In this document: piece by piece, positions 1 through 64,000 of the stretch
How positions within the stretch are numbered: position 1 is the stretch's first letter
How the letters are laid out: each line of letters begins with the position of its first letter
NCBI GenBank assembly: GCA_011772865.1
Contig: WVYQ01000009.1
Span: forward strand, 137,800 to 201,799
Length of the DNA: 64,000 bases
Reading direction: 5' to 3'
Source: Woeseiaceae bacterium
GTDB lineage: Bacteria > Pseudomonadota > Gammaproteobacteria > Steroidobacterales > Woeseiaceae
Program-made: the position numbers and the translations under genes
Notes under the pieces: generated by a model
What the model was told of the DNA's origin: nothing
What the model saw: only the letters and a program-made list of their open reading frames with translations
Databases searched by the model: none

Positions 1-158
1 CAGCCAGAACCTGGTTGTCCAGACTAAGAATTAACCGTGCCATGTCACCGTTCTCAGTGAGACCAAATCAAAAACAGGGTGTCTGTCGACGCAGGAAAGG
101 CGGGCTGCGGTGCAGCCGTCTCGCTCCAGTAACTGACAATCTCCAAACCCCTGCACCC

Positions 159-986
159 TTACGTGCGGAACATGCGGGCAAGCTTTGCGAAGATACCCTT
201 CTTCGCAGCGAACGGCGCGATGACCTGTGCTAGCTGGACCGAAACGTTGTCACGTCCGCCGTGGTCATTTGCCAATTCAATCAATTGCTTACCAACGATA
301 TCAAGACTAGCATCAAAACTGCTGATAGTTAAGTGAATTTCTTCATCTTCCACCATATCGGGCAGACCATCCGAACACAGCAGGTAGACGTCCTCCGGCA
401 GCACCTCGTACTCGTGCACCTCGACCTCGACAGTCGGTTCCACGCCGAGTGCCCGGGTCACATAATTCCGATTGGTCGAGCGTTGAGCCTCTTCCGCCGA
501 ATAGAACCCGCGATCCACGAGTTCCTGCAGCAGCGAGTGATCAAGGGTCAGTTGATCGAACTGGCCGCCGCGCAGACGGTAGGCCCGGGAATCTCCGACG
601 TGGGCGATCGACACCTTGTTGTCGTAGAACATGCAGGCAACGATTGTGGTTCCCATACCCTCGCAGTGCGTCTGGCTCTGTGCCGTCTGGAAAATGATCT
701 TGTTGGCCCGGTATACCGCGTCCCTGAGCACAATTGACTGGCGCATCAGGCCGCTGTGCGGATCGATTTCGTCCCGGTTCTCGCGGCCAGCGCCTTCGGT
801 CGCAAGTTCAGAGACGATCTGCACCGCGATACCGCTGGCCACTTCGCCGGCGTTGTAACCGCCCATTCCGTCGGCGAGCACCATCAGGCCGATGTCAGGA
901 TCGGACCCAATGGCATCTTCGTTGTGATCGCGGACCCGGCCGGTGTCCGTGATTTCAGCGAATTCAATTTTTCCGCGGAGGTTCAT
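159..986 (-). CDS. PP2C-family Ser/Thr protein phosphatase
   Basis: ADGMGGYNAGEVAS, HVGDSRAYRLR, LLCSDGLPDMV and GGRDNVSV motifs of bacterial PP2C (Stp/PrpC type). Confidence 0.9.
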   Translation of the reverse strand: MNLRGKIEFAEITDTGRVRDHNEDAIGSDPDIGLMVLADGMGGYNAGEVASGIAVQIVSELATEGAGRENRDEIDPHSGLMRQSIVLRDAVYRANKIIFQTAQSQTHCEGMGTTIVACMFYDNKVSIAHVGDSRAYRLRGGQFDQLTLDHSLLQELVDRGFYSAEEAQRSTNRNYVTRALGVEPTVEVEVHEYEVLPEDVYLLCSDGLPDMVEDEEIHLTISSFDASLDIVGKQLIELANDHGGRDNVSVQLAQVIAPFAAKKGIFAKLARMFRT

Positions 987-1016
987 TCTGGTGCGTACCG
1001 TTTCTCGTTCTCAGGC

Positions 1017-3116
1017 CTAGGAAAAACGCGCACAATTGCGCAACGCGATCGCCATCTCGGCGCCGCATGAGAACCTATCTTTGGGTTTCTTGGCAAGAGC
1101 TTTGGCCAGAACCGTATCAATCGTCTGCGGAATTCCGGCTCGTCGTTTCGATATCGGCGCCGGATCTTCCGAAGTAATCTTCGTCATCAGCACCGCGATA
1201 TTCGTCGCATGAAAAGGCACTTCTCCTGCCAATAGCTCGTACAGGGTAACACCAAGCGAAAACAAGTCCGAGTGCCCCGTGAGGTCGTCCGCGTTGAGCT
1301 GTTCCGGCGACATGTACATGGGTGTACCGAGCACGATACCGGTCTTGGTGGCGTTACCATCGGTCAGCCGGGCGACACCGAAGTCCGTGATCTTCAGAGA
1401 GCCTTCCTTGGGGTTGTACAGCAGGTTCGCAGGCTTGATGTCGCGATGGATGACACCCTGGTTGTGGGCGTAGTCGAGCGCTTCGGCGGTCTGGGCACAG
1501 AGTTCGAGAGCACGTTTCGGCGCGAGCAGCTTTTTCGGGTCCGTAAACTTCTTCAGCGGAATTCCGGGAATGAACTCCATCGCGATGTAAGCAAGGCCCT
1601 TGTCCTCGCCGGCATCGAAGACCGTGATGATATTTGGATGCGCCAGTCGTCCTGCAGATTCGGCTTCCCGATAGAAGCGCAGCCGCGCTTCCTTCAGTTC
1701 CTCATCCTCGAATTCTTTCTCGATCGGGATAGCCTTCAGCGCCACCGGCCGATTGATTCGTGGATCTTTGGCGAGGTATACGGCGCCCATTGCACCGCGT
1801 CCGATACGGCGCTCGATGACGTACCGTCCCAGGCGTTGCGGTCCAGCGCTTGCCTCGTGCTTGCCGGGCAGACCCGAGCCCTGCGCACCATGCGTGCGCT
1901 TCATCCACTCGAGGACGGCCTCCGCGCGCTCCGGCTTGGCTTGTTCTTCGAAGGCCAGGGAGAGCTTGTACATGATATTTGCGACTGTCTCGGACGGCGG
2001 ACAACGGCGGAATTCAGCGAACGCGGGTTCAAGGCGTCCTGCCGCCAGGAAATCGCTGCCGCGCTTGAAGGCATCCTGGACTTCCTTCTTTTCGTCACCG
2101 ACGAGCCAGAAACTCAGTATTGCGACGCCGGCGAAGATAAGCAGCGGTCGACCGAGATCGATGCGAGCGTGCAGCACGTATAGCATCAACGTCTCGATGA
2201 GCAGCAGAATAACGATTCCCACTCCCGCCATGACCGCGATGTCCTTGCGTGATCGGTCCGGCAGGAACAACACTGCGATGATGGCCAGCAGTGCAGGGGC
2301 AAGCCACTCCATCGCTTTGACCCACGCAGGTGCAATGATCATCCGGTCCTGTTCGACACTTGCGAGCGAGGCCGCTACGATTTCGGAAGTGGTTACGAAC
2401 TGGCGCGACGGCAACATCGCAACCGCTCCAACGAGTGCGGGTGATGCGTCAACGAATACGGTTGCGCCGACCAATGGTGACTTGTCCGAGACCGGATCGA
2501 GCAGATCGTCGACATCTACTCGCGGCAACTCCGGGTAGTTCGACAGGTAGATCGCGTTTTCGCTGCCCGACATACCTTGATGTGAACTTGCGTCGTCACT
2601 ATCGAAGGCTACAGCCAGTGGCAATGACGGTGACATGACGCCGTTATTCAGTTGCCACAATGCCGATCGCCTGAGAATGCCATCGCTGTCCGGGTTGATC
2701 TCGACGAAGCCATGACGCGCTGCGAGGTCGGCAAGGCGATTGTGAGTCGGTACGTAGATCGGCAGCGTCGCGTTGAGGGCCGCAGCCCAGGCGGGCAGAT
2801 CCTGATGGTCGGGTATCTCCGGGGGCTGAGTTATGACGATGCGTCTCGCGCCCGCAGCTGCCAGTACTTCGACAATCCTGCCATATTTCGCAGTGGTCTC
2901 GTCGTTGGTCGAATCGGCAGCATCGATGCTCACGATGACCGCGTTCTCGAGGGGCTTGTTCGGCAAGTGACCCGCAAGCTGGTCGTACAGGATGCGGTCT
3001 GCCGCAACGAACCACTGCGCAAGGGGGCCGTATACGAGCAGCAGCAGCACGCTGACGAAACTCAGCGCGATTGCACGGTTACGTTTTTGTTTTTGCTGCG
3101 ATTTCAACGCGGTCAA
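1017..3116 (-). CDS. CHASE2 domain Ser/Thr protein kinase
   Basis: N-terminal extracytoplasmic CHASE2-like region with TM helices; C-terminal kinase motifs IGRGAMGAVYLAKD, HRDIKPANLLY, DFGVARL, GTPMYMSPEQ. Confidence 0.9.
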   Translation of the reverse strand: MTALKSQQKQKRNRAIALSFVSVLLLLVYGPLAQWFVAADRILYDQLAGHLPNKPLENAVIVSIDAADSTNDETTAKYGRIVEVLAAAGARRIVITQPPEIPDHQDLPAWAAALNATLPIYVPTHNRLADLAARHGFVEINPDSDGILRRSALWQLNNGVMSPSLPLAVAFDSDDASSHQGMSGSENAIYLSNYPELPRVDVDDLLDPVSDKSPLVGATVFVDASPALVGAVAMLPSRQFVTTSEIVAASLASVEQDRMIIAPAWVKAMEWLAPALLAIIAVLFLPDRSRKDIAVMAGVGIVILLLIETLMLYVLHARIDLGRPLLIFAGVAILSFWLVGDEKKEVQDAFKRGSDFLAAGRLEPAFAEFRRCPPSETVANIMYKLSLAFEEQAKPERAEAVLEWMKRTHGAQGSGLPGKHEASAGPQRLGRYVIERRIGRGAMGAVYLAKDPRINRPVALKAIPIEKEFEDEELKEARLRFYREAESAGRLAHPNIITVFDAGEDKGLAYIAMEFIPGIPLKKFTDPKKLLAPKRALELCAQTAEALDYAHNQGVIHRDIKPANLLYNPKEGSLKITDFGVARLTDGNATKTGIVLGTPMYMSPEQLNADDLTGHSDLFSLGVTLYELLAGEVPFHATNIAVLMTKITSEDPAPISKRRAGIPQTIDTVLAKALAKKPKDRFSCGAEMAIALRNCARFS

Positions 3117-3315
3117 TATCCTTTTCGAGGCCGCAAGTATAGGAAAACGCAGCGATTAGTTATGAGATAGGGTTGGCATTTTTTTATGTAACAACCAACG
3201 CTGGAAGCGGTGCTACCATTGGCCTCCAGACCTGGCCGACAGGGCACGGAGCCGCGCGAAACTCCGTCGTTGCGGCCGCTTGCACAAAAATACGTTTAAA
3301 ATCAACAGTATAGCG

Positions 3316-4656
3316 ATGGCCAAGCCCAAAACTGCTTACGTTTGCTCGGAGTGCGGTGCCCACAGCGTCAAATGGGCCGGTCAGTGCCCGGAATGCACTG
3401 CCTGGAACACGCTGGCCGAGGTCCGATTTGCTGCCTCGAAGGTCCCGGCTGAAGGGGCGCCGGTTGCCTCGGGCATCGATATGCTTCCCGATGACCTCGA
3501 GCGCCGGCACGTAACGGGATTCGCTGAATTCGACCGCGTTTTGGGAGGAGGGCTTGTGCCCGGCGCCGTAACCCTTCTCGGTGGCGATCCCGGGGTCGGC
3601 AAGTCAACATTGCTGCAACAGATTGCGGCGAACCTCGCCGCTGATCTCAAGGTGCTGTACGCCACCGGGGAAGAATCGTTGCGGCAGGTGGGCCAGCGGG
3701 CGCAGCGGCTCGGATTGGCGCCGGACGAACTCAAATTACTGGCTGATACGTCGCTCGACAATGTGCTGGAGCAGGCGCGGACGGTTTCCGCCAGCGTCGT
3801 CGTGGTCGACTCGATACAGACCATGGCCAGCCTGGAATTGCCGTCTGCGCCGGGATCCGTAGCCCAGCTGCGCGAGTGCGTCGGCCGCATCGTGCAATTC
3901 GCCAAGCAGAACGAAGTCTCGGTCTTCATCATCGGGCATGTGACCAAGGAAGGGGCGATCGCAGGTCCGCGCGTCGTCGAGCATATGGTCGACACGGTGC
4001 TCTATTTCGAAAGTGATCCGGCCAGCCGATACACCTTGATTCGGTCAGTGAAGAATCGGTTTGGCGCGAGCGGGGAGATGGGCGTGTTTGCGATGACGGG
4101 AGAGGGCTTTCGCCAGGTGCGCAATCCGTCAGCGATTTTTTTGTCGCGGGAATCGGCCGCAGAGCCGGGAAGCATCGTCTCCGTTGCCTGGGAAGGCAGC
4201 CGCCCTTTGCTTGTTGAAATACAGGCCCTTGTCGCCGACGGTGCCACCTCCTATCCCAAGCGTCTCGCGACAGGCATCGACCAGAATCGTCTCGCTTTAT
4301 TGCTGGCCGTCCTGCAACGGCACGGCGATATTGCGCTCGGCCCCGAGGACGTTTTCGTCAACGTGGTTGGGGGGCTGCGCATCGGTGAAACGGCGGTAGA
4401 TCTGCCGGCGCTGCTGGCGATCGTGTCGAGCTTTCGTGACCGGCACTGTGCGGAAGGGCTCGTCAGCTTCGGAGAGGTTGGACTGGCCGGCGAGATACGG
4501 CCGGTGCGATTCGGCGAGGAACGCGTTGCGGCCGCCGCCAAGCAAGGGTTTACGCGCGCACTGGTGCCGGCGGCCAACGTTCCCAGGAAAGCACCCGAGG
4601 GTATCGAGATCGTGCCGATCAGGCGCGTCCGGCAAGCGATAGAGGAGGCGTTCTAG
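3316..4656 (+). CDS. radA: DNA repair protein RadA
   Basis: CSECG...CPEC zinc finger, Walker A GGDPGVGKST, KNRFG motif, C-terminal Lon-like domain; start moved to MAKPKTAYVC. Confidence 0.95.
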   Translation: MAKPKTAYVCSECGAHSVKWAGQCPECTAWNTLAEVRFAASKVPAEGAPVASGIDMLPDDLERRHVTGFAEFDRVLGGGLVPGAVTLLGGDPGVGKSTLLQQIAANLAADLKVLYATGEESLRQVGQRAQRLGLAPDELKLLADTSLDNVLEQARTVSASVVVVDSIQTMASLELPSAPGSVAQLRECVGRIVQFAKQNEVSVFIIGHVTKEGAIAGPRVVEHMVDTVLYFESDPASRYTLIRSVKNRFGASGEMGVFAMTGEGFRQVRNPSAIFLSRESAAEPGSIVSVAWEGSRPLLVEIQALVADGATSYPKRLATGIDQNRLALLLAVLQRHGDIALGPEDVFVNVVGGLRIGETAVDLPALLAIVSSFRDRHCAEGLVSFGEVGLAGEIRPVRFGEERVAAAAKQGFTRALVPAANVPRKAPEGIEIVPIRRVRQAIEEAF

Positions 4657-5930
4657 CCTTCTATGGCCGCGGGTTCGGGAAGCCGGAGCCCTATGCGAAC
4701 CGTCCGAATGCGCGTGTCATCGGACTCGACGATTTCTATCGGGTAGCCGCTTATTTTCAGGCACGTTCGCGGCGCGGGAATCGTTTCGAGCCGCTCCACG
4801 ATGAGCCCATTGATTGTCTTCGGCCCGTCGGTCGGCAGTTGCCAGTTTTGCGAGCGGTTGAGCTCACGGATGTTGGCCGATGCATCGACCAGCCAGGCAT
4901 TGGCGCTCTCCCTGATGACGTCTTCATCATCGCCCGGGCCGGTCGTGAATTCACCCACGATCTCTTCGAGAATATCCTCGAGCGTCACAATCCCCTGGAT
5001 GTCGCCGTACTCGTCGACAACGAACGCAATCCGCTGACGCCGACGCTGGAATTGAACGAGCTGGTTACTGAGCGACGTACCCTCGGGCACAAAGTAGGGC
5101 TCGTCGAGAACTCTCATCAACGCGTCATGGTCGATCGTTTGCGTCGCGATATTCGCCAGTTTTCTGAGGTGCAGGATGCCGATGATGTTGTCGATATTGT
5201 CGCGGTAGACGGGTAGACGTGTGTGTTCGCTCTGGCTGATTATGCGTTGAACTTCCTCGTCGCCGTCATCGAGATCGATGCCCACGATTTCGTTGTGCGG
5301 CACCATGACGTCGTCGACGGTGACCTTTTCGAGATCGAGGATACTGATGAGCATCTCGCGATAGCGATTCGATATGCGGCTGCCTGCCTCATATACGAGC
5401 GTGCGCAACTCTTCTCGTGTCAGAGCCTGGAGTTCGGTACCGCCCTGGCGGACTCCGACGAGGAAAAGCACGCCATTCGATGCGGCATTGGTCAACCAGA
5501 CAATCGGATACGTGATCTTGAGCAGAGGGTAATAGACGAACGAGGCCGGAAAGGCGAGTTTTTCAGGATGCAGTGCGGCCAGCGTTTTTGGCGCGGCCTC
5601 GGAGAAAATCAGCACGACCAGGGTCAGCAGCAACGTGCCGAGCGCAACCGCCGGTTCGCCGCCGAGTTTCAGCGCAATGATCGCTACGAGTGAAGCGGCC
5701 GAGAAATTGACGAGATTGTTGCCGAGGAGAATCAGGCCGATCAGCCGATCCGGGCGCTGCAAGAGACTCTCGGCGAGCATGGCGCCGCGATGGCCTTCAC
5801 GCGCCTTGTGGCGCAGCTGGTAGCGATTCAGGCTCATTAATGCTGTTTCCGAGCCCGAGAAGAAGGCCGAAAGTACCAGTAATGTGGCGAGCAGTCCGAA
5901 CAGGGCTGCTAGGGGAACGTCATCGCCCAA
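4653..5930 (-). CDS. HlyC/CorC (CorB-like) transporter, DUF21 + CBS + CorC_HlyC domains
   Basis: N-terminal TM region, SEHTRLPVYRDNIDNIIGILH CBS segment, FVVDEYGDIQGIVTLEDILEEIVGE. Confidence 0.9.
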   Translation of the reverse strand: MGDDVPLAALFGLLATLLVLSAFFSGSETALMSLNRYQLRHKAREGHRGAMLAESLLQRPDRLIGLILLGNNLVNFSAASLVAIIALKLGGEPAVALGTLLLTLVVLIFSEAAPKTLAALHPEKLAFPASFVYYPLLKITYPIVWLTNAASNGVLFLVGVRQGGTELQALTREELRTLVYEAGSRISNRYREMLISILDLEKVTVDDVMVPHNEIVGIDLDDGDEEVQRIISQSEHTRLPVYRDNIDNIIGILHLRKLANIATQTIDHDALMRVLDEPYFVPEGTSLSNQLVQFQRRRQRIAFVVDEYGDIQGIVTLEDILEEIVGEFTTGPGDDEDVIRESANAWLVDASANIRELNRSQNWQLPTDGPKTINGLIVERLETIPAPRTCLKISGYPIEIVESDDTRIRTVRIGLRLPEPAAIEG

Positions 5931-6004
5931 AGAAAGGCTACCTCCGGTAACGCAATACGGGTCCAGTTCAGCAGGACCGATTCAGGCTGTCAAGAAACCA
6001 GGTC

Positions 6005-6811
6005 TCAACCCCAGCTGCGGTTCAGCAACTCCTCGAGAACGAAGCGGGCGCCGAAGTAGGCGAGGCACAAAAACGCGAAACCCCAGAGATAGAGATAAAC
6101 GGCGCGCCTGCCACGCCAACCGGCAAACAGGCGCCCCGCAATGAGAATGCCGAATAGCGAGAGGGCAAGCAGCGAAAACGCGGTCTTGTGAACGAGATGC
6201 TGCGCGAACAGGTTTTCAACGAACGCGAAACCGGAAAGCACTGCGATCAGCAGGACCAGGAACCCGGCCGTAGTCACGGTGAATAGCATCTTCTCGGTCG
6301 TTTCGAGCGGCGCAAACAGCTGATTGCCCGATGAAAGCTTGCCTGCTTTCAGGCGCCGGTCCTGGACCAGCGCGTAAACGGCGACAATGGCGCCAACGGT
6401 CAACAGGCCGTAGGCGAACATCGCGATCAATATGTGCGCCTGGAGCTGCCACGAGAGACCGGACGCAGCTGTGACATCGGGCTGGGATTCGAACGGTATG
6501 GCTGCGATTGCGGCGAGCAGGAGCAGGCCCGCGGTCATGCCCCTGAGCGCCGGGTTGATCGCGCCGATCAGCCCGATGAGCGCGAGCTGCAGGCCGATCA
6601 GGGAAACGGCTCCGGCGAGCGACACGCTGAGGCCGTGGGCCTGGCGGATTTCGACAAACAGGGTCTGCCCGTGGAGCAGGAGCCCCGCCGCCGCTAGGCC
6701 CACCGCAAGTATGAGCAATAGCCTTGCCCGAGCGCTGAATTTGGGCAATCGGGAAAGCGCAAAAGCTACGGCTGACAAGAGATACAGCAAGAGAATTGTG
6801 ATTTGAAACAC
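6005..6811 (-). CDS. cytochrome c assembly (CcsA/YpjD-like) membrane protein
   Basis: 8-TM-like protein; LSWQLQAHILIAMFAYGLLTVGAIVAVYALVQ; position next to the corB-like gene, as in ypjD. Confidence 0.85.
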   Translation of the reverse strand: MFQITILLLYLLSAVAFALSRLPKFSARARLLLILAVGLAAAGLLLHGQTLFVEIRQAHGLSVSLAGAVSLIGLQLALIGLIGAINPALRGMTAGLLLLAAIAAIPFESQPDVTAASGLSWQLQAHILIAMFAYGLLTVGAIVAVYALVQDRRLKAGKLSSGNQLFAPLETTEKMLFTVTTAGFLVLLIAVLSGFAFVENLFAQHLVHKTAFSLLALSLFGILIAGRLFAGWRGRRAVYLYLWGFAFLCLAYFGARFVLEELLNRSWG

Positions 6812-6890
6812 AGAAACCGACCGGGGCTTTTTCTAACGTTTCGTTGGATGAATCTTCCCACAGGGCGATGTTCAATAGAACCCCAACGGC

Positions 6891-7658
6891 ATGCGTATTC
6901 GAATTCTTGGTTGTAGCGGCGGCATCGGCGCGGGTTCGCGCACGTCGGCATTGCTTGTCGACGACGATGTTCTGATCGATGCCGGCACCGGCATCGGCGA
7001 CCTGTCGCTCGAAGAGATCGACTCGATTCGCCACGTTTTCCTGACTCATGCGCATCTCGATCACGTGGCCGGACTTCCCATGCTTGTCGACTGCGTCTTC
7101 GACGAAAACTTCGATAAACCCCTTACCGTCTACGCACGTGAAGAAACACTGCGGGCCATTCAGGATCATCTGTTCAATGACGTGATCTGGCCGGATTTTT
7201 CGAAATTGCCCTCGGCGGCGAACCCGATGTTGCGCTATCAAGTCTGCAGTCCGGGGGACACGATCACGATCGATCACCGGAGCTTCTATGCGGTCGACGT
7301 CATGCACACGGTCCCGACGCTGGGCTACACCGTGCAGAATTCGGGTGGCGTCTTCGCGGTGAGCGGCGACACGAAGACAAACGAGACACTTTGGCCTGTT
7401 CTTAATGCCTGTGACGATCTCAAAGTCCTCGTCATCGAGGTCTCGTTCCCGGACGAGATGGAAGCACTCGCCAACGATGCGGGTCACTACTGCCCGAAGA
7501 CGCTCGCCAAGGACCTCGAGCGTCTGGAGCACGATCCCGAGATCTGGCTGACAGGCATGAAGCCGGGCGAAGAGCAGCGCATCCTGAAGCAGGTCATCAA
7601 GGCGGCACCTGGAAAGCATATCCAGATGCTATCCCGTGGCACTGTTCTGACTGTTTGA
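6891..7658 (+). CDS. MBL-fold metallohydrolase, class II cyclic-nucleotide phosphodiesterase-like
   Basis: THAHLDHVAGLP metal-binding motif, VSGDTKTNE, overall similarity to class II PDE-like MBL proteins. Confidence 0.8.
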   Translation: MRIRILGCSGGIGAGSRTSALLVDDDVLIDAGTGIGDLSLEEIDSIRHVFLTHAHLDHVAGLPMLVDCVFDENFDKPLTVYAREETLRAIQDHLFNDVIWPDFSKLPSAANPMLRYQVCSPGDTITIDHRSFYAVDVMHTVPTLGYTVQNSGGVFAVSGDTKTNETLWPVLNACDDLKVLVIEVSFPDEMEALANDAGHYCPKTLAKDLERLEHDPEIWLTGMKPGEEQRILKQVIKAAPGKHIQMLSRGTVLTV

Positions 7659-7924
7659 TTTCAAACATTTAGAAGCTATTTCTCAAGCAATTTCAGCAAA
7701 ATCCACGACGTGGAGGATGCTATTTGCGAAACTTAAAGCGGTTTCAATGAAGTGCTCCCGCAGAATCGCGGAGCGGGCGCTCCTTGCAATAGCGGCCGGT
7801 CAAGCCGGCAGTTCTGATAAGTTCTGAGAGACTGCTTTCGGCCAAAAGCGGAGAATCAAAACTCTGAAATTCACGAACGCGATGGCACTCTGTGGCAAGT
7901 TGATGACTGCAGAAGCCCCATTTT

Positions 7925-9463
7925 TCAGTTGACGCTTGTTATCAGGTATTCAATCACGCCTCCAACGATCCAGACCGCCGGAGGGAAGAAGACAAAAAAC
8001 GTGAATCGAACAAGGAATGGCAATGGAACCGGCCATATCTTGGCCTTTTCTACAACAGTCTGATAGGCGACTAGGTCTGCCAGTTCCTTTTCACGTCCTG
8101 CGGTTGTGCTTGCCAGCAATGCGTCCATTTTAATGCTGATGTTTGCGAGTTCCGTTCGTTTCAGTTCCTTGATTCGTGTGCGAATGCCTTTGGTGGGAAC
8201 CATGACGAGATAAACCGAAGCAATCCCAAGCAACAAAAGAATTGGAACAACAATGGCGAGGTGATATCGAAGGCCCATGACCAGGTAGACAATGGGAATA
8301 ATCGAAAGCCCCCCTACCATAATCAGCATGTTATTCAGACCGGCGAAAAAAAATGGCGCCAATTCTTCTGCCCGTAACAGATTGATATGCGTGTACCTTC
8401 GGCCGAGTAGTGAAAAGAGTCTTGCATTCTTAGCAAAAAGATAAATCGCCTGAAACAGCACGATCCACACTAACGCCTGATACATCGTCGCCCAGGAATC
8501 CCAAACACTCATTGGTTTCCCACGCAATATCAGCTCAGAGACAAACCGCCACCCCTGTAAATAGTTGACCAGCAGCGCGAACGGCACGCCAGCCAAAGCG
8601 ATCCAGAAAAGAGGCACCGATCCTTCGGCAAGCAGGAAGTGTCGAATCTTCAAGTAAGCCGTTTCGCTCACACGGAGGCAATGCCTTACGTTATCGAGAT
8701 AGGTCTGCGACTTTCGCAAAACAAAGTTCACGACAGAAATTGTATAAGCAAGGGCCAACGCATTACCGAGTGCGTATCCTGAGCCACTGTATGCTGAGAG
8801 ACTGAGAAAATGAAACTGATACTCCGCATGAAGCCATCGATCGGTCAGATAGAAGATCGGTGCAACCAAGAAGAAAAGTGTTATCGGACCCAGCTTCGTT
8901 CTTTGCGATATTCGAATAAACCAGACCGGTTTATCCTGGGCAGCCATAATTTGTGAGAGCGGGGCAATGTCCACCATCTCAGTATCGGCGCATTCAGTTG
9001 GCGGCATGTCTGAATAAGCATCGAGGGTTTCCCCCCCAGGATGGACATTACTCAGTGCACTCAGAAGCAAGTCCGTAAACTGATTGTCGGGAAGATCATA
9101 CTTAAGGATTGCCTGGCGGTCGCTCAGAGTAAGGAGCAAACCGGGCGGGATAATTGTGCTTTCCAAGTGAACCACGAGTGTTTGTTTCTCGTGATCAACA
9201 GCAAAATTCGCTTCTTGAGCACAGTACTTCGATTCCGCAGAGTGAGGACTCAGAAAATAGAGAAACACCTCGCATTTGAGGATGCGATTTGCGATCTCGT
9301 CCCTCCAGACTGAACCAGGGTGAATTCCGTCGTCGTACCAGACGTTGAAACCATTACTGCGAAGCATCTTCATCACGCGAAAAACTGCTTCAGAGTCCTC
9401 GTGGGCATAGCTGACGAAGATGAAAGGCTCTTCGCCCTGATAGGCCTGGAATGGTTTTGGCAT
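7925..9463 (-). CDS. TIR-domain protein with multi-helix C-terminal membrane region
   Basis: N-terminal FIFVSYAHEDSEAVFRVMKMLRSNGFNVWYDDG...FLYFLSPHSAESKYCAQEANFAV (TIR_2-like), then several hydrophobic segments. Confidence 0.85.
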   Translation of the reverse strand: MPKPFQAYQGEEPFIFVSYAHEDSEAVFRVMKMLRSNGFNVWYDDGIHPGSVWRDEIANRILKCEVFLYFLSPHSAESKYCAQEANFAVDHEKQTLVVHLESTIIPPGLLLTLSDRQAILKYDLPDNQFTDLLLSALSNVHPGGETLDAYSDMPPTECADTEMVDIAPLSQIMAAQDKPVWFIRISQRTKLGPITLFFLVAPIFYLTDRWLHAEYQFHFLSLSAYSGSGYALGNALALAYTISVVNFVLRKSQTYLDNVRHCLRVSETAYLKIRHFLLAEGSVPLFWIALAGVPFALLVNYLQGWRFVSELILRGKPMSVWDSWATMYQALVWIVLFQAIYLFAKNARLFSLLGRRYTHINLLRAEELAPFFFAGLNNMLIMVGGLSIIPIVYLVMGLRYHLAIVVPILLLLGIASVYLVMVPTKGIRTRIKELKRTELANISIKMDALLASTTAGREKELADLVAYQTVVEKAKIWPVPLPFLVRFTFFVFFPPAVWIVGGVIEYLITSVN

Positions 9464-9688
9464 GACCTATATGACGACCTTATGAGAATAATGTGAAAGC
9501 GCAGTGCCCGCTCTGGGTCATTAGCGGTCCTTCCCACCTATTTTAGTTGAATGTCCAGTTTCAGGGGTAAAGCGGACATTGTCTCGTCAAATATAAAGCA
9601 CGCCTCGGCCCCTTCGCTGCGGTTATGATGGCTCCAGTCCACACGAAGCTCCACAGAATCGGAACGCGCAATCGTAAACACCGTCTCG

Positions 9689-10813
9689 ATGAATCGTAAG
9701 CAAGGCCTGGTGGCAGTCATCGCGTCGATGGTTGTCGTTAACCTGGTCTACGGGCTGACTTTGCCGCTCTTGTCTTTGGTGCTCGACTCGCAGGGCATCA
9801 GCAAGACAATCATCGGCCTGAGTGTCGTTGCCCAGGCCAGCGCCGGTGTCCTGCTCGCACCGATCTTGCCGCGGCTAATATTGAGAACTGGCGCTGCGCG
9901 CGCGATGCGCCAGTCAACGTTACTCGCTGCGGGGACATTAGTTGCATTGGGCTTGTTTCAAGATGTCTACGCCTGGTTCCCGTTGCGTTTCCTGCTCGGT
10001 GCGGCAGCGGCCATGTTGTGGTCGGCGAGCGAGGCTATTATCAACGAACTCGCGGATGACGACTGGCGCGGCAGAATCATCGGCATCTACGGATCGGCGG
10101 GTGCGGCCGGGTTCGCCTTAGGTCCGCTGATATTGTTGATAACGGGAACAGAGGGGCTGCTGCCTTTTCTGATAACCGCCCTGATCGTCGTCGCGGCCAG
10201 CGTGCCGTTGTTTTTGCTCAGGAATGACACCCACGCCGATACTGACAAGGGGCAGGTGAGCTTGCGGCGGATATTCTGGGTCGTTCCACAGATAATGATC
10301 CTCAACCTGGTCTATGCGGCTGCGGTCGAGGCGTTCATTACCTTTTTCCCGCTATTCGGCATTCACATTGGTCTCGGAGAGGCACGTAGCCTGTCATTAT
10401 TGACAACGTTTGCTCTGGGCGGCGTGGTGCTGCAATTGCCACTGGGCTGGCTCGCAGATCATATGCACCGATACGGATTGCTCCTGATATGCCTTGTCAT
10501 GACAATCGTCGGTTTCATGTTTCTCCCGCAGGTCGTGTCGAGCAATATTGGGGGTCCTGTGTACGTGTTCGCGTTGGGCGGGGTGGAAGGAATGATCTAC
10601 GCGCTTGGCGTGATTTTGCTCGGGCAGACATTTCGCGGTGTCGAGCTGGCGGCTGCAAGTGTCTTGTTTACAGGAATGTGGGGTGCAGGAATGATGGTTG
10701 GCCCGGTGCTAATCGGGGCAGGGATGGACTATTTCGGCAACGATTCGCTGCCACAACTGCTCGCGGCGATTTACGCGATTTACCTTCCAGTGTTCTTTCT
10801 GGCCAGGCGATGA
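9689..10813 (+). CDS. MFS transporter
   Basis: 12-TM-like hydrophobic protein of 374 aa with duplicated halves and MFS-like loop sequences. Confidence 0.85.
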   Translation: MNRKQGLVAVIASMVVVNLVYGLTLPLLSLVLDSQGISKTIIGLSVVAQASAGVLLAPILPRLILRTGAARAMRQSTLLAAGTLVALGLFQDVYAWFPLRFLLGAAAAMLWSASEAIINELADDDWRGRIIGIYGSAGAAGFALGPLILLITGTEGLLPFLITALIVVAASVPLFLLRNDTHADTDKGQVSLRRIFWVVPQIMILNLVYAAAVEAFITFFPLFGIHIGLGEARSLSLLTTFALGGVVLQLPLGWLADHMHRYGLLLICLVMTIVGFMFLPQVVSSNIGGPVYVFALGGVEGMIYALGVILLGQTFRGVELAAASVLFTGMWGAGMMVGPVLIGAGMDYFGNDSLPQLLAAIYAIYLPVFFLARR

Positions 10814-10867
10814 AACGCGGCAAACTCACAGAAGGCGTGCTCCGGCAATTCATGTAGAATCCGCGCC

Positions 10868-12229
10868 ATGTTCGAAAATCTGACTGGCCGGCTGTCGGAA
10901 GCGGCGCGCGCACTGAGCGGCAAGGGGCGCCTCACCGAAAGCAACATCAAGGACACGCTGCGGCAGGTCCGCCTCGCCTTGCTCGAGGCAGACGTTGCGC
11001 TGCCCGTCGTCAAGACGTTTATCGAGCGCATCCGCGAAAAGGCTCTCGGCGAGGAAGTCAGCAAGAGCCTGACCCCGGGGCAGGAACTCGTAAAGATTAT
11101 TCATGCCGAGCTCGTGCACCTGCTCGGCGACGACTTCGCGCCGATCAACTTCCGGGCCCAGCCACCCGTTGTTGTGTTGCTGGCGGGTTTACAGGGTGCG
11201 GGCAAGACGACGACGGCGGCAAAGCTGGCCAAGCGGCTGATGGACAAGGACAAGAAGCGGGTCATGCTGGTTAGCGTCGACGTCTACCGTCCCGCGGCGA
11301 TTCTGCAGTTGCAAACGTTGGCCGATGAAATCGGGGCGCTGCATTGTCGATCGAGCGAAAACGAGAAGCCGACGGATATTGTCGACAAGGCGCTTGACGA
11401 GGCCCGCCGCTCTGCGGCCGACGTGCTGATCGTCGACACGGCGGGACGACTGCATATCGACGACGAGATGATGTCGGAGGTGGCCGAAGTCCATGCCGCG
11501 TCGGGAGCGATTGAGACCCTGTTCATTGTCGACAGCATGGCGGGCCAGGACGCAGTGAACGCTGCGACTGCATTCGATCAGGCCCTGCCGTTGACTGGCG
11601 TCGTGCTGACCAAGGCTGACGGTGACGCCAAGGGCGGTGTCGCCTTGTCCGTTCGCGAGGTCACGGGCAAGCCGATCCGCTTCATGGGTGTCGGCGAGAA
11701 GGTCGATGCACTCGAGGCATTTCATCCCGACCGCATGGCGTCAAGAATCCTCGGTATGGGCGATGTCCTGACGCTGGTCGAGGAGATCGAGGAGAAGGTC
11801 AGCAAGGAAAAAACCGAGAAGCTGGCCAGGAAGCTCAAGAAAGGGCGGGGATTCGACCTGTCGGATCTCAAGGACCAGCTCGAGCAGATGATGAACATGG
11901 GTGGCATGGCGGCCATGCTCGACAAGCTGCCCATGCCCGGAAACGTCAATCCGGCCGCTCTGCAGGACCAGGCGAACGAACAACAGATGCGGCGCCAGGT
12001 TGCGATCATCAACTCCATGACCCCCGGCGAGCGACAGTTTCCCAAGACGATCAACGGGTCACGGAAAAAGCGCATTGCCGCCGGGGCCGGATTGCAGATC
12101 CAGGACGTCAATCGGCTGCTCAAGCAGTTCACCCAGATGGAAAAAATGATGCGCAAAATGTCCCGCGGCGGCATGAAAAAGATGATGCGTGGCATGCCTC
12201 GTGGCGGTATGCCCCCGGGAGTGCGCTAA
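10868..12229 (+). CDS. ffh: signal recognition particle protein Ffh
   Basis: GLQGAGKTTTAAKLA, DVYRPAAILQL, DTAGRLHID, and a C-terminal Met-rich M domain. Confidence 0.97.
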   Translation: MFENLTGRLSEAARALSGKGRLTESNIKDTLRQVRLALLEADVALPVVKTFIERIREKALGEEVSKSLTPGQELVKIIHAELVHLLGDDFAPINFRAQPPVVVLLAGLQGAGKTTTAAKLAKRLMDKDKKRVMLVSVDVYRPAAILQLQTLADEIGALHCRSSENEKPTDIVDKALDEARRSAADVLIVDTAGRLHIDDEMMSEVAEVHAASGAIETLFIVDSMAGQDAVNAATAFDQALPLTGVVLTKADGDAKGGVALSVREVTGKPIRFMGVGEKVDALEAFHPDRMASRILGMGDVLTLVEEIEEKVSKEKTEKLARKLKKGRGFDLSDLKDQLEQMMNMGGMAAMLDKLPMPGNVNPAALQDQANEQQMRRQVAIINSMTPGERQFPKTINGSRKKRIAAGAGLQIQDVNRLLKQFTQMEKMMRKMSRGGMKKMMRGMPRGGMPPGVR

Positions 12230-12268
12230 ATCCCTGAAAATTAGGGGATTATTCGTGGCGAAAACGGC

Positions 12269-12296
12269 TTCACATTTGGCTTGAAACCGGTACAAT
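12269..12296 (+). promoter_or_regulatory. putative promoter for the rpsP-rimM-trmD-rplS operon (TTCACA-16-TACAAT)
   Basis: -35-like TTCACA at 12269-12274, 16-nt spacer, -10-like TACAAT at 12291-12296. Confidence 0.45.
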
Positions 12297-12310
12297 GCGC
12301 AACCTGTTCG

Positions 12311-12359
12311 GGCAGGGCCCCGAGGGGTTCGTATCCCCCGCGGCTTTTCTGCCTTTTTT
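12311..12359 (+). terminator. hairpin with U-tract in the rpsP leader (attenuator or ffh terminator)
   Basis: GGCAG (12311-12315) pairs with CTGCC (12349-12353) around a GC-rich inner stem, followed by TTTTTT at 12354-12359. Confidence 0.6.
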
Positions 12360-12393
12360 GCATTTTGAATTTTGCATTTTTGTTGGAAAAACA

Positions 12394-12651
12394 ATGGTTA
12401 GCATTCGTCTTTCGCGCGCTGGCGCGAAGAAACGCCCCTTTTATCACGTGGTGGTCACCGACAGCCGCAATCGTCGGGACGGCCGGTACCTGGAGCGGAT
12501 TGGATTTTTTAATCCGGTCGGCAAGTCGCATGAAGAGAATCTGCGCATCGATCTGGACCGCATCGACTACTGGATCGGCCAGGGCGCGCAGCCGTCCGAT
12601 CGCGTTGCCTCGCTGTTGAAAAAGCACCGCAAGGCGCAGGCCGCCAACTGA
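12394..12651 (+). CDS. rpsP: 30S ribosomal protein S16
   Basis: [41 protein letters not shown]. Confidence 0.97.
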
Positions 12652-13157
12652 ATGCGGAACTGCAACAGCCCGTCATACTGGGCCGGATATCGGGCCTCTA
12701 TGGGGTAAAGGGCTGGGTCAAGGTTTTCTCGTACACCCAGCCGCGCGAAGCGATCCTTGATTACGATCGCTGGTATTTGAACAAGAAAGGAGATTGGCAA
12801 GCCACAGCTGTCAGCGAGGGCAAGCGCCACGGCAAAGCCGTCATCGCCCATATCGAGGGCGTCGATGATCGGGACGAGGCCGCGCAGCTTGTCGATTGCG
12901 AGATCGCTGTTGCCAGAGAGGCGATGCCCGCTGCCGGGGACGGCAGTTATTACTGGGCGGACCTCGAGGGCTTGCGGGTCGTTCATCGCGACGGAACCGA
13001 ACTCGGACACGTCGCGTACCTGATGGAAACCGGCGCCAATGATGTGCTGGTGATACAGGGTGAAAAGGAGCGCTTGATTCCGTTCATCCTCGACAAGGTG
13101 GTTCTCGGCGTTGATCTTGACGAAGGTGTCATCAATGTCGACTGGGAGTGGGACTGA
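12648..13157 (+). CDS. rimM: ribosome maturation factor RimM (non-canonical start inferred)
   Basis: Reading upstream of the supplied ORF gives ...[44 protein letters not shown], a RimM N-terminus; best start is CTG overlapping the rpsP stop. Confidence 0.85.
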
Positions 13158-13161
13158 CGTC

Positions 13162-13905
13162 ATGCAGATTGCCGTTGTCAGCCTTTTCCCGGAATTGGTC
13201 GGCCAGGTCGTTGAATATGGCGTCGTGGGTCGCGCGGTCGAGCGAAAACTGTTGTCGCTCGATTGCGAGAACCCCCGGGATTTTGCCGAGGACGTGCATC
13301 GCACGGTCGACGACCGGCCCTACGGCGGTGGTCCGGGCATGGTTCTGAAGTACGAGCCGACGGCCACGGCCATACGGGAGGCAAAACAGGGTATGCCCGA
13401 TGGCTGCCCGGTAATTTGCCTGTCGCCGGCGGGCAAGGTGTTCGACCAGCACGAGGCACAACGCCTCGCCAGCCTGCAGGGTTTTGTCCTGCTGGCGGGC
13501 CGCTACGAAGGAATCGACGAGCGGTTGATCGAGAACGAGGTGGATGAGGAGTTGTCGCTGGGCGACTTCGTCTTGTCCGGCGGCGAGATTGCGGCTATGG
13601 CCGTTATCGACGCCGTGACGCGGTTGTTGCCGGGCGTGCTCGGCGACGAGGAATCGGCGGTCCAGGATTCGTTTATGAACGGGCTGCTGGATTACCCGCA
13701 CTACACGCGGCCGGAAATTATTGATGGCCAGCGTGTGCCGGCGGTGCTGTTGTCGGGCGACCACGCCCGCATCGCGCGCTGGCGTTACAAGCAGGCCCTC
13801 GGCCGGAGCTATATGCGGCGGCCGGACCTGCTGAAGAGGCTGAATTTGGACAAGGAGCAACAGCAGTTGCTCGACGAGTTTTTGAAAGAACAGGGGCCGA
13901 ACTGA
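13162..13905 (+). CDS. trmD: tRNA (guanine-N1)-methyltransferase TrmD
   Basis: [45 protein letters not shown]. Confidence 0.97.
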
Positions 13906-13926
13906 CGGGCGCCCGGGAATAGAGAC

Positions 13927-14271
13927 ATGAGCAAGATTATCGACGCTATCGAACAGGAACAGATGAGCAAGGAGATCCCCGAGTTTTCGCCGGGAGATTC
14001 GGTCATCGTCCAGGTCAAGGTAAAGGAAGGCAGTCGTGAACGCCTGCAGGCATTCGAAGGCGTGGTGATTGCGAAGCGGAACCGCGGTCTCAATTCTTCA
14101 TTCACGGTCCGCAAGATCTCGCACGGCGAGGGCGTGGAGCGTGTGTTCCAGACCTACAGCCCGATTGTCGATTCGATCAAGGTCAAGCGTCGCGGCGACG
14201 TGCGCCGGGCCAAGCTGTACTACCTGCGCGGTCGCACCGGCAAAGCTGCCCGCATCAAGGAAAAGATCTAG
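13927..14271 (+). CDS. rplS: 50S ribosomal protein L19
   Basis: [29 protein letters not shown]...[48 protein letters not shown]. Confidence 0.97.
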
Positions 14272-14346
14272 CGCGTCACAGGTCGCGGGCCTCGAGTATG
14301 GGATACTTGGCCTGAACTATCGCTTCGGGGGCAGGTCTTTCGTGGC

Positions 14347-15219
14347 ATGAGGCCTAATCTGCGCAGACCACAGGTTTTGACTCTTCTGGTCCTTTTGACG
14401 GGACTGGCGACGGGCGGTTGCGCGTCTCTCATGTCAAATGCCGCGAGCGGTCTCGCCGACAGCTTGTCCAGCGGCATTTTGAACAATGACGACCCGGAAA
14501 CGGTTCGGGCCGGCATGCCGTCCTACATGATCATGATGGACGGATTCGTACACGATAATCCCGGAGATCCCGCCATGCTCGGGGCTGCGGCGAATCTTTA
14601 CGCCTCGTTCGGAGCGGTTTTTGTCGATGACCCGGCCAGGGCGTCGAGAATCACGGCCCGGGGCCGGGACTACGCGTTGCGCGGAATCTGTATCAGCTAT
14701 GTTGCTGCCTGTGATTGGCGCAAGCTGACTTACGACGAGTTCGTGGCGACGCTGGATGGCCTCGATGCCCGGCACGCAGATGCGGCGTACCTGTATGGAT
14801 TTGCCACCCTTGCTTTTTTGCGGGCACACAGCTCGGACTGGAATTCGCTCGCTGAACTGCCGCAAGCCGAAGCCCTGGTCAAGCGTTACCTGGACATCAC
14901 AGGCGAAGCGGCGAAAAGCTCGGCGCATATGTATCTGGGCATCCTGTTGACGCTCAGGCCGCCCGCACTCGGTGGCAAGCCGGAAGAGGCCAGGGTGCAT
15001 TTCGAAAAGGCCATCGCGTTGTCCGGCGGCAGGGACCTCAGCGCCAAGGTCGAGTTTGCGAAAGGTTACGCAAAGCTGTTGTATGACCGGGAGTTGCACG
15101 ACCGTCTGGTCGGCGAAGTGCTAGAGTCGGACCCCTACGCCGACGGCTTGACGCTGACCAACGTCCTGGCTCAGCAAGAAGCCTTGCGGCTGCAGGCCGA
15201 AGCGGATGATTACTTCTGA
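14347..15219 (+). CDS. TRAP transporter TatT-component-like lipoprotein
   Basis: lipobox LATGGC, helical repeat body, and location directly upstream of dctP/Q/M-type genes. Confidence 0.8.
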   Translation: MRPNLRRPQVLTLLVLLTGLATGGCASLMSNAASGLADSLSSGILNNDDPETVRAGMPSYMIMMDGFVHDNPGDPAMLGAAANLYASFGAVFVDDPARASRITARGRDYALRGICISYVAACDWRKLTYDEFVATLDGLDARHADAAYLYGFATLAFLRAHSSDWNSLAELPQAEALVKRYLDITGEAAKSSAHMYLGILLTLRPPALGGKPEEARVHFEKAIALSGGRDLSAKVEFAKGYAKLLYDRELHDRLVGEVLESDPYADGLTLTNVLAQQEALRLQAEADDYF

Positions 15220-15229
15220 TCACAAGGGT

Positions 15230-16243
15230 ATGTCGATGAGAAAACTGATTCTTCTTACACTGACATTGTTCGCCTGCAGCGCGGGCAACGCGGCCGTACT
15301 CAAGATCGCGACAGTTGCTCCCGAGGGCTCGGCATGGATGGAAGCGATGCGGGCCGGCGCGAAGGAGATCCAGGAGCGCACGGCCGGCAGAGTACAGATC
15401 AAGTACTACGGCGGCGGCGTCATGGGGAACGACAGCAAGGTGCTGGGCAAGATTCGCATCGGCAACCTGCACGGCGGCGCGTTTACGCCGTCGGCGTTGC
15501 AGAGCATCTATCCCGAAATCAGCCTGTATGGCCTGCCCCTTGTTTTCGACTCGGAAGAAGAAGCGGCCTACGTGCGCGAGCGGCTTGACCAGACGCTGCA
15601 GGTGGGCCTCGCCGAAAAAGGTTTCGTGAGCTTCGGATTTGCGGCGACCGGGTTTGCCGTGCTGATGTCGAATGAGCCGGTCGAGGGTCTGGCCGATCTC
15701 AAGGGAAAGCGTGTCTGGGTGCCGGAGGGTGACCCGATCAGTTACGCCACGATGGAAGCCCTGTCGGTGTCCCCGGTGACACTGCCGATGACCGACGTAC
15801 TCACTGGACTGCAAACGGGCCTGCTCGACATGGTTACGATGTCGCCGATCGGAGCGCTGGTGCTGCAATGGCACACCAAGGTCAGCTACGTCACCGACTT
15901 GCCACTGGTTTACACGATGGGCTTTATGGCAATCAGCAAAAAGGCATTCGACAAGATTTCTGCTGACGACCAACAAGTAGTTCGCGAGGTGATGAGCGAT
16001 ATTTACGCCAGGTTCAACGAAAAGAACCTCGTCGACAACAAGGACGCGCTGCAGGCGCTGTTGAATTCAGGTATCGAACTCGTGCCAGCGGCCGATGGAG
16101 AGAAGGCGCGAATCAGGGATGTCCTGGCGGAATCCAATCGCGGCATGGCGCAGCAGGGTGACTTCTCACTCGATATGTACAACCTGATGATGCAATACGT
16201 CGAGGAGTATCGCACCGGTACGGAAACGGTCGCCGGCGACTGA
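15230..16243 (+). CDS. TRAP transporter substrate-binding protein (DctP family)
   Basis: signal peptide; LKIATVAPEGSAWMEAMRAGAKEIQERTAGRVQIKYYGGGVMGNDSKVLGKIRIGNLHGG. Confidence 0.92.
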   Translation: MSMRKLILLTLTLFACSAGNAAVLKIATVAPEGSAWMEAMRAGAKEIQERTAGRVQIKYYGGGVMGNDSKVLGKIRIGNLHGGAFTPSALQSIYPEISLYGLPLVFDSEEEAAYVRERLDQTLQVGLAEKGFVSFGFAATGFAVLMSNEPVEGLADLKGKRVWVPEGDPISYATMEALSVSPVTLPMTDVLTGLQTGLLDMVTMSPIGALVLQWHTKVSYVTDLPLVYTMGFMAISKKAFDKISADDQQVVREVMSDIYARFNEKNLVDNKDALQALLNSGIELVPAADGEKARIRDVLAESNRGMAQQGDFSLDMYNLMMQYVEEYRTGTETVAGD

Positions 16244-16245
16244 CC

Positions 16246-16749
16246 GTGCGTTCCGGTCTCAGCGCGCTACTTTCCCGCCTCGATCGACTGGGGCAACTGC
16301 TCGAGAACATCGCGCTTGTCGTAATGCTCGGCGGGATGATCGTCCTGGCCTTCGGGCAGATTGTGTTGCGCGAGTTGTTCGAAACCGGCTTCGTCTGGGC
16401 GGATGAACTGCTCAAGCTCATGGTTCTATGGCTGGCTATGATCGGGTCGGTCGCGGCGAGTCGCGACGATCGTCATATCCGCATTGATGTCCTTTCCCAC
16501 CTGCTGCCTGAGGGTTTTATAAAAGCAACGCGAGTGCTGGTCGATACCTTTGCGGCTGGTGTCTGCGCGGTCATCGCCTGGCAGGCCTGGCGCTACCTGC
16601 AGCTCGAAATCGAATTTGAAGACCAGGTGCTGATCGACACGCCTGCCTGGATCGTGCACGTGATCGTGCCCCTCGCGTTTGCGCTCATCAGTTATCGCTT
16701 CATCTGCCTCGCGGCTGGCAGGCTCATCGCCAGGCAGGGTTCGGCATGA
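16246..16749 (+). CDS. TRAP transporter small permease (DctQ family)
   Basis: 4-TM protein with FVWADELLKLMVLWLAMIGSVAASRDDRHIRIDVL; GTG start. Confidence 0.9.
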   Translation: MRSGLSALLSRLDRLGQLLENIALVVMLGGMIVLAFGQIVLRELFETGFVWADELLKLMVLWLAMIGSVAASRDDRHIRIDVLSHLLPEGFIKATRVLVDTFAAGVCAVIAWQAWRYLQLEIEFEDQVLIDTPAWIVHVIVPLAFALISYRFICLAAGRLIARQGSA

Positions 16750-18008
16750 TCCTGATCAGCATTGTCCTGTTGCTGCTAACCCTGCTGGGCGCGCCGCTGT
16801 TCTCGATTATCGCGACCAGCGCCATGGTTGGCTTTCATCGCGATGACACCGATCTGATGAACATGGCGCTCGAGATCCAGAGCATTGCGGATCTGCCGTT
16901 TCTCGCGGCCATTCCGCTGTTCACGTTTGCCGGCTACGTCCTGAGCGAGAGTGATGCGCCGAAGCGACTCGTACGCCTTACCAGCGCAATGATCGGGTGG
17001 TTACCGGGCGGACTTGCCCTGGTCGCGCTGGCCGCATGTGCGTTCTTCACGGCTTTCACGGGCGCATCCGGCGTTACGATCATCGCACTGGGCGCCATAC
17101 TGTACCCGGCGCTCAAGCACGACGGCTACGCCGACAAGTTCAACCTCGGTCTCGTGACATCGTCAGGTAGCCTCGGTTTGCTGTTCGCGCCGTCACTGCC
17201 GTTAATTCTTTACGGTGTCATCGCCGAGGTTTCGATCGATGATCTGTTCCTGGCCGGCATCATGCCGGGCATGGTCATGCTCGCGATGCTGTCGGCGTGG
17301 AGCTTGTGGGTCAATCGACACAACCGCCGGTCGCTGGCGAGTTTTTCGTGGGCCGAGGCGCGCGCGGCGCTCCGGGAATCGATGTGGGAGATTCCATTGC
17401 CATTCGTCGTGCTCGGAGGGATCTATTCCGGCTACCTTGCGGTTTCGGAAGCAGCTGCCGTTACGGCTCTCTACGTGCTGATCGTCGAAGTGCTTATCCA
17501 CCGGGAAATACCGATCCGGGAGATGCCGCGGATCATTCGGTCGTCGATGGTACTGGTCGGCGGAATCCTGATCATTCTCGGTGTTTCGCTGGCGTCGACC
17601 AACTACATGATCAGCGCCGGCATTCCCCAGATGCTGCTGGAGTATGTTGCCAGCCTCGTCTCGAGCCCCGTTAACTTTCTGATTTTATTGCTTATTTTCC
17701 TGCTGATACTCGGGGCGATTCTCGATATTTTCTCCGCGATCGTGCTGGTTGTACCGCTGATCCTGCCAATTGCGGCACAATATGGAGTGCACGAAGTACA
17801 TCTCGGTATCGTATTCCTGGCTGCGATGCAGCTAGGGTATATGACGCCGCCCGTGGGACTGAATCTTTTTATTGCGAGTTACCGCTTCGAGAAACCGATC
17901 ATGCATGTTTACTCGGCGACGTTCCCATTCCTGATCATCCTGATGTTGTCGGTCATCCTGATTGCGTTTTGGCCCGCCTTGTCACTTTGGCTCGTACCGG
18001 GGTCGTAG
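16746..18008 (+). CDS. TRAP transporter large permease (DctM family)
   Basis: PFLAAIPLFTFAGYVLSES, FTGASGVTIIALGAILYPAL, LGYMTPPVGLNLFIAS. Confidence 0.95.
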   Translation: MILISIVLLLLTLLGAPLFSIIATSAMVGFHRDDTDLMNMALEIQSIADLPFLAAIPLFTFAGYVLSESDAPKRLVRLTSAMIGWLPGGLALVALAACAFFTAFTGASGVTIIALGAILYPALKHDGYADKFNLGLVTSSGSLGLLFAPSLPLILYGVIAEVSIDDLFLAGIMPGMVMLAMLSAWSLWVNRHNRRSLASFSWAEARAALRESMWEIPLPFVVLGGIYSGYLAVSEAAAVTALYVLIVEVLIHREIPIREMPRIIRSSMVLVGGILIILGVSLASTNYMISAGIPQMLLEYVASLVSSPVNFLILLLIFLLILGAILDIFSAIVLVVPLILPIAAQYGVHEVHLGIVFLAAMQLGYMTPPVGLNLFIASYRFEKPIMHVYSATFPFLIILMLSVILIAFWPALSLWLVPGS

Positions 18009-18024
18009 AGCCGGGAGGTAAGTC

Positions 18025-19116
18025 TTGAAATCCGTCGGTCGCACTCTTTTATTCCTTGCGTTCCTTTCGGTACAGGGCAGCATCGGGGCCGAGCTCGACA
18101 TCGATGACATCAAGTTGCCGCGAGGATTCGAGATCGAGGTCTATGCCAACGTGCCCAATGCGCGTTCATTGACGCTCGGCTACAACAATGTTGTCTTTGT
18201 CTCGAATCGTCAGCAACAGTCGGTGTATGCCGTTGTTCCGAGCGGCGGCGCCAACCCGCGGGTCGTCGAAGTTGCGCAGGGCCTGACGGTGCCCAACGGC
18301 ATCGCATTTCATAACGGTGACCTGTATGTCGCCGAGATCAGTCGCGTCCTCGTCTTTCGCAACATCATGGCGACGATGACCGAATCCCCCAGACCCGACG
18401 TCCTGGATATCGAGCTGCCTCGGGAGGGCCACCATGGCTGGCGTTATATCGCCTTCGGGCCGGATGGCAAGCTCTATATTGGTATTGGTGCGCCCTGTAA
18501 TATCTGTGACCGCGATGACGAGGGCTTCGCCCAGATATGGCGGATGAATCCTGACGGCAGCGGTAAGGAGATATTCGCCCGCGGCGTTCGCAACACGGTC
18601 GGGTTTACCTGGCATCCAGATACCGGAGAGATGTGGTTTACGGACAACGGCCGCGACATGCTGGGTGACGATCTGCCGCCCGACGAACTCAATCGCGCGG
18701 GCCGGCCAGGACTGCATTTCGGCTACCCGTATTGCCATGGTGGCGATTTGCCGGATCCTGAGTTCGGTCGCGACTGCGGGAGTTACATGCCGCCCGAGTT
18801 GAAGCTCGGGCCCCACGTGGCTGCCCTGGGTCTACAGTTTTACACGGGGGATATGTTCCCCGCCGAGTACCGGGGCCAGCTCTTTATTGCGGAACACGGC
18901 TCGTGGAATCGGTCAAAGAAAATAGGCTACCGCGTCATGCTCGTCGAACTGGAAGATGGTTTACCGGTTTCTTACGAGCCTTTTGCCGAGGGCTGGCTGC
19001 GACGTGGCGAGGTCTCCGGTCGACCAGTGGACCTGGTCGAGTTGAGTGACGGGTCGTTGCTCGTCAGCGACGATCACGGCGGCCGCGTATTCCGCATCTA
19101 TTACGAGGACGACTAG
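18025..19116 (+). CDS. PQQ-dependent sugar dehydrogenase-like (sorbosone dehydrogenase family) protein
   Basis: FNPDGKLYIGIGAPCNIC-type and WFTDNGRDMLGDDLPPDELN, FIAEHGSWNRSKKIGYRV motifs; TTG start after GGGAGGT. Confidence 0.9.
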   Translation: MKSVGRTLLFLAFLSVQGSIGAELDIDDIKLPRGFEIEVYANVPNARSLTLGYNNVVFVSNRQQQSVYAVVPSGGANPRVVEVAQGLTVPNGIAFHNGDLYVAEISRVLVFRNIMATMTESPRPDVLDIELPREGHHGWRYIAFGPDGKLYIGIGAPCNICDRDDEGFAQIWRMNPDGSGKEIFARGVRNTVGFTWHPDTGEMWFTDNGRDMLGDDLPPDELNRAGRPGLHFGYPYCHGGDLPDPEFGRDCGSYMPPELKLGPHVAALGLQFYTGDMFPAEYRGQLFIAEHGSWNRSKKIGYRVMLVELEDGLPVSYEPFAEGWLRRGEVSGRPVDLVELSDGSLLVSDDHGGRVFRIYYEDD

Positions 19117-19119
19117 TTC

Positions 19120-20973
19120 GTGAGTAAACCAAACTTCCTGATCAGACTCTTTTCCGCTATCTGGGGCGGTGTCGACGGTGTACGAAAAATACTGCACCTG
19201 ATTCTTTTGCTGGTACTGTTCACCATCATCTTTGGCGCCATGCAGGACACACCGCTGGTCCTGCCCGATCGCGCCGCACTCGTCATCGAACCCTACGGAT
19301 ATCTTGTCGAACAGATAGAAGGGCACCCGTTCGACCGGGCTCTGTCGGAGCTGGCTGGCGACGGCAGGCCGCAAACACTCGTTCAGGACATGATCGACGC
19401 GCTCGATTATGCGAAAGATGATGACCGCATCGAAGTTTTGTATATAGATCTCGGCAGTCTGCTGGGCGGCGGTCTGAGCAAATTGCAGCGGGTGGCCGCC
19501 GCAATCGAGGACTTCAAAACGTCAGGAAAGACCGTTATCGCAAGCGCCGACTTCCTCAGTCAGCAGGGTTACTACATTGCCGCCCATGCTGACGAGGTTT
19601 ACCTGCATCCCGAGGGCATGATGCTGTTGCAGGGCTATGGGCGATGGCGTAATTACTTCAAGGAAGCGATCGATCTGTTGCGAATCGACTGGAACGTGTT
19701 TCGTGTCGGTACCCACAAGTCATTTGTCGAGCCCTATACGCGAATGGACATGTCGGACGCGGATCGCGAGACAACTCTGCACCTCGTCGAGCAGCTCTGG
19801 TCCCTGTATGAGAGTGATGTCGAAACCGCGCGCGGTCTTGAGCCCGGGACGATCGAGGACTACACGGATAATTTCGTCGAGATCATGGAGGCCAATGGCG
19901 GTGACTTTGCCCGGGCGGCCGCCGAGCACGGTCTCGTCGATGATCTGCTGAAGCGGACCGAACTGCGCGATTTGTTGATCGACCGTGTCGGTCCGGATCC
20001 GGATCACACTGACACCTTCCGGTCGGCCGGTATGTACGAATACCTTGCGCAGATGCGAGTGCTGTCCGGTGGAAAGAAGCGGACGAAGAATGTCGCGGTC
20101 GTTGTTGCAGCCGGCGATATCCTCTTCGGCTCCCAGCCACCCGGAACGGTCGGGGGCGACTCGACATCAGCGTTGCTCCGTGAAGCGCGCAACGAAGACT
20201 CCGTGGAGGCGGTCGTTTTACGTGTCGACAGTCCCGGCGGGAGTGCTTTCGCTTCCGAGATCATCATGGACGAAATCATTGCATTGCGAAATGCCGGAAA
20301 ACCTGTCGTAGCGTCGATGGGCAGCGTTGCCGCGTCGGGCGGCTACGCGATCTCGACCGTCGCGGACAAAGTCTTCGCCAGCCCGGCGACGATCACGGGC
20401 TCGATCGGTGTCTTCGGAATGTTCCCGACGTATCAGCGCACGCTGCGCACGGTCGGTATTGCAACAGACGGCGCCGGATCGACGCCACTGTCAGGGGAAC
20501 TCAGGCCCGATCGGGAGATGTCCGAGCAGTCGAAGAAGCTGTTCCAGCTGGCCATCAATGACTATTACGACGATTTTGTTGGCCTGGTCGCCGAAAGCCG
20601 CGAGATGGATGTCGAGATTGTTGATGCGATTGGACAGGGCCAGGTGTGGACCGGCCTGGATGCCGTCGAAAACGGACTCGTTGACGAGCTCGGTACCCTC
20701 GAGGATGCGATTGCCGCCGCGGCGGAGCTGGCCGAACTCGGTGACGAAGACTACGGGACATTGCTGATCGAACAATCCCTGTCCCCGACCGAACAGATGA
20801 TTATTGATCTGCTCGGTGCGGTTTCCGTTACCGGAATCGACGTGTCCGGCTGGATGAAAAGCCCGTCTCTCGTCCGGGATATCGCGGACGACGTGATGTC
20901 GAAGGCCGGACCGCTGCTGCGCTTCAACGATCCGAAAGGCATTTACTCACACTGTTTCTGCGATCTGCGCTGA
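19120..20973 (+). CDS. sppA: signal peptide peptidase SppA, 67K type
   Basis: LRVDSPGGSAFASEIIMDEI, VASMGSVAASGGYAISTVADKVFASPATITGSIGVFG; GTG start. Confidence 0.93.
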   Translation: MSKPNFLIRLFSAIWGGVDGVRKILHLILLLVLFTIIFGAMQDTPLVLPDRAALVIEPYGYLVEQIEGHPFDRALSELAGDGRPQTLVQDMIDALDYAKDDDRIEVLYIDLGSLLGGGLSKLQRVAAAIEDFKTSGKTVIASADFLSQQGYYIAAHADEVYLHPEGMMLLQGYGRWRNYFKEAIDLLRIDWNVFRVGTHKSFVEPYTRMDMSDADRETTLHLVEQLWSLYESDVETARGLEPGTIEDYTDNFVEIMEANGGDFARAAAEHGLVDDLLKRTELRDLLIDRVGPDPDHTDTFRSAGMYEYLAQMRVLSGGKKRTKNVAVVVAAGDILFGSQPPGTVGGDSTSALLREARNEDSVEAVVLRVDSPGGSAFASEIIMDEIIALRNAGKPVVASMGSVAASGGYAISTVADKVFASPATITGSIGVFGMFPTYQRTLRTVGIATDGAGSTPLSGELRPDREMSEQSKKLFQLAINDYYDDFVGLVAESREMDVEIVDAIGQGQVWTGLDAVENGLVDELGTLEDAIAAAAELAELGDEDYGTLLIEQSLSPTEQMIIDLLGAVSVTGIDVSGWMKSPSLVRDIADDVMSKAGPLLRFNDPKGIYSHCFCDLR

Positions 20974-20983
20974 CGCGCCCGCG

Positions 20984-22009
20984 CTAGTTCCAGTGCAGTA
21001 TTACCTTGCCCGACTGGCCGGACTCCATCAGGTCGAACGCGGGCTGAAACTCGTCGATCGGAAAATGGTGCGTGATGATCGGCTCGATGTTGAGGCCGCT
21101 CTGCAGCATGCTCGACATCTTGTACCAGGTCTCGAACATCTCGCGACCATAGATGCCCTTGACGATCAGTCCCTTGAATATCACCTCGTCCCAGTTGATG
21201 CCGGTGCCTTCGGGCAGGATGCCGAGTAACGCGATCTTGCCGCCGTGGTGCATCGTGCGCAGCATGTCCTGGAAAGCCTGGGCATTGCCGGACATTTCCA
21301 TCCCGACGTCGAAACCCTCGACCATGCCGAGTTCTTGCATCGCGTCGTCGATCGACTCGCGGGTGACATTGAGAGCGAGCGAGGCGCCCATCTTGCGGGC
21401 AAGGTCCAGCCGATAGTCGTTCACGTCGGTGATGACGATATGGCGTGCGCCTGCATAACGAGCGATAGCAACGGCCATGATTCCGATAGGACCTGCGCCG
21501 GTAATCAGCACATCCTCGCCAACGAGGTCGAATGAAAGGGCCGTGTGCGTCGCATTGCCGAGCGGGTCGAGAATGGATGCCATGTCGTCGGTGATGGAGT
21601 CCGGCAGTTTGAATACATTAAATGCCGGAACGGCCAGGTACTCGGCGAAAGCGCCGGGCCGGTTGACGCCGATGCCAAGCGTGTTCATGCACAGATGCCG
21701 GCGGCCGGCCCGGCAGTTTCGGCAAACTCCGCAGGTGATGTGTCCCTCGGCCGATACCCTGTCGCCAGTCTCGAATCCCCGGACTTCGCTGCCATATTCG
21801 ACGATCTGCCCGCAGAATTCGTGTCCGGCGGTCAGCGGCACCGGGATCGTGTGCTGCGCCCACTCGTCCCACTGGTAGATGTGAATGTCAGTACCGCAGA
21901 TTGCGGTCTTGTTGACCTTGATCAGGACGTCGTTGTGACCGACACGCGGCTTGTCGATGTCCTCCATCCAGATACCGCGCTCAGGTTTTACTTTTACTAA
22001 TGCTTTCAT
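20984..22009 (-). CDS. tdh: L-threonine 3-dehydrogenase
   Basis: [29 protein letters not shown], zinc-dependent MDR motifs, adjacent kbl. Confidence 0.96.
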
Positions 22010-23208
22010 CAGGTTATCACCTTTAGTTCACGTCCTACTTCAGTAAATGCCTCGACCGCGTGGTCGAGCTGATTGCGCGTCAGGCCCGCCGTCATCTGGG
22101 TGCGTATGCGGGCCTCACCCTCGGGAACCACCGGGAACGAGAAGCCGATGACATAGATGCCGCGTTCGAGCAGCCTGTCGGCCATCGTCGTGGCCAGTCT
22201 GGCATCGCCCAGCATGACCGGAATGATCGGATGCTCGCCGGGCTTCAGGTCAAATCCCCGCTCGGTCATCCTGCTGCGAAAATACTGCGCATTGGCATGA
22301 AGGTTTTCCCGCAAAGAGCTGTCGCGTTCCAGCAGGTCGAGAACCGCGATCGATGCCGCGGCGATGATCGGTGCCACCGAATTGGAAAACAGGTAGGGGC
22401 GCGATCGCTGCCTGAGCCAGCCGACGATTTCTTTTCTTGCCGCCGTGAATCCGCCTGACGCGCCGCCCAATGCCTTGCCGAGCGTGCCCGTGATGATATC
22501 GACGCGCCCCATGACGCCCCGATACTCGTGGGTGCCGCGCCCCGTTTTGCCCAGGAATCCCGTTGCATGACAGTCATCGATCATCGTCAGTGCATCGTAC
22601 TTGTCCGCGAGATTGCAGATGGCTTCGAGGTCGGCAATCGTGCCGTCCATCGAAAATACGCCGTCGGTAACGATTAGCCTGACCTTTGCGTCTTTTGCCG
22701 CTTCGAGCTGGGCCTCGAGGTCGGCCATGTCATTGTGCGTGTAGCGAAAGCGCTGTGCTTTGCAGAGCCGAATGCCGTCGATAATGCTGGCATGGTTCAG
22801 AGCGTCGGAGATGACGGCATCGTCGGGCCCGAGCAGCGTCTCGAACAGGCCGCCATTGGCGTCAAAGCAGGAAGGGTAGAGGATCGTATCCTCGGCACCC
22901 AGGAAACCGCTGATACGGGCCTCGAGATCCTTGTGCAGTGTTTGTGTGCCGCAAATGAACCGGACCGATGCCATGCCGTAACCAAATGCGTCGAGTGCGT
23001 TGTGTGCCGCGGCAATGACCTCCGGGTGGTTAGCCAGTCCCAGGTAATTATTCGCGCACAGATTGAGCACGTGCTGTGTCTCGCCGTCCGATTTGACGTC
23101 GATGGCAGCTTGCTGGGGACCCGCAATCAGGCGTTCGGTCTTGTAGAGGCCTTGCGACTTAAGGGCTTCGGTTTGTTCTCTCAGGGAGTCGAGGAATGCG
23201 GCTGCCAC
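22009..23208 (-). CDS. kbl: glycine C-acetyltransferase (2-amino-3-ketobutyrate CoA ligase)
   Basis: [60 protein letters not shown] start at 23208 preferred over ATG at 23250. Confidence 0.95.
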
Positions 23209-23304
23209 GGTCGATTCTCGCTGGTTCGAAAGGGGATGAAAGTATAGCAACCGGGCTCGACATGGTTACCATACGTGCTTTTCACACCGGGCGGCTGTCC
23301 AGCT

Positions 23305-23601
23305 ATGCAATTCACGAACCAGCCTGCGGCGAAGCCGGCGTCGATCCCCGGTCTCAGTAGCCTGTATCTCGCCGACGAGGAGAAGCTTGTCCGGGAACTT
23401 GTGGAGGCCGCCGATCCGGGTGACAGCGCGCGCAGCAAAATCGGGGAAACGGCAGCCCGGCTCGCAATGCATGGCGATGGTACCCATGTCGTATCGCTCG
23501 ACCAGGTGATCGAAACCATGCGCCAGACCGGGCTCGATATGTCTTCGAGCTACAAGGAAACGTCCAAGGGTGGCCTGGCCGTAAATGTGCCCGAGTGCTG
23601 A
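23305..23601 (+). pseudogene. in-frame chimera: PutA-like N-terminus fused to an L-serine dehydratase-like C-terminus
   Basis: [40 protein letters not shown] resembles PutA N-termini; [42 protein letters not shown] resembles the SdaA-type C-terminus. Confidence 0.55.
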
Positions 23602-23611
23602 AGCCGTTTCG

Positions 23612-24106
23612 CTAATGCACTTTTTTCGGATAGTCGTGCAGGATGAGTTTCGTCGCTGGCCGGTCGTAAAGCATCCAGTCGTCGCAATCGAGACTGATCG
23701 ATACGACGCCGGCCGTCGGCAGGTTACTGGTCAGGCCCGGCATGAAAAAGTTGACGAGGTCTGTCAGTCCCGGGTTGTGCCCGAACAGCATCAGGTGATT
23801 GAAACCGGGATCCTGGGTGGCGATGACATCGAGCAGATTATCGAGCGAGGCGAGGTAGAGGCCATCCTCGCGCTGCAGAAATTCCACTGGGTAGCCGAGT
23901 TCGCTGGCAAATATCTTGGCCGTCGTCCACGCACGCACGGCCGGGCTGCTAATGATCTGCGATGGCCTGATTCCGGCCTCCGCGACGCGCTGCCCCATGA
24001 TCGGCGCATCGCGCTTGCCGCGTTTGTTCAGCGGCCGCTCCCGATCGGTCAGGTCGCGATGTTTCCAGCTTGACTTGGCGTGACGAACAATAGTGAGTGA
24101 TTTCAT
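23612..24106 (-). CDS. SixA-like phosphohistidine phosphatase (histidine phosphatase superfamily)
   Basis: LTIVRHAKSSW RHG motif, ISSPAVRAWTTAKI, LMLFGHNPGLTDL. Confidence 0.9.
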   Translation of the reverse strand: MKSLTIVRHAKSSWKHRDLTDRERPLNKRGKRDAPIMGQRVAEAGIRPSQIISSPAVRAWTTAKIFASELGYPVEFLQREDGLYLASLDNLLDVIATQDPGFNHLMLFGHNPGLTDLVNFFMPGLTSNLPTAGVVSISLDCDDWMLYDRPATKLILHDYPKKVH

Positions 24107-24135
24107 ACGCGGCAGAACCTTTTGCTGACGCGAGT

Positions 24136-24687
24136 TTACATCAAGCCGGTCTGCAAGCGCGCCTCGTCCGACATCATGCTCTGGTTCCAGGGCGGGTCGA
24201 AGACGAGTTCGACTCGGACATCAGACACGGTCGGAACGACCGCAATCTTTTCCTGCGCGTCCTGCACGATTACCTCGCCCATGCCGCAGCCGGGAGCTGT
24301 CAGTGTCATGTCCACATTGACGCTACGTTCACCATTGCCAAGTGGTTTGATCTCGCACCGATAGACCAGGCCCAGGTCGACGATATTTACCGGAATCTCG
24401 GGGTCGTAACAGGTGCGCAGCTGGTTCCAGATAACTGCCTCGATATCCTCATCGGATGCGTTCTCGGGTACTTCGGGCGGAGGGACGGGCTCCTTGCCGA
24501 TGGCATCGGCATCCCGGCCTGCGATGCGAAACAGGTTGCCTTCGACGTATATGGTGAAACTGCCACCGAGCGCCTGGGTGATGAATCCGTTCGTGCCTTG
24601 CCGCAGCACGAGTTCCTCACCCGCGGGGATAATGATTGCCTTGACGTCACGAGCGATCGTGAATGGTTCATTCATGTGCCCAAACAT
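24136..24687 (-). CDS. sufT: putative Fe-S cluster assembly protein SufT (MIP18/DUF59)
   Basis: LRTCYDPEIPVNIVDLGLVYRCEI...MTLTAPGCGMGEVI...VELVFDPPWNQSMMSDEARLQTG; last gene of the suf run; start trimmed from the long ORF. Confidence 0.9.
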   Translation of the reverse strand: MFGHMNEPFTIARDVKAIIIPAGEELVLRQGTNGFITQALGGSFTIYVEGNLFRIAGRDADAIGKEPVPPPEVPENASDEDIEAVIWNQLRTCYDPEIPVNIVDLGLVYRCEIKPLGNGERSVNVDMTLTAPGCGMGEVIVQDAQEKIAVVPTVSDVRVELVFDPPWNQSMMSDEARLQTGLM

Positions 24688-24689
24688 TG

Positions 24690-25167
24690 CTACTCCGTCG
24701 ATACCGGTTCGGTCTGGCCGTGAACGGCCGAATTCAGTGCATGCCAGGCGAGCGTGGCGCATTTGACGCGCAACGGATAGTCGCGAACACCGTCGAGCGC
24801 CCGTATCTTGTCGAGGCTGACCCCGATATCCCGCGGCTCGCGCGCGGTGGGGCCGGTCAGTCTTCCCGTGACTTCCATGAAGCACTCGACGGCCTGTTGT
24901 TTGCTGAGGCCCGTCACGAGGTCTGTGAGCAGGGAAGCCGACGCAACAGAGATCGCACAACCGCTGCCCTCAAATGCAGCCTCGCGAATGACATCGTCGT
25001 CGAGCCGGACATACAGTCGCAGTTTGTCGCCACAGAGGGGGTTGATGCCCTCCGCCGTATGCGTCGCGCCGTCAAGCTTGTGAAAATGGCGCGGGTTGCG
25101 GGCATGGTCGAGGATCAGCTCGCGGTAAAGATCGCGCAGTTCATCTGTGTTGGCTGCCGCAGTCATG
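24690..25167 (-). CDS. sufU: Fe-S cluster assembly scaffold SufU
   Basis: LRDLYRELILDHARNPRHFHKL, NPLCGDKLRLYV, EGSGCAISVASASLLTDLV; ATGA overlap with sufS. Confidence 0.92.
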
Positions 25168-26404
25168 AAAATATCTGCCTGGCCTTCACGACCGCCTCGA
25201 GGAGCTGGTCGATGTCGTCCTGGTTGTTGTAAAGGGCAAGCGACGCGCGAGCCGTTCCAGGCACGCCGAAAAATTCCATGACCGGCATTGCGCAATGATG
25301 GCCCGTGCGAATCGCGACCCCCTGGTGATCGAGTATCGTGCCAAGGTCATGCGGGTGGATGTCGTCGACCAGGAACGATTGCACGCCCGCCTTGTTCGCT
25401 GCGGTACCGATCAGCCGGACGCCGTCGATGTCGCCGAGTTTTTGCATCATGTAGCCGAGCAATCGTGACTCGTGCTCTTCGATTCGCGCCATGCCTGTCG
25501 CTTGCAGGTAGTCGATGGCGGCGCCGAGTCCGACGATGCCGGAGATATTGGGCGTGCCGGCCTCGAACTTGTAGGGCAGGTCGTTATAGATGGTGCCGTC
25601 GAACGACACCTCGAGGATCATTTCGCCACCGCCCTGGTAGGGCGGCATCGCATCAAGGTGCGCTTGCTTGCCCCACAGGACACCGGTGCCGGTGGGTCCG
25701 AACATCTTGTGCCCTGAAAATGCATAGAAGTCGCAGCCGAGCGCCTGCACATCGACGGCCATGTGGGGCACGCACTGCGCGCCGTCCAGAAGTACGGGTA
25801 TGTTGCGGTCCCTGGCCAGGGCAATGATGTCCGCCACCGGATTGATCGTGCCAAGCGCATTGGATACGTGGGCCACTGCGATCAGGCGGGTCTTGTCGGA
25901 CACCAGGTCGACAAACGCCTCGTACACGAGTTCGCCATCCTGGTTGATCGGTGCCACCACGAGTGTCGCGCCGGTTTGTTCGCAGACGAGCTGCCACGGG
26001 ACGATGTTCGAGTGATGCTCCATGTGGCTGATCAGAATCTCGTCGCCCTCTTTCAGCCGCGGACCGCAAAAGCTCTGGGCGACAAGGTTGATGGATTCGG
26101 TCGTGCCGCTCGTGAGGATGACCTCATCGCGGCTTGGCGCATTGATGAACGATCCGATCTTGTCTCTTGCACCTTCATAGGCCTCGGTCGCCCTGTGGCT
26201 CAGCGTATGCACGCCGCGATGCACATTCGCGTGATCGTGTTGCTGATACCGGGCAACGGTCTCGATGACGAGTTCGGGTTGCTGCGCCGAGGCGGCATTA
26301 TCCAGGTAGGCCAGGGGATGGTCGTTGACCAGCTGGTGCAGAGCCGGGAAGTCTCGCCGGCATGCACTCAAAGGAGTGAATTCACGTGTCTGTGCCTGGC
26401 TCAT
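25163..26404 (-). CDS. sufS: cysteine desulfurase SufS
   Basis: YLDNAASAQQP, VHRGVHTLSHRATEAYEGAR, FSGHKMFGPTGTGVLWGK, RTGHHCAMPVMEF. Confidence 0.95.
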   Translation of the reverse strand: MSQAQTREFTPLSACRRDFPALHQLVNDHPLAYLDNAASAQQPELVIETVARYQQHDHANVHRGVHTLSHRATEAYEGARDKIGSFINAPSRDEVILTSGTTESINLVAQSFCGPRLKEGDEILISHMEHHSNIVPWQLVCEQTGATLVVAPINQDGELVYEAFVDLVSDKTRLIAVAHVSNALGTINPVADIIALARDRNIPVLLDGAQCVPHMAVDVQALGCDFYAFSGHKMFGPTGTGVLWGKQAHLDAMPPYQGGGEMILEVSFDGTIYNDLPYKFEAGTPNISGIVGLGAAIDYLQATGMARIEEHESRLLGYMMQKLGDIDGVRLIGTAANKAGVQSFLVDDIHPHDLGTILDHQGVAIRTGHHCAMPVMEFFGVPGTARASLALYNNQDDIDQLLEAVVKARQIFS

Positions 26405-27666
26405 TGGTCTCCCTCATGCATTAACTCCCGCAGGCGTGAGTCCACGGCCCCGGCCAGGAAGTCGTGCAGTTGCTCGACAGGCGTCCTGCCAATTGTTGCT
26501 TGTGCGAAAGCGCGGGTCAGCATTCGCCGGGCGTCGCGGCGGCTGAGGCCTCGCGTACGCAAATAGAACAGCGCGGCCTCGTCGAGCTGGCCCACGGTTG
26601 TGCCGTGGCTGCACTTGACGTCATCCGCGTAAATTTCCAGCTCGGGTTTGGCATCGATCTCCGCATTCCTCGACAACAGGAGATTGTGATTCGACTGCTG
26701 TGCGTCCGTCCCGTCGGCTCCCTCGTGCACGATGGCCTTGCCGTTCCAGACACCGCGCGCCTTGCCGTCGAGAATGCCGCGGTACTCCTGGTTGGAGACT
26801 GCCGGCCCGACGCGATGATCGACGCGCGTATGGTTGTCGATATGTTGTCCATCGCCGACGAGGTACAAGCCGCCGAAGTCCGCTTCAGCGCCAGGCTGCG
26901 CGATATCGACAACGAGATCATTCCGGACGAGCCGTCCGCCGAGGTCGAAAGAGGTGTGACGAAGCCGCGCGTCCTTCCCGAGGCCGACGGTGAGATGGCT
27001 CGTCTGGTTGTGCCGCTTGTGCCGGTTCTGGATGCGGACGTAGTCGGCTCGCGCGCCATCGGCCACCGCCAGGTTGATGACGGAATTGGAATAGAGGTCC
27101 GCCTCTCCCTCGGACACCTGGTATTCGACAAAGCTGGCAACGCTTCCGGGCGCGACATCGATGTTGATGCGAACCTGGGACACGCTGTCGTCGCCGGCTT
27201 CGTCGCATACATGGATGCCGAGAGGCCGTTGCAGTGTCACATCCTGGCCTATCGAGATGTGCAGTCCATCGTGGAGCAGCGCGATATTGAAATCGCCCAG
27301 GCGGCCGGCCGGTGCGAGTTCGGGTACGGTGTCACTCAGGCGTTTGACGCTGATACCGTCTGGCAGGCCGGTGATTGAATCGTCGTCGATCTGGCCGTTG
27401 GCGATCCGGATCCACGTCGCATCGATGGCGTCGGGTGCCGCTCTCATGGACGGCGCCGGAAGCGCGGCGCCCTGATCGAGCCAGTTATTGGCGATCTCGA
27501 TCAGCGATGACAGTTCCGTGTATTTCCAGTCTTCTTCGCGGGCCCCCGGTAGTCCATCGCGACGCAGCTGCTCGAGCGCAGCCCGGCGCAGCGCCGACAG
27601 CCCGTTGTCGGGCAATGCGGCGACCGCTCTTTCCAGAGCGTCGAACGAGAGGGCGGTCGAGTTCAT
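26401..27666 (-). CDS. sufD: Fe-S cluster assembly protein SufD
   Basis: HEGADGTDAQQSNHNLLLSRNAEIDAKPELEIYADDVKCSHGTTVGQLDEAALFYLRTRGL. Confidence 0.95.
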   Translation of the reverse strand: MNSTALSFDALERAVAALPDNGLSALRRAALEQLRRDGLPGAREEDWKYTELSSLIEIANNWLDQGAALPAPSMRAAPDAIDATWIRIANGQIDDDSITGLPDGISVKRLSDTVPELAPAGRLGDFNIALLHDGLHISIGQDVTLQRPLGIHVCDEAGDDSVSQVRINIDVAPGSVASFVEYQVSEGEADLYSNSVINLAVADGARADYVRIQNRHKRHNQTSHLTVGLGKDARLRHTSFDLGGRLVRNDLVVDIAQPGAEADFGGLYLVGDGQHIDNHTRVDHRVGPAVSNQEYRGILDGKARGVWNGKAIVHEGADGTDAQQSNHNLLLSRNAEIDAKPELEIYADDVKCSHGTTVGQLDEAALFYLRTRGLSRRDARRMLTRAFAQATIGRTPVEQLHDFLAGAVDSRLRELMHEGDQ

Positions 27667-28415
27667 GCGCTGGCCGCCTCCCGCACCCAGTCGTAGCCCT
27701 TGTCTTCGAGCTCGAGCGCGAGCGTCTTGTCACCCGACCGGGCGATCCTGCCGTCGGACAGCACGTGCACATGGTCCGGTTCCACATAGTCGAGCACACG
27801 CTGGTAGTGCGTCACGAGAATGATTGCCCTGTCCGGCGACCGCAGCGCATTGATGCCTTCGGCAACGGCCCTCAGCGCGTCGATATCGAGACCCGAATCG
27901 GTCTCGTCGAGAATCGCGAGACTCGGCTCGAGCATGGCCATCTGCAGAATTTCGTTGCGCTTCTTCTCACCGCCCGAAAATCCCTCGTTGACGCCGCGGT
28001 TGAGAAACTGCGGATCCATGCCGAGTACGGCCATCTTCTCCCTGGCGAGTTTCAGGAATTCGAAGGCATCGACATCGTCGAGCCCCTGGTGGCGGCGCTT
28101 GGCGTTGACAGCTTCCCTGAGCAGGATCGCGTTGTTGACGCCCGGAATCTCGACCGGGTACTGAAAGCCGAGAAAAATGCCTTCGCGCGCTCGTTCCTCA
28201 GGCTCGAGTTCGAGGAGGTCTTCGCCCTTGAAGGTGACGGTCCCTGAAGTGACTTCGTAGTCGCTATGGCCCGCAATGACCTGGGCCAGCGTGCTCTTGC
28301 CGGAGCCGTTCGGGCCCATGATGGCGTGCACTTCACCGGCGCTGACGTCGAGCGACAAGCCCCGCAGTATTTCAGTACCGCCAATCGAGGCGTCGAGATC
28401 TTTGATTTGCAGCAT
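27663..28415 (-). CDS. sufC: Fe-S cluster assembly ATPase SufC
   Basis: MGPNGSGKSTLAQVIAGH, NEGFSGGEKKRNEILQMAMLEPSLAILDETDSGLDIDAL. Confidence 0.97.
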   Translation of the reverse strand: MLQIKDLDASIGGTEILRGLSLDVSAGEVHAIMGPNGSGKSTLAQVIAGHSDYEVTSGTVTFKGEDLLELEPEERAREGIFLGFQYPVEIPGVNNAILLREAVNAKRRHQGLDDVDAFEFLKLAREKMAVLGMDPQFLNRGVNEGFSGGEKKRNEILQMAMLEPSLAILDETDSGLDIDALRAVAEGINALRSPDRAIILVTHYQRVLDYVEPDHVHVLSDGRIARSGDKTLALELEDKGYDWVREAASA

Positions 28416-28424
28416 TCTCTGTTC

Positions 28425-29873
28425 CTATCCGACGGCGCCTTCGAGGCTGACGCTCAGCAGCGCTTGCGCCTCGACGGCAAATTCCATCGGTAATTCCTTG
28501 AAGACTTCCTTGCAGAAGCCGTTGACGATCAGGTTGACGGCGTCCTCTTCCGAGATGCCACGCTGGCGGCAGTAGAACAACTGGTTGGCCGAGATTTTCG
28601 ACGTCGTGGCTTCGTGTTCCACTTTGGCGCCAGGATTACGTATCTCCATGTACGGGAACGTGTGCGCGCCGCATTCCTTGCCAATCAGCAGGGAATCGCA
28701 CTGCGTGTGGTTGCGCGCGCCGTCCGCCTGCGGCATGACGCGAACGAGTCCGCGGTAGGCCTGCTGTGCGCGACCGGCCGAGATGCCTTTGGAGACGATC
28801 GTGCTGCTCGTGTTCTTGCCGATGTGAATCATCTTCGTGCCGGTGTCGGCCTGCTGGTAGTTGTTCGTCACGGCGACCGAGTAGAACTCGCCGACCGAAT
28901 TGTCACCGCGCAGGATGCAGCTGGGGTACTTCCAGGTAATCGCCGAGCCGGTCTCGACCTGGGTCCAGGAAATCTTTGAATTGGCGCCGCGGCAGTCGCC
29001 ACGCTTTGTCACGAAGTTGTAGATGCCGCCTTTGCCTTGCTCGTCGCCCGGGTACCAGTTCTGCACCGTCGAATACTTGATTTCGGCATCGCCGAGGGCG
29101 ACGAGTTCGACCACGGCGGCATGCAGCTGGTTTTCATCGCGCATGGGTGCCGTGCATCCTTCGAGGTAGCTGACATAGCTGCCCTCGTCGGCAACGATCA
29201 GCGTGCGTTCGAACTGGCCGGTGTTGGCAGCGTTGATGCGGAAATAGGTCGACAACTCCATCGGGCAGCGAACGCCTTTCGGCACATAGACGAACGAGCC
29301 GTCGCTGAAGACCGCCGAATTCAGCGCGGCATAGAAGTTGTCGCGCTGCGGCACAACGCTGCCCAGGTACTTGCGGACCAGCTCCGGATGTTCCTGCACG
29401 GCTTCGGAGAACGAGCAAAAGATGACGCCGGCTTCGGATAGCTTCTCCTTGAACGTCGTTGCGACCGAGACGCTGTCGAACACGGCGTCGACCGCGACGC
29501 CGGCCAGTCTGGCGCGCTCGTGCAACGGAATGCCGAGCTTGTCGTAGGTTTCGAGCAGTTTCGGGTCGACTTCATCGAGGCTCTTCGGCCGGTCTTCGTC
29601 CGATTTGGGCGCGGCAAAGTAGGAGATCGCCTGGAAATCGATGGGCGGGTAGTGCACATGCGCCCAGGTCGGCTCATCCATCTCACGCCACATGCGGAAG
29701 GCTCGCAGGCGCCAATCGAGCATGAATTCGGGCTCGTTCTTGCGCGCCGAAATCGCACGCACCACGTCCTCGTCGAGACCCGGCGGCAGGCTCTCGGTCG
29801 CGATGTCAGTGACAAAGCCGTGCTCGTAGCGACGGTTGACGAGGTGTTCGAGATTTTCCTGTTCAGTCGGCAT
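28425..29873 (-). CDS. sufB: Fe-S cluster assembly protein SufB
   Basis: [53 protein letters not shown]. Confidence 0.97.
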
Positions 29874-29876
29874 GGA

Positions 29877-30338
29877 TCAGGTCTTCTTTTCCACGGTTAC
29901 CGGAAGTCCGCCAAAGCGGAAACTCGGAATGGGGCTGTTGGCGCGTGTCAGGTCGATCAGGTTGACGTCTTCGAGCGCTCGACGGATCGCGACATTGATA
30001 CGCTGCCATGCGTTGCCGACGTTACAGACGTCCTCGTAGTCGCAACGACTGTCCGTGGCGCTGCATTCAGTAATCGAGACCGGTCCTTCCAGCGCGTCGA
30101 TGACACTGGCGGCGCTGATCTCGTGTGGGGGCCGGGCCAGCTCATAGCCGCCGTTGGCGCCGCGGGTCGATGTGACGAGCCCGGCGCGGGCGAGCGCTTT
30201 GAGCAGCTTGCTGACCGTCGGAGGCGCGATGCCGGTAGTCTCGGAGACCTCCGCGGCACTGCAGACGCGACCTTCGGCGCCGGCCAGGTGGGCCAGCACG
30301 ACGGTGCCGTAATCGGTGAGTTTACTTATTCTGAGCAC
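29877..30338 (-). CDS. SUF system Rrf2-family (IscR-like) transcriptional regulator
   Basis: LRISKLTDYGTVVLAHLA...GIAPPTVSKLLKALARAGLVTSTRGANGGYELARPP; Cys cluster ECSATDSRCDYEDVC; GTG start; heads the suf operon. Confidence 0.92.
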   Translation of the reverse strand: MLRISKLTDYGTVVLAHLAGAEGRVCSAAEVSETTGIAPPTVSKLLKALARAGLVTSTRGANGGYELARPPHEISAASVIDALEGPVSITECSATDSRCDYEDVCNVGNAWQRINVAIRRALEDVNLIDLTRANSPIPSFRFGGLPVTVEKKT

Positions 30339-30364
30339 GTTCAGTCCTGCTTCAGGAACAATAG

Positions 30365-30381
30365 AGGACTATTTTAGTCCT
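30365..30381. promoter_or_regulatory. palindromic operator upstream of the suf regulator (IscR type-1-like core)
   Basis: AGGACTA-TTT-TAGTCCT, 7-bp perfect arms; contains GACTATTTTAGTC, fitting the IscR type-1 core GACTRWWWYAGTC. Confidence 0.7.
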
Positions 30382-30449
30382 ATTTAGTTCAAGAGACTAT
30401 AGATGCCCGCATTTTTTGCTATCCTTCGCGCGGCGCCGCCCCACGGAGA

Positions 30450-31262
30450 ATGACACTGTCTGACACACTCATCGAATTGCGCGATGTGGACTTTTCGCGC
30501 GGCGATCGGCCGATTTTCCGCGATCTGAACCTGACGATCCGCAGTGGCGAGGTCACAGCCATCATGGGGCCCAGCGGCACCGGCAAGACGACGCTCCTGC
30601 AGCTCATCACCCGGCAGCTGAGCCCGGATAGCGGACAGGTTTTCGTCGCGGGCGACGATATTGCCAGGTACGGCATTTCCGAGCTGTACCGGATGCGGCA
30701 GCGCATGGGCATGCTGTTTCAGAACGGTGCACTGCTGACCGACATGAGCGTGTTCGAGAATGTCGCCTTTCCGCTGCGCGAACACACGAAGCTCGGGGAG
30801 CGGTTGATTCGCAATGTCGTCCTGCTCAAATTGCAGGCGGTCGGGCTCCGCGGCGCGGCGGGCCTGATGCCGTCGGAACTCTCGGGCGGCATGGCGCGGC
30901 GTGTCGCGCTCGCTCGCGCGATCGTCATGGACCCGGCGCTTCTGATCTACGACGAGCCCTTTGTCGGTCTCGACCCGATATCGATGGGCGTCATTGCCAA
31001 GCTGATCCGGCAGCTGAACGATGCGCTCGGCATCACGAGTATTGTCGTCAGCCACGACGTCAAGGAAATCGGTGAGGTGGCCGACTACAGCTACGTGATC
31101 GCGGACGGAAAAGTCGCGGCCTCAGGGCGCCCGGCCCAGCTCCGCAACGAGCCGTCGGAGCTTGTCCGGCAGTTCATGCTCGGTCTTGCCGACGGACCGG
31201 TCGCGTTTCATTACGACGCGCCCGATATCGAAGAGCAATTTATCGGATCGAAGCCGGACTAA
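30450..31262 (+). CDS. mlaF: phospholipid ABC transporter ATP-binding protein MlaF
   Basis: MGPSGTGKTTLLQLI, LSGGMARRVALARAIVMDPALLIYDEPFVGLDPISMG. Confidence 0.93.
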   Translation: MTLSDTLIELRDVDFSRGDRPIFRDLNLTIRSGEVTAIMGPSGTGKTTLLQLITRQLSPDSGQVFVAGDDIARYGISELYRMRQRMGMLFQNGALLTDMSVFENVAFPLREHTKLGERLIRNVVLLKLQAVGLRGAAGLMPSELSGGMARRVALARAIVMDPALLIYDEPFVGLDPISMGVIAKLIRQLNDALGITSIVVSHDVKEIGEVADYSYVIADGKVAASGRPAQLRNEPSELVRQFMLGLADGPVAFHYDAPDIEEQFIGSKPD

Positions 31263-31268
31263 GGGCAG

Positions 31269-32033
31269 ATGTTTCACGATATCTGGAAAACGTTTCTCGG
31301 TTTCCTGCAAGGCTTTGGCGCCATGAGCCTGTTTTTCCTGCGGCTGCTGCAGTACACGCCCGCGGTCCTCGTTACGCGATTCAGGCTGGTTTTTTACCAG
31401 GTCTACAATGCAGGTGCGCTGTCGATTGTCATCATCATGGTGTGCGGACTGTTCGTTGGCGGTGTGCTCGGCCTGCAGGCGTATTCGAACCTCGAGCGTT
31501 TCAACGCCGAGGATACGACAGGCATCTTTGCGGGTTTTGCGCTGATCAAGGAAATCGGCCCGGTTATTACTGCGCTGCTCTTCGCGGGCCGTGCCGGTAC
31601 GGCGCTGGCGTCGGAGATCGGCCTGATGAAAGCGACGGACCAGTTGTCAGCAATGGAGATGATGGCAGTCGATCCGCTGCGTTATGTAGCCGTGCCGAGA
31701 TTCCTCGGTGGCGTCATATCGGTGCCGCTCCTGACTGCGATATTCACGACCATCGGATTGCTGGGATCGCATCTCGTTGCCGTCGAACTGCTCGGCGTCG
31801 ACGTTGGCGCCTATTGGCAGCAGTTGCAAAACGCACTGGACATGGAAGATGTCATGGAAGGCATTTACAAGAGCATCACATTCGGGATCATCGCGAGCTT
31901 GCTCGCGGTATGGGAAGGCTATAATTCGGTACCGACGGCAGAGGGCGTGGGCAGGGCGACCACGCGTACGGTCGTCATCACCGCAATCGCCGTCCTGATC
32001 TTCGATTTCATGATCACTGCATGGATCCTCTGA
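31269..32033 (+). CDS. mlaE: phospholipid ABC transporter permease MlaE
   Basis: VLGLQAYSNLERF, LFAGRAGTALASEIGLMKATDQLSAMEMMAVDPLRYVAVPRFLG. Confidence 0.95.
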   Translation: MFHDIWKTFLGFLQGFGAMSLFFLRLLQYTPAVLVTRFRLVFYQVYNAGALSIVIIMVCGLFVGGVLGLQAYSNLERFNAEDTTGIFAGFALIKEIGPVITALLFAGRAGTALASEIGLMKATDQLSAMEMMAVDPLRYVAVPRFLGGVISVPLLTAIFTTIGLLGSHLVAVELLGVDVGAYWQQLQNALDMEDVMEGIYKSITFGIIASLLAVWEGYNSVPTAEGVGRATTRTVVITAIAVLIFDFMITAWIL

Positions 32034-32042
32034 GGTAGCGCA

Positions 32043-32525
32043 ATGCAGCAAACACGCACGATAGAACTCGGTACTGGACTTTTCGCACTGCTCGGAATTG
32101 GTGCGTTGTTTTTCCTGACAACTCAGACAACGGGAAAGAACGACTTCTCCGTTGCCGACACTTACCAGGTGACCGCAAGATTTGACAATGTCGGTAGTTT
32201 GAAGCCGCGGGCCCCGGTATCGATGTCGGGGGTAACGATCGGCCGGGTAACCGATATCAGTTTCGATTCGAACGCCCTGGAGGCCGTGGTGACCTTTGTC
32301 ATCGATAGCGAGTATGACCAGATTCCCGATGACTCCGATGCCAGCATCCTTACCGCTGGATTGCTCGGCAGTCAGTACATAGGGCTGACGGCGGGCGGGT
32401 CCCCGCTGTATCTGGAGGACGGGAGTGAGATCCTGTTCACACAATCGGCCATACTGCTCGAGAATATAATTGGTAAGTTTCTTATTAGCGGCCCGTCCAG
32501 TGACGAGGATGGGGAAGACGATTAG
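32043..32525 (+). CDS. mlaD: outer membrane lipid asymmetry protein MlaD (MCE domain)
   Basis: MCE-type YQVTARFDNVGSLKPRAPVSMSGVTIGRVTDI; between mlaE and mlaC. Confidence 0.93.
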   Translation: MQQTRTIELGTGLFALLGIGALFFLTTQTTGKNDFSVADTYQVTARFDNVGSLKPRAPVSMSGVTIGRVTDISFDSNALEAVVTFVIDSEYDQIPDDSDASILTAGLLGSQYIGLTAGGSPLYLEDGSEILFTQSAILLENIIGKFLISGPSSDEDGEDD

Positions 32526-32537
32526 GCGGGAGTCGCC

Positions 32538-33152
32538 ATGAAAACCATACTTTCAGTCAGCCTGACACTGACAGCATTGCTGGCATTCGCGGCAGCGCCG
32601 GCGGCAGCCAATGCGCCCAATCAGGTCGTCGAGGAGGCCGTGGATCTCCTGTCCGAGGGACTCGACGTGCGCCGGGATGAGCTGGCTGCCGACGAAGTCG
32701 CCTTACGCGAATTTATCGACGGCATCCTGCTGCCGCGGTTCGACCGGGAATTTGCAGCGGGAGCGGTCCTTGGCAAGCACTGGCGTTCGGCCAGCGACGA
32801 GCAACGGGCGCGGTTTGTTTCCGCATTCTACGAGACGCTGTTGCAGCGTTATGCCGATGGCGTGGTCGAATTCGACATGACCCGCGTCGAGGTACTGCCG
32901 TACAAGGGCGATGCCAGCAAGCGCACGACCGTCGTCAAGACACGCGTGCGCCTCGACGATGGCAGCAAAGTGCCGGTCAACTACACCCTCGTAAATCGCG
33001 AGGACCGCTGGCGGATGTTCGACGTGCAGATCGAAGGCGTGTCCTACGTCGTTAATTTTCGCAAGGAACTCGACTCGGAGATCCGCTCAACGAGCCTCGA
33101 GGATGTCATCACGCGTCTGGAACGCGATGCGGGTCTGATCGCCGATGAGTGA
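32538..33152 (+). CDS. mlaC: phospholipid-binding protein MlaC
   Basis: signal peptide; VLGKHWRSASDEQRARFVSAFYETLLQRYADG; VNYTLVNREDRWRMFDVQIEGVSYV. Confidence 0.93.
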   Translation: MKTILSVSLTLTALLAFAAAPAAANAPNQVVEEAVDLLSEGLDVRRDELAADEVALREFIDGILLPRFDREFAAGAVLGKHWRSASDEQRARFVSAFYETLLQRYADGVVEFDMTRVEVLPYKGDASKRTTVVKTRVRLDDGSKVPVNYTLVNREDRWRMFDVQIEGVSYVVNFRKELDSEIRSTSLEDVITRLERDAGLIADE

Positions 33153-33435
33153 ATTCGTTCTCGAGGACTGTGGCGGGGGCCGGTTCGCTCTCAGCGGTGA
33201 CATGTCGTTCCAAACGACCGACAGGATACTGCGTGCGAGCGATGGCCAGTTTGGCCAACATGCCTCGCTGGAGATCGACCTTTCGCGTGTCGAGCGGGCC
33301 GATTCGGCCGGACTCGCGCTGCTTCTCGAATGGAAAGCGCAGGCGCGGCAACGTAATGCCACTATCCGGTTTCAGGCCTTGCCCAAAAGCCTGCTTGCGA
33401 TTGCCAGGGCGTCCGAGGTCGATGGCCTAATCTGA
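33145..33435 (+). CDS. mlaB: STAS-domain protein MlaB
   Basis: STAS-like EIDLSRVERADSAGLALLLEWK; overlaps mlaC end. Confidence 0.88.
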   Translation: MSEFVLEDCGGGRFALSGDMSFQTTDRILRASDGQFGQHASLEIDLSRVERADSAGLALLLEWKAQARQRNATIRFQALPKSLLAIARASEVDGLI

Positions 33436-34248
33436 GGGCTCCTGGTCGGGCTCGTCGGCTGACGGCTCGCCTTCCTCCTCAAAGAACTCGTCGAACATTT
33501 CGTCGTCGTAGAAGTCTTCTTGTTCCTCGGCGGGCACTTCACCGTCAAAAACGCGGAAACGACGATTTTGCCGAAACGCTTCTCGCATCGTCACGTACGT
33601 GTCTGTTGATTCCTCGAGTATGGCGTCGGCTCCCAGCAGGCGATAGCGCAGGTCGATCAGGCGGACGCCCCAGACCTTGTCGCGCACGGACGAATTGTCG
33701 TAGTGGGTCCAGACGTCGGAGTAGTAGTCGACCGGCAACGCCACGACATCGGACAACATGTTCGGGCCCCAGAACGGCACTACGATATACGGGCCGTCAG
33801 GCACGCCCCAGACCGCCAAGGTCTCTGCAAAATTTTCGTCGTACCGCTCCATACCGGCGGCGCCGGCGACGTCGAACAGGCCGCCGATGCCCAGGGTGCT
33901 GTTGAACAGGAACCTGCCCAGCTCAGTGAAGCCACGAGCCGGTTTGCCCTGCAGGAAGTTATTCAAAGCGGATCCCGGTGTCCGGAGGTTGCTGAAGAAG
34001 TTCGTGACGCTGCGGCGCACCGGTGACGGAACGACCTTGCGATAGCCTCTTGCTACGGGAGCAAGGAACGCGCGATCGAGGGCCCTGTTAAATGTATGGA
34101 TCTTGCGGTTAAGCGGCTCGAGCGGATCATACTCGACGTATGTTGAGTTCTCGTCGGTGGGATCGTGCGATGCGCAGCCACTGATAGAGAATGCGAGCGA
34201 CACGAACAGCAGGCACACGATGGCCTTTTTCGGGCTGCGGTTGTGCAC
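33427..34248 (-). CDS. mlaA: OM lipid asymmetry lipoprotein MlaA/VacJ
   Basis: YDPLEPLNRKIHTFNRALDRAFLAPVARGYRKVVPSPVRRSVTNFFSNLRTPGSALNNFLQGKPARG; lipobox ISGC. Confidence 0.95.
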   Translation of the reverse strand: MHNRSPKKAIVCLLFVSLAFSISGCASHDPTDENSTYVEYDPLEPLNRKIHTFNRALDRAFLAPVARGYRKVVPSPVRRSVTNFFSNLRTPGSALNNFLQGKPARGFTELGRFLFNSTLGIGGLFDVAGAAGMERYDENFAETLAVWGVPDGPYIVVPFWGPNMLSDVVALPVDYYSDVWTHYDNSSVRDKVWGVRLIDLRYRLLGADAILEESTDTYVTMREAFRQNRRFRVFDGEVPAEEQEDFYDDEMFDEFFEEEGEPSADEPDQEPSD

Positions 34249-34250
34249 GA

Positions 34251-35753
34251 TCAGTTCTCCGTTCTCGCAGTCATTCCGACCGGTTTGCTGCGTTGTAGCT
34301 GCGTGAGTTGCTCTTCGGTCATGAACTCCCGGATGAAGTCGATACGTGCCTCGAATCGAATACGCTGGATCTCCTGGAGTTCGGGAATCGCGAGCGCCTG
34401 GCGCAGGTAATTGACGCCGCCGACGAGATCGCCCGTCATCAGGCGATACTCCGATAGGTAGTAGTATGCCTCGGCGCTGTCGCCGGCCATCGCGGCGGCT
34501 CGTGCGATCAGCCGGACCTGTTCGGGTGTCGGCGGCACATTGTTCATCAGGTCAAGCAGCATCTTGTGAGCCTGGTCCGCCTTCCCGAGCTGCAACAATA
34601 GTTCGCCATAGTTAATGATGAGCGGCACGTTGCGCGGGAACAATTCGACAGCTCTGTCGAACGTGGCCTGGCCGGCGGCATAGCGCTCCAGTGCGAGTTG
34701 CGCCTGCCCGAGCCCGATGTGATAAGCGATGACCTTTTTGTCGTTCTCGACCAGGTCCTCGAAAATCCGCACAGCCTCGAGATCCCGGCCCGCTCGCTGG
34801 TACGCGACGGCGCGCCCGTAGCGTTCGATATCAGTCTGGTTCTCGTAGTCGCGGCGTTCAAAGTATTCGACGGCCTTTTCCGGCGTGTCGAACGCATTCA
34901 CGCGCAGTCTTGCCTGGGTAATACCGTAACTGATCGAGTCGTCGGACTGCACACGCGGGTACTCCGCGGCGCGCGCACGCGCTTCGGCGATGCGCGTCGT
35001 CGTCACCGGGTGGGTTCTCAGAAATTCGGGCGCGCGCTCGTCGGGCGCGCTCAGCTGCTGCCGCGACATGACCTCGAAGAAGGAACTCATGCCGTGCGGG
35101 TCGAATCCTGCCAGGGCCAAGGCGCCGATGCCGATCCGATCCGCTTCGTACTCATTGCTGCGCGTAAAGTTGATCTGCTGCTGGGCCGCGGTGCCCTGTG
35201 CCACAGCCATGCCGGCCTGAGCGACATCCGAGTCGCCGCTCGCGGCGCCGAGAATCAGCGCCCCGAGCATCAGGGCGGTGGACAGAATGCTCTGGCGGCT
35301 GTTGGCGTGCACCGAACGGGCAATATGGCGTTGCGTGACATGCGCGATTTCGTGGGCGATGACGCCGGCGAGCTCATCTTCGTTCCGGGATGCATCGATC
35401 AGGCCGGTATGAACACCGATATAGCCTCCGGGCATGGCAAAGGCATTGATACGAGAGTCGTCCACGACGAAGAATGTGAATTCGTGGTCGCCTTCGTTGG
35501 TCTGCGCCGCCAGGCGGTGGCCGATGTCATTGATGTACTCGGTAACCTGCGGGTCTTCGACCACCTGGCCGCTCATGCGAATACTGCGCATGATTGCACG
35601 CCCGATCTGCGCCTCCTGGGACTTGTTCAGCACGGCATCGGCAGGGCTGCCCATGTCGGGGATGTTGATATCGTCCGCACCGGCGCCGCTTACGAACACG
35701 GCGGTCGTAATGGCAAGTAACGTCAATACCCGTTTGGCGGCGGCGATAATCAA
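34251..35753 (-). CDS. BepA-like M48 metalloprotease with C-terminal TPR region
   Basis: HEIAHVTQRHIARS zinc motif, NEYEADRIGIGALALAGFDPHGM, TPR-like C-terminus. Confidence 0.93.
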   Translation of the reverse strand: MIIAAAKRVLTLLAITTAVFVSGAGADDINIPDMGSPADAVLNKSQEAQIGRAIMRSIRMSGQVVEDPQVTEYINDIGHRLAAQTNEGDHEFTFFVVDDSRINAFAMPGGYIGVHTGLIDASRNEDELAGVIAHEIAHVTQRHIARSVHANSRQSILSTALMLGALILGAASGDSDVAQAGMAVAQGTAAQQQINFTRSNEYEADRIGIGALALAGFDPHGMSSFFEVMSRQQLSAPDERAPEFLRTHPVTTTRIAEARARAAEYPRVQSDDSISYGITQARLRVNAFDTPEKAVEYFERRDYENQTDIERYGRAVAYQRAGRDLEAVRIFEDLVENDKKVIAYHIGLGQAQLALERYAAGQATFDRAVELFPRNVPLIINYGELLLQLGKADQAHKMLLDLMNNVPPTPEQVRLIARAAAMAGDSAEAYYYLSEYRLMTGDLVGGVNYLRQALAIPELQEIQRIRFEARIDFIREFMTEEQLTQLQRSKPVGMTARTEN

Positions 35754-35798
35754 AATAAACGTCTCAAAAACAGGATCTTATCCCTCGGACCCCGTGGC

Positions 35799-36275
35799 TC
35801 AAGCTGCGTTCAACATTTTAACGCTTTCGAGCACCTCTTCGGCATGTCCTTTTACCTTAACTTTGCGCCACTCGGCCCGCAGTTTGCCGTCTTCGCCGAT
35901 CAGGAACGTGCTGCGCACGACGCCCATAAACTTGCGGCCATAGAGCGTCTTCTCGTGTATGACGTCGAATTGCTTGCACAGCGTCTCGTCCGGGTCGGAC
36001 AAGAGATCGAACGGAAATCCCTGCTTCGCCTTGAATTTCTCGTGCGAGGCGACGCTGTCCCTCGAAACGCCGAAAATTATGGCGTTCTGGCGTTTGAACT
36101 TCGCGTTCAGGGCCTTGAAATCCCGTCCCTCCTGCGTGCAGCCGGGCGTACTGTCCTTGGGGTAGAAATACAGCACGACATGCTGCCCACGCAGGTCCTG
36201 CAACCGGATATTCTTGTCACCGGTCGCCTGTGCGACAAAGTCGGCAACGACACGGTTCATTGCGGGTCCGCTCAA
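35799..36275 (-). CDS. bcp: thioredoxin-dependent peroxiredoxin Bcp
   Basis: YFYPKDSTPGCTQEGRDF. Confidence 0.95.
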   Translation of the reverse strand: MSGPAMNRVVADFVAQATGDKNIRLQDLRGQHVVLYFYPKDSTPGCTQEGRDFKALNAKFKRQNAIIFGVSRDSVASHEKFKAKQGFPFDLLSDPDETLCKQFDVIHEKTLYGRKFMGVVRSTFLIGEDGKLRAEWRKVKVKGHAEEVLESVKMLNAA

Positions 36276-36298
36276 TGGTGTCTCCTTTTAGTGGGGGG

Positions 36299-36829
36299 TC
36301 AGACTTTTGCCGGTTCGATAATGGCATCGAGATTGAGTCGGTCGCAAAGCTCATGAAACTCGTCACGCAGTTGGGCAATATGCACCGAGGAGGGGATGTT
36401 GACGGCCATCTGTACGGCAAACATCGGCGCGCCGGTGTGCGCCGCCGAGTAGCTGCGCGTTGCGACGTCGGCGATCTCGATATCGTGGGCCGCGAAGAAG
36501 TTTGCGAGGCCGTACACGATGCCCTGGTGATCGAGACTGACGGCGTCGACCATGTAGGGCATCCGGTCTTCCTTGATGGCACGTTCGCCGGTCTTGCGGA
36601 TTGTGAACGTCAGGTTGTCCTTGTCAGCGAGCTTGTCGAGTTCCTTTTCAAGCTTGCCGAGCGTGGCCCAGTTGCCCGAGACGAGCATCAGCATGGCGAA
36701 CTCGGAACCCAATGTGGTCATCCGGCTCTCCTCGATGTTGCCATCGCAGGCCATGATGACCCGGGTGATGTCCTGAACGACGCCAGTACGATCCGTTCCA
36801 ATTGCTGATAAAACAATAAGTTGTGACAT
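36299..36829 (-). CDS. gcvR: glycine cleavage system regulator GcvR-like (ACT domains)
   Basis: IGTDRTGVVQDITRVIMACDGNIEESRMTTLGSEFAMLMLVSGNW; located between bcp and dapA. Confidence 0.88.
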   Translation of the reverse strand: MSQLIVLSAIGTDRTGVVQDITRVIMACDGNIEESRMTTLGSEFAMLMLVSGNWATLGKLEKELDKLADKDNLTFTIRKTGERAIKEDRMPYMVDAVSLDHQGIVYGLANFFAAHDIEIADVATRSYSAAHTGAPMFAVQMAVNIPSSVHIAQLRDEFHELCDRLNLDAIIEPAKV

Positions 36830-36923
36830 TTATCTCGAAATATTCTAGGTACAGTCGGGTGTGCCTTGCCAGCACCGGACATGAACAGTAACATCGCCGC
36901 CTCAATCAAGGCGAGGACTACCG

Positions 36924-37817
36924 GTGTTCAAAGGCTCTCTGGTCGCTCTGGCGACCCCGTTCGACTCCAATAATCGGGTCGATTATGGGTCGCTCAAGGG
37001 CCTGATCGAGTTTCATGTGCGTGAGGGAACCGACGGCCTCGTGATCGCCGGGACGACCGGCGAGGCGGCCACGATGAATCGTGAAGAGCACACGGAACTC
37101 GTCGCGAAATCGGTCGAGTACGTCGCCGGCCGGCTACCCGTCATCGCGGGCACGGGCTCCAACTCGACGCGGCAGACGATCAATATGTCGCTGAGCGTCG
37201 CGGAGGTCGCCGAAATCGACGCGTTCCTCGTGGTCGTGCCGTACTACAACAAGCCGATGCAGGAGGGCATGTACCAGCATTTCACGGCGATTGCCGATGC
37301 CGTGCCGAAACCCGTGCTGTTGTACAACGTGCCGGGGCGCACGGTGGCCGATATGCAGGCGGAGACAGTAGCCAGGCTGGCGGAACACGACAACATCTTC
37401 GGCATCAAGGAAGCGACCGGCGATATCGACCGGCTGCGGCAGATTAAGGCCCTGGTTGCCGACGATTTCATGCTGTACAGCGGAGACGATTTCACGGCGC
37501 TGGAGTTCCTGGAAACGGGTGGTCACGGCATCGTAACGGTGAGCGGCAATGTCGTCCCGGCAGCGGTCGCACGCTTATGCCGGCTCGTGCGCGAGGGGCA
37601 ATTCGACGAGGCGAGGGCGCTCGATGAAACGCTTCAGCCACTGAACGATGCGCTGTTCGTCGAGTCCAACCCGATTCCCGTAAAATGGGCCCTGAGCCGG
37701 ATGGGACTGATACCGCCTTATCTGCGATTGCCAATGACTGAATTTTCGAAACAACATCACGAACAAATGCTGGCCGCGCTCGCGACAGCGGGCGTCAACC
37801 TGGAGGACGCGGCATGA
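36924..37817 (+). CDS. dapA: 4-hydroxy-tetrahydrodipicolinate synthase
   Basis: GTTGEAATMNREEH, PYYNKPMQEGMYQHF, YNVPGRT, GIKEATGD. Confidence 0.97.
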   Translation: MFKGSLVALATPFDSNNRVDYGSLKGLIEFHVREGTDGLVIAGTTGEAATMNREEHTELVAKSVEYVAGRLPVIAGTGSNSTRQTINMSLSVAEVAEIDAFLVVVPYYNKPMQEGMYQHFTAIADAVPKPVLLYNVPGRTVADMQAETVARLAEHDNIFGIKEATGDIDRLRQIKALVADDFMLYSGDDFTALEFLETGGHGIVTVSGNVVPAAVARLCRLVREGQFDEARALDETLQPLNDALFVESNPIPVKWALSRMGLIPPYLRLPMTEFSKQHHEQMLAALATAGVNLEDAA

Positions 37818-38068
37818 CGCGCATCACGCTGGCACTGGTGGTCCCCTTGCTGCTCCTGGCCGGGTGTGGCGGCAACATCGGGAACGTGGACTGCGACGAG
37901 GGCCCTTACCAGGTGGCCGTTCGCGCACCGAAGGTCCAGGCGCCGGAAGGGCTGGACGATCTCGACCCGCTGGCCGAGATACCTCTGCCCGCGGCATCTC
38001 CGCGGGAACCCTGGCCGGCGGATGGCCCTTGCATCGAGCAGCCGCCACAGATCATCAGGATGAATTGA
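37814..38068 (+). CDS. small lipoprotein, possibly a truncated BamC-like protein
   Basis: lipobox LLLAGC; 84 aa; overlaps dapA stop by ATGA; position of bamC (nlpB) in other gammaproteobacteria. Confidence 0.6.
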   Translation: MTRITLALVVPLLLLAGCGGNIGNVDCDEGPYQVAVRAPKVQAPEGLDDLDPLAEIPLPAASPREPWPADGPCIEQPPQIIRMN

Positions 38069-38077
38069 TCCGAAATC

Positions 38078-38168
<91 letters not shown>

Positions 38169-38175
38169 GAACAAG

Positions 38176-38196
38176 AAGGCCCCCTTGCGGGGCCTT
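38176..38196 (+). terminator. hairpin downstream of tRNA-Ser
   Basis: AAGGCCCC-cttgc-GGGGCCTT, 8-bp perfect stem; only a weak T tract follows. Confidence 0.5.
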
Positions 38197-38295
38197 CGTG
38201 GTTCTGGCCGAGTGCGGTATGGGCTTTCGAACCCTGTTCGACCAACGCAGCCGCGCAGCGGCATGTTGGCGGGGAGCCCGCGCAGCGGGCGAGCC

Positions 38296-38312
38296 AATCC
38301 CCCTCTCCGCCA
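38296..38312 (+). repeat. partial second copy of the tRNA-Ser 3' tail
   Basis: AATCCCCCTCTCCGCCA matches the tRNA end AATCCCCCCCTCTCCGCCA except two fewer C residues; 144 bp after the tRNA end. Confidence 0.7.
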
Positions 38313-38370
38313 TTTCATGTGTCCAAGTCGCCGATTCTCGCAGGTAACGGATTGCAGTGCAGACAAGACG

Positions 38371-39159
38371 CTAGGTGTAACCCAGCAAGCGCCGCAGCCC
38401 GGGCAAAACGTGATCAACCATCTGTTTCTGCGTCTCGGGCAGTTCGTCCGGAAAATCGGGCGCCTCTCCGGCCAGGTTTTCCCTTGCGGTACCGCTTTGC
38501 TTGCGATCCGAGCCGACTCGGACCCGGTCGCGCCAATCGGCTGGTAACTCTTTGATACCGCATTTGCCCAGCAGGTCGGCGAAATAAGTCTCCGCCGCAT
38601 CGGAATCGAGGTCTTTCAGGTTTCCGAGCAGGTCTTCGAATCGCACGACTTCGGCCTTGGTTCCCAGCCAGCCGACGGCATTGTGCAGGAATATATCCTG
38701 CATCGAAGGCGCCTTCTTATGAATGCCGAGAATCATCATGTTCATGATTTCCTCGACCGAGACGTTGCCGCCTTTCAGGTGTTCGAGCGATCCCTGGAAG
38801 GTATCGGAAAGAAAAAAGCGTGCCCTGGCAAGAACCCAGTCGTAAGGATCGCGAACGAGGATCGTGTGTTTGACTTTATGCAGCGCGATTGCTGCGTCGT
38901 CGGAAAAGAGTAAATGCCCCCAGCTGAGAAAGGGCTTGTCCTGAGAAAATGCGGCCAGATGCTGGCGCAGCACCGGGTGTTGAATAAACATCGCGTGGTA
39001 TTGCTGTTCGACTGGCACGAACATTCGCACAATATTGCGCATGAGGTGCGTGCCGCACTTGGGGACGCTATTCAGGAATACCGGCTCTTGCAGAGGGATC
39101 TGCACATAGTCTCGGTTCAGTTCGTTCAGGTTGTCGCCTGAAGCCACCACCCTCGGCAT
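38371..39159 (-). CDS. sulfotransferase-family protein
   Basis: 5'-PSB-like NSVPKCGTHLMRNIVRMF, VRDPYDWVLARARFF 3'-PB-like region; start placed at MPRVVAS because the longer ORF runs into a terminator. Confidence 0.75.
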   Translation of the reverse strand: MPRVVASGDNLNELNRDYVQIPLQEPVFLNSVPKCGTHLMRNIVRMFVPVEQQYHAMFIQHPVLRQHLAAFSQDKPFLSWGHLLFSDDAAIALHKVKHTILVRDPYDWVLARARFFLSDTFQGSLEHLKGGNVSVEEIMNMMILGIHKKAPSMQDIFLHNAVGWLGTKAEVVRFEDLLGNLKDLDSDAAETYFADLLGKCGIKELPADWRDRVRVGSDRKQSGTARENLAGEAPDFPDELPETQKQMVDHVLPGLRRLLGYT

Positions 39160-39203
39160 GGCATCGCCTTCCTGGTTGTTTCGGTCACCAAACAGAGTAC
39201 CCG

Positions 39204-39237
39204 AAAAAAATGTGCCGACAAAAGTCGGCACATTTTT
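39204..39237 (-). terminator. Rho-independent terminator after the TonB receptor gene
   Basis: ATGTGCCGAC-AAAA-GTCGGCACAT, 10-bp perfect stem flanked by A-run and T-run. Confidence 0.85.
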
Positions 39238-39252
39238 CGTTTGCTTTTCGGC

Positions 39253-42200
39253 TTATTGGTCGAAACTGAACGTGAAGTTGACGAAGTATCGACGCCCAAG
39301 CCAGTCGTATTGAGAGTACAAGGCCGACCGTCCCGCCGTTCGGAGCGGTCCGCCCAGACCACCGAAGGTCGAAACCTGCGGCGGTTCCTGGTCCAAAGCG
39401 TTCGAGACGCCGACGATCGCGCTGAGGCCGATGCTATCCATGTGATACGTGACCGAAAGGTCATGGTATTCGACGGCGTCGGCCTCGAGCACCCGATAGA
39501 CGGTATCGCCCCAATATTGCGCTTCGGGCCCGCCCTCGTCTTCGGTATTCGACACGTCACCGACAAAGCGCACGCCCCAGAAGAACGACCAGTTTTTCCA
39601 GTCATAGGTGGTCCACAACCGTCCCACGTGCTCCGGATGACCGAAGCGGCCGAGATTATCCTGGACATTGCCCGGGAACAGGGCCGTATTCCTCTCTTCG
39701 AGCAGGGTGTGCTGGGTATCGATCTCGAGCGTGCCGTCGCCGATATCCACGACCCAACGAAGCGCGATGTCGTAGCCGTTACTCACCTGGCTGGCTACGT
39801 TGAGAAACCGGTCCTGGATGTTGTCGACGCCGCCGTTGATGCCCGATCGGTCGAACAGGTCGCAGAGCGGTTCGTTCGGGTAGAACTGCGAGCTGTAACA
39901 GCCGCTGACTATCGCCCCCTCCAGGCTCGTGATCTGGTCCTCGATCTCGATGTCGAAGTAGTCGACCGAGAGGCTCAGGTCGGCGAACGCCGGCTGCCAG
40001 ACAAAACCGACCGTTGTCGACGTGGACGTCTCGGCCTCGAGCTCGCCGATATTGCCTTGCCTGATCATAGTTGCCGAAACCGTGCCGCCGGTGTAGTCAG
40101 CCGGCAGCCCAGCCGGGTAATCCGGCGACCGCGTCTCGGCCGCGCAGTTGTCGGCAACGCGCTGGGTGATATCGCCACGGGCGAGCGCGGCGCCCCAATC
40201 CCTGCACGGGTCGATATTACGCTGCGAAGGAAAACTTGTTTCGTCCGCAAGGTACAGCTCGAACAACGCCGGCGTCCTGAAGGACGTTCCTTGCGTTGCC
40301 CGGAGCCTGAACGTGTCCGTGATCGCCCAGTTGAGTCCGACTTTGTAGGTATCGCCCGTGCCGTAAGTGTCGACGTCGTTATAGCGATACGAGCCGGTAA
40401 AGCTCAGGTCGTAGAACCCGGCCCTGTCGGCGAGAATCGGGATATCCACCTCGGCAAACACGGCCTTCGTGTTCTGATCGCCCGATGTGATACCCGCCGA
40501 CGAACTGCCCCAGGCATTGCCGGCACGGACGATTTCGCCCGGAACGTCGTGTATGTCGTCATCCCGGATGTGGAAGCCGAAGGCGACGCCGAGATCGCCG
40601 GCCGGTAACTGCATGATCGGGCCGGTGACGAAGGCCTCCCAGGAAGACTGCTTGTAGACCGTGTTGCCGAAGTCCATGCCGAACAGGTACTCCTGCATTG
40701 CAGGCGAGATATTGCCGGCCAGGAACTGCGGATCGAGCCACGGGATATCCTGGCAGGGCACGCCCCTTATCGAGGTGGTCGGAACCCAATTCGCGCAGGA
40801 GCCGTCCAGGCCGCCGTAGTCGTAGAGCCAGTTCTGGTCGTAGATCGAGTCGCCGTAGATCTCTTCGCCAACGTAATCGCCGTCGGACTTGCTGTACTGG
40901 AAGGAGAGGTCGTAGCTCCAGTCTTCGCCGAATTCGCCGCGCAGGCCGGCTACGTAACGCTCGTAATCGACCGTGACTTTCTCGTCGGAGCCGCGATCGG
41001 TGATTGCCGTGGGGCTGAACCACGAAAGGCCCGCCCACCCCGAATTGACCGAGTTCGTCACACCGAAGAAATCGCCCCCGTTATAGACGTAGCCCCAGAA
41101 CTGCCGATAGCTGTTTGCCGTCGTCTCGCGCCTGTTCAACAGGGCCTCGCCGTACAGCGTCATGGTGTCTGTCACATCGAACTCGACGTCGGCCCAGAAC
41201 GTCGTCCGCTCGATCTCGGGAATCAGGCTTGTCTGCTGCTGGAATGGATGATCCCTGTTCGTTACGGCATCCGACGCCCGGTCATAATCGACCAGGAACC
41301 ATCCGGGCGGTGTAACCAGGAAGTCCGGATTCGTCGGGTCGACTTCCAGTTCGGGTATGTACTGCGCCAGGTCGCCGTCGTAGTCGTATTGTGCGAGTGT
41401 CTGGAAGTTCGGCACGTTGCCGCCCGGCCCCTGGTAGTCATAGAGCCAGACGTGGCCCCAGGTCAGGTCGTCACAAGCCGGCGAGTCGATACGCGGGTCG
41501 ATCAGGTCGACGCGGTTGCCGCCGGCGTCGAAAATGTACTGCTCGGCACATTCGAAATAGTCTCTTTGCCCGCGCCTCAGTTCTTCGGTCTTGGCGTAAT
41601 CCGCCGTCAAACGGAAGTTGCCGCGGGACCAGGTCTTGCCCCAGGTCGCGCTGATGCGCGTCTCTTCGCCGCCCGACTCGGTAGGCTGCGAAACGTAGGC
41701 GTCAAAGGCGCCGCCGTCATCCTTCCGCGTAAAGATATTGACGACACCGGCGACGGCGTCTGAACCGTAGATCGACGATGCGCCGTCTTTGAGGATTTCG
41801 ATTCGCTCGACGGCGATGAGCGGCATAACGTTGAGATCGAACGACGATACGCTGCCCCGCGTTCCTGCCGGCCCGGCCCGGCGGCCGTTGACCAGCGTAA
41901 GCGTGCGGTTAGCGCCCAGGCCCCTGATCGACAGCGTATTTGCACCTGTGCCGCCGTTCTCGACGAATGCGGTCGAGGTCGCCGGTGTCACCTGTGGCCC
42001 CGTGGCGGCGACTGTCGACTGCTGTATCAGGGTGCCGAGGTCGGAGATACCTGCGGGGGCCGCACTGTTCGTCAGAACGACGTCCATCGGAGCCGATGTC
42101 GAGAACCCGTCCCTCTTGATCCTTGAACCGGTTACGACAATATTTTCGATTTCTTCGTCTGATGCCGCATCCGCCTCTTCCTGAGCAAGCACTTGCGAGG

Positions 42201-42267
42201 TGACGCCGAGTGAGCTGGCGGCAATTGCGAGGCTGATAGCACTCGCCAACGGATTCTTCTTGTACAT
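39253..42267 (-). CDS. TonB-dependent receptor
   Basis: signal sequence, ENIVVTGSRIKRDG TonB box region, plug with LSIRGLGANRTLTLVNGRR and ERIEILKDGASSIYGSDAVAGVVNI, C-terminal barrel ending in F-Q. Confidence 0.95.
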   Translation of the reverse strand: MYKKNPLASAISLAIAASSLGVTSQVLAQEEADAASDEEIENIVVTGSRIKRDGFSTSAPMDVVLTNSAAPAGISDLGTLIQQSTVAATGPQVTPATSTAFVENGGTGANTLSIRGLGANRTLTLVNGRRAGPAGTRGSVSSFDLNVMPLIAVERIEILKDGASSIYGSDAVAGVVNIFTRKDDGGAFDAYVSQPTESGGEETRISATWGKTWSRGNFRLTADYAKTEELRRGQRDYFECAEQYIFDAGGNRVDLIDPRIDSPACDDLTWGHVWLYDYQGPGGNVPNFQTLAQYDYDGDLAQYIPELEVDPTNPDFLVTPPGWFLVDYDRASDAVTNRDHPFQQQTSLIPEIERTTFWADVEFDVTDTMTLYGEALLNRRETTANSYRQFWGYVYNGGDFFGVTNSVNSGWAGLSWFSPTAITDRGSDEKVTVDYERYVAGLRGEFGEDWSYDLSFQYSKSDGDYVGEEIYGDSIYDQNWLYDYGGLDGSCANWVPTTSIRGVPCQDIPWLDPQFLAGNISPAMQEYLFGMDFGNTVYKQSSWEAFVTGPIMQLPAGDLGVAFGFHIRDDDIHDVPGEIVRAGNAWGSSSAGITSGDQNTKAVFAEVDIPILADRAGFYDLSFTGSYRYNDVDTYGTGDTYKVGLNWAITDTFRLRATQGTSFRTPALFELYLADETSFPSQRNIDPCRDWGAALARGDITQRVADNCAAETRSPDYPAGLPADYTGGTVSATMIRQGNIGELEAETSTSTTVGFVWQPAFADLSLSVDYFDIEIEDQITSLEGAIVSGCYSSQFYPNEPLCDLFDRSGINGGVDNIQDRFLNVASQVSNGYDIALRWVVDIGDGTLEIDTQHTLLEERNTALFPGNVQDNLGRFGHPEHVGRLWTTYDWKNWSFFWGVRFVGDVSNTEDEGGPEAQYWGDTVYRVLEADAVEYHDLSVTYHMDSIGLSAIVGVSNALDQEPPQVSTFGGLGGPLRTAGRSALYSQYDWLGRRYFVNFTFSFDQ

Positions 42268-42618
42268 GATCCCCCCCTTCCTGGTTTTCTACCGACCTCT
42301 TGCACCTGGATATTCAGGACAGCTTTCGAGAAGCTCTGTTCCCCCTGATCAGAGGTCCAGGCGCCGAGCACAGGGTCCCTCACGTTTCGTGACCCCGCGA
42401 GATTTACCTAGTGGCCGATGATATCGAAAAATTCTGCTGGATGCTGCTTTTCTTGTATGCTCTGGCATGCACCTGAACATTCAGACGCGAGGTAAGGCGG
42501 GATTCGAATCTCGCTACAGGCTTAGACTAAATCCAAACCTTCCGGCGCGGCCAGGCGAGTGGGAACAGCCCCGTTCCGCCGGACTTTGGTAATTCACGAG
42601 TTTCGGGACCACTCTCAC

Positions 42619-44226
42619 ATGCGACCAAAACGGATGCTGATCGTCGGCGGAGGATCCGCCGGGTGGATGGCCGCGGCATATCTCAACGCGGCGCTGAACA
42701 GGGGCGGGCGGCAACTCGTGGACATCTCGCTGATAGAGTCTCCGGATGTCCCGCGCATCGGCGTCGGCGAAGCCACCATACCGAACATCAATCATATCCT
42801 TGCCGTCATCGGCATCGATCAGTTCGATTTTCTGCGGCGAGTCGACGGCACGTTCAAGCAGGCGATCAAGTACGTCAACTGGGTAAAAAACGACGGTTCC
42901 TGGTACTACCATCCCTTCGACCGGTTCCTCGGGCGGGCCATCGATCGTTCGGCGCTGGACTGGCTCATGAGCGACCGTTCCATCCCCTATATGGAGACCG
43001 TTTCGATACAGCCGGTGATGTGTGAACTGGGACTGGCGCCACTGACGCTGGGCCGGCAGCAGTTCGGCAAGCCGCAGAAGTATGCCTATCATATGAACGC
43101 GTTGAAGTTCGCCGACTACCTCTGCGAACTCGCTACGGCGCGGGGCGTGAGCCATTACCTCGACCACGTGACCGACATCGAGCTGGCCGGGAACGGCGAT
43201 ATCTCGGCGGTGATGACCAAAGGGGGTAAACGCCTCGAGGCCGACCTCTTTGTCGACTGCACCGGTTTCGCGGCATTGCTGATCGAGCAGAAGCTCGGCG
43301 TCCGCTGGGTGGATTGTTCGCAGTGGTTGCTTTGCGACCGTGCAATCACGATGGCCGTTCCCTACGAACAACACTATCCGGGCTACGTGCGGCCATACAC
43401 GACGGCCACCGCATTATCGTCCGGTTGGGTCTGGGAGATTCCGTTACAGGACAAGCGTTCGCTGGGCTACGTGCACTCGAGCGCGTTTATCAGCGAAGAC
43501 CAGGCTGAGCAGGAAGTGCGTGATTTCGAGGGCGGCCATTCTGCGTCACTGGATACGAGAACGGTGCATTTCAAGGTTGGATACCGGGAGCATGCCTGGG
43601 TCAGGAACTGTGTGGCCATCGGTCTCGCCGGGAGCTTTATCGAGCCGCTGGAATCGACCGGGCTCTATCTGAGCGATCTCGCGACCGTGATGTTGTCCGA
43701 GCATTTTCCCCACGGCGACGACATGGAGGCGCTGGCATTCCGTTTTAACCGCATCATGGCGAATCGCTTCCACGAGATTCTCGATTTCATCAACATGCAC
43801 TACTGCCTCACGCGCCGCGAGGACACCGAGTTCTGGAAAGAGATCCGCAAGCCGGAGCGCATTCACGATCGACTGAAGGCGAAACTGGACTTCTGGCGTG
43901 TAAAACCTCCGTCGCCGTCCGATTTCGAGGATCAGTTCTTCCCGGGCCAGCCGGACAGCCCGTTGCCTTCGAACGGATATCCCGGCGACCATCGTAGCCC
44001 CGTCGATACCGCCACTGTTTTCAACCTGTACAGTTACGAAGCCATCCTCTACGGCATGGGATTCCTGGAGGAGGAATGCGATAAGTGGTACGGGACGTTC
44101 CGGCTGCAGCCCGGCGTCTTCAAGGAAGTGATCGATAGTCTCAACATGGCCACGCGCGAATTGCCATTGCACGATGCCTGGCTGCAACAGGTTCTCGGCA
44201 TGAAGCAGTATGAGAAGGCGCAATAG
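42619..44226 (+). CDS. flavin-dependent tryptophan halogenase family protein (copy 1)
   Basis: GGGSAGW dinucleotide motif, GVGEATIP, TFKQAIKYVNW (Lys as in PrnA K79), WVWEIP, EPLESTGLYL (Glu as in PrnA E346). Confidence 0.93.
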   Translation: MRPKRMLIVGGGSAGWMAAAYLNAALNRGGRQLVDISLIESPDVPRIGVGEATIPNINHILAVIGIDQFDFLRRVDGTFKQAIKYVNWVKNDGSWYYHPFDRFLGRAIDRSALDWLMSDRSIPYMETVSIQPVMCELGLAPLTLGRQQFGKPQKYAYHMNALKFADYLCELATARGVSHYLDHVTDIELAGNGDISAVMTKGGKRLEADLFVDCTGFAALLIEQKLGVRWVDCSQWLLCDRAITMAVPYEQHYPGYVRPYTTATALSSGWVWEIPLQDKRSLGYVHSSAFISEDQAEQEVRDFEGGHSASLDTRTVHFKVGYREHAWVRNCVAIGLAGSFIEPLESTGLYLSDLATVMLSEHFPHGDDMEALAFRFNRIMANRFHEILDFINMHYCLTRREDTEFWKEIRKPERIHDRLKAKLDFWRVKPPSPSDFEDQFFPGQPDSPLPSNGYPGDHRSPVDTATVFNLYSYEAILYGMGFLEEECDKWYGTFRLQPGVFKEVIDSLNMATRELPLHDAWLQQVLGMKQYEKAQ

Positions 44227-45843
44227 ATGTCACCGGCAGAACGCGTTCGGAGCGTTGTAATCGTTGGCGGCGGTTCCGCCGGCTGGATGGCTGCCGCCTA
44301 CCTGGATGCGGCGCTCAATCGAGGCGGCCGGAAAGTCGCCGAAATCAGCCTTGTCGAGTCGCCTGACGTGCCGAGAATCGGTGTTGGGGAAGCCACGATA
44401 CCGAGCATCAATCACATCCTCGCCGTCATCGGCATCGATGAGCGCGATTTCATGCGCAGGGTCGATGGGACCTTCAAGCAATCCATCAAGTTCGTAAACT
44501 GGCTGCACAACCGGGGCGAGCATTACTACCACGCATTCGGACGATACAAACCGACTCCAATAGATGATTCCGGCCCGCGATGGCTGCGGAGCAACCGCTC
44601 GATACCATTCATGCAAACCGTCTCGGCGCAGCCGTTATTGTGCGAGCACAACCTGGCCCCGAAGATGCTGGGCAAATGGGATTTTGGCGCGCGACTGACC
44701 TACGCGTTCCACATGAACGCGCTCAGTTTCGCTGACTACTTGTGCGAAATAGCAACCGCGCGCGGTGTCAAACACTACATGGATCATGTTGTCGATATCG
44801 AGATGGCGGAGAACGGCGATATCGACGTTTTAAAAACGCGTAACGGAGAACAGATCCACGCCGACCTGTTTGTGGACTGCACTGGTTTTGCAGCATTGCT
44901 GATAGAGAAGAAACTGGGCGTGAAGTGGGTCGACTGTTCACAGTGGCTGCTATGCGACAGGGCACTGACGATCAATATTCCGTATTCGCATCACTATCTC
45001 GGCTTCGTGCGTCCTTATACGACCGCGACCGCGCTCTCGGCGGGATGGGTCTGGGATATCCCGCTGCAAAACAGACGCGCGCTCGGTTACGTCCATTCCA
45101 GCGCCTTTCTCAGCGAAGAGCAGGCCGAGGAGGAATTGCGGGCATTCGAGGGCCAGCATGCAAAAGACCTGTCGTCACGGGTCGTGCACTTCAAGGTCGG
45201 TATGCGTGAGAAAGCCTGGGTAAGAAACTGCGTGGCCATCGGGCTTGCCAGCAGCTTCATCGAACCGTTGGAGTCGACCGGACTCTACCTCAGCGATCTC
45301 GCAGCAGTCATGCTGGCCGAGCATTTTCCCTATCACGGCGACATGGCGCCACTGGCGTATCGCTTCAACCGTATCATGGCAAATCGATTCTATGAGATCC
45401 TCGACTTCATCAACATGCACTATTGCCTGACTCGCCGCGAGGACAGCGATTTCTGGCGTGAGGTCCGCCGGCCGGAACGCATACATGATCGTCTGAAGGC
45501 AAAGCTGGAGTTCTGGAACCGGAAACCCGTGTCGGAGTTCGACTTCGAGGATCAGTTCCTGCCGGGACAGCCTGACACACCGCTGGGTTCTGCAGGAATG
45601 CCGGGCGACCATCGACCGCCAATCGATACCGGCAAGCTGTTTACCCGCTCCAGCTATGAAGCAGTAATGTATGGCATGGATTTCATGGGCGACGAATATC
45701 GTGAGCGATATGGTGACGACCGGCCGCCGAGTGCGGTCCACCGTCGCATCGTCGAGAGACTTGCGATGGCGCCGGGCAAGCTGCCGCCGCATGACGTCTG
45801 GCTGAAACAGGTGCTCGGCATGCCGGACTACCCTCGGGCTTAG
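44227..45843 (+). CDS. flavin-dependent tryptophan halogenase family protein (copy 2)
   Basis: GGGSAGW, GVGEATIP, TFKQSIKFVNW, WVWDIP, EPLESTGLYL; tandem paralogue of the preceding gene. Confidence 0.93.
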   Translation: MSPAERVRSVVIVGGGSAGWMAAAYLDAALNRGGRKVAEISLVESPDVPRIGVGEATIPSINHILAVIGIDERDFMRRVDGTFKQSIKFVNWLHNRGEHYYHAFGRYKPTPIDDSGPRWLRSNRSIPFMQTVSAQPLLCEHNLAPKMLGKWDFGARLTYAFHMNALSFADYLCEIATARGVKHYMDHVVDIEMAENGDIDVLKTRNGEQIHADLFVDCTGFAALLIEKKLGVKWVDCSQWLLCDRALTINIPYSHHYLGFVRPYTTATALSAGWVWDIPLQNRRALGYVHSSAFLSEEQAEEELRAFEGQHAKDLSSRVVHFKVGMREKAWVRNCVAIGLASSFIEPLESTGLYLSDLAAVMLAEHFPYHGDMAPLAYRFNRIMANRFYEILDFINMHYCLTRREDSDFWREVRRPERIHDRLKAKLEFWNRKPVSEFDFEDQFLPGQPDTPLGSAGMPGDHRPPIDTGKLFTRSSYEAVMYGMDFMGDEYRERYGDDRPPSAVHRRIVERLAMAPGKLPPHDVWLKQVLGMPDYPRA

Positions 45844-45882
45844 CGCCCTTAACCCGTCTCATGCTTCAGGGAGTCGCGTGAC

Positions 45883-46590
45883 ATGAATTTCCAGGGCAAC
45901 TTCAACCGGATATCGACCGTCGATATTGCGCCTCTGAAGAACCTCGTGCTGCAACTCACGCCACTGCATTGGGCGGACGACACCACGCGGCAGAACAGGT
46001 ATGAAGTCCACCAGGATACGCAAACGATCGGGCTGGTCTACGATGAGGATTTCCGTCATACGAATCCGACCCGGCGCCCGCCACTGGAATTGTTCGGTCC
46101 CGAGCTGCAACCCATACTCGCGGTCACAGCCGATCACTTCGAATCCCGTCCCGAAGCGCAAAGCCTGTTCGGAACCCATGGTCATGGCTATTTTATCCGT
46201 GCAAGCCTGGTGCGCCTGGCTCCTGGCGGCAAGATCCTGCCGCACCAGGACAAGAACTTTTCGCTGGCACATTCACACCGCGTACATGTACCGGTCGTGA
46301 CAAACGACAAGGTGACTTTCACGGTGGGTAGCGAGACTATCAAGATGAAAGAAGGCGAGGTCATCGAAATCAATAACCGCCGCTGGCATTCCGTCAGCAA
46401 TGACGGACAAGACGATCGCGTCCATTTGATTCTGGACTGGGTAACTCCTGCGGAACCTTGTTGTTGCAGTTATAAGCTTCATCCCGGTATTCCGTGCAGC
46501 CCGCAGGCATGCATCGAGTCCGATCGCCTGAAGATTGAGTGTAATTGCTTTCCCGATGACCATTCAGCGATGACCCCGAGTCAGGACTGA
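45883..46590 (+). CDS. aspartyl/asparaginyl beta-hydroxylase-like protein with Cys-rich C-terminal tail
   Basis: GGKILPHQDKNFSLAHSHRVHVPVVTNDKVTF...NNRRWHSVSNDGQDDRVHLILDW; tail CCCSYKLHPGIPCSPQACIESDRLKIECNCF. Confidence 0.82.
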   Translation: MNFQGNFNRISTVDIAPLKNLVLQLTPLHWADDTTRQNRYEVHQDTQTIGLVYDEDFRHTNPTRRPPLELFGPELQPILAVTADHFESRPEAQSLFGTHGHGYFIRASLVRLAPGGKILPHQDKNFSLAHSHRVHVPVVTNDKVTFTVGSETIKMKEGEVIEINNRRWHSVSNDGQDDRVHLILDWVTPAEPCCCSYKLHPGIPCSPQACIESDRLKIECNCFPDDHSAMTPSQD

Positions 46591-46613
46591 AGTGAATCGC
46601 TGAACAGGACCGA

Positions 46614-47585
46614 ATGCGGGCGCCGCAAGCAAAAGCGGATTTACGGCAAGCAGCGCGAAGCGCTACGAGCGGCTTTTCCGCACCTGGCATTGAGGCAATT
46701 CTCGAGGATACGGTCATCATTGTTTCTGCTCCGCGCTCGGGGAGCAGCCTGCTATTCGAGCAGCTGGCGCTGATCCCGGGAATATGGACGATCGGTGGCG
46801 AGAGCCATGGAATCCTGCGGGCGTTTCCGCATCTGCAGGCTGAAAACCCCGAATTCGACTCGGGGAGCCTGGGCGAAGTTCATGCGGATGCCGAAACGCG
46901 GCAGCTCCTGCAGAGCTGCTTTCTTTACCTCCTCAAAGATCATCACGGGGGACGCTATCTCGACCGGCCGGAATCGCAGAGGCCATCGAAAGTCTGCCTC
47001 GTAGAGAAGACACCTCGCAACGCGCTCAATATCCCGTTTCTTCTCAACGTGTTTCCAAGGGCAAAGTTCATTTATCTCTACAGGGATCCGAGGGAGACAG
47101 TCGCAAGTCTGATCGAGGCCTGGTCGCTCGGGCTGCAGACCGGGCGGTTTGTTACTTTCCATGGTCTGCCCGGTTGGGACAGACCGGCGTGGTGTTTCTT
47201 GCTGCCGCGGGGTTGGCGAAAAATGCGGGGCCGGTCCCTGGCCGAGATTGCGGCGTTTCAATGGTCGGCAAGTAACACCGTCATCATGGACGAGCTGGCC
47301 AAGTTGCCATCGCAGCGATGGACAACGATCACCTTCCAGTCGCTGATCGCGCAGCCCCGGGAGGCTCTGGCGAGACTGTGCCGGTTTGCCGGAATCGAGG
47401 TAGACGACGGCCAATTGCCAGATGGTATGTTGCCGCTTTCGCGGACCGCGCTCACACCACCGCGGGCGGACAAGTGGATGAAATACAAGAATGAGTTCGA
47501 AGCCTTGTCGCCGACTCTGTCTGCTACCGCCCGGAAATTCGAAAGCTTTTGCCAGGGCCGTCAGGAACCAGTGAATCAAGGTTAA
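46614..47585 (+). CDS. sulfotransferase-family protein
   Basis: IIVSAPRSGSSLLFEQLALIPGIWTIGGESH, FPRAKFIYLYRDPRETVASLIEAW. Confidence 0.88.
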   Translation: MRAPQAKADLRQAARSATSGFSAPGIEAILEDTVIIVSAPRSGSSLLFEQLALIPGIWTIGGESHGILRAFPHLQAENPEFDSGSLGEVHADAETRQLLQSCFLYLLKDHHGGRYLDRPESQRPSKVCLVEKTPRNALNIPFLLNVFPRAKFIYLYRDPRETVASLIEAWSLGLQTGRFVTFHGLPGWDRPAWCFLLPRGWRKMRGRSLAEIAAFQWSASNTVIMDELAKLPSQRWTTITFQSLIAQPREALARLCRFAGIEVDDGQLPDGMLPLSRTALTPPRADKWMKYKNEFEALSPTLSATARKFESFCQGRQEPVNQG

Positions 47586-47683
47586 TGACCATGTTGTCGT
47601 AAGACAGCAATAGACTCGTTCCACTGCGAGTCCTGACCGATAGCTTGCGGTCAGGAGCGTACCTGGCTAGGTAAAAGCCAGCA

Positions 47684-47711
47684 TTGACCGCACCAGCGCC
47701 CCCAAGACAAT
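47684..47711 (+). promoter_or_regulatory. promoter (TTGACC-16-GACAAT) of the 47778 lipoprotein gene, shared leader copy 1
   Basis: TTGACC 47684-47689, GACAAT 47706-47711; same elements and spacing as copy 2 on the other strand. Confidence 0.6.
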
Positions 47712-47777
47712 GAATATGGCGAAAATCTGAATTGCAGAAGAAACCTGAGGGATGTCAGGCGCGCAAAGGAGGCAGCA

Positions 47778-48974
47778 ATGAACAGGACAGCATATTTCCC
47801 CTCGGTTGCGGTAGTGCTTGTATTGATGTTGCCTGGTTGCGATTCCTCCTGCTCATGGGGAGGATGTCCGCTGCCGGCTCTCCCGATAGAGCAGTCTGCC
47901 ACCGGCGTCTGGGGTGGCCAGGCCGTGACGCCGGCTCCGGCGGACGTCATAACGAGCTTCGAATTTGATGCGGCTGGGCCGTTTTCTATCGGTACCTCGC
48001 CTCGAACAGCCAGCTTTTCGAACGGCATCGCGAAGGCGGCCGGCGACCCCGCGTTTACTGTGACCGGCAGTTATGCGTGGTACGTTTCGGTCGGCACCTC
48101 TGCCACAGTTACTTTTGAGACCTTGCCCAGCTCCCTGTCGTTCTGGGTTCGTACGCAAAACGCAAGCGATGTTAGCGAAATCCAGGTCTTCGACGAGGCG
48201 GGGACGCTGATCCAGACCGTGACTCCGACGGATGTCTTCCAGGAAATCGTCGTAACGCGAGCGGCAGGAGAGACGTTTATCGGAAGCTTCGATGTGATCA
48301 GCACGAGTGGTGGCGATGTTGTCATCGACGATCTCACTCTCGGATACAGTTCTACGACCGATGCTATCGATTGCGTCGTCGCGGAAAACCTCGAGGTTGC
48401 CTGCGTGGTGACGGACACCGCTACGGACGAAGTCATCAGCGCCGCACGCGCGACCATTCAGGTGGCGAATGCCAACCAGGTGACGGGATCCGGAGCGCTT
48501 TACGCAGTACCCGGGTCGATACTCATCGATGGCTCGGCCGTTGCGGCGTTGACGATAACGGGCGGGACTTTCGTCGAAAGAACCACCCTGGATTTGACCG
48601 TGACCGCTGCCGGCGTCACGACAACCATTGCGACCACGTACGATGCTATTTATGAGCGTGGCAGCAGTCTGGACACGGTGGCCGGCGTCTACACGTCGTT
48701 CGACATTTATGGGGACCCATCGTCATTCGCGATTGATGCAGCCGGTGCAATTACCGCGCAATCCAATTCCGGCTGTGTTGCGAACGGACAAGTGACCATC
48801 ATCGATCCCCTGTTCAATGCCTACGACGTAAGCTTCGATCTCAGTAACTGCGCGGGCCTTGACGGGTCATACGACGGTCTGGGAATAACCCAGGACGGGA
48901 ACGCAACAGACGATGAGTTGCCATTCGCTGTGTTCACCGGGCAGACGGTGATTGTCGGCGATCCTGTCAAATAG
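47778..48974 (+). CDS. hypothetical lipoprotein, all-beta-like extracytoplasmic protein
   Basis: lipobox LMLPGC; Ser/Thr/Ala-rich beta-strand-like body; SD AAGGAGG. Confidence 0.75.
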   Translation: MNRTAYFPSVAVVLVLMLPGCDSSCSWGGCPLPALPIEQSATGVWGGQAVTPAPADVITSFEFDAAGPFSIGTSPRTASFSNGIAKAAGDPAFTVTGSYAWYVSVGTSATVTFETLPSSLSFWVRTQNASDVSEIQVFDEAGTLIQTVTPTDVFQEIVVTRAAGETFIGSFDVISTSGGDVVIDDLTLGYSSTTDAIDCVVAENLEVACVVTDTATDEVISAARATIQVANANQVTGSGALYAVPGSILIDGSAVAALTITGGTFVERTTLDLTVTAAGVTTTIATTYDAIYERGSSLDTVAGVYTSFDIYGDPSSFAIDAAGAITAQSNSGCVANGQVTIIDPLFNAYDVSFDLSNCAGLDGSYDGLGITQDGNATDDELPFAVFTGQTVIVGDPVK

Positions 48975-49003
48975 GCGTATTTAACCCGGGGCGAGCCTGA
49001 CCA

Positions 49004-49573
49004 TTACCGCGTTACGCGGCGATTTCGCTCGTCCAGGGCCTCAATGCACTCCGGGAGATCGTGAAACAACCTCGGTGTAATCATGCCCGATGCCGTTCGT
49101 ACCGGGTCACCGTAATCTGCCCAGAAGGTTTCGCACCACTTCTGATCGCCTGTCTCGGTCTCGATGCATTTCGCGATCTCCGCTGCTCGTAATGGTGCGA
49201 TCTTCGCTTCCCTTGCGTCCTCACAACGCCTGTCGAGGTCCGAAAGACTCATCTGGGCGATGTCTATCTCCGGAGACGGTGGCGCAGCCTGGATTGGCGG
49301 CTGCGCGGGTTCATCGACGACGGTTTCTTCAGAAGCCGGCGGCGATTTGACGGGCGATTGAACAGGGGGGATATACGGTGGAGCCGGATCCGTCTTGATC
49401 GTCTCTACGTCGACGTCCAGCGACCCGTCGGGCGGCTGCTCACTGAAGTGAACGACTCCGTCTTCATCCACCCACTTATACACCGTCTCCTGCGCACATA
49501 TGCCTGCTGCCGGACCCAGCAGGCCGATGACCAGAGTAGCAGCGAGAGCTTGCGTGACATGTACGCCGTTCAT
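49004..49573 (-). CDS. DUF4124-domain protein
   Basis: signal peptide; VYKWVDEDGVVHFSEQPPDGS. Confidence 0.88.
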   Translation of the reverse strand: MNGVHVTQALAATLVIGLLGPAAGICAQETVYKWVDEDGVVHFSEQPPDGSLDVDVETIKTDPAPPYIPPVQSPVKSPPASEETVVDEPAQPPIQAAPPSPEIDIAQMSLSDLDRRCEDAREAKIAPLRAAEIAKCIETETGDQKWCETFWADYGDPVRTASGMITPRLFHDLPECIEALDERNRRVTR

Positions 49574-49627
49574 TACCGCCTCCTTGGCTCCCCTCGTTTG
49601 TCCAAGGTTCGTTTCTTCCCAAAATCC

Positions 49628-49655
49628 ATTGTCTTACGAAGGGCAGGGCGGTCAA
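49628..49655 (-). promoter_or_regulatory. promoter (TTGACC-16-GACAAT) of the DUF4124 gene, shared leader copy 2
   Basis: reverse strand TTGACC at 49655-49650 and GACAAT at 49633-49628. Confidence 0.6.
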
Positions 49656-49762
49656 TTCTGGCTTCTACCTAACGCTAGCCGATCGCATCGATACCGAGCA
49701 GACTGGCCAAATGACGCGCCTGGACTAAACTCATTTAAGTATAAGTCAACGAGGGAAGTCCC

Positions 49763-50551
49763 ATGCGCAAGCAACTTGTTCCTTTCATCGGCGCATCGTT
49801 CGCGCTGTTCCTGGTAGCCTGTTCGAGGCCCGATTCGGAGACGGTCTCCGAACCCGAGCCAGCCGCAGCCGAGCCTGCAGCAGCCGAGGCGCCGGCCGCG
49901 GAGTCGATGCCTGGCCCGGATTCAGGAGATGCTGGCGGCGCTGACCCGACCGTCGTCGATCCTGACCGCTATACGGCAGAATTCGAGAACGAGGCCGTTC
50001 GGATTCTCCGCATCAAGTACGGTCCCGGCGAAGAGTCCCCCATGCACTACCATCCCGACAGCGTCGCCGTATTCCTGACCGATATCGACGTGACGTTGAC
50101 GATGTCGGACGAATCGGCGCAAGAAGTGTCGTCTCCGGCGGGTACCGCCATTTTCAGCGCGGCTGGGGAGCATTCCGGGAAGAACACCTCCGATTCGGCG
50201 TGGGAGGTCGTAGAAATCGAACTCAAACCGCGTGACCCGTCCACGGGCGAAGCAGGTGGTCCGGATGCAACCGTTGTGGATGCCGGCCATTACTCGACGG
50301 AATTCGAGAACGATATCGTTCGCGTTGTCAGGATTGCCTACGGTCCCGGGGAGGCGTCGGTCATGCATCACCACCCGGACAGTGTCGCGGTGTTCCTGAC
50401 CGACCACCTGGTCGAGATGACAATGCCGGACGGTTCGACCGAAGAAATCTCAGCCAATGCGGGCGACGTGCTGTTTATAGAGGGTGGCCAGCACCTGCCG
50501 AAGAATATCTCCGATTCGGCCTGGGAACTGGTTCTGGTCGAACTGAAATAG
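49763..50551 (+). CDS. lipoprotein with two tandem cupin-like repeats
   Basis: lipobox LVAC; repeated units DPTVVDPDRYTAEFENEAVRILRIKYGPGEESPMHYHPDSVAVFLTD and DATVVDAGHYSTEFENDIVRVVRIAYGPGEASVMHHHPDSVAVFLTD. Confidence 0.85.
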   Translation: MRKQLVPFIGASFALFLVACSRPDSETVSEPEPAAAEPAAAEAPAAESMPGPDSGDAGGADPTVVDPDRYTAEFENEAVRILRIKYGPGEESPMHYHPDSVAVFLTDIDVTLTMSDESAQEVSSPAGTAIFSAAGEHSGKNTSDSAWEVVEIELKPRDPSTGEAGGPDATVVDAGHYSTEFENDIVRVVRIAYGPGEASVMHHHPDSVAVFLTDHLVEMTMPDGSTEEISANAGDVLFIEGGQHLPKNISDSAWELVLVELK

Positions 50552-50560
50552 CGCCCCGGC

Positions 50561-50584
50561 AAAAGGCCCCGCAAGGGGCCTTTT
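50561..50584. terminator. bidirectional terminator between convergent genes
   Basis: AAAAGGCCCC-GCAA-GGGGCCTTTT perfect stem with A/T flanks. Confidence 0.85.
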
Positions 50585-50589
50585 CCGTG

Positions 50590-51822
50590 CTAAGGCTGTG
50601 TCAGTACGAACAGGCCGTTCGAAGTATCGTTGATGATTATCGTGCCTGACGGCAAGTACGGATACACGCTCCACGCGCCATCGAAATTGACGGCATCGCT
50701 CGCCGGATACGTGTCGAAGAACGCGATTTCGGCCATCTGCTGGTTGCCGAGGTCTGTGAACTCGAGAATCCGGAGACCGGACGTATAGTTCGCCTGGTAG
50801 ACCCGATTGCCAAGAACGTAAAGGTTGTGGTCGATCGAAGGCGTCGACGCCTCGTACGGATATATGTAGACCGGCGCATCCAGGTCGGTGACGTCGAAGA
50901 CATGCGTGCGCGTCGGAACGCCGAGACCCGTTTCGTCGGCTTCGTCACCGATGAATAAGAATCGGTGATCTTCGGTCAGCCAGCCCTGGTGTACGAACCC
51001 CAATTGCGGATACGTGATCGTGCTGACAGTCAGTGGCGCGGCCTTGTTCGTCACATCGGCGATCTCGACATGGTTCTTGTTCGAGCTGGCGCAGATCTCC
51101 GCACCCTGGTGATCGGCATCCGGCCCTGAGTAAACGACGCATTGCGTATCGTGGGTTTCTGCAGATGAGTGGCAGCCGGCGAATAGTGGATTATTGGGCG
51201 TCGTGATATCGATCATGTGCAGGCCTTCATTGCAGGTATTAGTGCCTACGGCATACGCAAAGCCGGTATCTTCATTGACCGCGATGTTGTGAGCGTTGCC
51301 GAAATCGCCATAGACGATGTCGGCAGAGAAGTCCTGAGGGGCGTTGACGCCACGCAGTCGGGTCAGGTCGAAGACCTGCATGCCATGGGCACCGGCATCG
51401 TCGGCCACAATGTAGGCGTGATCCTGGTACACCTTGATATCCCGCCATGCCGAAGATCGCGTCTGGGTTGCCAGGCGACCGAGAAATACCGGGCTCATCG
51501 GATCCGTTACGTCGACGAATGCCGTACCGTTGGTCTTGCCGACCAGGGCATATTCGTTACCGGTCGTCGTGTCGATCCAGCCCCAGATGTCATTGCCTCC
51601 GGTGCCACCCATCTGGTCGAACGGGACGCGGGCTGCGAGCGAGACGCCCGAGCAGGAAAAATTGTCGGCGCTGCCACCGACACAATCGGCAGGACCCACC
51701 GACAGAGCCGGGGGATCACCCGGCCCGGGATTGTTATTAGCCGATCCGTTGCCACCGCCGCCGCAGCTGCAAAGAATCAGAGCGAAGGCGGCCGGAACTA
51801 AACATCTCAAAATAAAGGACAT
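50590..51822 (-). CDS. choice-of-anchor B / LVIVD-repeat lipoprotein
   Basis: MSFILRCLVPAAFALILCSCGGGG lipoprotein signal, repeated FVDVTDPMSPVFLG, MIDITTPNNPLFAG, HVEIADVTNKAAPLTV. Confidence 0.85.
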   Translation of the reverse strand: MSFILRCLVPAAFALILCSCGGGGNGSANNNPGPGDPPALSVGPADCVGGSADNFSCSGVSLAARVPFDQMGGTGGNDIWGWIDTTTGNEYALVGKTNGTAFVDVTDPMSPVFLGRLATQTRSSAWRDIKVYQDHAYIVADDAGAHGMQVFDLTRLRGVNAPQDFSADIVYGDFGNAHNIAVNEDTGFAYAVGTNTCNEGLHMIDITTPNNPLFAGCHSSAETHDTQCVVYSGPDADHQGAEICASSNKNHVEIADVTNKAAPLTVSTITYPQLGFVHQGWLTEDHRFLFIGDEADETGLGVPTRTHVFDVTDLDAPVYIYPYEASTPSIDHNLYVLGNRVYQANYTSGLRILEFTDLGNQQMAEIAFFDTYPASDAVNFDGAWSVYPYLPSGTIIINDTSNGLFVLTQP

Positions 51823-51948
51823 GCCAATCTCTCCCCAATAGCTGCTTACTACGACCCGCCGTAATACAGGCGAGTTCCACGCAACCTCGATATCTTCTAC
51901 GTACTTCCGCGGATTTTGAATACACCCGGAGGGCGCTACTTTTATAAT

Positions 51949-53166
51949 ATGGGCACGCGCCTCGACGCTCATGTAGCAGAAGTCCTGGGCGCAATTGACG
52001 CGCCGCTCGCAAGGCATATTCGCGATCTGCGTCGCTGGTTCCACCGCCATCCCGAGCTCTCATTTCAGGAAGCCGGGACTGCGGCGCACATAATTTCCGA
52101 GCTCGAATCGCTGCAGATTCCCTACAAGTATGACGGGGTCGGCCACGCCGTGATCGGGCTTGTCGAGGGGCTCGATCCCTCACCACTGGCAGTCGCGCTT
52201 CGTGCAGACATGGATGCGCTGCCGGGCGAGGAGACTACCGGTGCGCCCTACGCATCGGTCAATCCGGGCGCGATGCATGCCTGCGGCCACTGCGCTCATA
52301 TGGCGATGCTGATCGGCGCTGCACATCTCCTGGCGCAAGAGCCGCCACCCGGGCCCGTAAGGCTCGTCTTTCAGCCAGCGGAAGAGCGTGGCGGGGGTGC
52401 GAGAGTCGCCATTGCCGATGGCGCTCTCGATGGCGTCGCCACGATATTCGGGGCACATGTCACTCACGAGTGGGAGACGGGCAAGATCATGGTTCGTGAT
52501 GGACACATGACGGCCCAGTCCGATGCATTCACCATTAACGTGCGGGGAAAGGGCGGGCACGGCGCCAGGCCGCACGAGGCCGTTGACGCGATCGTAATCA
52601 GTGGTTTCCTGATCACTGCGCTCCAGACACTGGTCTCGAGAGAAACCAATCCATTGCATCCTTCGGTCGTTACAATCGGCAAGATAGGAGCGGGTTCTGC
52701 CGGCAACGTCATTGCAGAAGAGGCCGAACTCTACGGGACGATCCGCACGTCCCTGGATGAGTCCCGCAAGCGCATCCACAACGGTTTGCAGCGCATGGTC
52801 AGCGCCGCGGCGGAACTGCACAATGCGGAAATCGACATCGAGATTCGCCAGGGTTATCCGCCGGTCATTAACGAACCAAGATCGGTGGCAATTGCCCGGC
52901 AGGCCGCAGCGGACGTCGTAGGTACGGAGCATGTCGTCGCGGCGGAGCATCCGAGCATGGGCTCGGAGGATTTCTCGTTCTACCTCGAGAACAGCCCCGG
53001 TTGCTTTGTCAGGTTTGGCGCGCGCGACCCTGCCTGGGAGCCAATTCCACTGCACAGCCCGGCCTTCGATATCGACGAGCACGCACTGGGTATCGGTGTG
53101 CGATTCCTGGATCGAGTCGCGCGAGTCGCACATGAGCGCATCCACGAGTTTACGCATGAAGTTTAG
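51949..53166 (+). CDS. M20-family amidohydrolase (hippurate hydrolase-like)
   Basis: RRWFHRHPELSFQE, ALRADMDALPGEE, HACGHCAHMAMLIGAA, FQPAEERGGGA, HPSMGSEDFSFYLE. Confidence 0.93.
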   Translation: MGTRLDAHVAEVLGAIDAPLARHIRDLRRWFHRHPELSFQEAGTAAHIISELESLQIPYKYDGVGHAVIGLVEGLDPSPLAVALRADMDALPGEETTGAPYASVNPGAMHACGHCAHMAMLIGAAHLLAQEPPPGPVRLVFQPAEERGGGARVAIADGALDGVATIFGAHVTHEWETGKIMVRDGHMTAQSDAFTINVRGKGGHGARPHEAVDAIVISGFLITALQTLVSRETNPLHPSVVTIGKIGAGSAGNVIAEEAELYGTIRTSLDESRKRIHNGLQRMVSAAAELHNAEIDIEIRQGYPPVINEPRSVAIARQAAADVVGTEHVVAAEHPSMGSEDFSFYLENSPGCFVRFGARDPAWEPIPLHSPAFDIDEHALGIGVRFLDRVARVAHERIHEFTHEV

Positions 53167-54289
53167 GAACTGTTCACGGCACTCGATAGGCGTCGAATGG
53201 GAACTGCAGCTCCTCGATACGGAATCGCTGGATCTTTACGACGGCATACTGCCGCTAATGGAGTTTTTCCCCGATACGAGTTTCGTCAAGCCCGAGTACA
53301 TACAGTCCTGCGTGGAACTGACGAGCAACGTCTCGCCGACCAGTGACCGGGTCGTACAGCACCTTCGGCAGACTCTCAAGAGGACGGTACGCCGCTGCGA
53401 GGAACTCGGCATGGGTCTTTGCGCTGCGGGCACCCACCCGTTCTGCCGGAGGCTGGCGCTGATCACGCCGTTACCGCGCTACCGGCGAATGGCCAAGTCG
53501 GTGGGCTACCTGGCTCACAACCAGATCACGTTCAGCACGCATGTGCACATCGGGATGAAGTCAGGCGATGAGGCGATGCTCGTCATGTCGCGATTGATTC
53601 CGGTCGTCCCTGCACTCGTGGCGATGTCCGCAAACTCGCCTTTCTGGAGAGGCCATTTGACCGGCCATGCGGCGTATCGCCACCGCATACTTGCCGCTGC
53701 CCCGAACTACGGGCTGCCGACGAGTTTCGAAAGCTGGGCGGCTTTTGAGAAATTTTTCGAAGCGGCAACACGCTCGAACATGATCGGGCATTTCAAGGAT
53801 ATTCACTGGGATATCCGGCCGCACCCCGACTTCGGCACACTGGAAGTCCGCGCAATGGACGCCGCATCCGATTTGCGGAGTGTCCACGGCCTGGCGTCAT
53901 TCGTTCGCTGCCTGGTCGTATCGATGGCGGAGGCGTCCAGTCGTGACTTGAATGCGGTGATGCCGCGGGATCTGCCGTTCTGGGTCGAGAAAGAAAATCG
54001 CTTCCGGGCCGGGCAGCTCGGGATGGATGCCGGGTACATTGTCAACGCCAATGGCGAGCAGCGGCCGATGCGCGAGTTCGTCAACGATCTTTTCGAGTTC
54101 TGCGAGCCGATGGCTGCCAGCATCGGCGAATCGAGTGGCATGCGAATCGCCCGCGAGATGCTGGATGAGATTCCTGCCTACCAGCGACAGCTGGACGCTT
54201 ACGCAACAGGCCGGTCGGCGCGAACGGTCGTGCGCGGCCTGCAGGAAGCGCTGCTCCACGGCTGCACCACGGAGTCCCGCGCGGCATGA
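53156..54289 (+). CDS. carboxylate-amine ligase / glutamate-cysteine ligase type 2 (YbdK-like)
   Basis: HSIGVEWELQLLD, HVHIGMKSGDEAM, ANSPFWRG, WDIRPHPDFGTLEVRAMD. Confidence 0.9.
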   Translation: MKFRNCSRHSIGVEWELQLLDTESLDLYDGILPLMEFFPDTSFVKPEYIQSCVELTSNVSPTSDRVVQHLRQTLKRTVRRCEELGMGLCAAGTHPFCRRLALITPLPRYRRMAKSVGYLAHNQITFSTHVHIGMKSGDEAMLVMSRLIPVVPALVAMSANSPFWRGHLTGHAAYRHRILAAAPNYGLPTSFESWAAFEKFFEAATRSNMIGHFKDIHWDIRPHPDFGTLEVRAMDAASDLRSVHGLASFVRCLVVSMAEASSRDLNAVMPRDLPFWVEKENRFRAGQLGMDAGYIVNANGEQRPMREFVNDLFEFCEPMAASIGESSGMRIAREMLDEIPAYQRQLDAYATGRSARTVVRGLQEALLHGCTTESRAA

Positions 54290-56670
54290 CCGAAGTCGTC
54301 ACACGTCCCTGCATCGTGCCAACAGCGCAACTACGCAGAGCCTGCGAGTCTTTCGAGCGTAGCTTCATGCGCAGCGATGAATTGCCGGCAGGGACACCCC
54401 ACCTGGGCCAACAACGTGCGATCGATGCGATTCGATTTGGTATCGAGGTAGAGCGGCCAGGTTACAACGTTTACGTACTCGGCCCGCTCGGTAGTCATCG
54501 TCACGGCCTTGTTCGGGAACTCGTGGACGAGCGCGCCTCCCGGAAGGGGCCGCCCGAGGATTGGTGTTACGTCAACAACTTCTCGGATCCGGAACGGCCA
54601 CGCGCTTTGGCTTTCCCGGCCGGCCAGGGTAGGGAGTTTCGTGACGACATGCACGCCCTGATCGAGGACATGCGCGTTGCCATTCCCGCCGCATTCGAAA
54701 GCGATGACTATCGCAATCAGATGCGGGCCATCGAGGAAGAGACGGAAAAAGAAGTCGAGGCGCAGTGGAAGTCCCTCGAAGCCGAAGCGGCGCGCGAAGG
54801 CATCGGTGTACTGCAGACACCGACGGGTTATGTCCTTGCGCCGATTCGCGAAGGCAAGGTTATTGATGACAAGGAGTTCGAGAAACTTCCCAAGAAAGAG
54901 CAAAGACAAATCCAGGTACACATCAAGCGACTCAGCGAGGCGCTGCAGGCGCGTATCGAGAGTATGCCCAGGTTGCAGAAGCTGCACCGCGAAAGAGTCA
55001 AGGCGCTGGATCAGCGGATAATCGCTCACGCCGTGACCGTCCTGCTGGATGAGTTGAAACAGAAATACAAAACGCTCGACAAGGTCACTGCCTACCTCGA
55101 CGAGGCGCAGCAGAATATCATCGACAACGCGCAGGACTTTCAGCAGCCGAAAACATCGCCACTACCGTTCCTCAGCAGGGACTCCTCGCAACTGTTCACA
55201 CAATACGAAGTCAACCTGTTGACTCACAATGGGGAGGGGCAGGGGGCTCCGGTGGTCTACGAACCCAACCCGAACTATCCCAATATCATCGGCAAAATCG
55301 AGCACCGGGCGGAAATGGGTGCTCTCGTAACGGATTTTCGAATGATCCGCTCGGGCGCCCTGCTGCAGGCCAATGGCGGGTACCTGGTCCTCGACATCTA
55401 CCGCGTCCTGTCGCGCCCGTTCGTGTGGGATGCGCTGAAACAGGCGCTTCTGAACAGGTACATTCGCATCGAGACTCCTGGCGAGAGCTACGGTTTTGTC
55501 AGCACGACATCCCTGAAACCGGAGCCTATCCCGCTTAAGGTCAAGATCATCCTGATCGGGGAGCGCTGGCTGTACTACCTGCTGTCGATGTACGACCACG
55601 AGTTCGACGAACTCTTCAACGTCGCCGCAGATCTCGATGACGAAATCGAGCGCAGCCGCGAAAACGTGCAGAGCTATTCGCAACTCGTCGCCGATCGTGC
55701 GAGGACCGGCGAATTGCTGCCGCTCAGCGAGTCCGGCGTACGGCGAGTTATCGAACAGGCCGCTCGAAATGCCGGGGACAGCGAAAGGCTGTCAATGCAT
55801 ATCCGCTCGCTCGACGATCTGCTGATTCAGTCCGACCACTGGGCGCGCAAACGGGGTTCCAAAGTCATCGAACGGCAGGATGTCGCCAGCGCGATCAGCA
55901 AGCGTGAGCATCGACTGGACCGCAGCCGCAACAAGGTGCTCGAAGCAATCGATCGTGACGTACTGCTAATAGAAACCGCTGGTGCACGGGTCGGCCAGGT
56001 TAATGGCCTGTCAATCATTGATCTCGGCGAGTTTCGTTACGGGCACCCTATGCGCATTACGGCGACGACGCGGATGGGCACCGGGGATGTCGTGGATATC
56101 GAGCGCGAAGTCGAACTTGGCGGCGCCATTCATTCCAAGGGTGTTTTGATCCTGTCGTCGGCACTGACCTCGCGGTACGCGCGAGAAACACCATTGTCAA
56201 TTCACGCGAGCATTGTGTTCGAGCAGTCCTACGGCGGCGTCGAAGGCGACAGTGCGTCCGTCGGAGAACTCTGCGCGCTGATTTCGTCAATCTCCGGGAT
56301 CCCGGTACTGCAGAACCTCGCGGTTACGGGCTCGATCAACCAGCTTGGTCGTGTCCAGGTTGTCGGCGGGATCAACGAGAAGATCGAGGGTTTCTACGAT
56401 GTTTGCCGTTCACGTGGCCTGGACGGAACTCACGGTGTCGTAATTCCTCGCGATAACATCAAGCACCTTATGCTGCGCGAGGACGTCGTCGAAGCTGTCC
56501 GCGATGACAAGTTTGCCGTCTATGGCGTGCGAGATGTCGACGAGGCCGTGACAATCCTGACAGGTGTCGAGGCGGACATCGTCAACGCCAAGGTCGAGGA
56601 TCAGCTTGTCCGGTATGCGACGCTCAGGAAAGAATTCAGCGAGAAGCAGGAAGGCGATGAGCAGGAATGA
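54286..56670 (+). CDS. Lon-like ATP-dependent protease (AAA_32 / S16 family)
   Basis: N-terminal AAA_32-like GYNVYVLGPLGSHRHG; S16 domain with GGVEGDSASVGELCALIS (Ser) and GGINEKIEGFYD (Lys) dyad. Confidence 0.9.
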   Translation: MTEVVTRPCIVPTAQLRRACESFERSFMRSDELPAGTPHLGQQRAIDAIRFGIEVERPGYNVYVLGPLGSHRHGLVRELVDERASRKGPPEDWCYVNNFSDPERPRALAFPAGQGREFRDDMHALIEDMRVAIPAAFESDDYRNQMRAIEEETEKEVEAQWKSLEAEAAREGIGVLQTPTGYVLAPIREGKVIDDKEFEKLPKKEQRQIQVHIKRLSEALQARIESMPRLQKLHRERVKALDQRIIAHAVTVLLDELKQKYKTLDKVTAYLDEAQQNIIDNAQDFQQPKTSPLPFLSRDSSQLFTQYEVNLLTHNGEGQGAPVVYEPNPNYPNIIGKIEHRAEMGALVTDFRMIRSGALLQANGGYLVLDIYRVLSRPFVWDALKQALLNRYIRIETPGESYGFVSTTSLKPEPIPLKVKIILIGERWLYYLLSMYDHEFDELFNVAADLDDEIERSRENVQSYSQLVADRARTGELLPLSESGVRRVIEQAARNAGDSERLSMHIRSLDDLLIQSDHWARKRGSKVIERQDVASAISKREHRLDRSRNKVLEAIDRDVLLIETAGARVGQVNGLSIIDLGEFRYGHPMRITATTRMGTGDVVDIEREVELGGAIHSKGVLILSSALTSRYARETPLSIHASIVFEQSYGGVEGDSASVGELCALISSISGIPVLQNLAVTGSINQLGRVQVVGGINEKIEGFYDVCRSRGLDGTHGVVIPRDNIKHLMLREDVVEAVRDDKFAVYGVRDVDEAVTILTGVEADIVNAKVEDQLVRYATLRKEFSEKQEGDEQE

Positions 56671-57133
56671 GGAGTCCCAGCGCGTCGTCATTGCGCTGAC
56701 CGAAACCAGCCCGGTCGCCGATCTGTGGGAGGCCGCGATGCAGGCTATCAGCGGGTCCAGCGCCGAACTCACCGTGATCTTTCTCCACGACGAACGCTGG
56801 CACCGCGCAGCGAGCCTGCCGTTTACCCGCGAGATTTCACAGTCGGGCGGGAGTAGCAGCGACTTCACCCTGCAGCGCGCCGAACAACTCCTGGCCGCAA
56901 CCGCGGCAAGCCTGCAAAAGAATATCGAGGAGCTGGCAGACAGAGCCGGATTGTCGGTCGCGTTTCAGGTTTTACCCGAAACCGACCGCGCGCAATCGCG
57001 GACGCTGCTATCGCTCGGCGCAAGCATCGTGATCGGTCCGTCAGTACTGGAGCAACACCCGATCTTCGTGGAGTTGCGACGCACCGATCTGCGCATTGTC
57101 TTCGTAGCGCCGGAAGATCGCGACAACGAATGA
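56657..57133 (+). CDS. hypothetical protein, possibly universal-stress-like
   Basis: VVIALTETSPVADLWEAAMQAISGSSAELTVIFLHDERWHRAASLPF; follows the Lon-like gene with overlap. Confidence 0.65.
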   Translation: MSRNEESQRVVIALTETSPVADLWEAAMQAISGSSAELTVIFLHDERWHRAASLPFTREISQSGGSSSDFTLQRAEQLLAATAASLQKNIEELADRAGLSVAFQVLPETDRAQSRTLLSLGASIVIGPSVLEQHPIFVELRRTDLRIVFVAPEDRDNE

Positions 57134-57137
57134 GCGG

Positions 57138-57341
57138 TTACTCGTTAAGAATGAACGTGACCTTCATGTGCACCCGATACTCGGCGACGTCATTGCCATC
57201 GACCCGGACCTCCTGGTCCTGGATCCATGCGCCCTTGACGTTTTCGAGGGTCTCCGTGGCTCGCGCTATTCCGATCCTGATGGCGTCCTCGAAACCTTTG
57301 CTCGAAGCCGCTGTAATTTCGGTCACTCGTGCGACTGACAT
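57138..57341 (-). CDS. dodecin-family protein
   Basis: MSVARVTEITAASSKGFEDAIRIGIARATETLENVKGAWIQDQEVRVDGNDVAEYRVHMKVTFIL. Confidence 0.92.
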   Translation of the reverse strand: MSVARVTEITAASSKGFEDAIRIGIARATETLENVKGAWIQDQEVRVDGNDVAEYRVHMKVTFILNE

Positions 57342-57472
57342 GCTGCATTCCTCCTTGTTGCCCTTCCAACCGTTCATGAAATTGGGGCACACATCCGCTG
57401 CGACAATGCCGGTGGACTAAGCGCATGTTCGTATAGACAACAGCGAGAACTTGCGCGAGAGTATTTTAGAGA

Positions 57473-57895
57473 ATGCGCGAAGGAACCTGGGAGCATTTCG
57501 AGCACGATGCCGACATCGGCCTGCGCGCTTGTGCCGGCTCGCGCGAGGAGCTGTTTGAGCTGATGGGCGAAGCGCTGACCGCGCTTGTTACCGACCCGGC
57601 GTCCGTGCGGCCTGTCGACACAGTCGCCGTCTCCTGCAAAGCGCCCGATGACGCAATGCTGCTGGTGGACTGGCTGAATGCGCTCGTCTACGAAATGGCT
57701 ACGAGACGCATGCTTTTCTCCGACTGGCGTGTCGGCCTCGACAATCACGAACTTGTGGCCACGATCGTCGGGGAGACCGTCGATCGTGACCGGCATCAAC
57801 CGGTCGTCGAGGTCAAAGGGGCAACCTATACCGCGCTTTCCGTTACGCAGGAGAGTGATGGCACGTGGCGCGGGCAATGTGTCGTGGACGTGTGA
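57473..57895 (+). CDS. archease
   Basis: WEHFEHDADIGLRACAGSREELFELMGEALTALV, LLVDWLNALVYE. Confidence 0.92.
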   Translation: MREGTWEHFEHDADIGLRACAGSREELFELMGEALTALVTDPASVRPVDTVAVSCKAPDDAMLLVDWLNALVYEMATRRMLFSDWRVGLDNHELVATIVGETVDRDRHQPVVEVKGATYTALSVTQESDGTWRGQCVVDV

Positions 57896-59325
57896 TGGAT
57901 TTATCCCGGCTCAGGCAAGACAGCGAATACCGGTGGCGCTTGCCGGCTGAAGGGCCGATGCATGTGCCAGGCATCCTGTACGGCGACCGCGAGCAGATCC
58001 TGCAGATGGACGACAAGGTCTACACGCAGCTGCGCAACGTGACGCTTCTTCCGGGTCTCGCGGGGCCCGTCTATGCCATGCCGGATGCTCACTGGGGCTA
58101 TGGTTTCCCGATTGGCGGCGTAGCCGCGTTCGACGCGGATGCCGGTGGCGTTGTGTCGGCCGGTGGTGTCGGCTTCGATATTTCCTGCGGCGTGCGGGCG
58201 TTGCATACGCGGCTCGGGCCGGCCGACATCGAATCGGTCAAGAGCGAGCTGGCCGATGCGCTGTTCGAGGAAATCCCGGTCGGGGTCGGCAGCCAGGGCA
58301 GGATCTCTCTCGACCAGGACGCAATGGATGCGATGCTCCGCGGTGGCGCCCGGTGGGCCGTGGACCAGGGTTACGGAACGGATGCCGACCTCGAGAGAAC
58401 CGAGGAAAGGGGATGCATAAAGGGCGCGCAACCCGGGCACGTATCGGATCATGCCAAGCGCCGCCAACGGCGCGAAATGGGCACGCTCGGCTCGGGCAAT
58501 CATTACCTCGAGGTGCAGCGCGTCGCGACAGTTTTCGATCAGGGCATTGCCGACGAATTTGCTCTCGCCGAGAACGACATCATCATCAGCATCCACTGTG
58601 GCTCCCGGGGTCTGGGTCACCAGATCGGCACGGATTACCTGCGCGAAATGTTGATTGCTGCGCCCGACTTCGGTCTCGAGCTGCCTGACCGGGAGCTCGC
58701 CTGTGCCCCAATTCGCTCGGATCTCGGCCAACGCTATCTCGGCGCGATGCGTTCAGGAATGAACTGCGCGCTGGCCAATCGGCAAATCCTCACGCACCTG
58801 ACGCGTGACGTATTTGCACGCGTGCTTCCCGCGGCCCGGCTCGAACTGCTTTACGATGTTTCGCATAACATCTGCAAGGTCGAAACCCACGTCATCGATG
58901 GCAAGGCCAGGGAGCTTTACGTGCATCGCAAGGGCGCAACGAGAGCATTTGGGCCCGGTAATGCGGACCTCGAAGAGGAGATTCGGGACGCGGGCCAGCC
59001 CGTGCTGATCGGCGGGTCCATGGGGACCGGTTCCTATGTCCTCGCCGGCACCCGCGAAGGCGAGGAATTGTCGCTCAGTTCGGCGTGTCATGGCGCGGGA
59101 CGCGCCATGAGTCGCCGGCAGGCACGCCGCCAGTTCAGCGGGCGGCAGGTCGTCGATGAACTCGCCGTCCGTGGCATTGTCATTCGCAGCCCGTCGCAGC
59201 GAGGCGTTGCCGAAGAGGCCCCGCTCGCCTACAAAGACGTGGACCGGGTTGTGGATATCGCGGACAAGGCCGGACTCGCCCGCAAGGTTGCGCGACTCGA
59301 ACCCGTGATCTGCATCAAGGGATGA
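57895..59325 (+). CDS. rtcB: RNA-splicing ligase RtcB
   Basis: MPDAHWGYGFPIGGVAAF, GVGFDISCGVRAL, HCGSRGLGHQIGTDYL, YDVSHNICKVE, CHGAGRAMSRR. Confidence 0.96.
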   Translation: MDLSRLRQDSEYRWRLPAEGPMHVPGILYGDREQILQMDDKVYTQLRNVTLLPGLAGPVYAMPDAHWGYGFPIGGVAAFDADAGGVVSAGGVGFDISCGVRALHTRLGPADIESVKSELADALFEEIPVGVGSQGRISLDQDAMDAMLRGGARWAVDQGYGTDADLERTEERGCIKGAQPGHVSDHAKRRQRREMGTLGSGNHYLEVQRVATVFDQGIADEFALAENDIIISIHCGSRGLGHQIGTDYLREMLIAAPDFGLELPDRELACAPIRSDLGQRYLGAMRSGMNCALANRQILTHLTRDVFARVLPAARLELLYDVSHNICKVETHVIDGKARELYVHRKGATRAFGPGNADLEEEIRDAGQPVLIGGSMGTGSYVLAGTREGEELSLSSACHGAGRAMSRRQARRQFSGRQVVDELAVRGIVIRSPSQRGVAEEAPLAYKDVDRVVDIADKAGLARKVARLEPVICIKG

Positions 59326-59341
59326 ACAGGGCAACCATCGA

Positions 59342-60727
59342 GTGAGCCTGTCACTGCAGTTTTTCGGCGCCACCGGCGAAGTGACCGGCTCGCTCTACGT
59401 GCTCAGCACGGGCACCCACACCGTCCTGCTCGAGTGCGGCCTTATCCAGGGTGGCGCCGACAACGAAAAGCGTAATTGGGACGATTTCCCGGTCGACGTC
59501 GCCGACATCGATGCCGTGATCCTGAGCCACGCCCACATCGATCATTCCGGCCGGACGCCGCGGCTCGTTCGTCAGGGCTACAGCGGCCCGATTTACGTGC
59601 ACGAAGCCACGAAAGCCCTGTGCGAAATCATGTTGCCGGATTCGGGGTATCTCAACGAGAAAGACGCAGAATGGGAGAACAAGAAGCGGCGGCGCAAGAA
59701 CCTGGCGCCGTTACAGCCCCTGTACACCCAGGAGGATGGCGAGAACTGTATCGACCTTTTTCGGGGTGTCGGTTACGCGGAGCCCGTCGAGGTCGTGCCA
59801 GGGTTGATGCTGACCTATCACGACGCAGGCCACATCCTGGGTTCGAGCATCGTCGAACTTGCGTTTGCATCTGGCGGCGCCAGGCGAACGCTCGTCTTCA
59901 GCGGCGATCTCGGTTTTCGCGACGCGCCGGTCATGAATCCGGTGTCCCGGATCGATCATGCCGATGCGGTCCTCATGGAGAGCACCTACGGCGATCGCCT
60001 GCACCGTCCGATCGAAGAGACCCTCGACGAACTGACCGAGGTCTTCGACATGGCGAGGGCGGCACAGGGCAACATCCTGATTCCCGCGTTCACCATCGGT
60101 CGAACGCAGGACTTGCTGCACCTGATGGTCGAGAACTATGCCCGCTGGAATCTCGATGACTGGCATATCTTTCTCGACAGCCCCATGGGGATAGAGGCGA
60201 CCGAGGTGTATGCGCGCTATCGCCACCTCTATGACACCGAGTTGTTCGGGGCCAGATCGGATTTGCCCAGGTTGCCGAATCTCCACCAGACACGCACGCC
60301 CGAAGAGTCCATGGTGATCAATGAGCTCGAGGCGGGCGCCATTGTTATCGCCGGCAGCGGCATGTGCAGCGGCGGCCGAATACTGCATCACCTGAAGCAT
60401 AATGTCTGGCGGCCGCAGTGCCACCTCCTCATCGTTGGCTATCAGGCATACGGCACACTCGGCCGGCGGCTCGTCGACGGCGCCGAAACGATCAGGCTGT
60501 GGGGCGATGATTACCGCGTGCGAATTCGCCTGCATACGATAGGAGGCCTGTCGGCCCACGCTGACCAGCGCGATCTTGTCGACTGGTACAAGGGATTCAG
60601 CAACTCACCGCCCCTGTATCTCGTGCACGGCGAGGATAGGGCTCAGCGGGTACTCGCAGGCAAGTTGCGCGACGAGATGGGCGCGCCGGTGCACATCGCA
60701 GAATACGGCCAGAAGATAAGGATCTAG
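59342..60727 (+). CDS. MBL-fold RNA-processing exonuclease/endonuclease (beta-CASP / CPSF-like)
   Basis: ILSHAHIDHSGRTPRLVRQGY, DAGHILGSSIVEL, FSGDLGFRD, MESTYGDRLH, SGMCSGGRILHHLKHN, IGGLSAHADQRDLVDW. Confidence 0.93.
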   Translation: MSLSLQFFGATGEVTGSLYVLSTGTHTVLLECGLIQGGADNEKRNWDDFPVDVADIDAVILSHAHIDHSGRTPRLVRQGYSGPIYVHEATKALCEIMLPDSGYLNEKDAEWENKKRRRKNLAPLQPLYTQEDGENCIDLFRGVGYAEPVEVVPGLMLTYHDAGHILGSSIVELAFASGGARRTLVFSGDLGFRDAPVMNPVSRIDHADAVLMESTYGDRLHRPIEETLDELTEVFDMARAAQGNILIPAFTIGRTQDLLHLMVENYARWNLDDWHIFLDSPMGIEATEVYARYRHLYDTELFGARSDLPRLPNLHQTRTPEESMVINELEAGAIVIAGSGMCSGGRILHHLKHNVWRPQCHLLIVGYQAYGTLGRRLVDGAETIRLWGDDYRVRIRLHTIGGLSAHADQRDLVDWYKGFSNSPPLYLVHGEDRAQRVLAGKLRDEMGAPVHIAEYGQKIRI

Positions 60728-60908
60728 GATGATTCTTGTTCATTATTCGACCTGGAATACGGACATTGACGCCAACTATGCAACTTCCACAAGTTCAGGT
60801 CCGAACGCAGTCCTGTGCTCCCGTGGATTGTAAGCGGGATTCGCATTGATTCCCTGCGAGGGCTGGAGTAGGACTAAAATACGAACTCGGCGACTACAAG
60901 GAGAAGCA

Positions 60909-61277
60909 ATGACTTCGACACACAGCCGTCACATCCTGGTCTCTTTCGCAAGCGTATTGTTGGCCGCCTGCGCAAGTTTTGGGGCAGTCGACGGCGTCGA
61001 TAACCTCTGGCGCGAGGTGCCGATCGACGAATTCCAGGAAGGCGTGACCACACAAGCGGAAGTGCTCGAACTGCTCGGCCCCCCATCACAGCTGATCAAT
61101 CTCAATGATCAGACCGTTTTCTACTACCTGACCGAGAAAACGTCGGGCAAGGGCATGATCTTCATCGTCTGGAACCAGGTCAGTGCCGAAAGTGAGTACG
61201 ACCGCGCCATCTTCTTCTTTGATACGGACGGCATCCTGCAAGAATTTGCCTACAGCAAGGAACAGGTTGCCCGGTAA
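60909..61277 (+). CDS. lipoprotein, SmpA/BamE-like fold suggested
   Basis: lipobox LLAAC; EGVTTQAEVLELLGPPSQLINLNDQTVFYYLTE. Confidence 0.65.
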   Translation: MTSTHSRHILVSFASVLLAACASFGAVDGVDNLWREVPIDEFQEGVTTQAEVLELLGPPSQLINLNDQTVFYYLTEKTSGKGMIFIVWNQVSAESEYDRAIFFFDTDGILQEFAYSKEQVAR

Positions 61278-61283
61278 ACGAAC

Positions 61284-61889
61284 TTGCGTTTGCTCAGTCG
61301 CATATATATCGGCTTGGTGCTGGGTGTCGTTCTCAGCGGGTGCGCCCACCTGGAGCATGAGATCGGCAAACCACTGCCGCTGGAGTCGCTGGATGGCTTC
61401 AGGGTAGGGACGCACTATGGGGACGTGCTCGACCGTTTTGGTCCCCCTACGAAAATGAGTGCGCTGCCCGATGGCATGGTCTTCCTGTACGAGCACGTCA
61501 AGATCGACGAACGCCAGTACGGCCTGATACTGCCCGGGGAGATCGGCAAATGGATCAAGGCGGTCTACGCCTCGGCCGACGCGGACGTCGATGTCATGCT
61601 GCTTGTCTTCGATGATCAGGGTAGACTGCGCGGCGCCAATGCGCAGACGTGGAGTTCGGATGCCGGCGCGGGCATGTCGATGACCCTGATTTTTTCGGCC
61701 GGCAGCTTTACCGACACCGAGCAATATGAGGGATCGCCGACGCGCTCCCTCGAGTGGGGTAAATCCATGTTGTTGCCGCCGCTCAGAACGCTGAACAGCC
61801 GGCAAAACCTCGAAACCGGCGCGAACGGAATTCAGCTGACGACGGTTCCGGATGGAATCGGTCAACACACGCTGGAAATGAAGAAGTAG
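61284..61889 (+). CDS. lipoprotein, SmpA/BamE-like fold suggested
   Basis: lipobox VLSGC; VGTHYGDVLDRFGPPTKMSALPDGMVFLYEHV parallels the preceding gene. Confidence 0.65.
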   Translation: MRLLSRIYIGLVLGVVLSGCAHLEHEIGKPLPLESLDGFRVGTHYGDVLDRFGPPTKMSALPDGMVFLYEHVKIDERQYGLILPGEIGKWIKAVYASADADVDVMLLVFDDQGRLRGANAQTWSSDAGAGMSMTLIFSAGSFTDTEQYEGSPTRSLEWGKSMLLPPLRTLNSRQNLETGANGIQLTTVPDGIGQHTLEMKK

Positions 61890-61913
61890 CACCGACCACT
61901 TGCAGGACTCGGA

Positions 61914-62999
61914 ATGAACGAATTCAGAACTATCTGTAGCCTTTTACTATTGTTTCTGCCGTTTGGCGTTGGCCATACGGCCGGCGAGCCCTGGTCCAAA
62001 GACTTTACGCCGCCACCGGGCGACTATTCCTGGGTTCAGCTCGACACCGGCGAGTGGCTCAAGGGTGAGATCATCGCGATGTACGACGAGACGCTCGTGT
62101 TCGACAGTGACCACTTTGGTGATATGTGGATCGACCTCAGCGACATTGAACAAATACGTGGTGTAGGAACGTTCAATCTTGGTTTCGGCCGTAACGCAAC
62201 GGTCAATGGCAACCTGATTTTACGAGGTCAGCGGGTTATCGTCGTTTCCGCAGGCGGTACCCGGGAATTCGACCTGAAAGACCTTGTATCGATTACGCAG
62301 AGCGTGGAACGCGAACGTGATCGCTGGACCGGTGATATCGGCGTCGGACTGAATGTGCGCGAAGGCAACACCGAGATTTCGGAGTACAGCCTGTCGGTCG
62401 GGCTGCGCCGACGAACACCGATTTCGCGCGTTTCGATCGACTATATCGGTAATCGAAACACGACGGACGGCGAACTCGTGTCTGATAGTCACCGTACCAA
62501 CCTGGCGGTTGACCGGTTTACGGGCGGCCGGTTTTTCTGGCGGCCGATCGCCGTCCAGTACTATCGCGACGAACTGCAGAACATATCGCACCAGGCGACG
62601 GCCGATGCCGGTATCGGCTACCAGCTTGTCGATTCAGAGCGTGTCGATTGGGAGGTGCAAGCGGGTGCTGGTGTCAACTATCTCGAAAATGTGTCAGTGC
62701 TGCCCGGACAGCCTAATGGCGACTGGTCGCCGGTTGGCACGCTCGGCAGCGACCTCGATATCGAGGTGACATCCTGGATGGACTACGAGTTGCTGATCAA
62801 TACGACTTTCCTGGAGGATCAGGCCGGCAAGTACCAGCACCACATCGTTAGCACCCTGTCGACCGACCTTATCGGTGGCTTCGATCTCGATGTGGCCTTC
62901 ATCTGGGACCGCACCGAGAAACCGCAGATTGACGAGGATGGGATCACACCGGAACAGGATGATTTTCGTCTCGAGGTCAGCCTCAAGTATGACTTTTGA
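61914..62999 (+). CDS. DUF481-family outer membrane protein
   Basis: WTGDIGVGLNVREGNTEISEYSLSVGLRRRTPISRVSIDYIGNRN; C-terminal YDF barrel-like end. Confidence 0.85.
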   Translation: MNEFRTICSLLLLFLPFGVGHTAGEPWSKDFTPPPGDYSWVQLDTGEWLKGEIIAMYDETLVFDSDHFGDMWIDLSDIEQIRGVGTFNLGFGRNATVNGNLILRGQRVIVVSAGGTREFDLKDLVSITQSVERERDRWTGDIGVGLNVREGNTEISEYSLSVGLRRRTPISRVSIDYIGNRNTTDGELVSDSHRTNLAVDRFTGGRFFWRPIAVQYYRDELQNISHQATADAGIGYQLVDSERVDWEVQAGAGVNYLENVSVLPGQPNGDWSPVGTLGSDLDIEVTSWMDYELLINTTFLEDQAGKYQHHIVSTLSTDLIGGFDLDVAFIWDRTEKPQIDEDGITPEQDDFRLEVSLKYDF

Positions 63000-63011
63000 T
63001 AGACTCAGATA

Positions 63012-63848
63012 ATGCGCATACCAACGATAATCGCCGCGCTGCTACTGTTCGGTTCAGCTTGCCTGGCGGCCGAGGACCGGGAGGACAGCCACCCATTCAT
63101 GTCGGACACGTTTTTCATCGATGTCGGCATGTACTTCCCTGCGCGTGAGATCGCACTCAGTGTCAATGGTCCGATCAGAGGCGCCCAGCAGCAGGACATC
63201 GACTTCGAGTCCGAGTTCGGCCTGAAGAAGAGCGATGAGACTTTTGCGCTGAACCTGGGCTGGCGTTTCGGTGAGAAGTGGCAGCTTGGAGCACAGTTTT
63301 TCGAGTCGGACGGTCAGCGGAGCAGGACGCTGGACGAAGATGTCGAGTGGGGTGAGTACGTCTTCGGAGCCGGCACCGGCGTCAGGGCGGGTATGGATTT
63401 CTCGATGATCCGGACGTTTTTTGCGCGCCGTTTCGAGAGTGCTGCCGAGCACCACGAGTTCGGGATAGGTGCCGGCCTCCACTGGCTCGAGATCGGGGCG
63501 TTCATCGAAGGCAATGCCATCCTGAACGGCGTGCAGGCCGGGTTTCGGCGGGAATCGGTGAGCGCGGCGGCGCCGTTACCGAATATCGGCGGCTGGTATA
63601 CGCGCTCCTTATCGAAAAACTGGGTGTTCAAGGCGCGGTTCGATTGGCTCTCGGCCGATGTCGGTGACTACGATGGGCGGCTGATCAACGCGTCTGCCGG
63701 GTTCAATTACCGCCTTTCTCAGAACTTTGGCCTTGGCGTCAGTTACAACCTGTTCGAGCTGGATGTTGGTGTCGACAAGAAAGGCTGGCGCGGGGATGTC
63801 GAGCTGTCGTATCAAGGTGTGTTCGTGCACGCCAGCGCCTTTTGGTAG
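63012..63848 (+). CDS. outer membrane beta-barrel protein, hypothetical
   Basis: signal peptide; alternating strands such as FALNLGWRFGEKWQLGAQFFES and NFGLGVSYNLFELDV; last residues ASAFW. Confidence 0.75.
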   Translation: MRIPTIIAALLLFGSACLAAEDREDSHPFMSDTFFIDVGMYFPAREIALSVNGPIRGAQQQDIDFESEFGLKKSDETFALNLGWRFGEKWQLGAQFFESDGQRSRTLDEDVEWGEYVFGAGTGVRAGMDFSMIRTFFARRFESAAEHHEFGIGAGLHWLEIGAFIEGNAILNGVQAGFRRESVSAAAPLPNIGGWYTRSLSKNWVFKARFDWLSADVGDYDGRLINASAGFNYRLSQNFGLGVSYNLFELDVGVDKKGWRGDVELSYQGVFVHASAFW

Positions 63849-63896
63849 AAAATAGATTAACTATATTGCTTAATCTATTGTTTTATCTATTTTTAT

Positions 63897-64000
63897 TTAG
63901 AACGCTTCGCCGACCCCGGCAAATCCCGTGAATAGCCACTTGTCGTTGAACTGCCAGCGGTACTATGAATCGCTGTAGAACGTTGCGCGGCCATCGATCA
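63897..64000 (-). pseudogene. fragment of an outer membrane barrel gene with an in-frame TAG (runs off window)
   Basis: reverse-strand reading IDGRATFYSDS-TAG-YRWQFNDKWLFTGFAGVGEAF-TAA. Confidence 0.4.

Follow-up and report, generated by a model that had tools for sequence, protein, structure and literature searches.

A TonB-dependent receptor with its own sulfotransferase and optional halogenase and hydroxylase layers: a possible receptor-tailoring cassette in Woeseiaceae and other proteobacteria

INTRODUCTION

Genes of the tryptophan-halogenase type are known to accompany TonB-dependent receptors, as in the Caulobacter/Xanthomonas-type loci that also carry SapC and cupin_8 genes. Halogenase genes linked to receptors in this way are widespread, and orphan halogenases such as BrvH and the Xcc enzymes have as yet no assigned native substrate (PMC5945002, PMC7336383). 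The locus analyzed here lies in a stretch of 64,000 nucleotides from a Woeseiaceae bacterium (the window), and it raises the question of which of its genes, namely a receptor, two halogenases, a hydroxylase-like oxygenase and two sulfotransferases, belong together and on what acceptor they would act.

RESULTS

The six genes named in a preliminary description of this DNA were all found at their places and on their strands in the window (Table 1). The start of HAL1 was refined to the ATG at 42619, and that of ST1 is most likely the ATG at 39159, judging from about 60 homologues with the same start. The start codon of HAL2 abuts the stop codon of HAL1, and the two proteins are 69% identical. The placement of a sulfotransferase gene beyond a receptor terminator held as well, with a hairpin lying between the receptor and ST1. 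Promoters are presumed to lie in the divergent intergenic region because of the gene orientation; a sigma-70 consensus scan of that region gave no site. By eye, no obvious signal peptide was seen in any enzyme of the cluster, so that all of them should be cytoplasmic. A genomic island was considered and rejected, as GC content is flat across the cluster (0.57–0.62) and no insertion boundary emerged. The nearest named relatives of the cluster are Woeseia/Woeseiaceae MAGs and related Gammaproteobacteria, which makes a Woeseia-like source probable. A tRNA-Ser gene lies 0.2 kb from ST1.

Table 1. Features of the locus (positions in the window)
Feature	Position	Strand	Description
ST1	38371-39159	-	PAPS sulfotransferase, receptor-linked, 262 aa; core gene
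Terminator hairpin, receptor/ST1 gap	39206-39237		14-bp stem and T tract
TonB-dependent receptor	39253-42267	-	1004 aa; plug and 22-strand barrel; PF07715, PF00593
Codons of predicted extracellular loop L4	40684-40854	-	residues 472-528; C491, C505, W510
Codons of predicted extracellular loop L3	40984-41115	-	residues 385-428; W391, Y393, Y395, W411, W416, S418
Codons of predicted extracellular loop L2	41218-41586	-	residues 228-350; C240/C265; WGHVWLYDY motif (W270, W274, Y276, Y278); from DSSP of the model and conservation
Divergent intergenic region, receptor/halogenases	42268-42618		presumed promoters, both sides
HAL1	42619-44226	+	flavin-dependent halogenase, 535 aa; PF04820, E 2.6e-128
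HAL2	44227-45843	+	flavin-dependent halogenase, 538 aa; PF04820, E 4e-133
HYD	45883-46590	+	Asp/Arg-hydroxylase-type Fe(II)/2-oxoglutarate oxygenase, 235 aa; PF05118, E 1.1e-15
ST2	46614-47585	+	Sulfotransfer_3 family, 323 aa, 3' of HYD; PF13469, E 1.2e-23

ST1 reached the cut-off of no Pfam family (Sulfotransfer_1: E 0.06, 13.2 bits where 22 are required), and it was therefore regarded as a divergent family of its own. Its motifs and fold are those of a PAPS-dependent sulfotransferase: the PSB motif SVPKCGTHL, with P33, K34, G36 and H38, and the 3'-phosphate motif VRDPYDWVLARARFF, with R103, D104 and P105, are present with these residues invariant in 36 homologues, and the AF2 model (pLDDT 90) matched the PAPS-sulfotransferase folds of SULT and StaL in a Foldseek search (best E 1.3e-5, probability 1.00). 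Although fold and PAPS-binding motifs are shared with SULT, StaL and Teg12, ST1 is only 10–18% identical to these enzymes and lies under the Pfam cut-offs, whereas the 36 ST1 sequences, taken across classes, form a tight family at 57–70% identity to the window's protein. In the structure search, the sulfotransferases that ST1 matched best act on small molecules or glycopeptides. A search for ST1 on plasmids gave no match.

The twin flavin halogenases of the preliminary description were borne out, both being PF04820 proteins encoded side by side. K84 and E349 of HAL2 align with the catalytic K79 and E346 of PrnA, and these two residues, the GGGSxGW stretch (G14–G19; GxGxxG) and the WxWxxP motif (W274, W276, P279) are conserved in at least 97% of 97 homologues; HAL1 aligns with PrnA and other halogenases too. 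Halogenases of the PrnA/RebH type, which act on free tryptophan, hold its amino and carboxyl groups with C-terminal residues. The phmmer alignments to PrnA end at PrnA 441–442, before this region; H101 and F103, on the ring side, are conserved. An apparent absence of a flavin reductase gene nearby, which had been noted as unusual, would be nothing out of the ordinary in halogenase clusters of this kind.

HYD belongs to the aspartyl/asparaginyl beta-hydroxylase superfamily by its profile score (58.2 bits against a cut-off of 22.6) and by its Fe-binding His and 2-oxoglutarate-binding Arg residues, H121, D123, H169 and R179 (HxD...H plus Arg) being conserved in close and distant homologues. ST2 is a Sulfotransfer_3 protein by profile (84.9 bits against a cut-off of 27) and PSB motif; R41, G43 and S44 of the nucleotide-binding motif, together with R157 and S165, are invariant among 10 homologues. 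From their folds and conserved residues the enzymes are predicted to be active.

Which of these genes are inherited together was asked first of 80 loci from a HAL2 scan with one genome per species. Their hosts include Alteromonadales, relatives of Idiomarina, Kangiella/Pleionea, Porticoccaceae and Woeseiaceae as well as the alphaproteobacterial Henriciella, Robiginitomaculum and Hellea. The halogenases come in one to five copies. ST1 was present in 61 of the 80, accompanied in 57 by a receptor of the window-type subfamily, and both were found together in 47 of the 55 halogenase loci with full flanks. Since the scan favours close relatives of HAL2, ST1 was used as a second anchor. It is rare in the evenly sampled class (one further, weak match in 274 genomes), and of 60 relatives five carry it; these are exactly the ones whose receptor reaches 51% identity or more to that of the window, and the window's own genome holds both as well. 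A further sample comprised 199 genomes from the family to which a Pseudidiomarina genome belongs. ST1 occurred in 17 of them, all of which have the receptor subfamily (17/17), and the halogenase subfamily in 10, none of which lacks ST1 (hypergeometric P 9e-13, uncorrected for shared ancestry). ST1 lies directly 3' of the receptor in each of the seven ST1 genomes without halogenase, indicating that the minimal unit is receptor plus ST1, to which the halogenase is an add-on. All of 11 further genomes chosen by halogenase also carry ST1, one of them on another contig. Pairwise distances of ST1 correlate more strongly with those of the receptor (r 0.76) than with those of the halogenase (r 0.61). 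The terminator hairpin recurs at 57 of 68 receptor–ST1 junctions in Gamma- and Alphaproteobacteria, and we read it as keeping the ratio of receptor to enzyme high.

HYD (at least 50% identity) and ST2 are found in 13 and 7, respectively, of the 80 halogenase loci, and wherever a locus has both they are adjacent in the same order as in the window (L025, L031, L033, L070, L089 and L099). Both also lie beside other receptors without halogenase, at GH20 hexosaminidase loci (L118 and L119; the GH20 assignment was tested for L118). HYD–ST2 is thus a rarer add-on pair of fixed order that accompanies other receptors too. Receptor columns tracking this pair were sought, and nothing convincing was found, the comparison being confounded by phylogeny. 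The 'double sulfotransferase bracket' seen at first is misleading, since ST1 goes invariably with the receptor and ST2 belongs with HYD, and the two are of different families.

These distributions bear on the simplest reading, an ordinary neighbourhood with the familiar halogenase–receptor motif, beside which sulfotransferases and hydroxylase would lie by chance. Other halogenase subfamilies do lie near receptors within the same genus, and HYD and ST2 are missing from most ST1 loci; however, the near-absolute link between ST1 and receptor, which holds also where the halogenase is missing, contradicts this reading for ST1, and hosts as far apart as Henriciella and Porticoccaceae share the HYD–ST2 order. 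We regard chance as a very improbable explanation. The preliminary description had allowed that the sulfotransferases and hydroxylase might prove unrelated to the receptor–halogenase pair; the neighbourhood comparison gave the opposite, with ST1 as a core gene. Its proposal of the five families as one unit is supported: in more than one class ST1 and halogenase are found with the receptor, and the conserved HYD–ST2 pair joins them at such loci.

A second, unrelated receptor family occurs with the same halogenase subfamily, hydroxylases and TPR-sulfotransferases (L034, L043, L044, L045, L047 and L079). Halogenase, sulfotransferase, hydroxylase and receptor have thus been assembled at least twice, which supports their joint action. 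In seven loci an N-terminal part that resembles a sulfotransferase (by motifs seen by eye and weak Pfam scores) is fused to PF05118 and TPR repeats, and the TPR domains of these fused and parallel sulfotransferases suggest protein acceptors.

Clustering of neighbours gave no conserved scaffold or biosynthetic gene within 10 kb in any lineage, no catabolic gene conserved with the core, and no conserved NRPS or NIS synthetase of siderophore synthesis or uptake. No small ORF family outside longer genes was common to three or more lineages, so that no conserved precursor peptide of a RiPP cluster was found at the loci. S9 peptidases were found near 14 of the 80 loci.

The receptor has the plug and 22-strand barrel of the TonB-dependent class according to Pfam, to its AF2 model (pLDDT 85; 22 strands) and to its Foldseek matches (PfeA, FepA, BtuB and Cir), and loops L2, L3 and L4 were called extracellular from the strand order of the model. 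W270, W274, W391, W411 and W510 are invariant in 67 ST1-type receptors and largely missing from six more distant ones. For a closer comparison we took sister receptors, which are 41–45% identical, have neither ST1 nor halogenase, and mostly lie beside an S9 peptidase. These sisters keep W274 and W391 and mostly W411, whereas W270, Y393, Y395 and S418 occur in 0% of them and Y278 is mostly missing. Y276 is invariant in 77 of 77 ST1-linked receptors and variable in the sisters; of the 77, 4 have Phe in place of Y393 and 4 are without Y395. Presence of ST1 therefore tracks a change in L2 and L3 (W270, Y276/Y278, Y393, Y395 and S418) that includes Tyr residues a sulfotransferase could use.

The invariant loop Trp residues at first looked like halogenase targets, but this support was given up: all five are kept in the receptors of the seven halogenase-free genomes and of G053, and so do not speak for the receptor as a substrate of the halogenase. 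The only loop Trp that leans as the Trp-target idea expects is W416, present in 65 of 69 receptors with halogenase against 5 of 8 without (p 0.02, uncorrected for the many positions and for relatedness). A general Trp-richness of halogenase-adjacent receptors was not supported either, their bulk Trp content not being raised (p 0.26).

DISCUSSION

The receptor and the enzymes around it very probably form a functional unit, a tailoring cassette dedicated to the receptor. Its core would consist of the TonB-dependent receptor and the cytoplasmic, PAPS-dependent ST1; the two probably share a transcript, on which the conserved terminator would keep ST1 at the lower level. In an optional layer, one to several halogenases would put chlorine or bromine on an aromatic ring; in another, HYD–ST2 probably adds a hydroxyl group and then sulfates it. 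As the acceptor common to these enzymes we tentatively favour the receptor polypeptide itself, which would be modified in the cytoplasm before export. Candidate sites of Tyr sulfation are Y276, Y278, Y393 and Y395 in L2 and L3; Trp halogenation might fall in the same two loops, and hydroxylation and sulfation elsewhere on the receptor. With its outer face changed, the receptor could bind its ligand more or less tightly, or be recognized differently by phages and bacteriocins.

We can also picture the same enzymes finishing a ligand. ST1, the halogenases and HYD–ST2 might complete a small molecule or peptide that the cell makes itself (a signal, chelator or toxin) from common metabolites via unlinked genes, the receptor re-importing the product and the loop signature being its binding site. 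The co-inheritance data fit this equally, the invariant aromatics of L2–L4 resemble a binding site, several halogenase copies fit several ring positions, ST1 has a SULT/StaL-like fold, and the top barrel matches of the receptor are siderophore and cobalamin receptors, though such matches are generic. It is a serious possibility, favoured only slightly less than the receptor as acceptor; however, no biosynthetic gene or precursor peptide is conserved nearby, the same kinds of enzyme accompany a receptor at a GH20 locus, and the pairing of sister receptors with S9 peptidases suggests peptide nutrition, that is, nutrient peptides that a cell has no reason to halogenate.

The preliminary description had proposed the tailoring of one imported molecule or surface peptide. 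If the target is an imported nutrient, an aromatic or peptide compound would be imported and then modified for trapping, detoxification or breakdown, as the S9 peptidases near some loci and beside the sister receptors might suggest; but halogenation and sulfation cost PAPS, FADH2 and O2 without helping catabolism, and the core has no conserved catabolic neighbours. Such nutrient processing is improbable; given the absence of scaffold genes and the GH20 link, a tailored receptor or a tailored dedicated ligand is the likelier reading.

Our slight lean to the receptor is due to the strictness of the link to receptors, the arrangement of the terminator, the fusion of TPR domains to sulfotransferases in the parallel system, the recurrence of the same enzyme kinds at the GH20 receptor locus and the peptidase pairing of the sisters. 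A terminator before ST1 fits the receptor as acceptor because a catalytic enzyme would serve an abundant receptor. Against it, a change of ligand could also explain the loop signature. It is further weakened because no precedent for a halogenated or sulfated outer-membrane receptor was found in the literature searched and because the fold matches of ST1 look like small-molecule enzymes. Halogenation also does not explain the conservation of the loop Trp residues, since they are kept without halogenase and partly in sisters without ST1.

In the SapC/cupin_8 receptor–halogenase loci, as here, a flavin halogenase and an oxygenase-type gene stand without obvious scaffold. The present locus differs in that neither SapC (PF07277) nor cupin_8 (PF13621) occurs in the cluster or right beside it, in its sulfotransferase core gene and in the extra HYD–ST2 pair. 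The window's genome itself holds a halogenase, SapC and cupin_8 set elsewhere (L116, contig C14), whose halogenases are about 37% identical to those of the window. RaxST of Xanthomonas sulfates Tyr of an exported polypeptide, RaxX, in the cytoplasm, its target being a small secreted peptide. The likeness to RaxST–RaxX holds under one reading, Tyr sulfation before export, but no such peptide gene was found here. SrpI and its relatives are flavin halogenases that brominate Trp of ribosomal peptides, and are a precedent for a polypeptide acceptor (PMC11791876); they sit in RiPP clusters with precursor genes, none of which was found at window-type loci. BrvH and the Xcc halogenases are orphan flavin halogenases of unknown native substrate, the BrvH gene adjoining a second halogenase gene, and the papers on them name no TonB receptor (PMC5945002, PMC7336383). 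Like the window's enzymes they are PF04820 halogenases outside classical product clusters, but they differ in subfamily, and PrnA and others are better matches than BrvH (6frl). No description of a receptor, halogenase and sulfotransferase cassette was found in a literature search covering few subscription papers, and a receptor with an obligate private sulfotransferase core and layered halogenases and HYD–ST2 appears to be undescribed.

The known receptor–halogenase association is thereby resolved to a smaller and stricter unit, a receptor with its private sulfotransferase, which occurs in culturable bacteria such as Pseudidiomarina and Arsukibacterium and to which the halogenase is a layer gained and lost. 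The named receptor residues separate ST1-linked from unlinked receptors and make a neighbourhood observation directly testable. It is a tentative possibility, one we would put forward with more doubt than assurance, that bacteria decorate their own import receptors, with loop Tyr sulfated, Trp halogenated and residues hydroxylated before export by enzymes encoded next to the receptor. If true, this would be an undescribed post-translational layer, which might adjust how the ligand is bound or help to escape phages and bacteriocins, and it could explain the orphan 'Trp halogenases' beside TonB receptors.

Hydroxylase-sulfotransferase pairs and fusions

The PF05118 hydroxylase (HYD) and the Sulfotransfer_3 sulfotransferase (ST2) were also found as a pair at L118 (genome G014) and L119 (G028), in loci that carry a TonB receptor, a TPR-sulfotransferase and a GH20 hexosaminidase and lack a halogenase; these are apparently amino-sugar loci. 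At L022, L023, L024, L026, L028 and L029, a sulfotransferase-like domain is fused to a PF05118 domain, along with TPR repeats in the members checked, and L044 encodes a shorter version. The fusion genes are located close to receptor-halogenase clusters.

Halogenases with other partners

Unrelated, strikingly Trp-rich TonB receptors (2.8–4.5% Trp versus a background median of 1.4%) were observed at L034, L043, L044, L045, L047 and L079. With them occur halogenases of the HAL2-type subfamily, alongside hydroxylases, TPR-sulfotransferases and a recurring protein (SVVRGSQQGESHGGVYTVDF...) that matches no Pfam family.

The window's own genome has a second cassette, this one of classical type (L116, contig C14), in which SapC and two cupin_8 proteins are encoded together with two further Trp halogenases that share ~37% identity with HAL2. 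Close by lie an RpiR-like regulator and an ORF whose start resembles glucokinase, both recognized by eye only.

Flanks of the cluster and sister receptors

Features flanking the cluster
Feature	Window position	Location
tRNA-Ser(GGA) gene	38078-38168	between dapA and ST1
Lipoprotein-like protein (predicted), 398 aa	47778-48974	immediately downstream of ST2

The tRNA gene is a possible insertion point of the cluster. For the lipoprotein-like protein, neither a Pfam or NCBIfam match nor a homologue among related loci was found.

At L023, L035 and L111, the receptor gene is duplicated in tandem alongside a single gene for the PAPS sulfotransferase ST1. Sister TonB receptors without ST1 (L228-L241, 41–45% identical) are mostly followed 3' by an S9 prolyl-oligopeptidase gene, which suggests that they constitute a peptide-import family.
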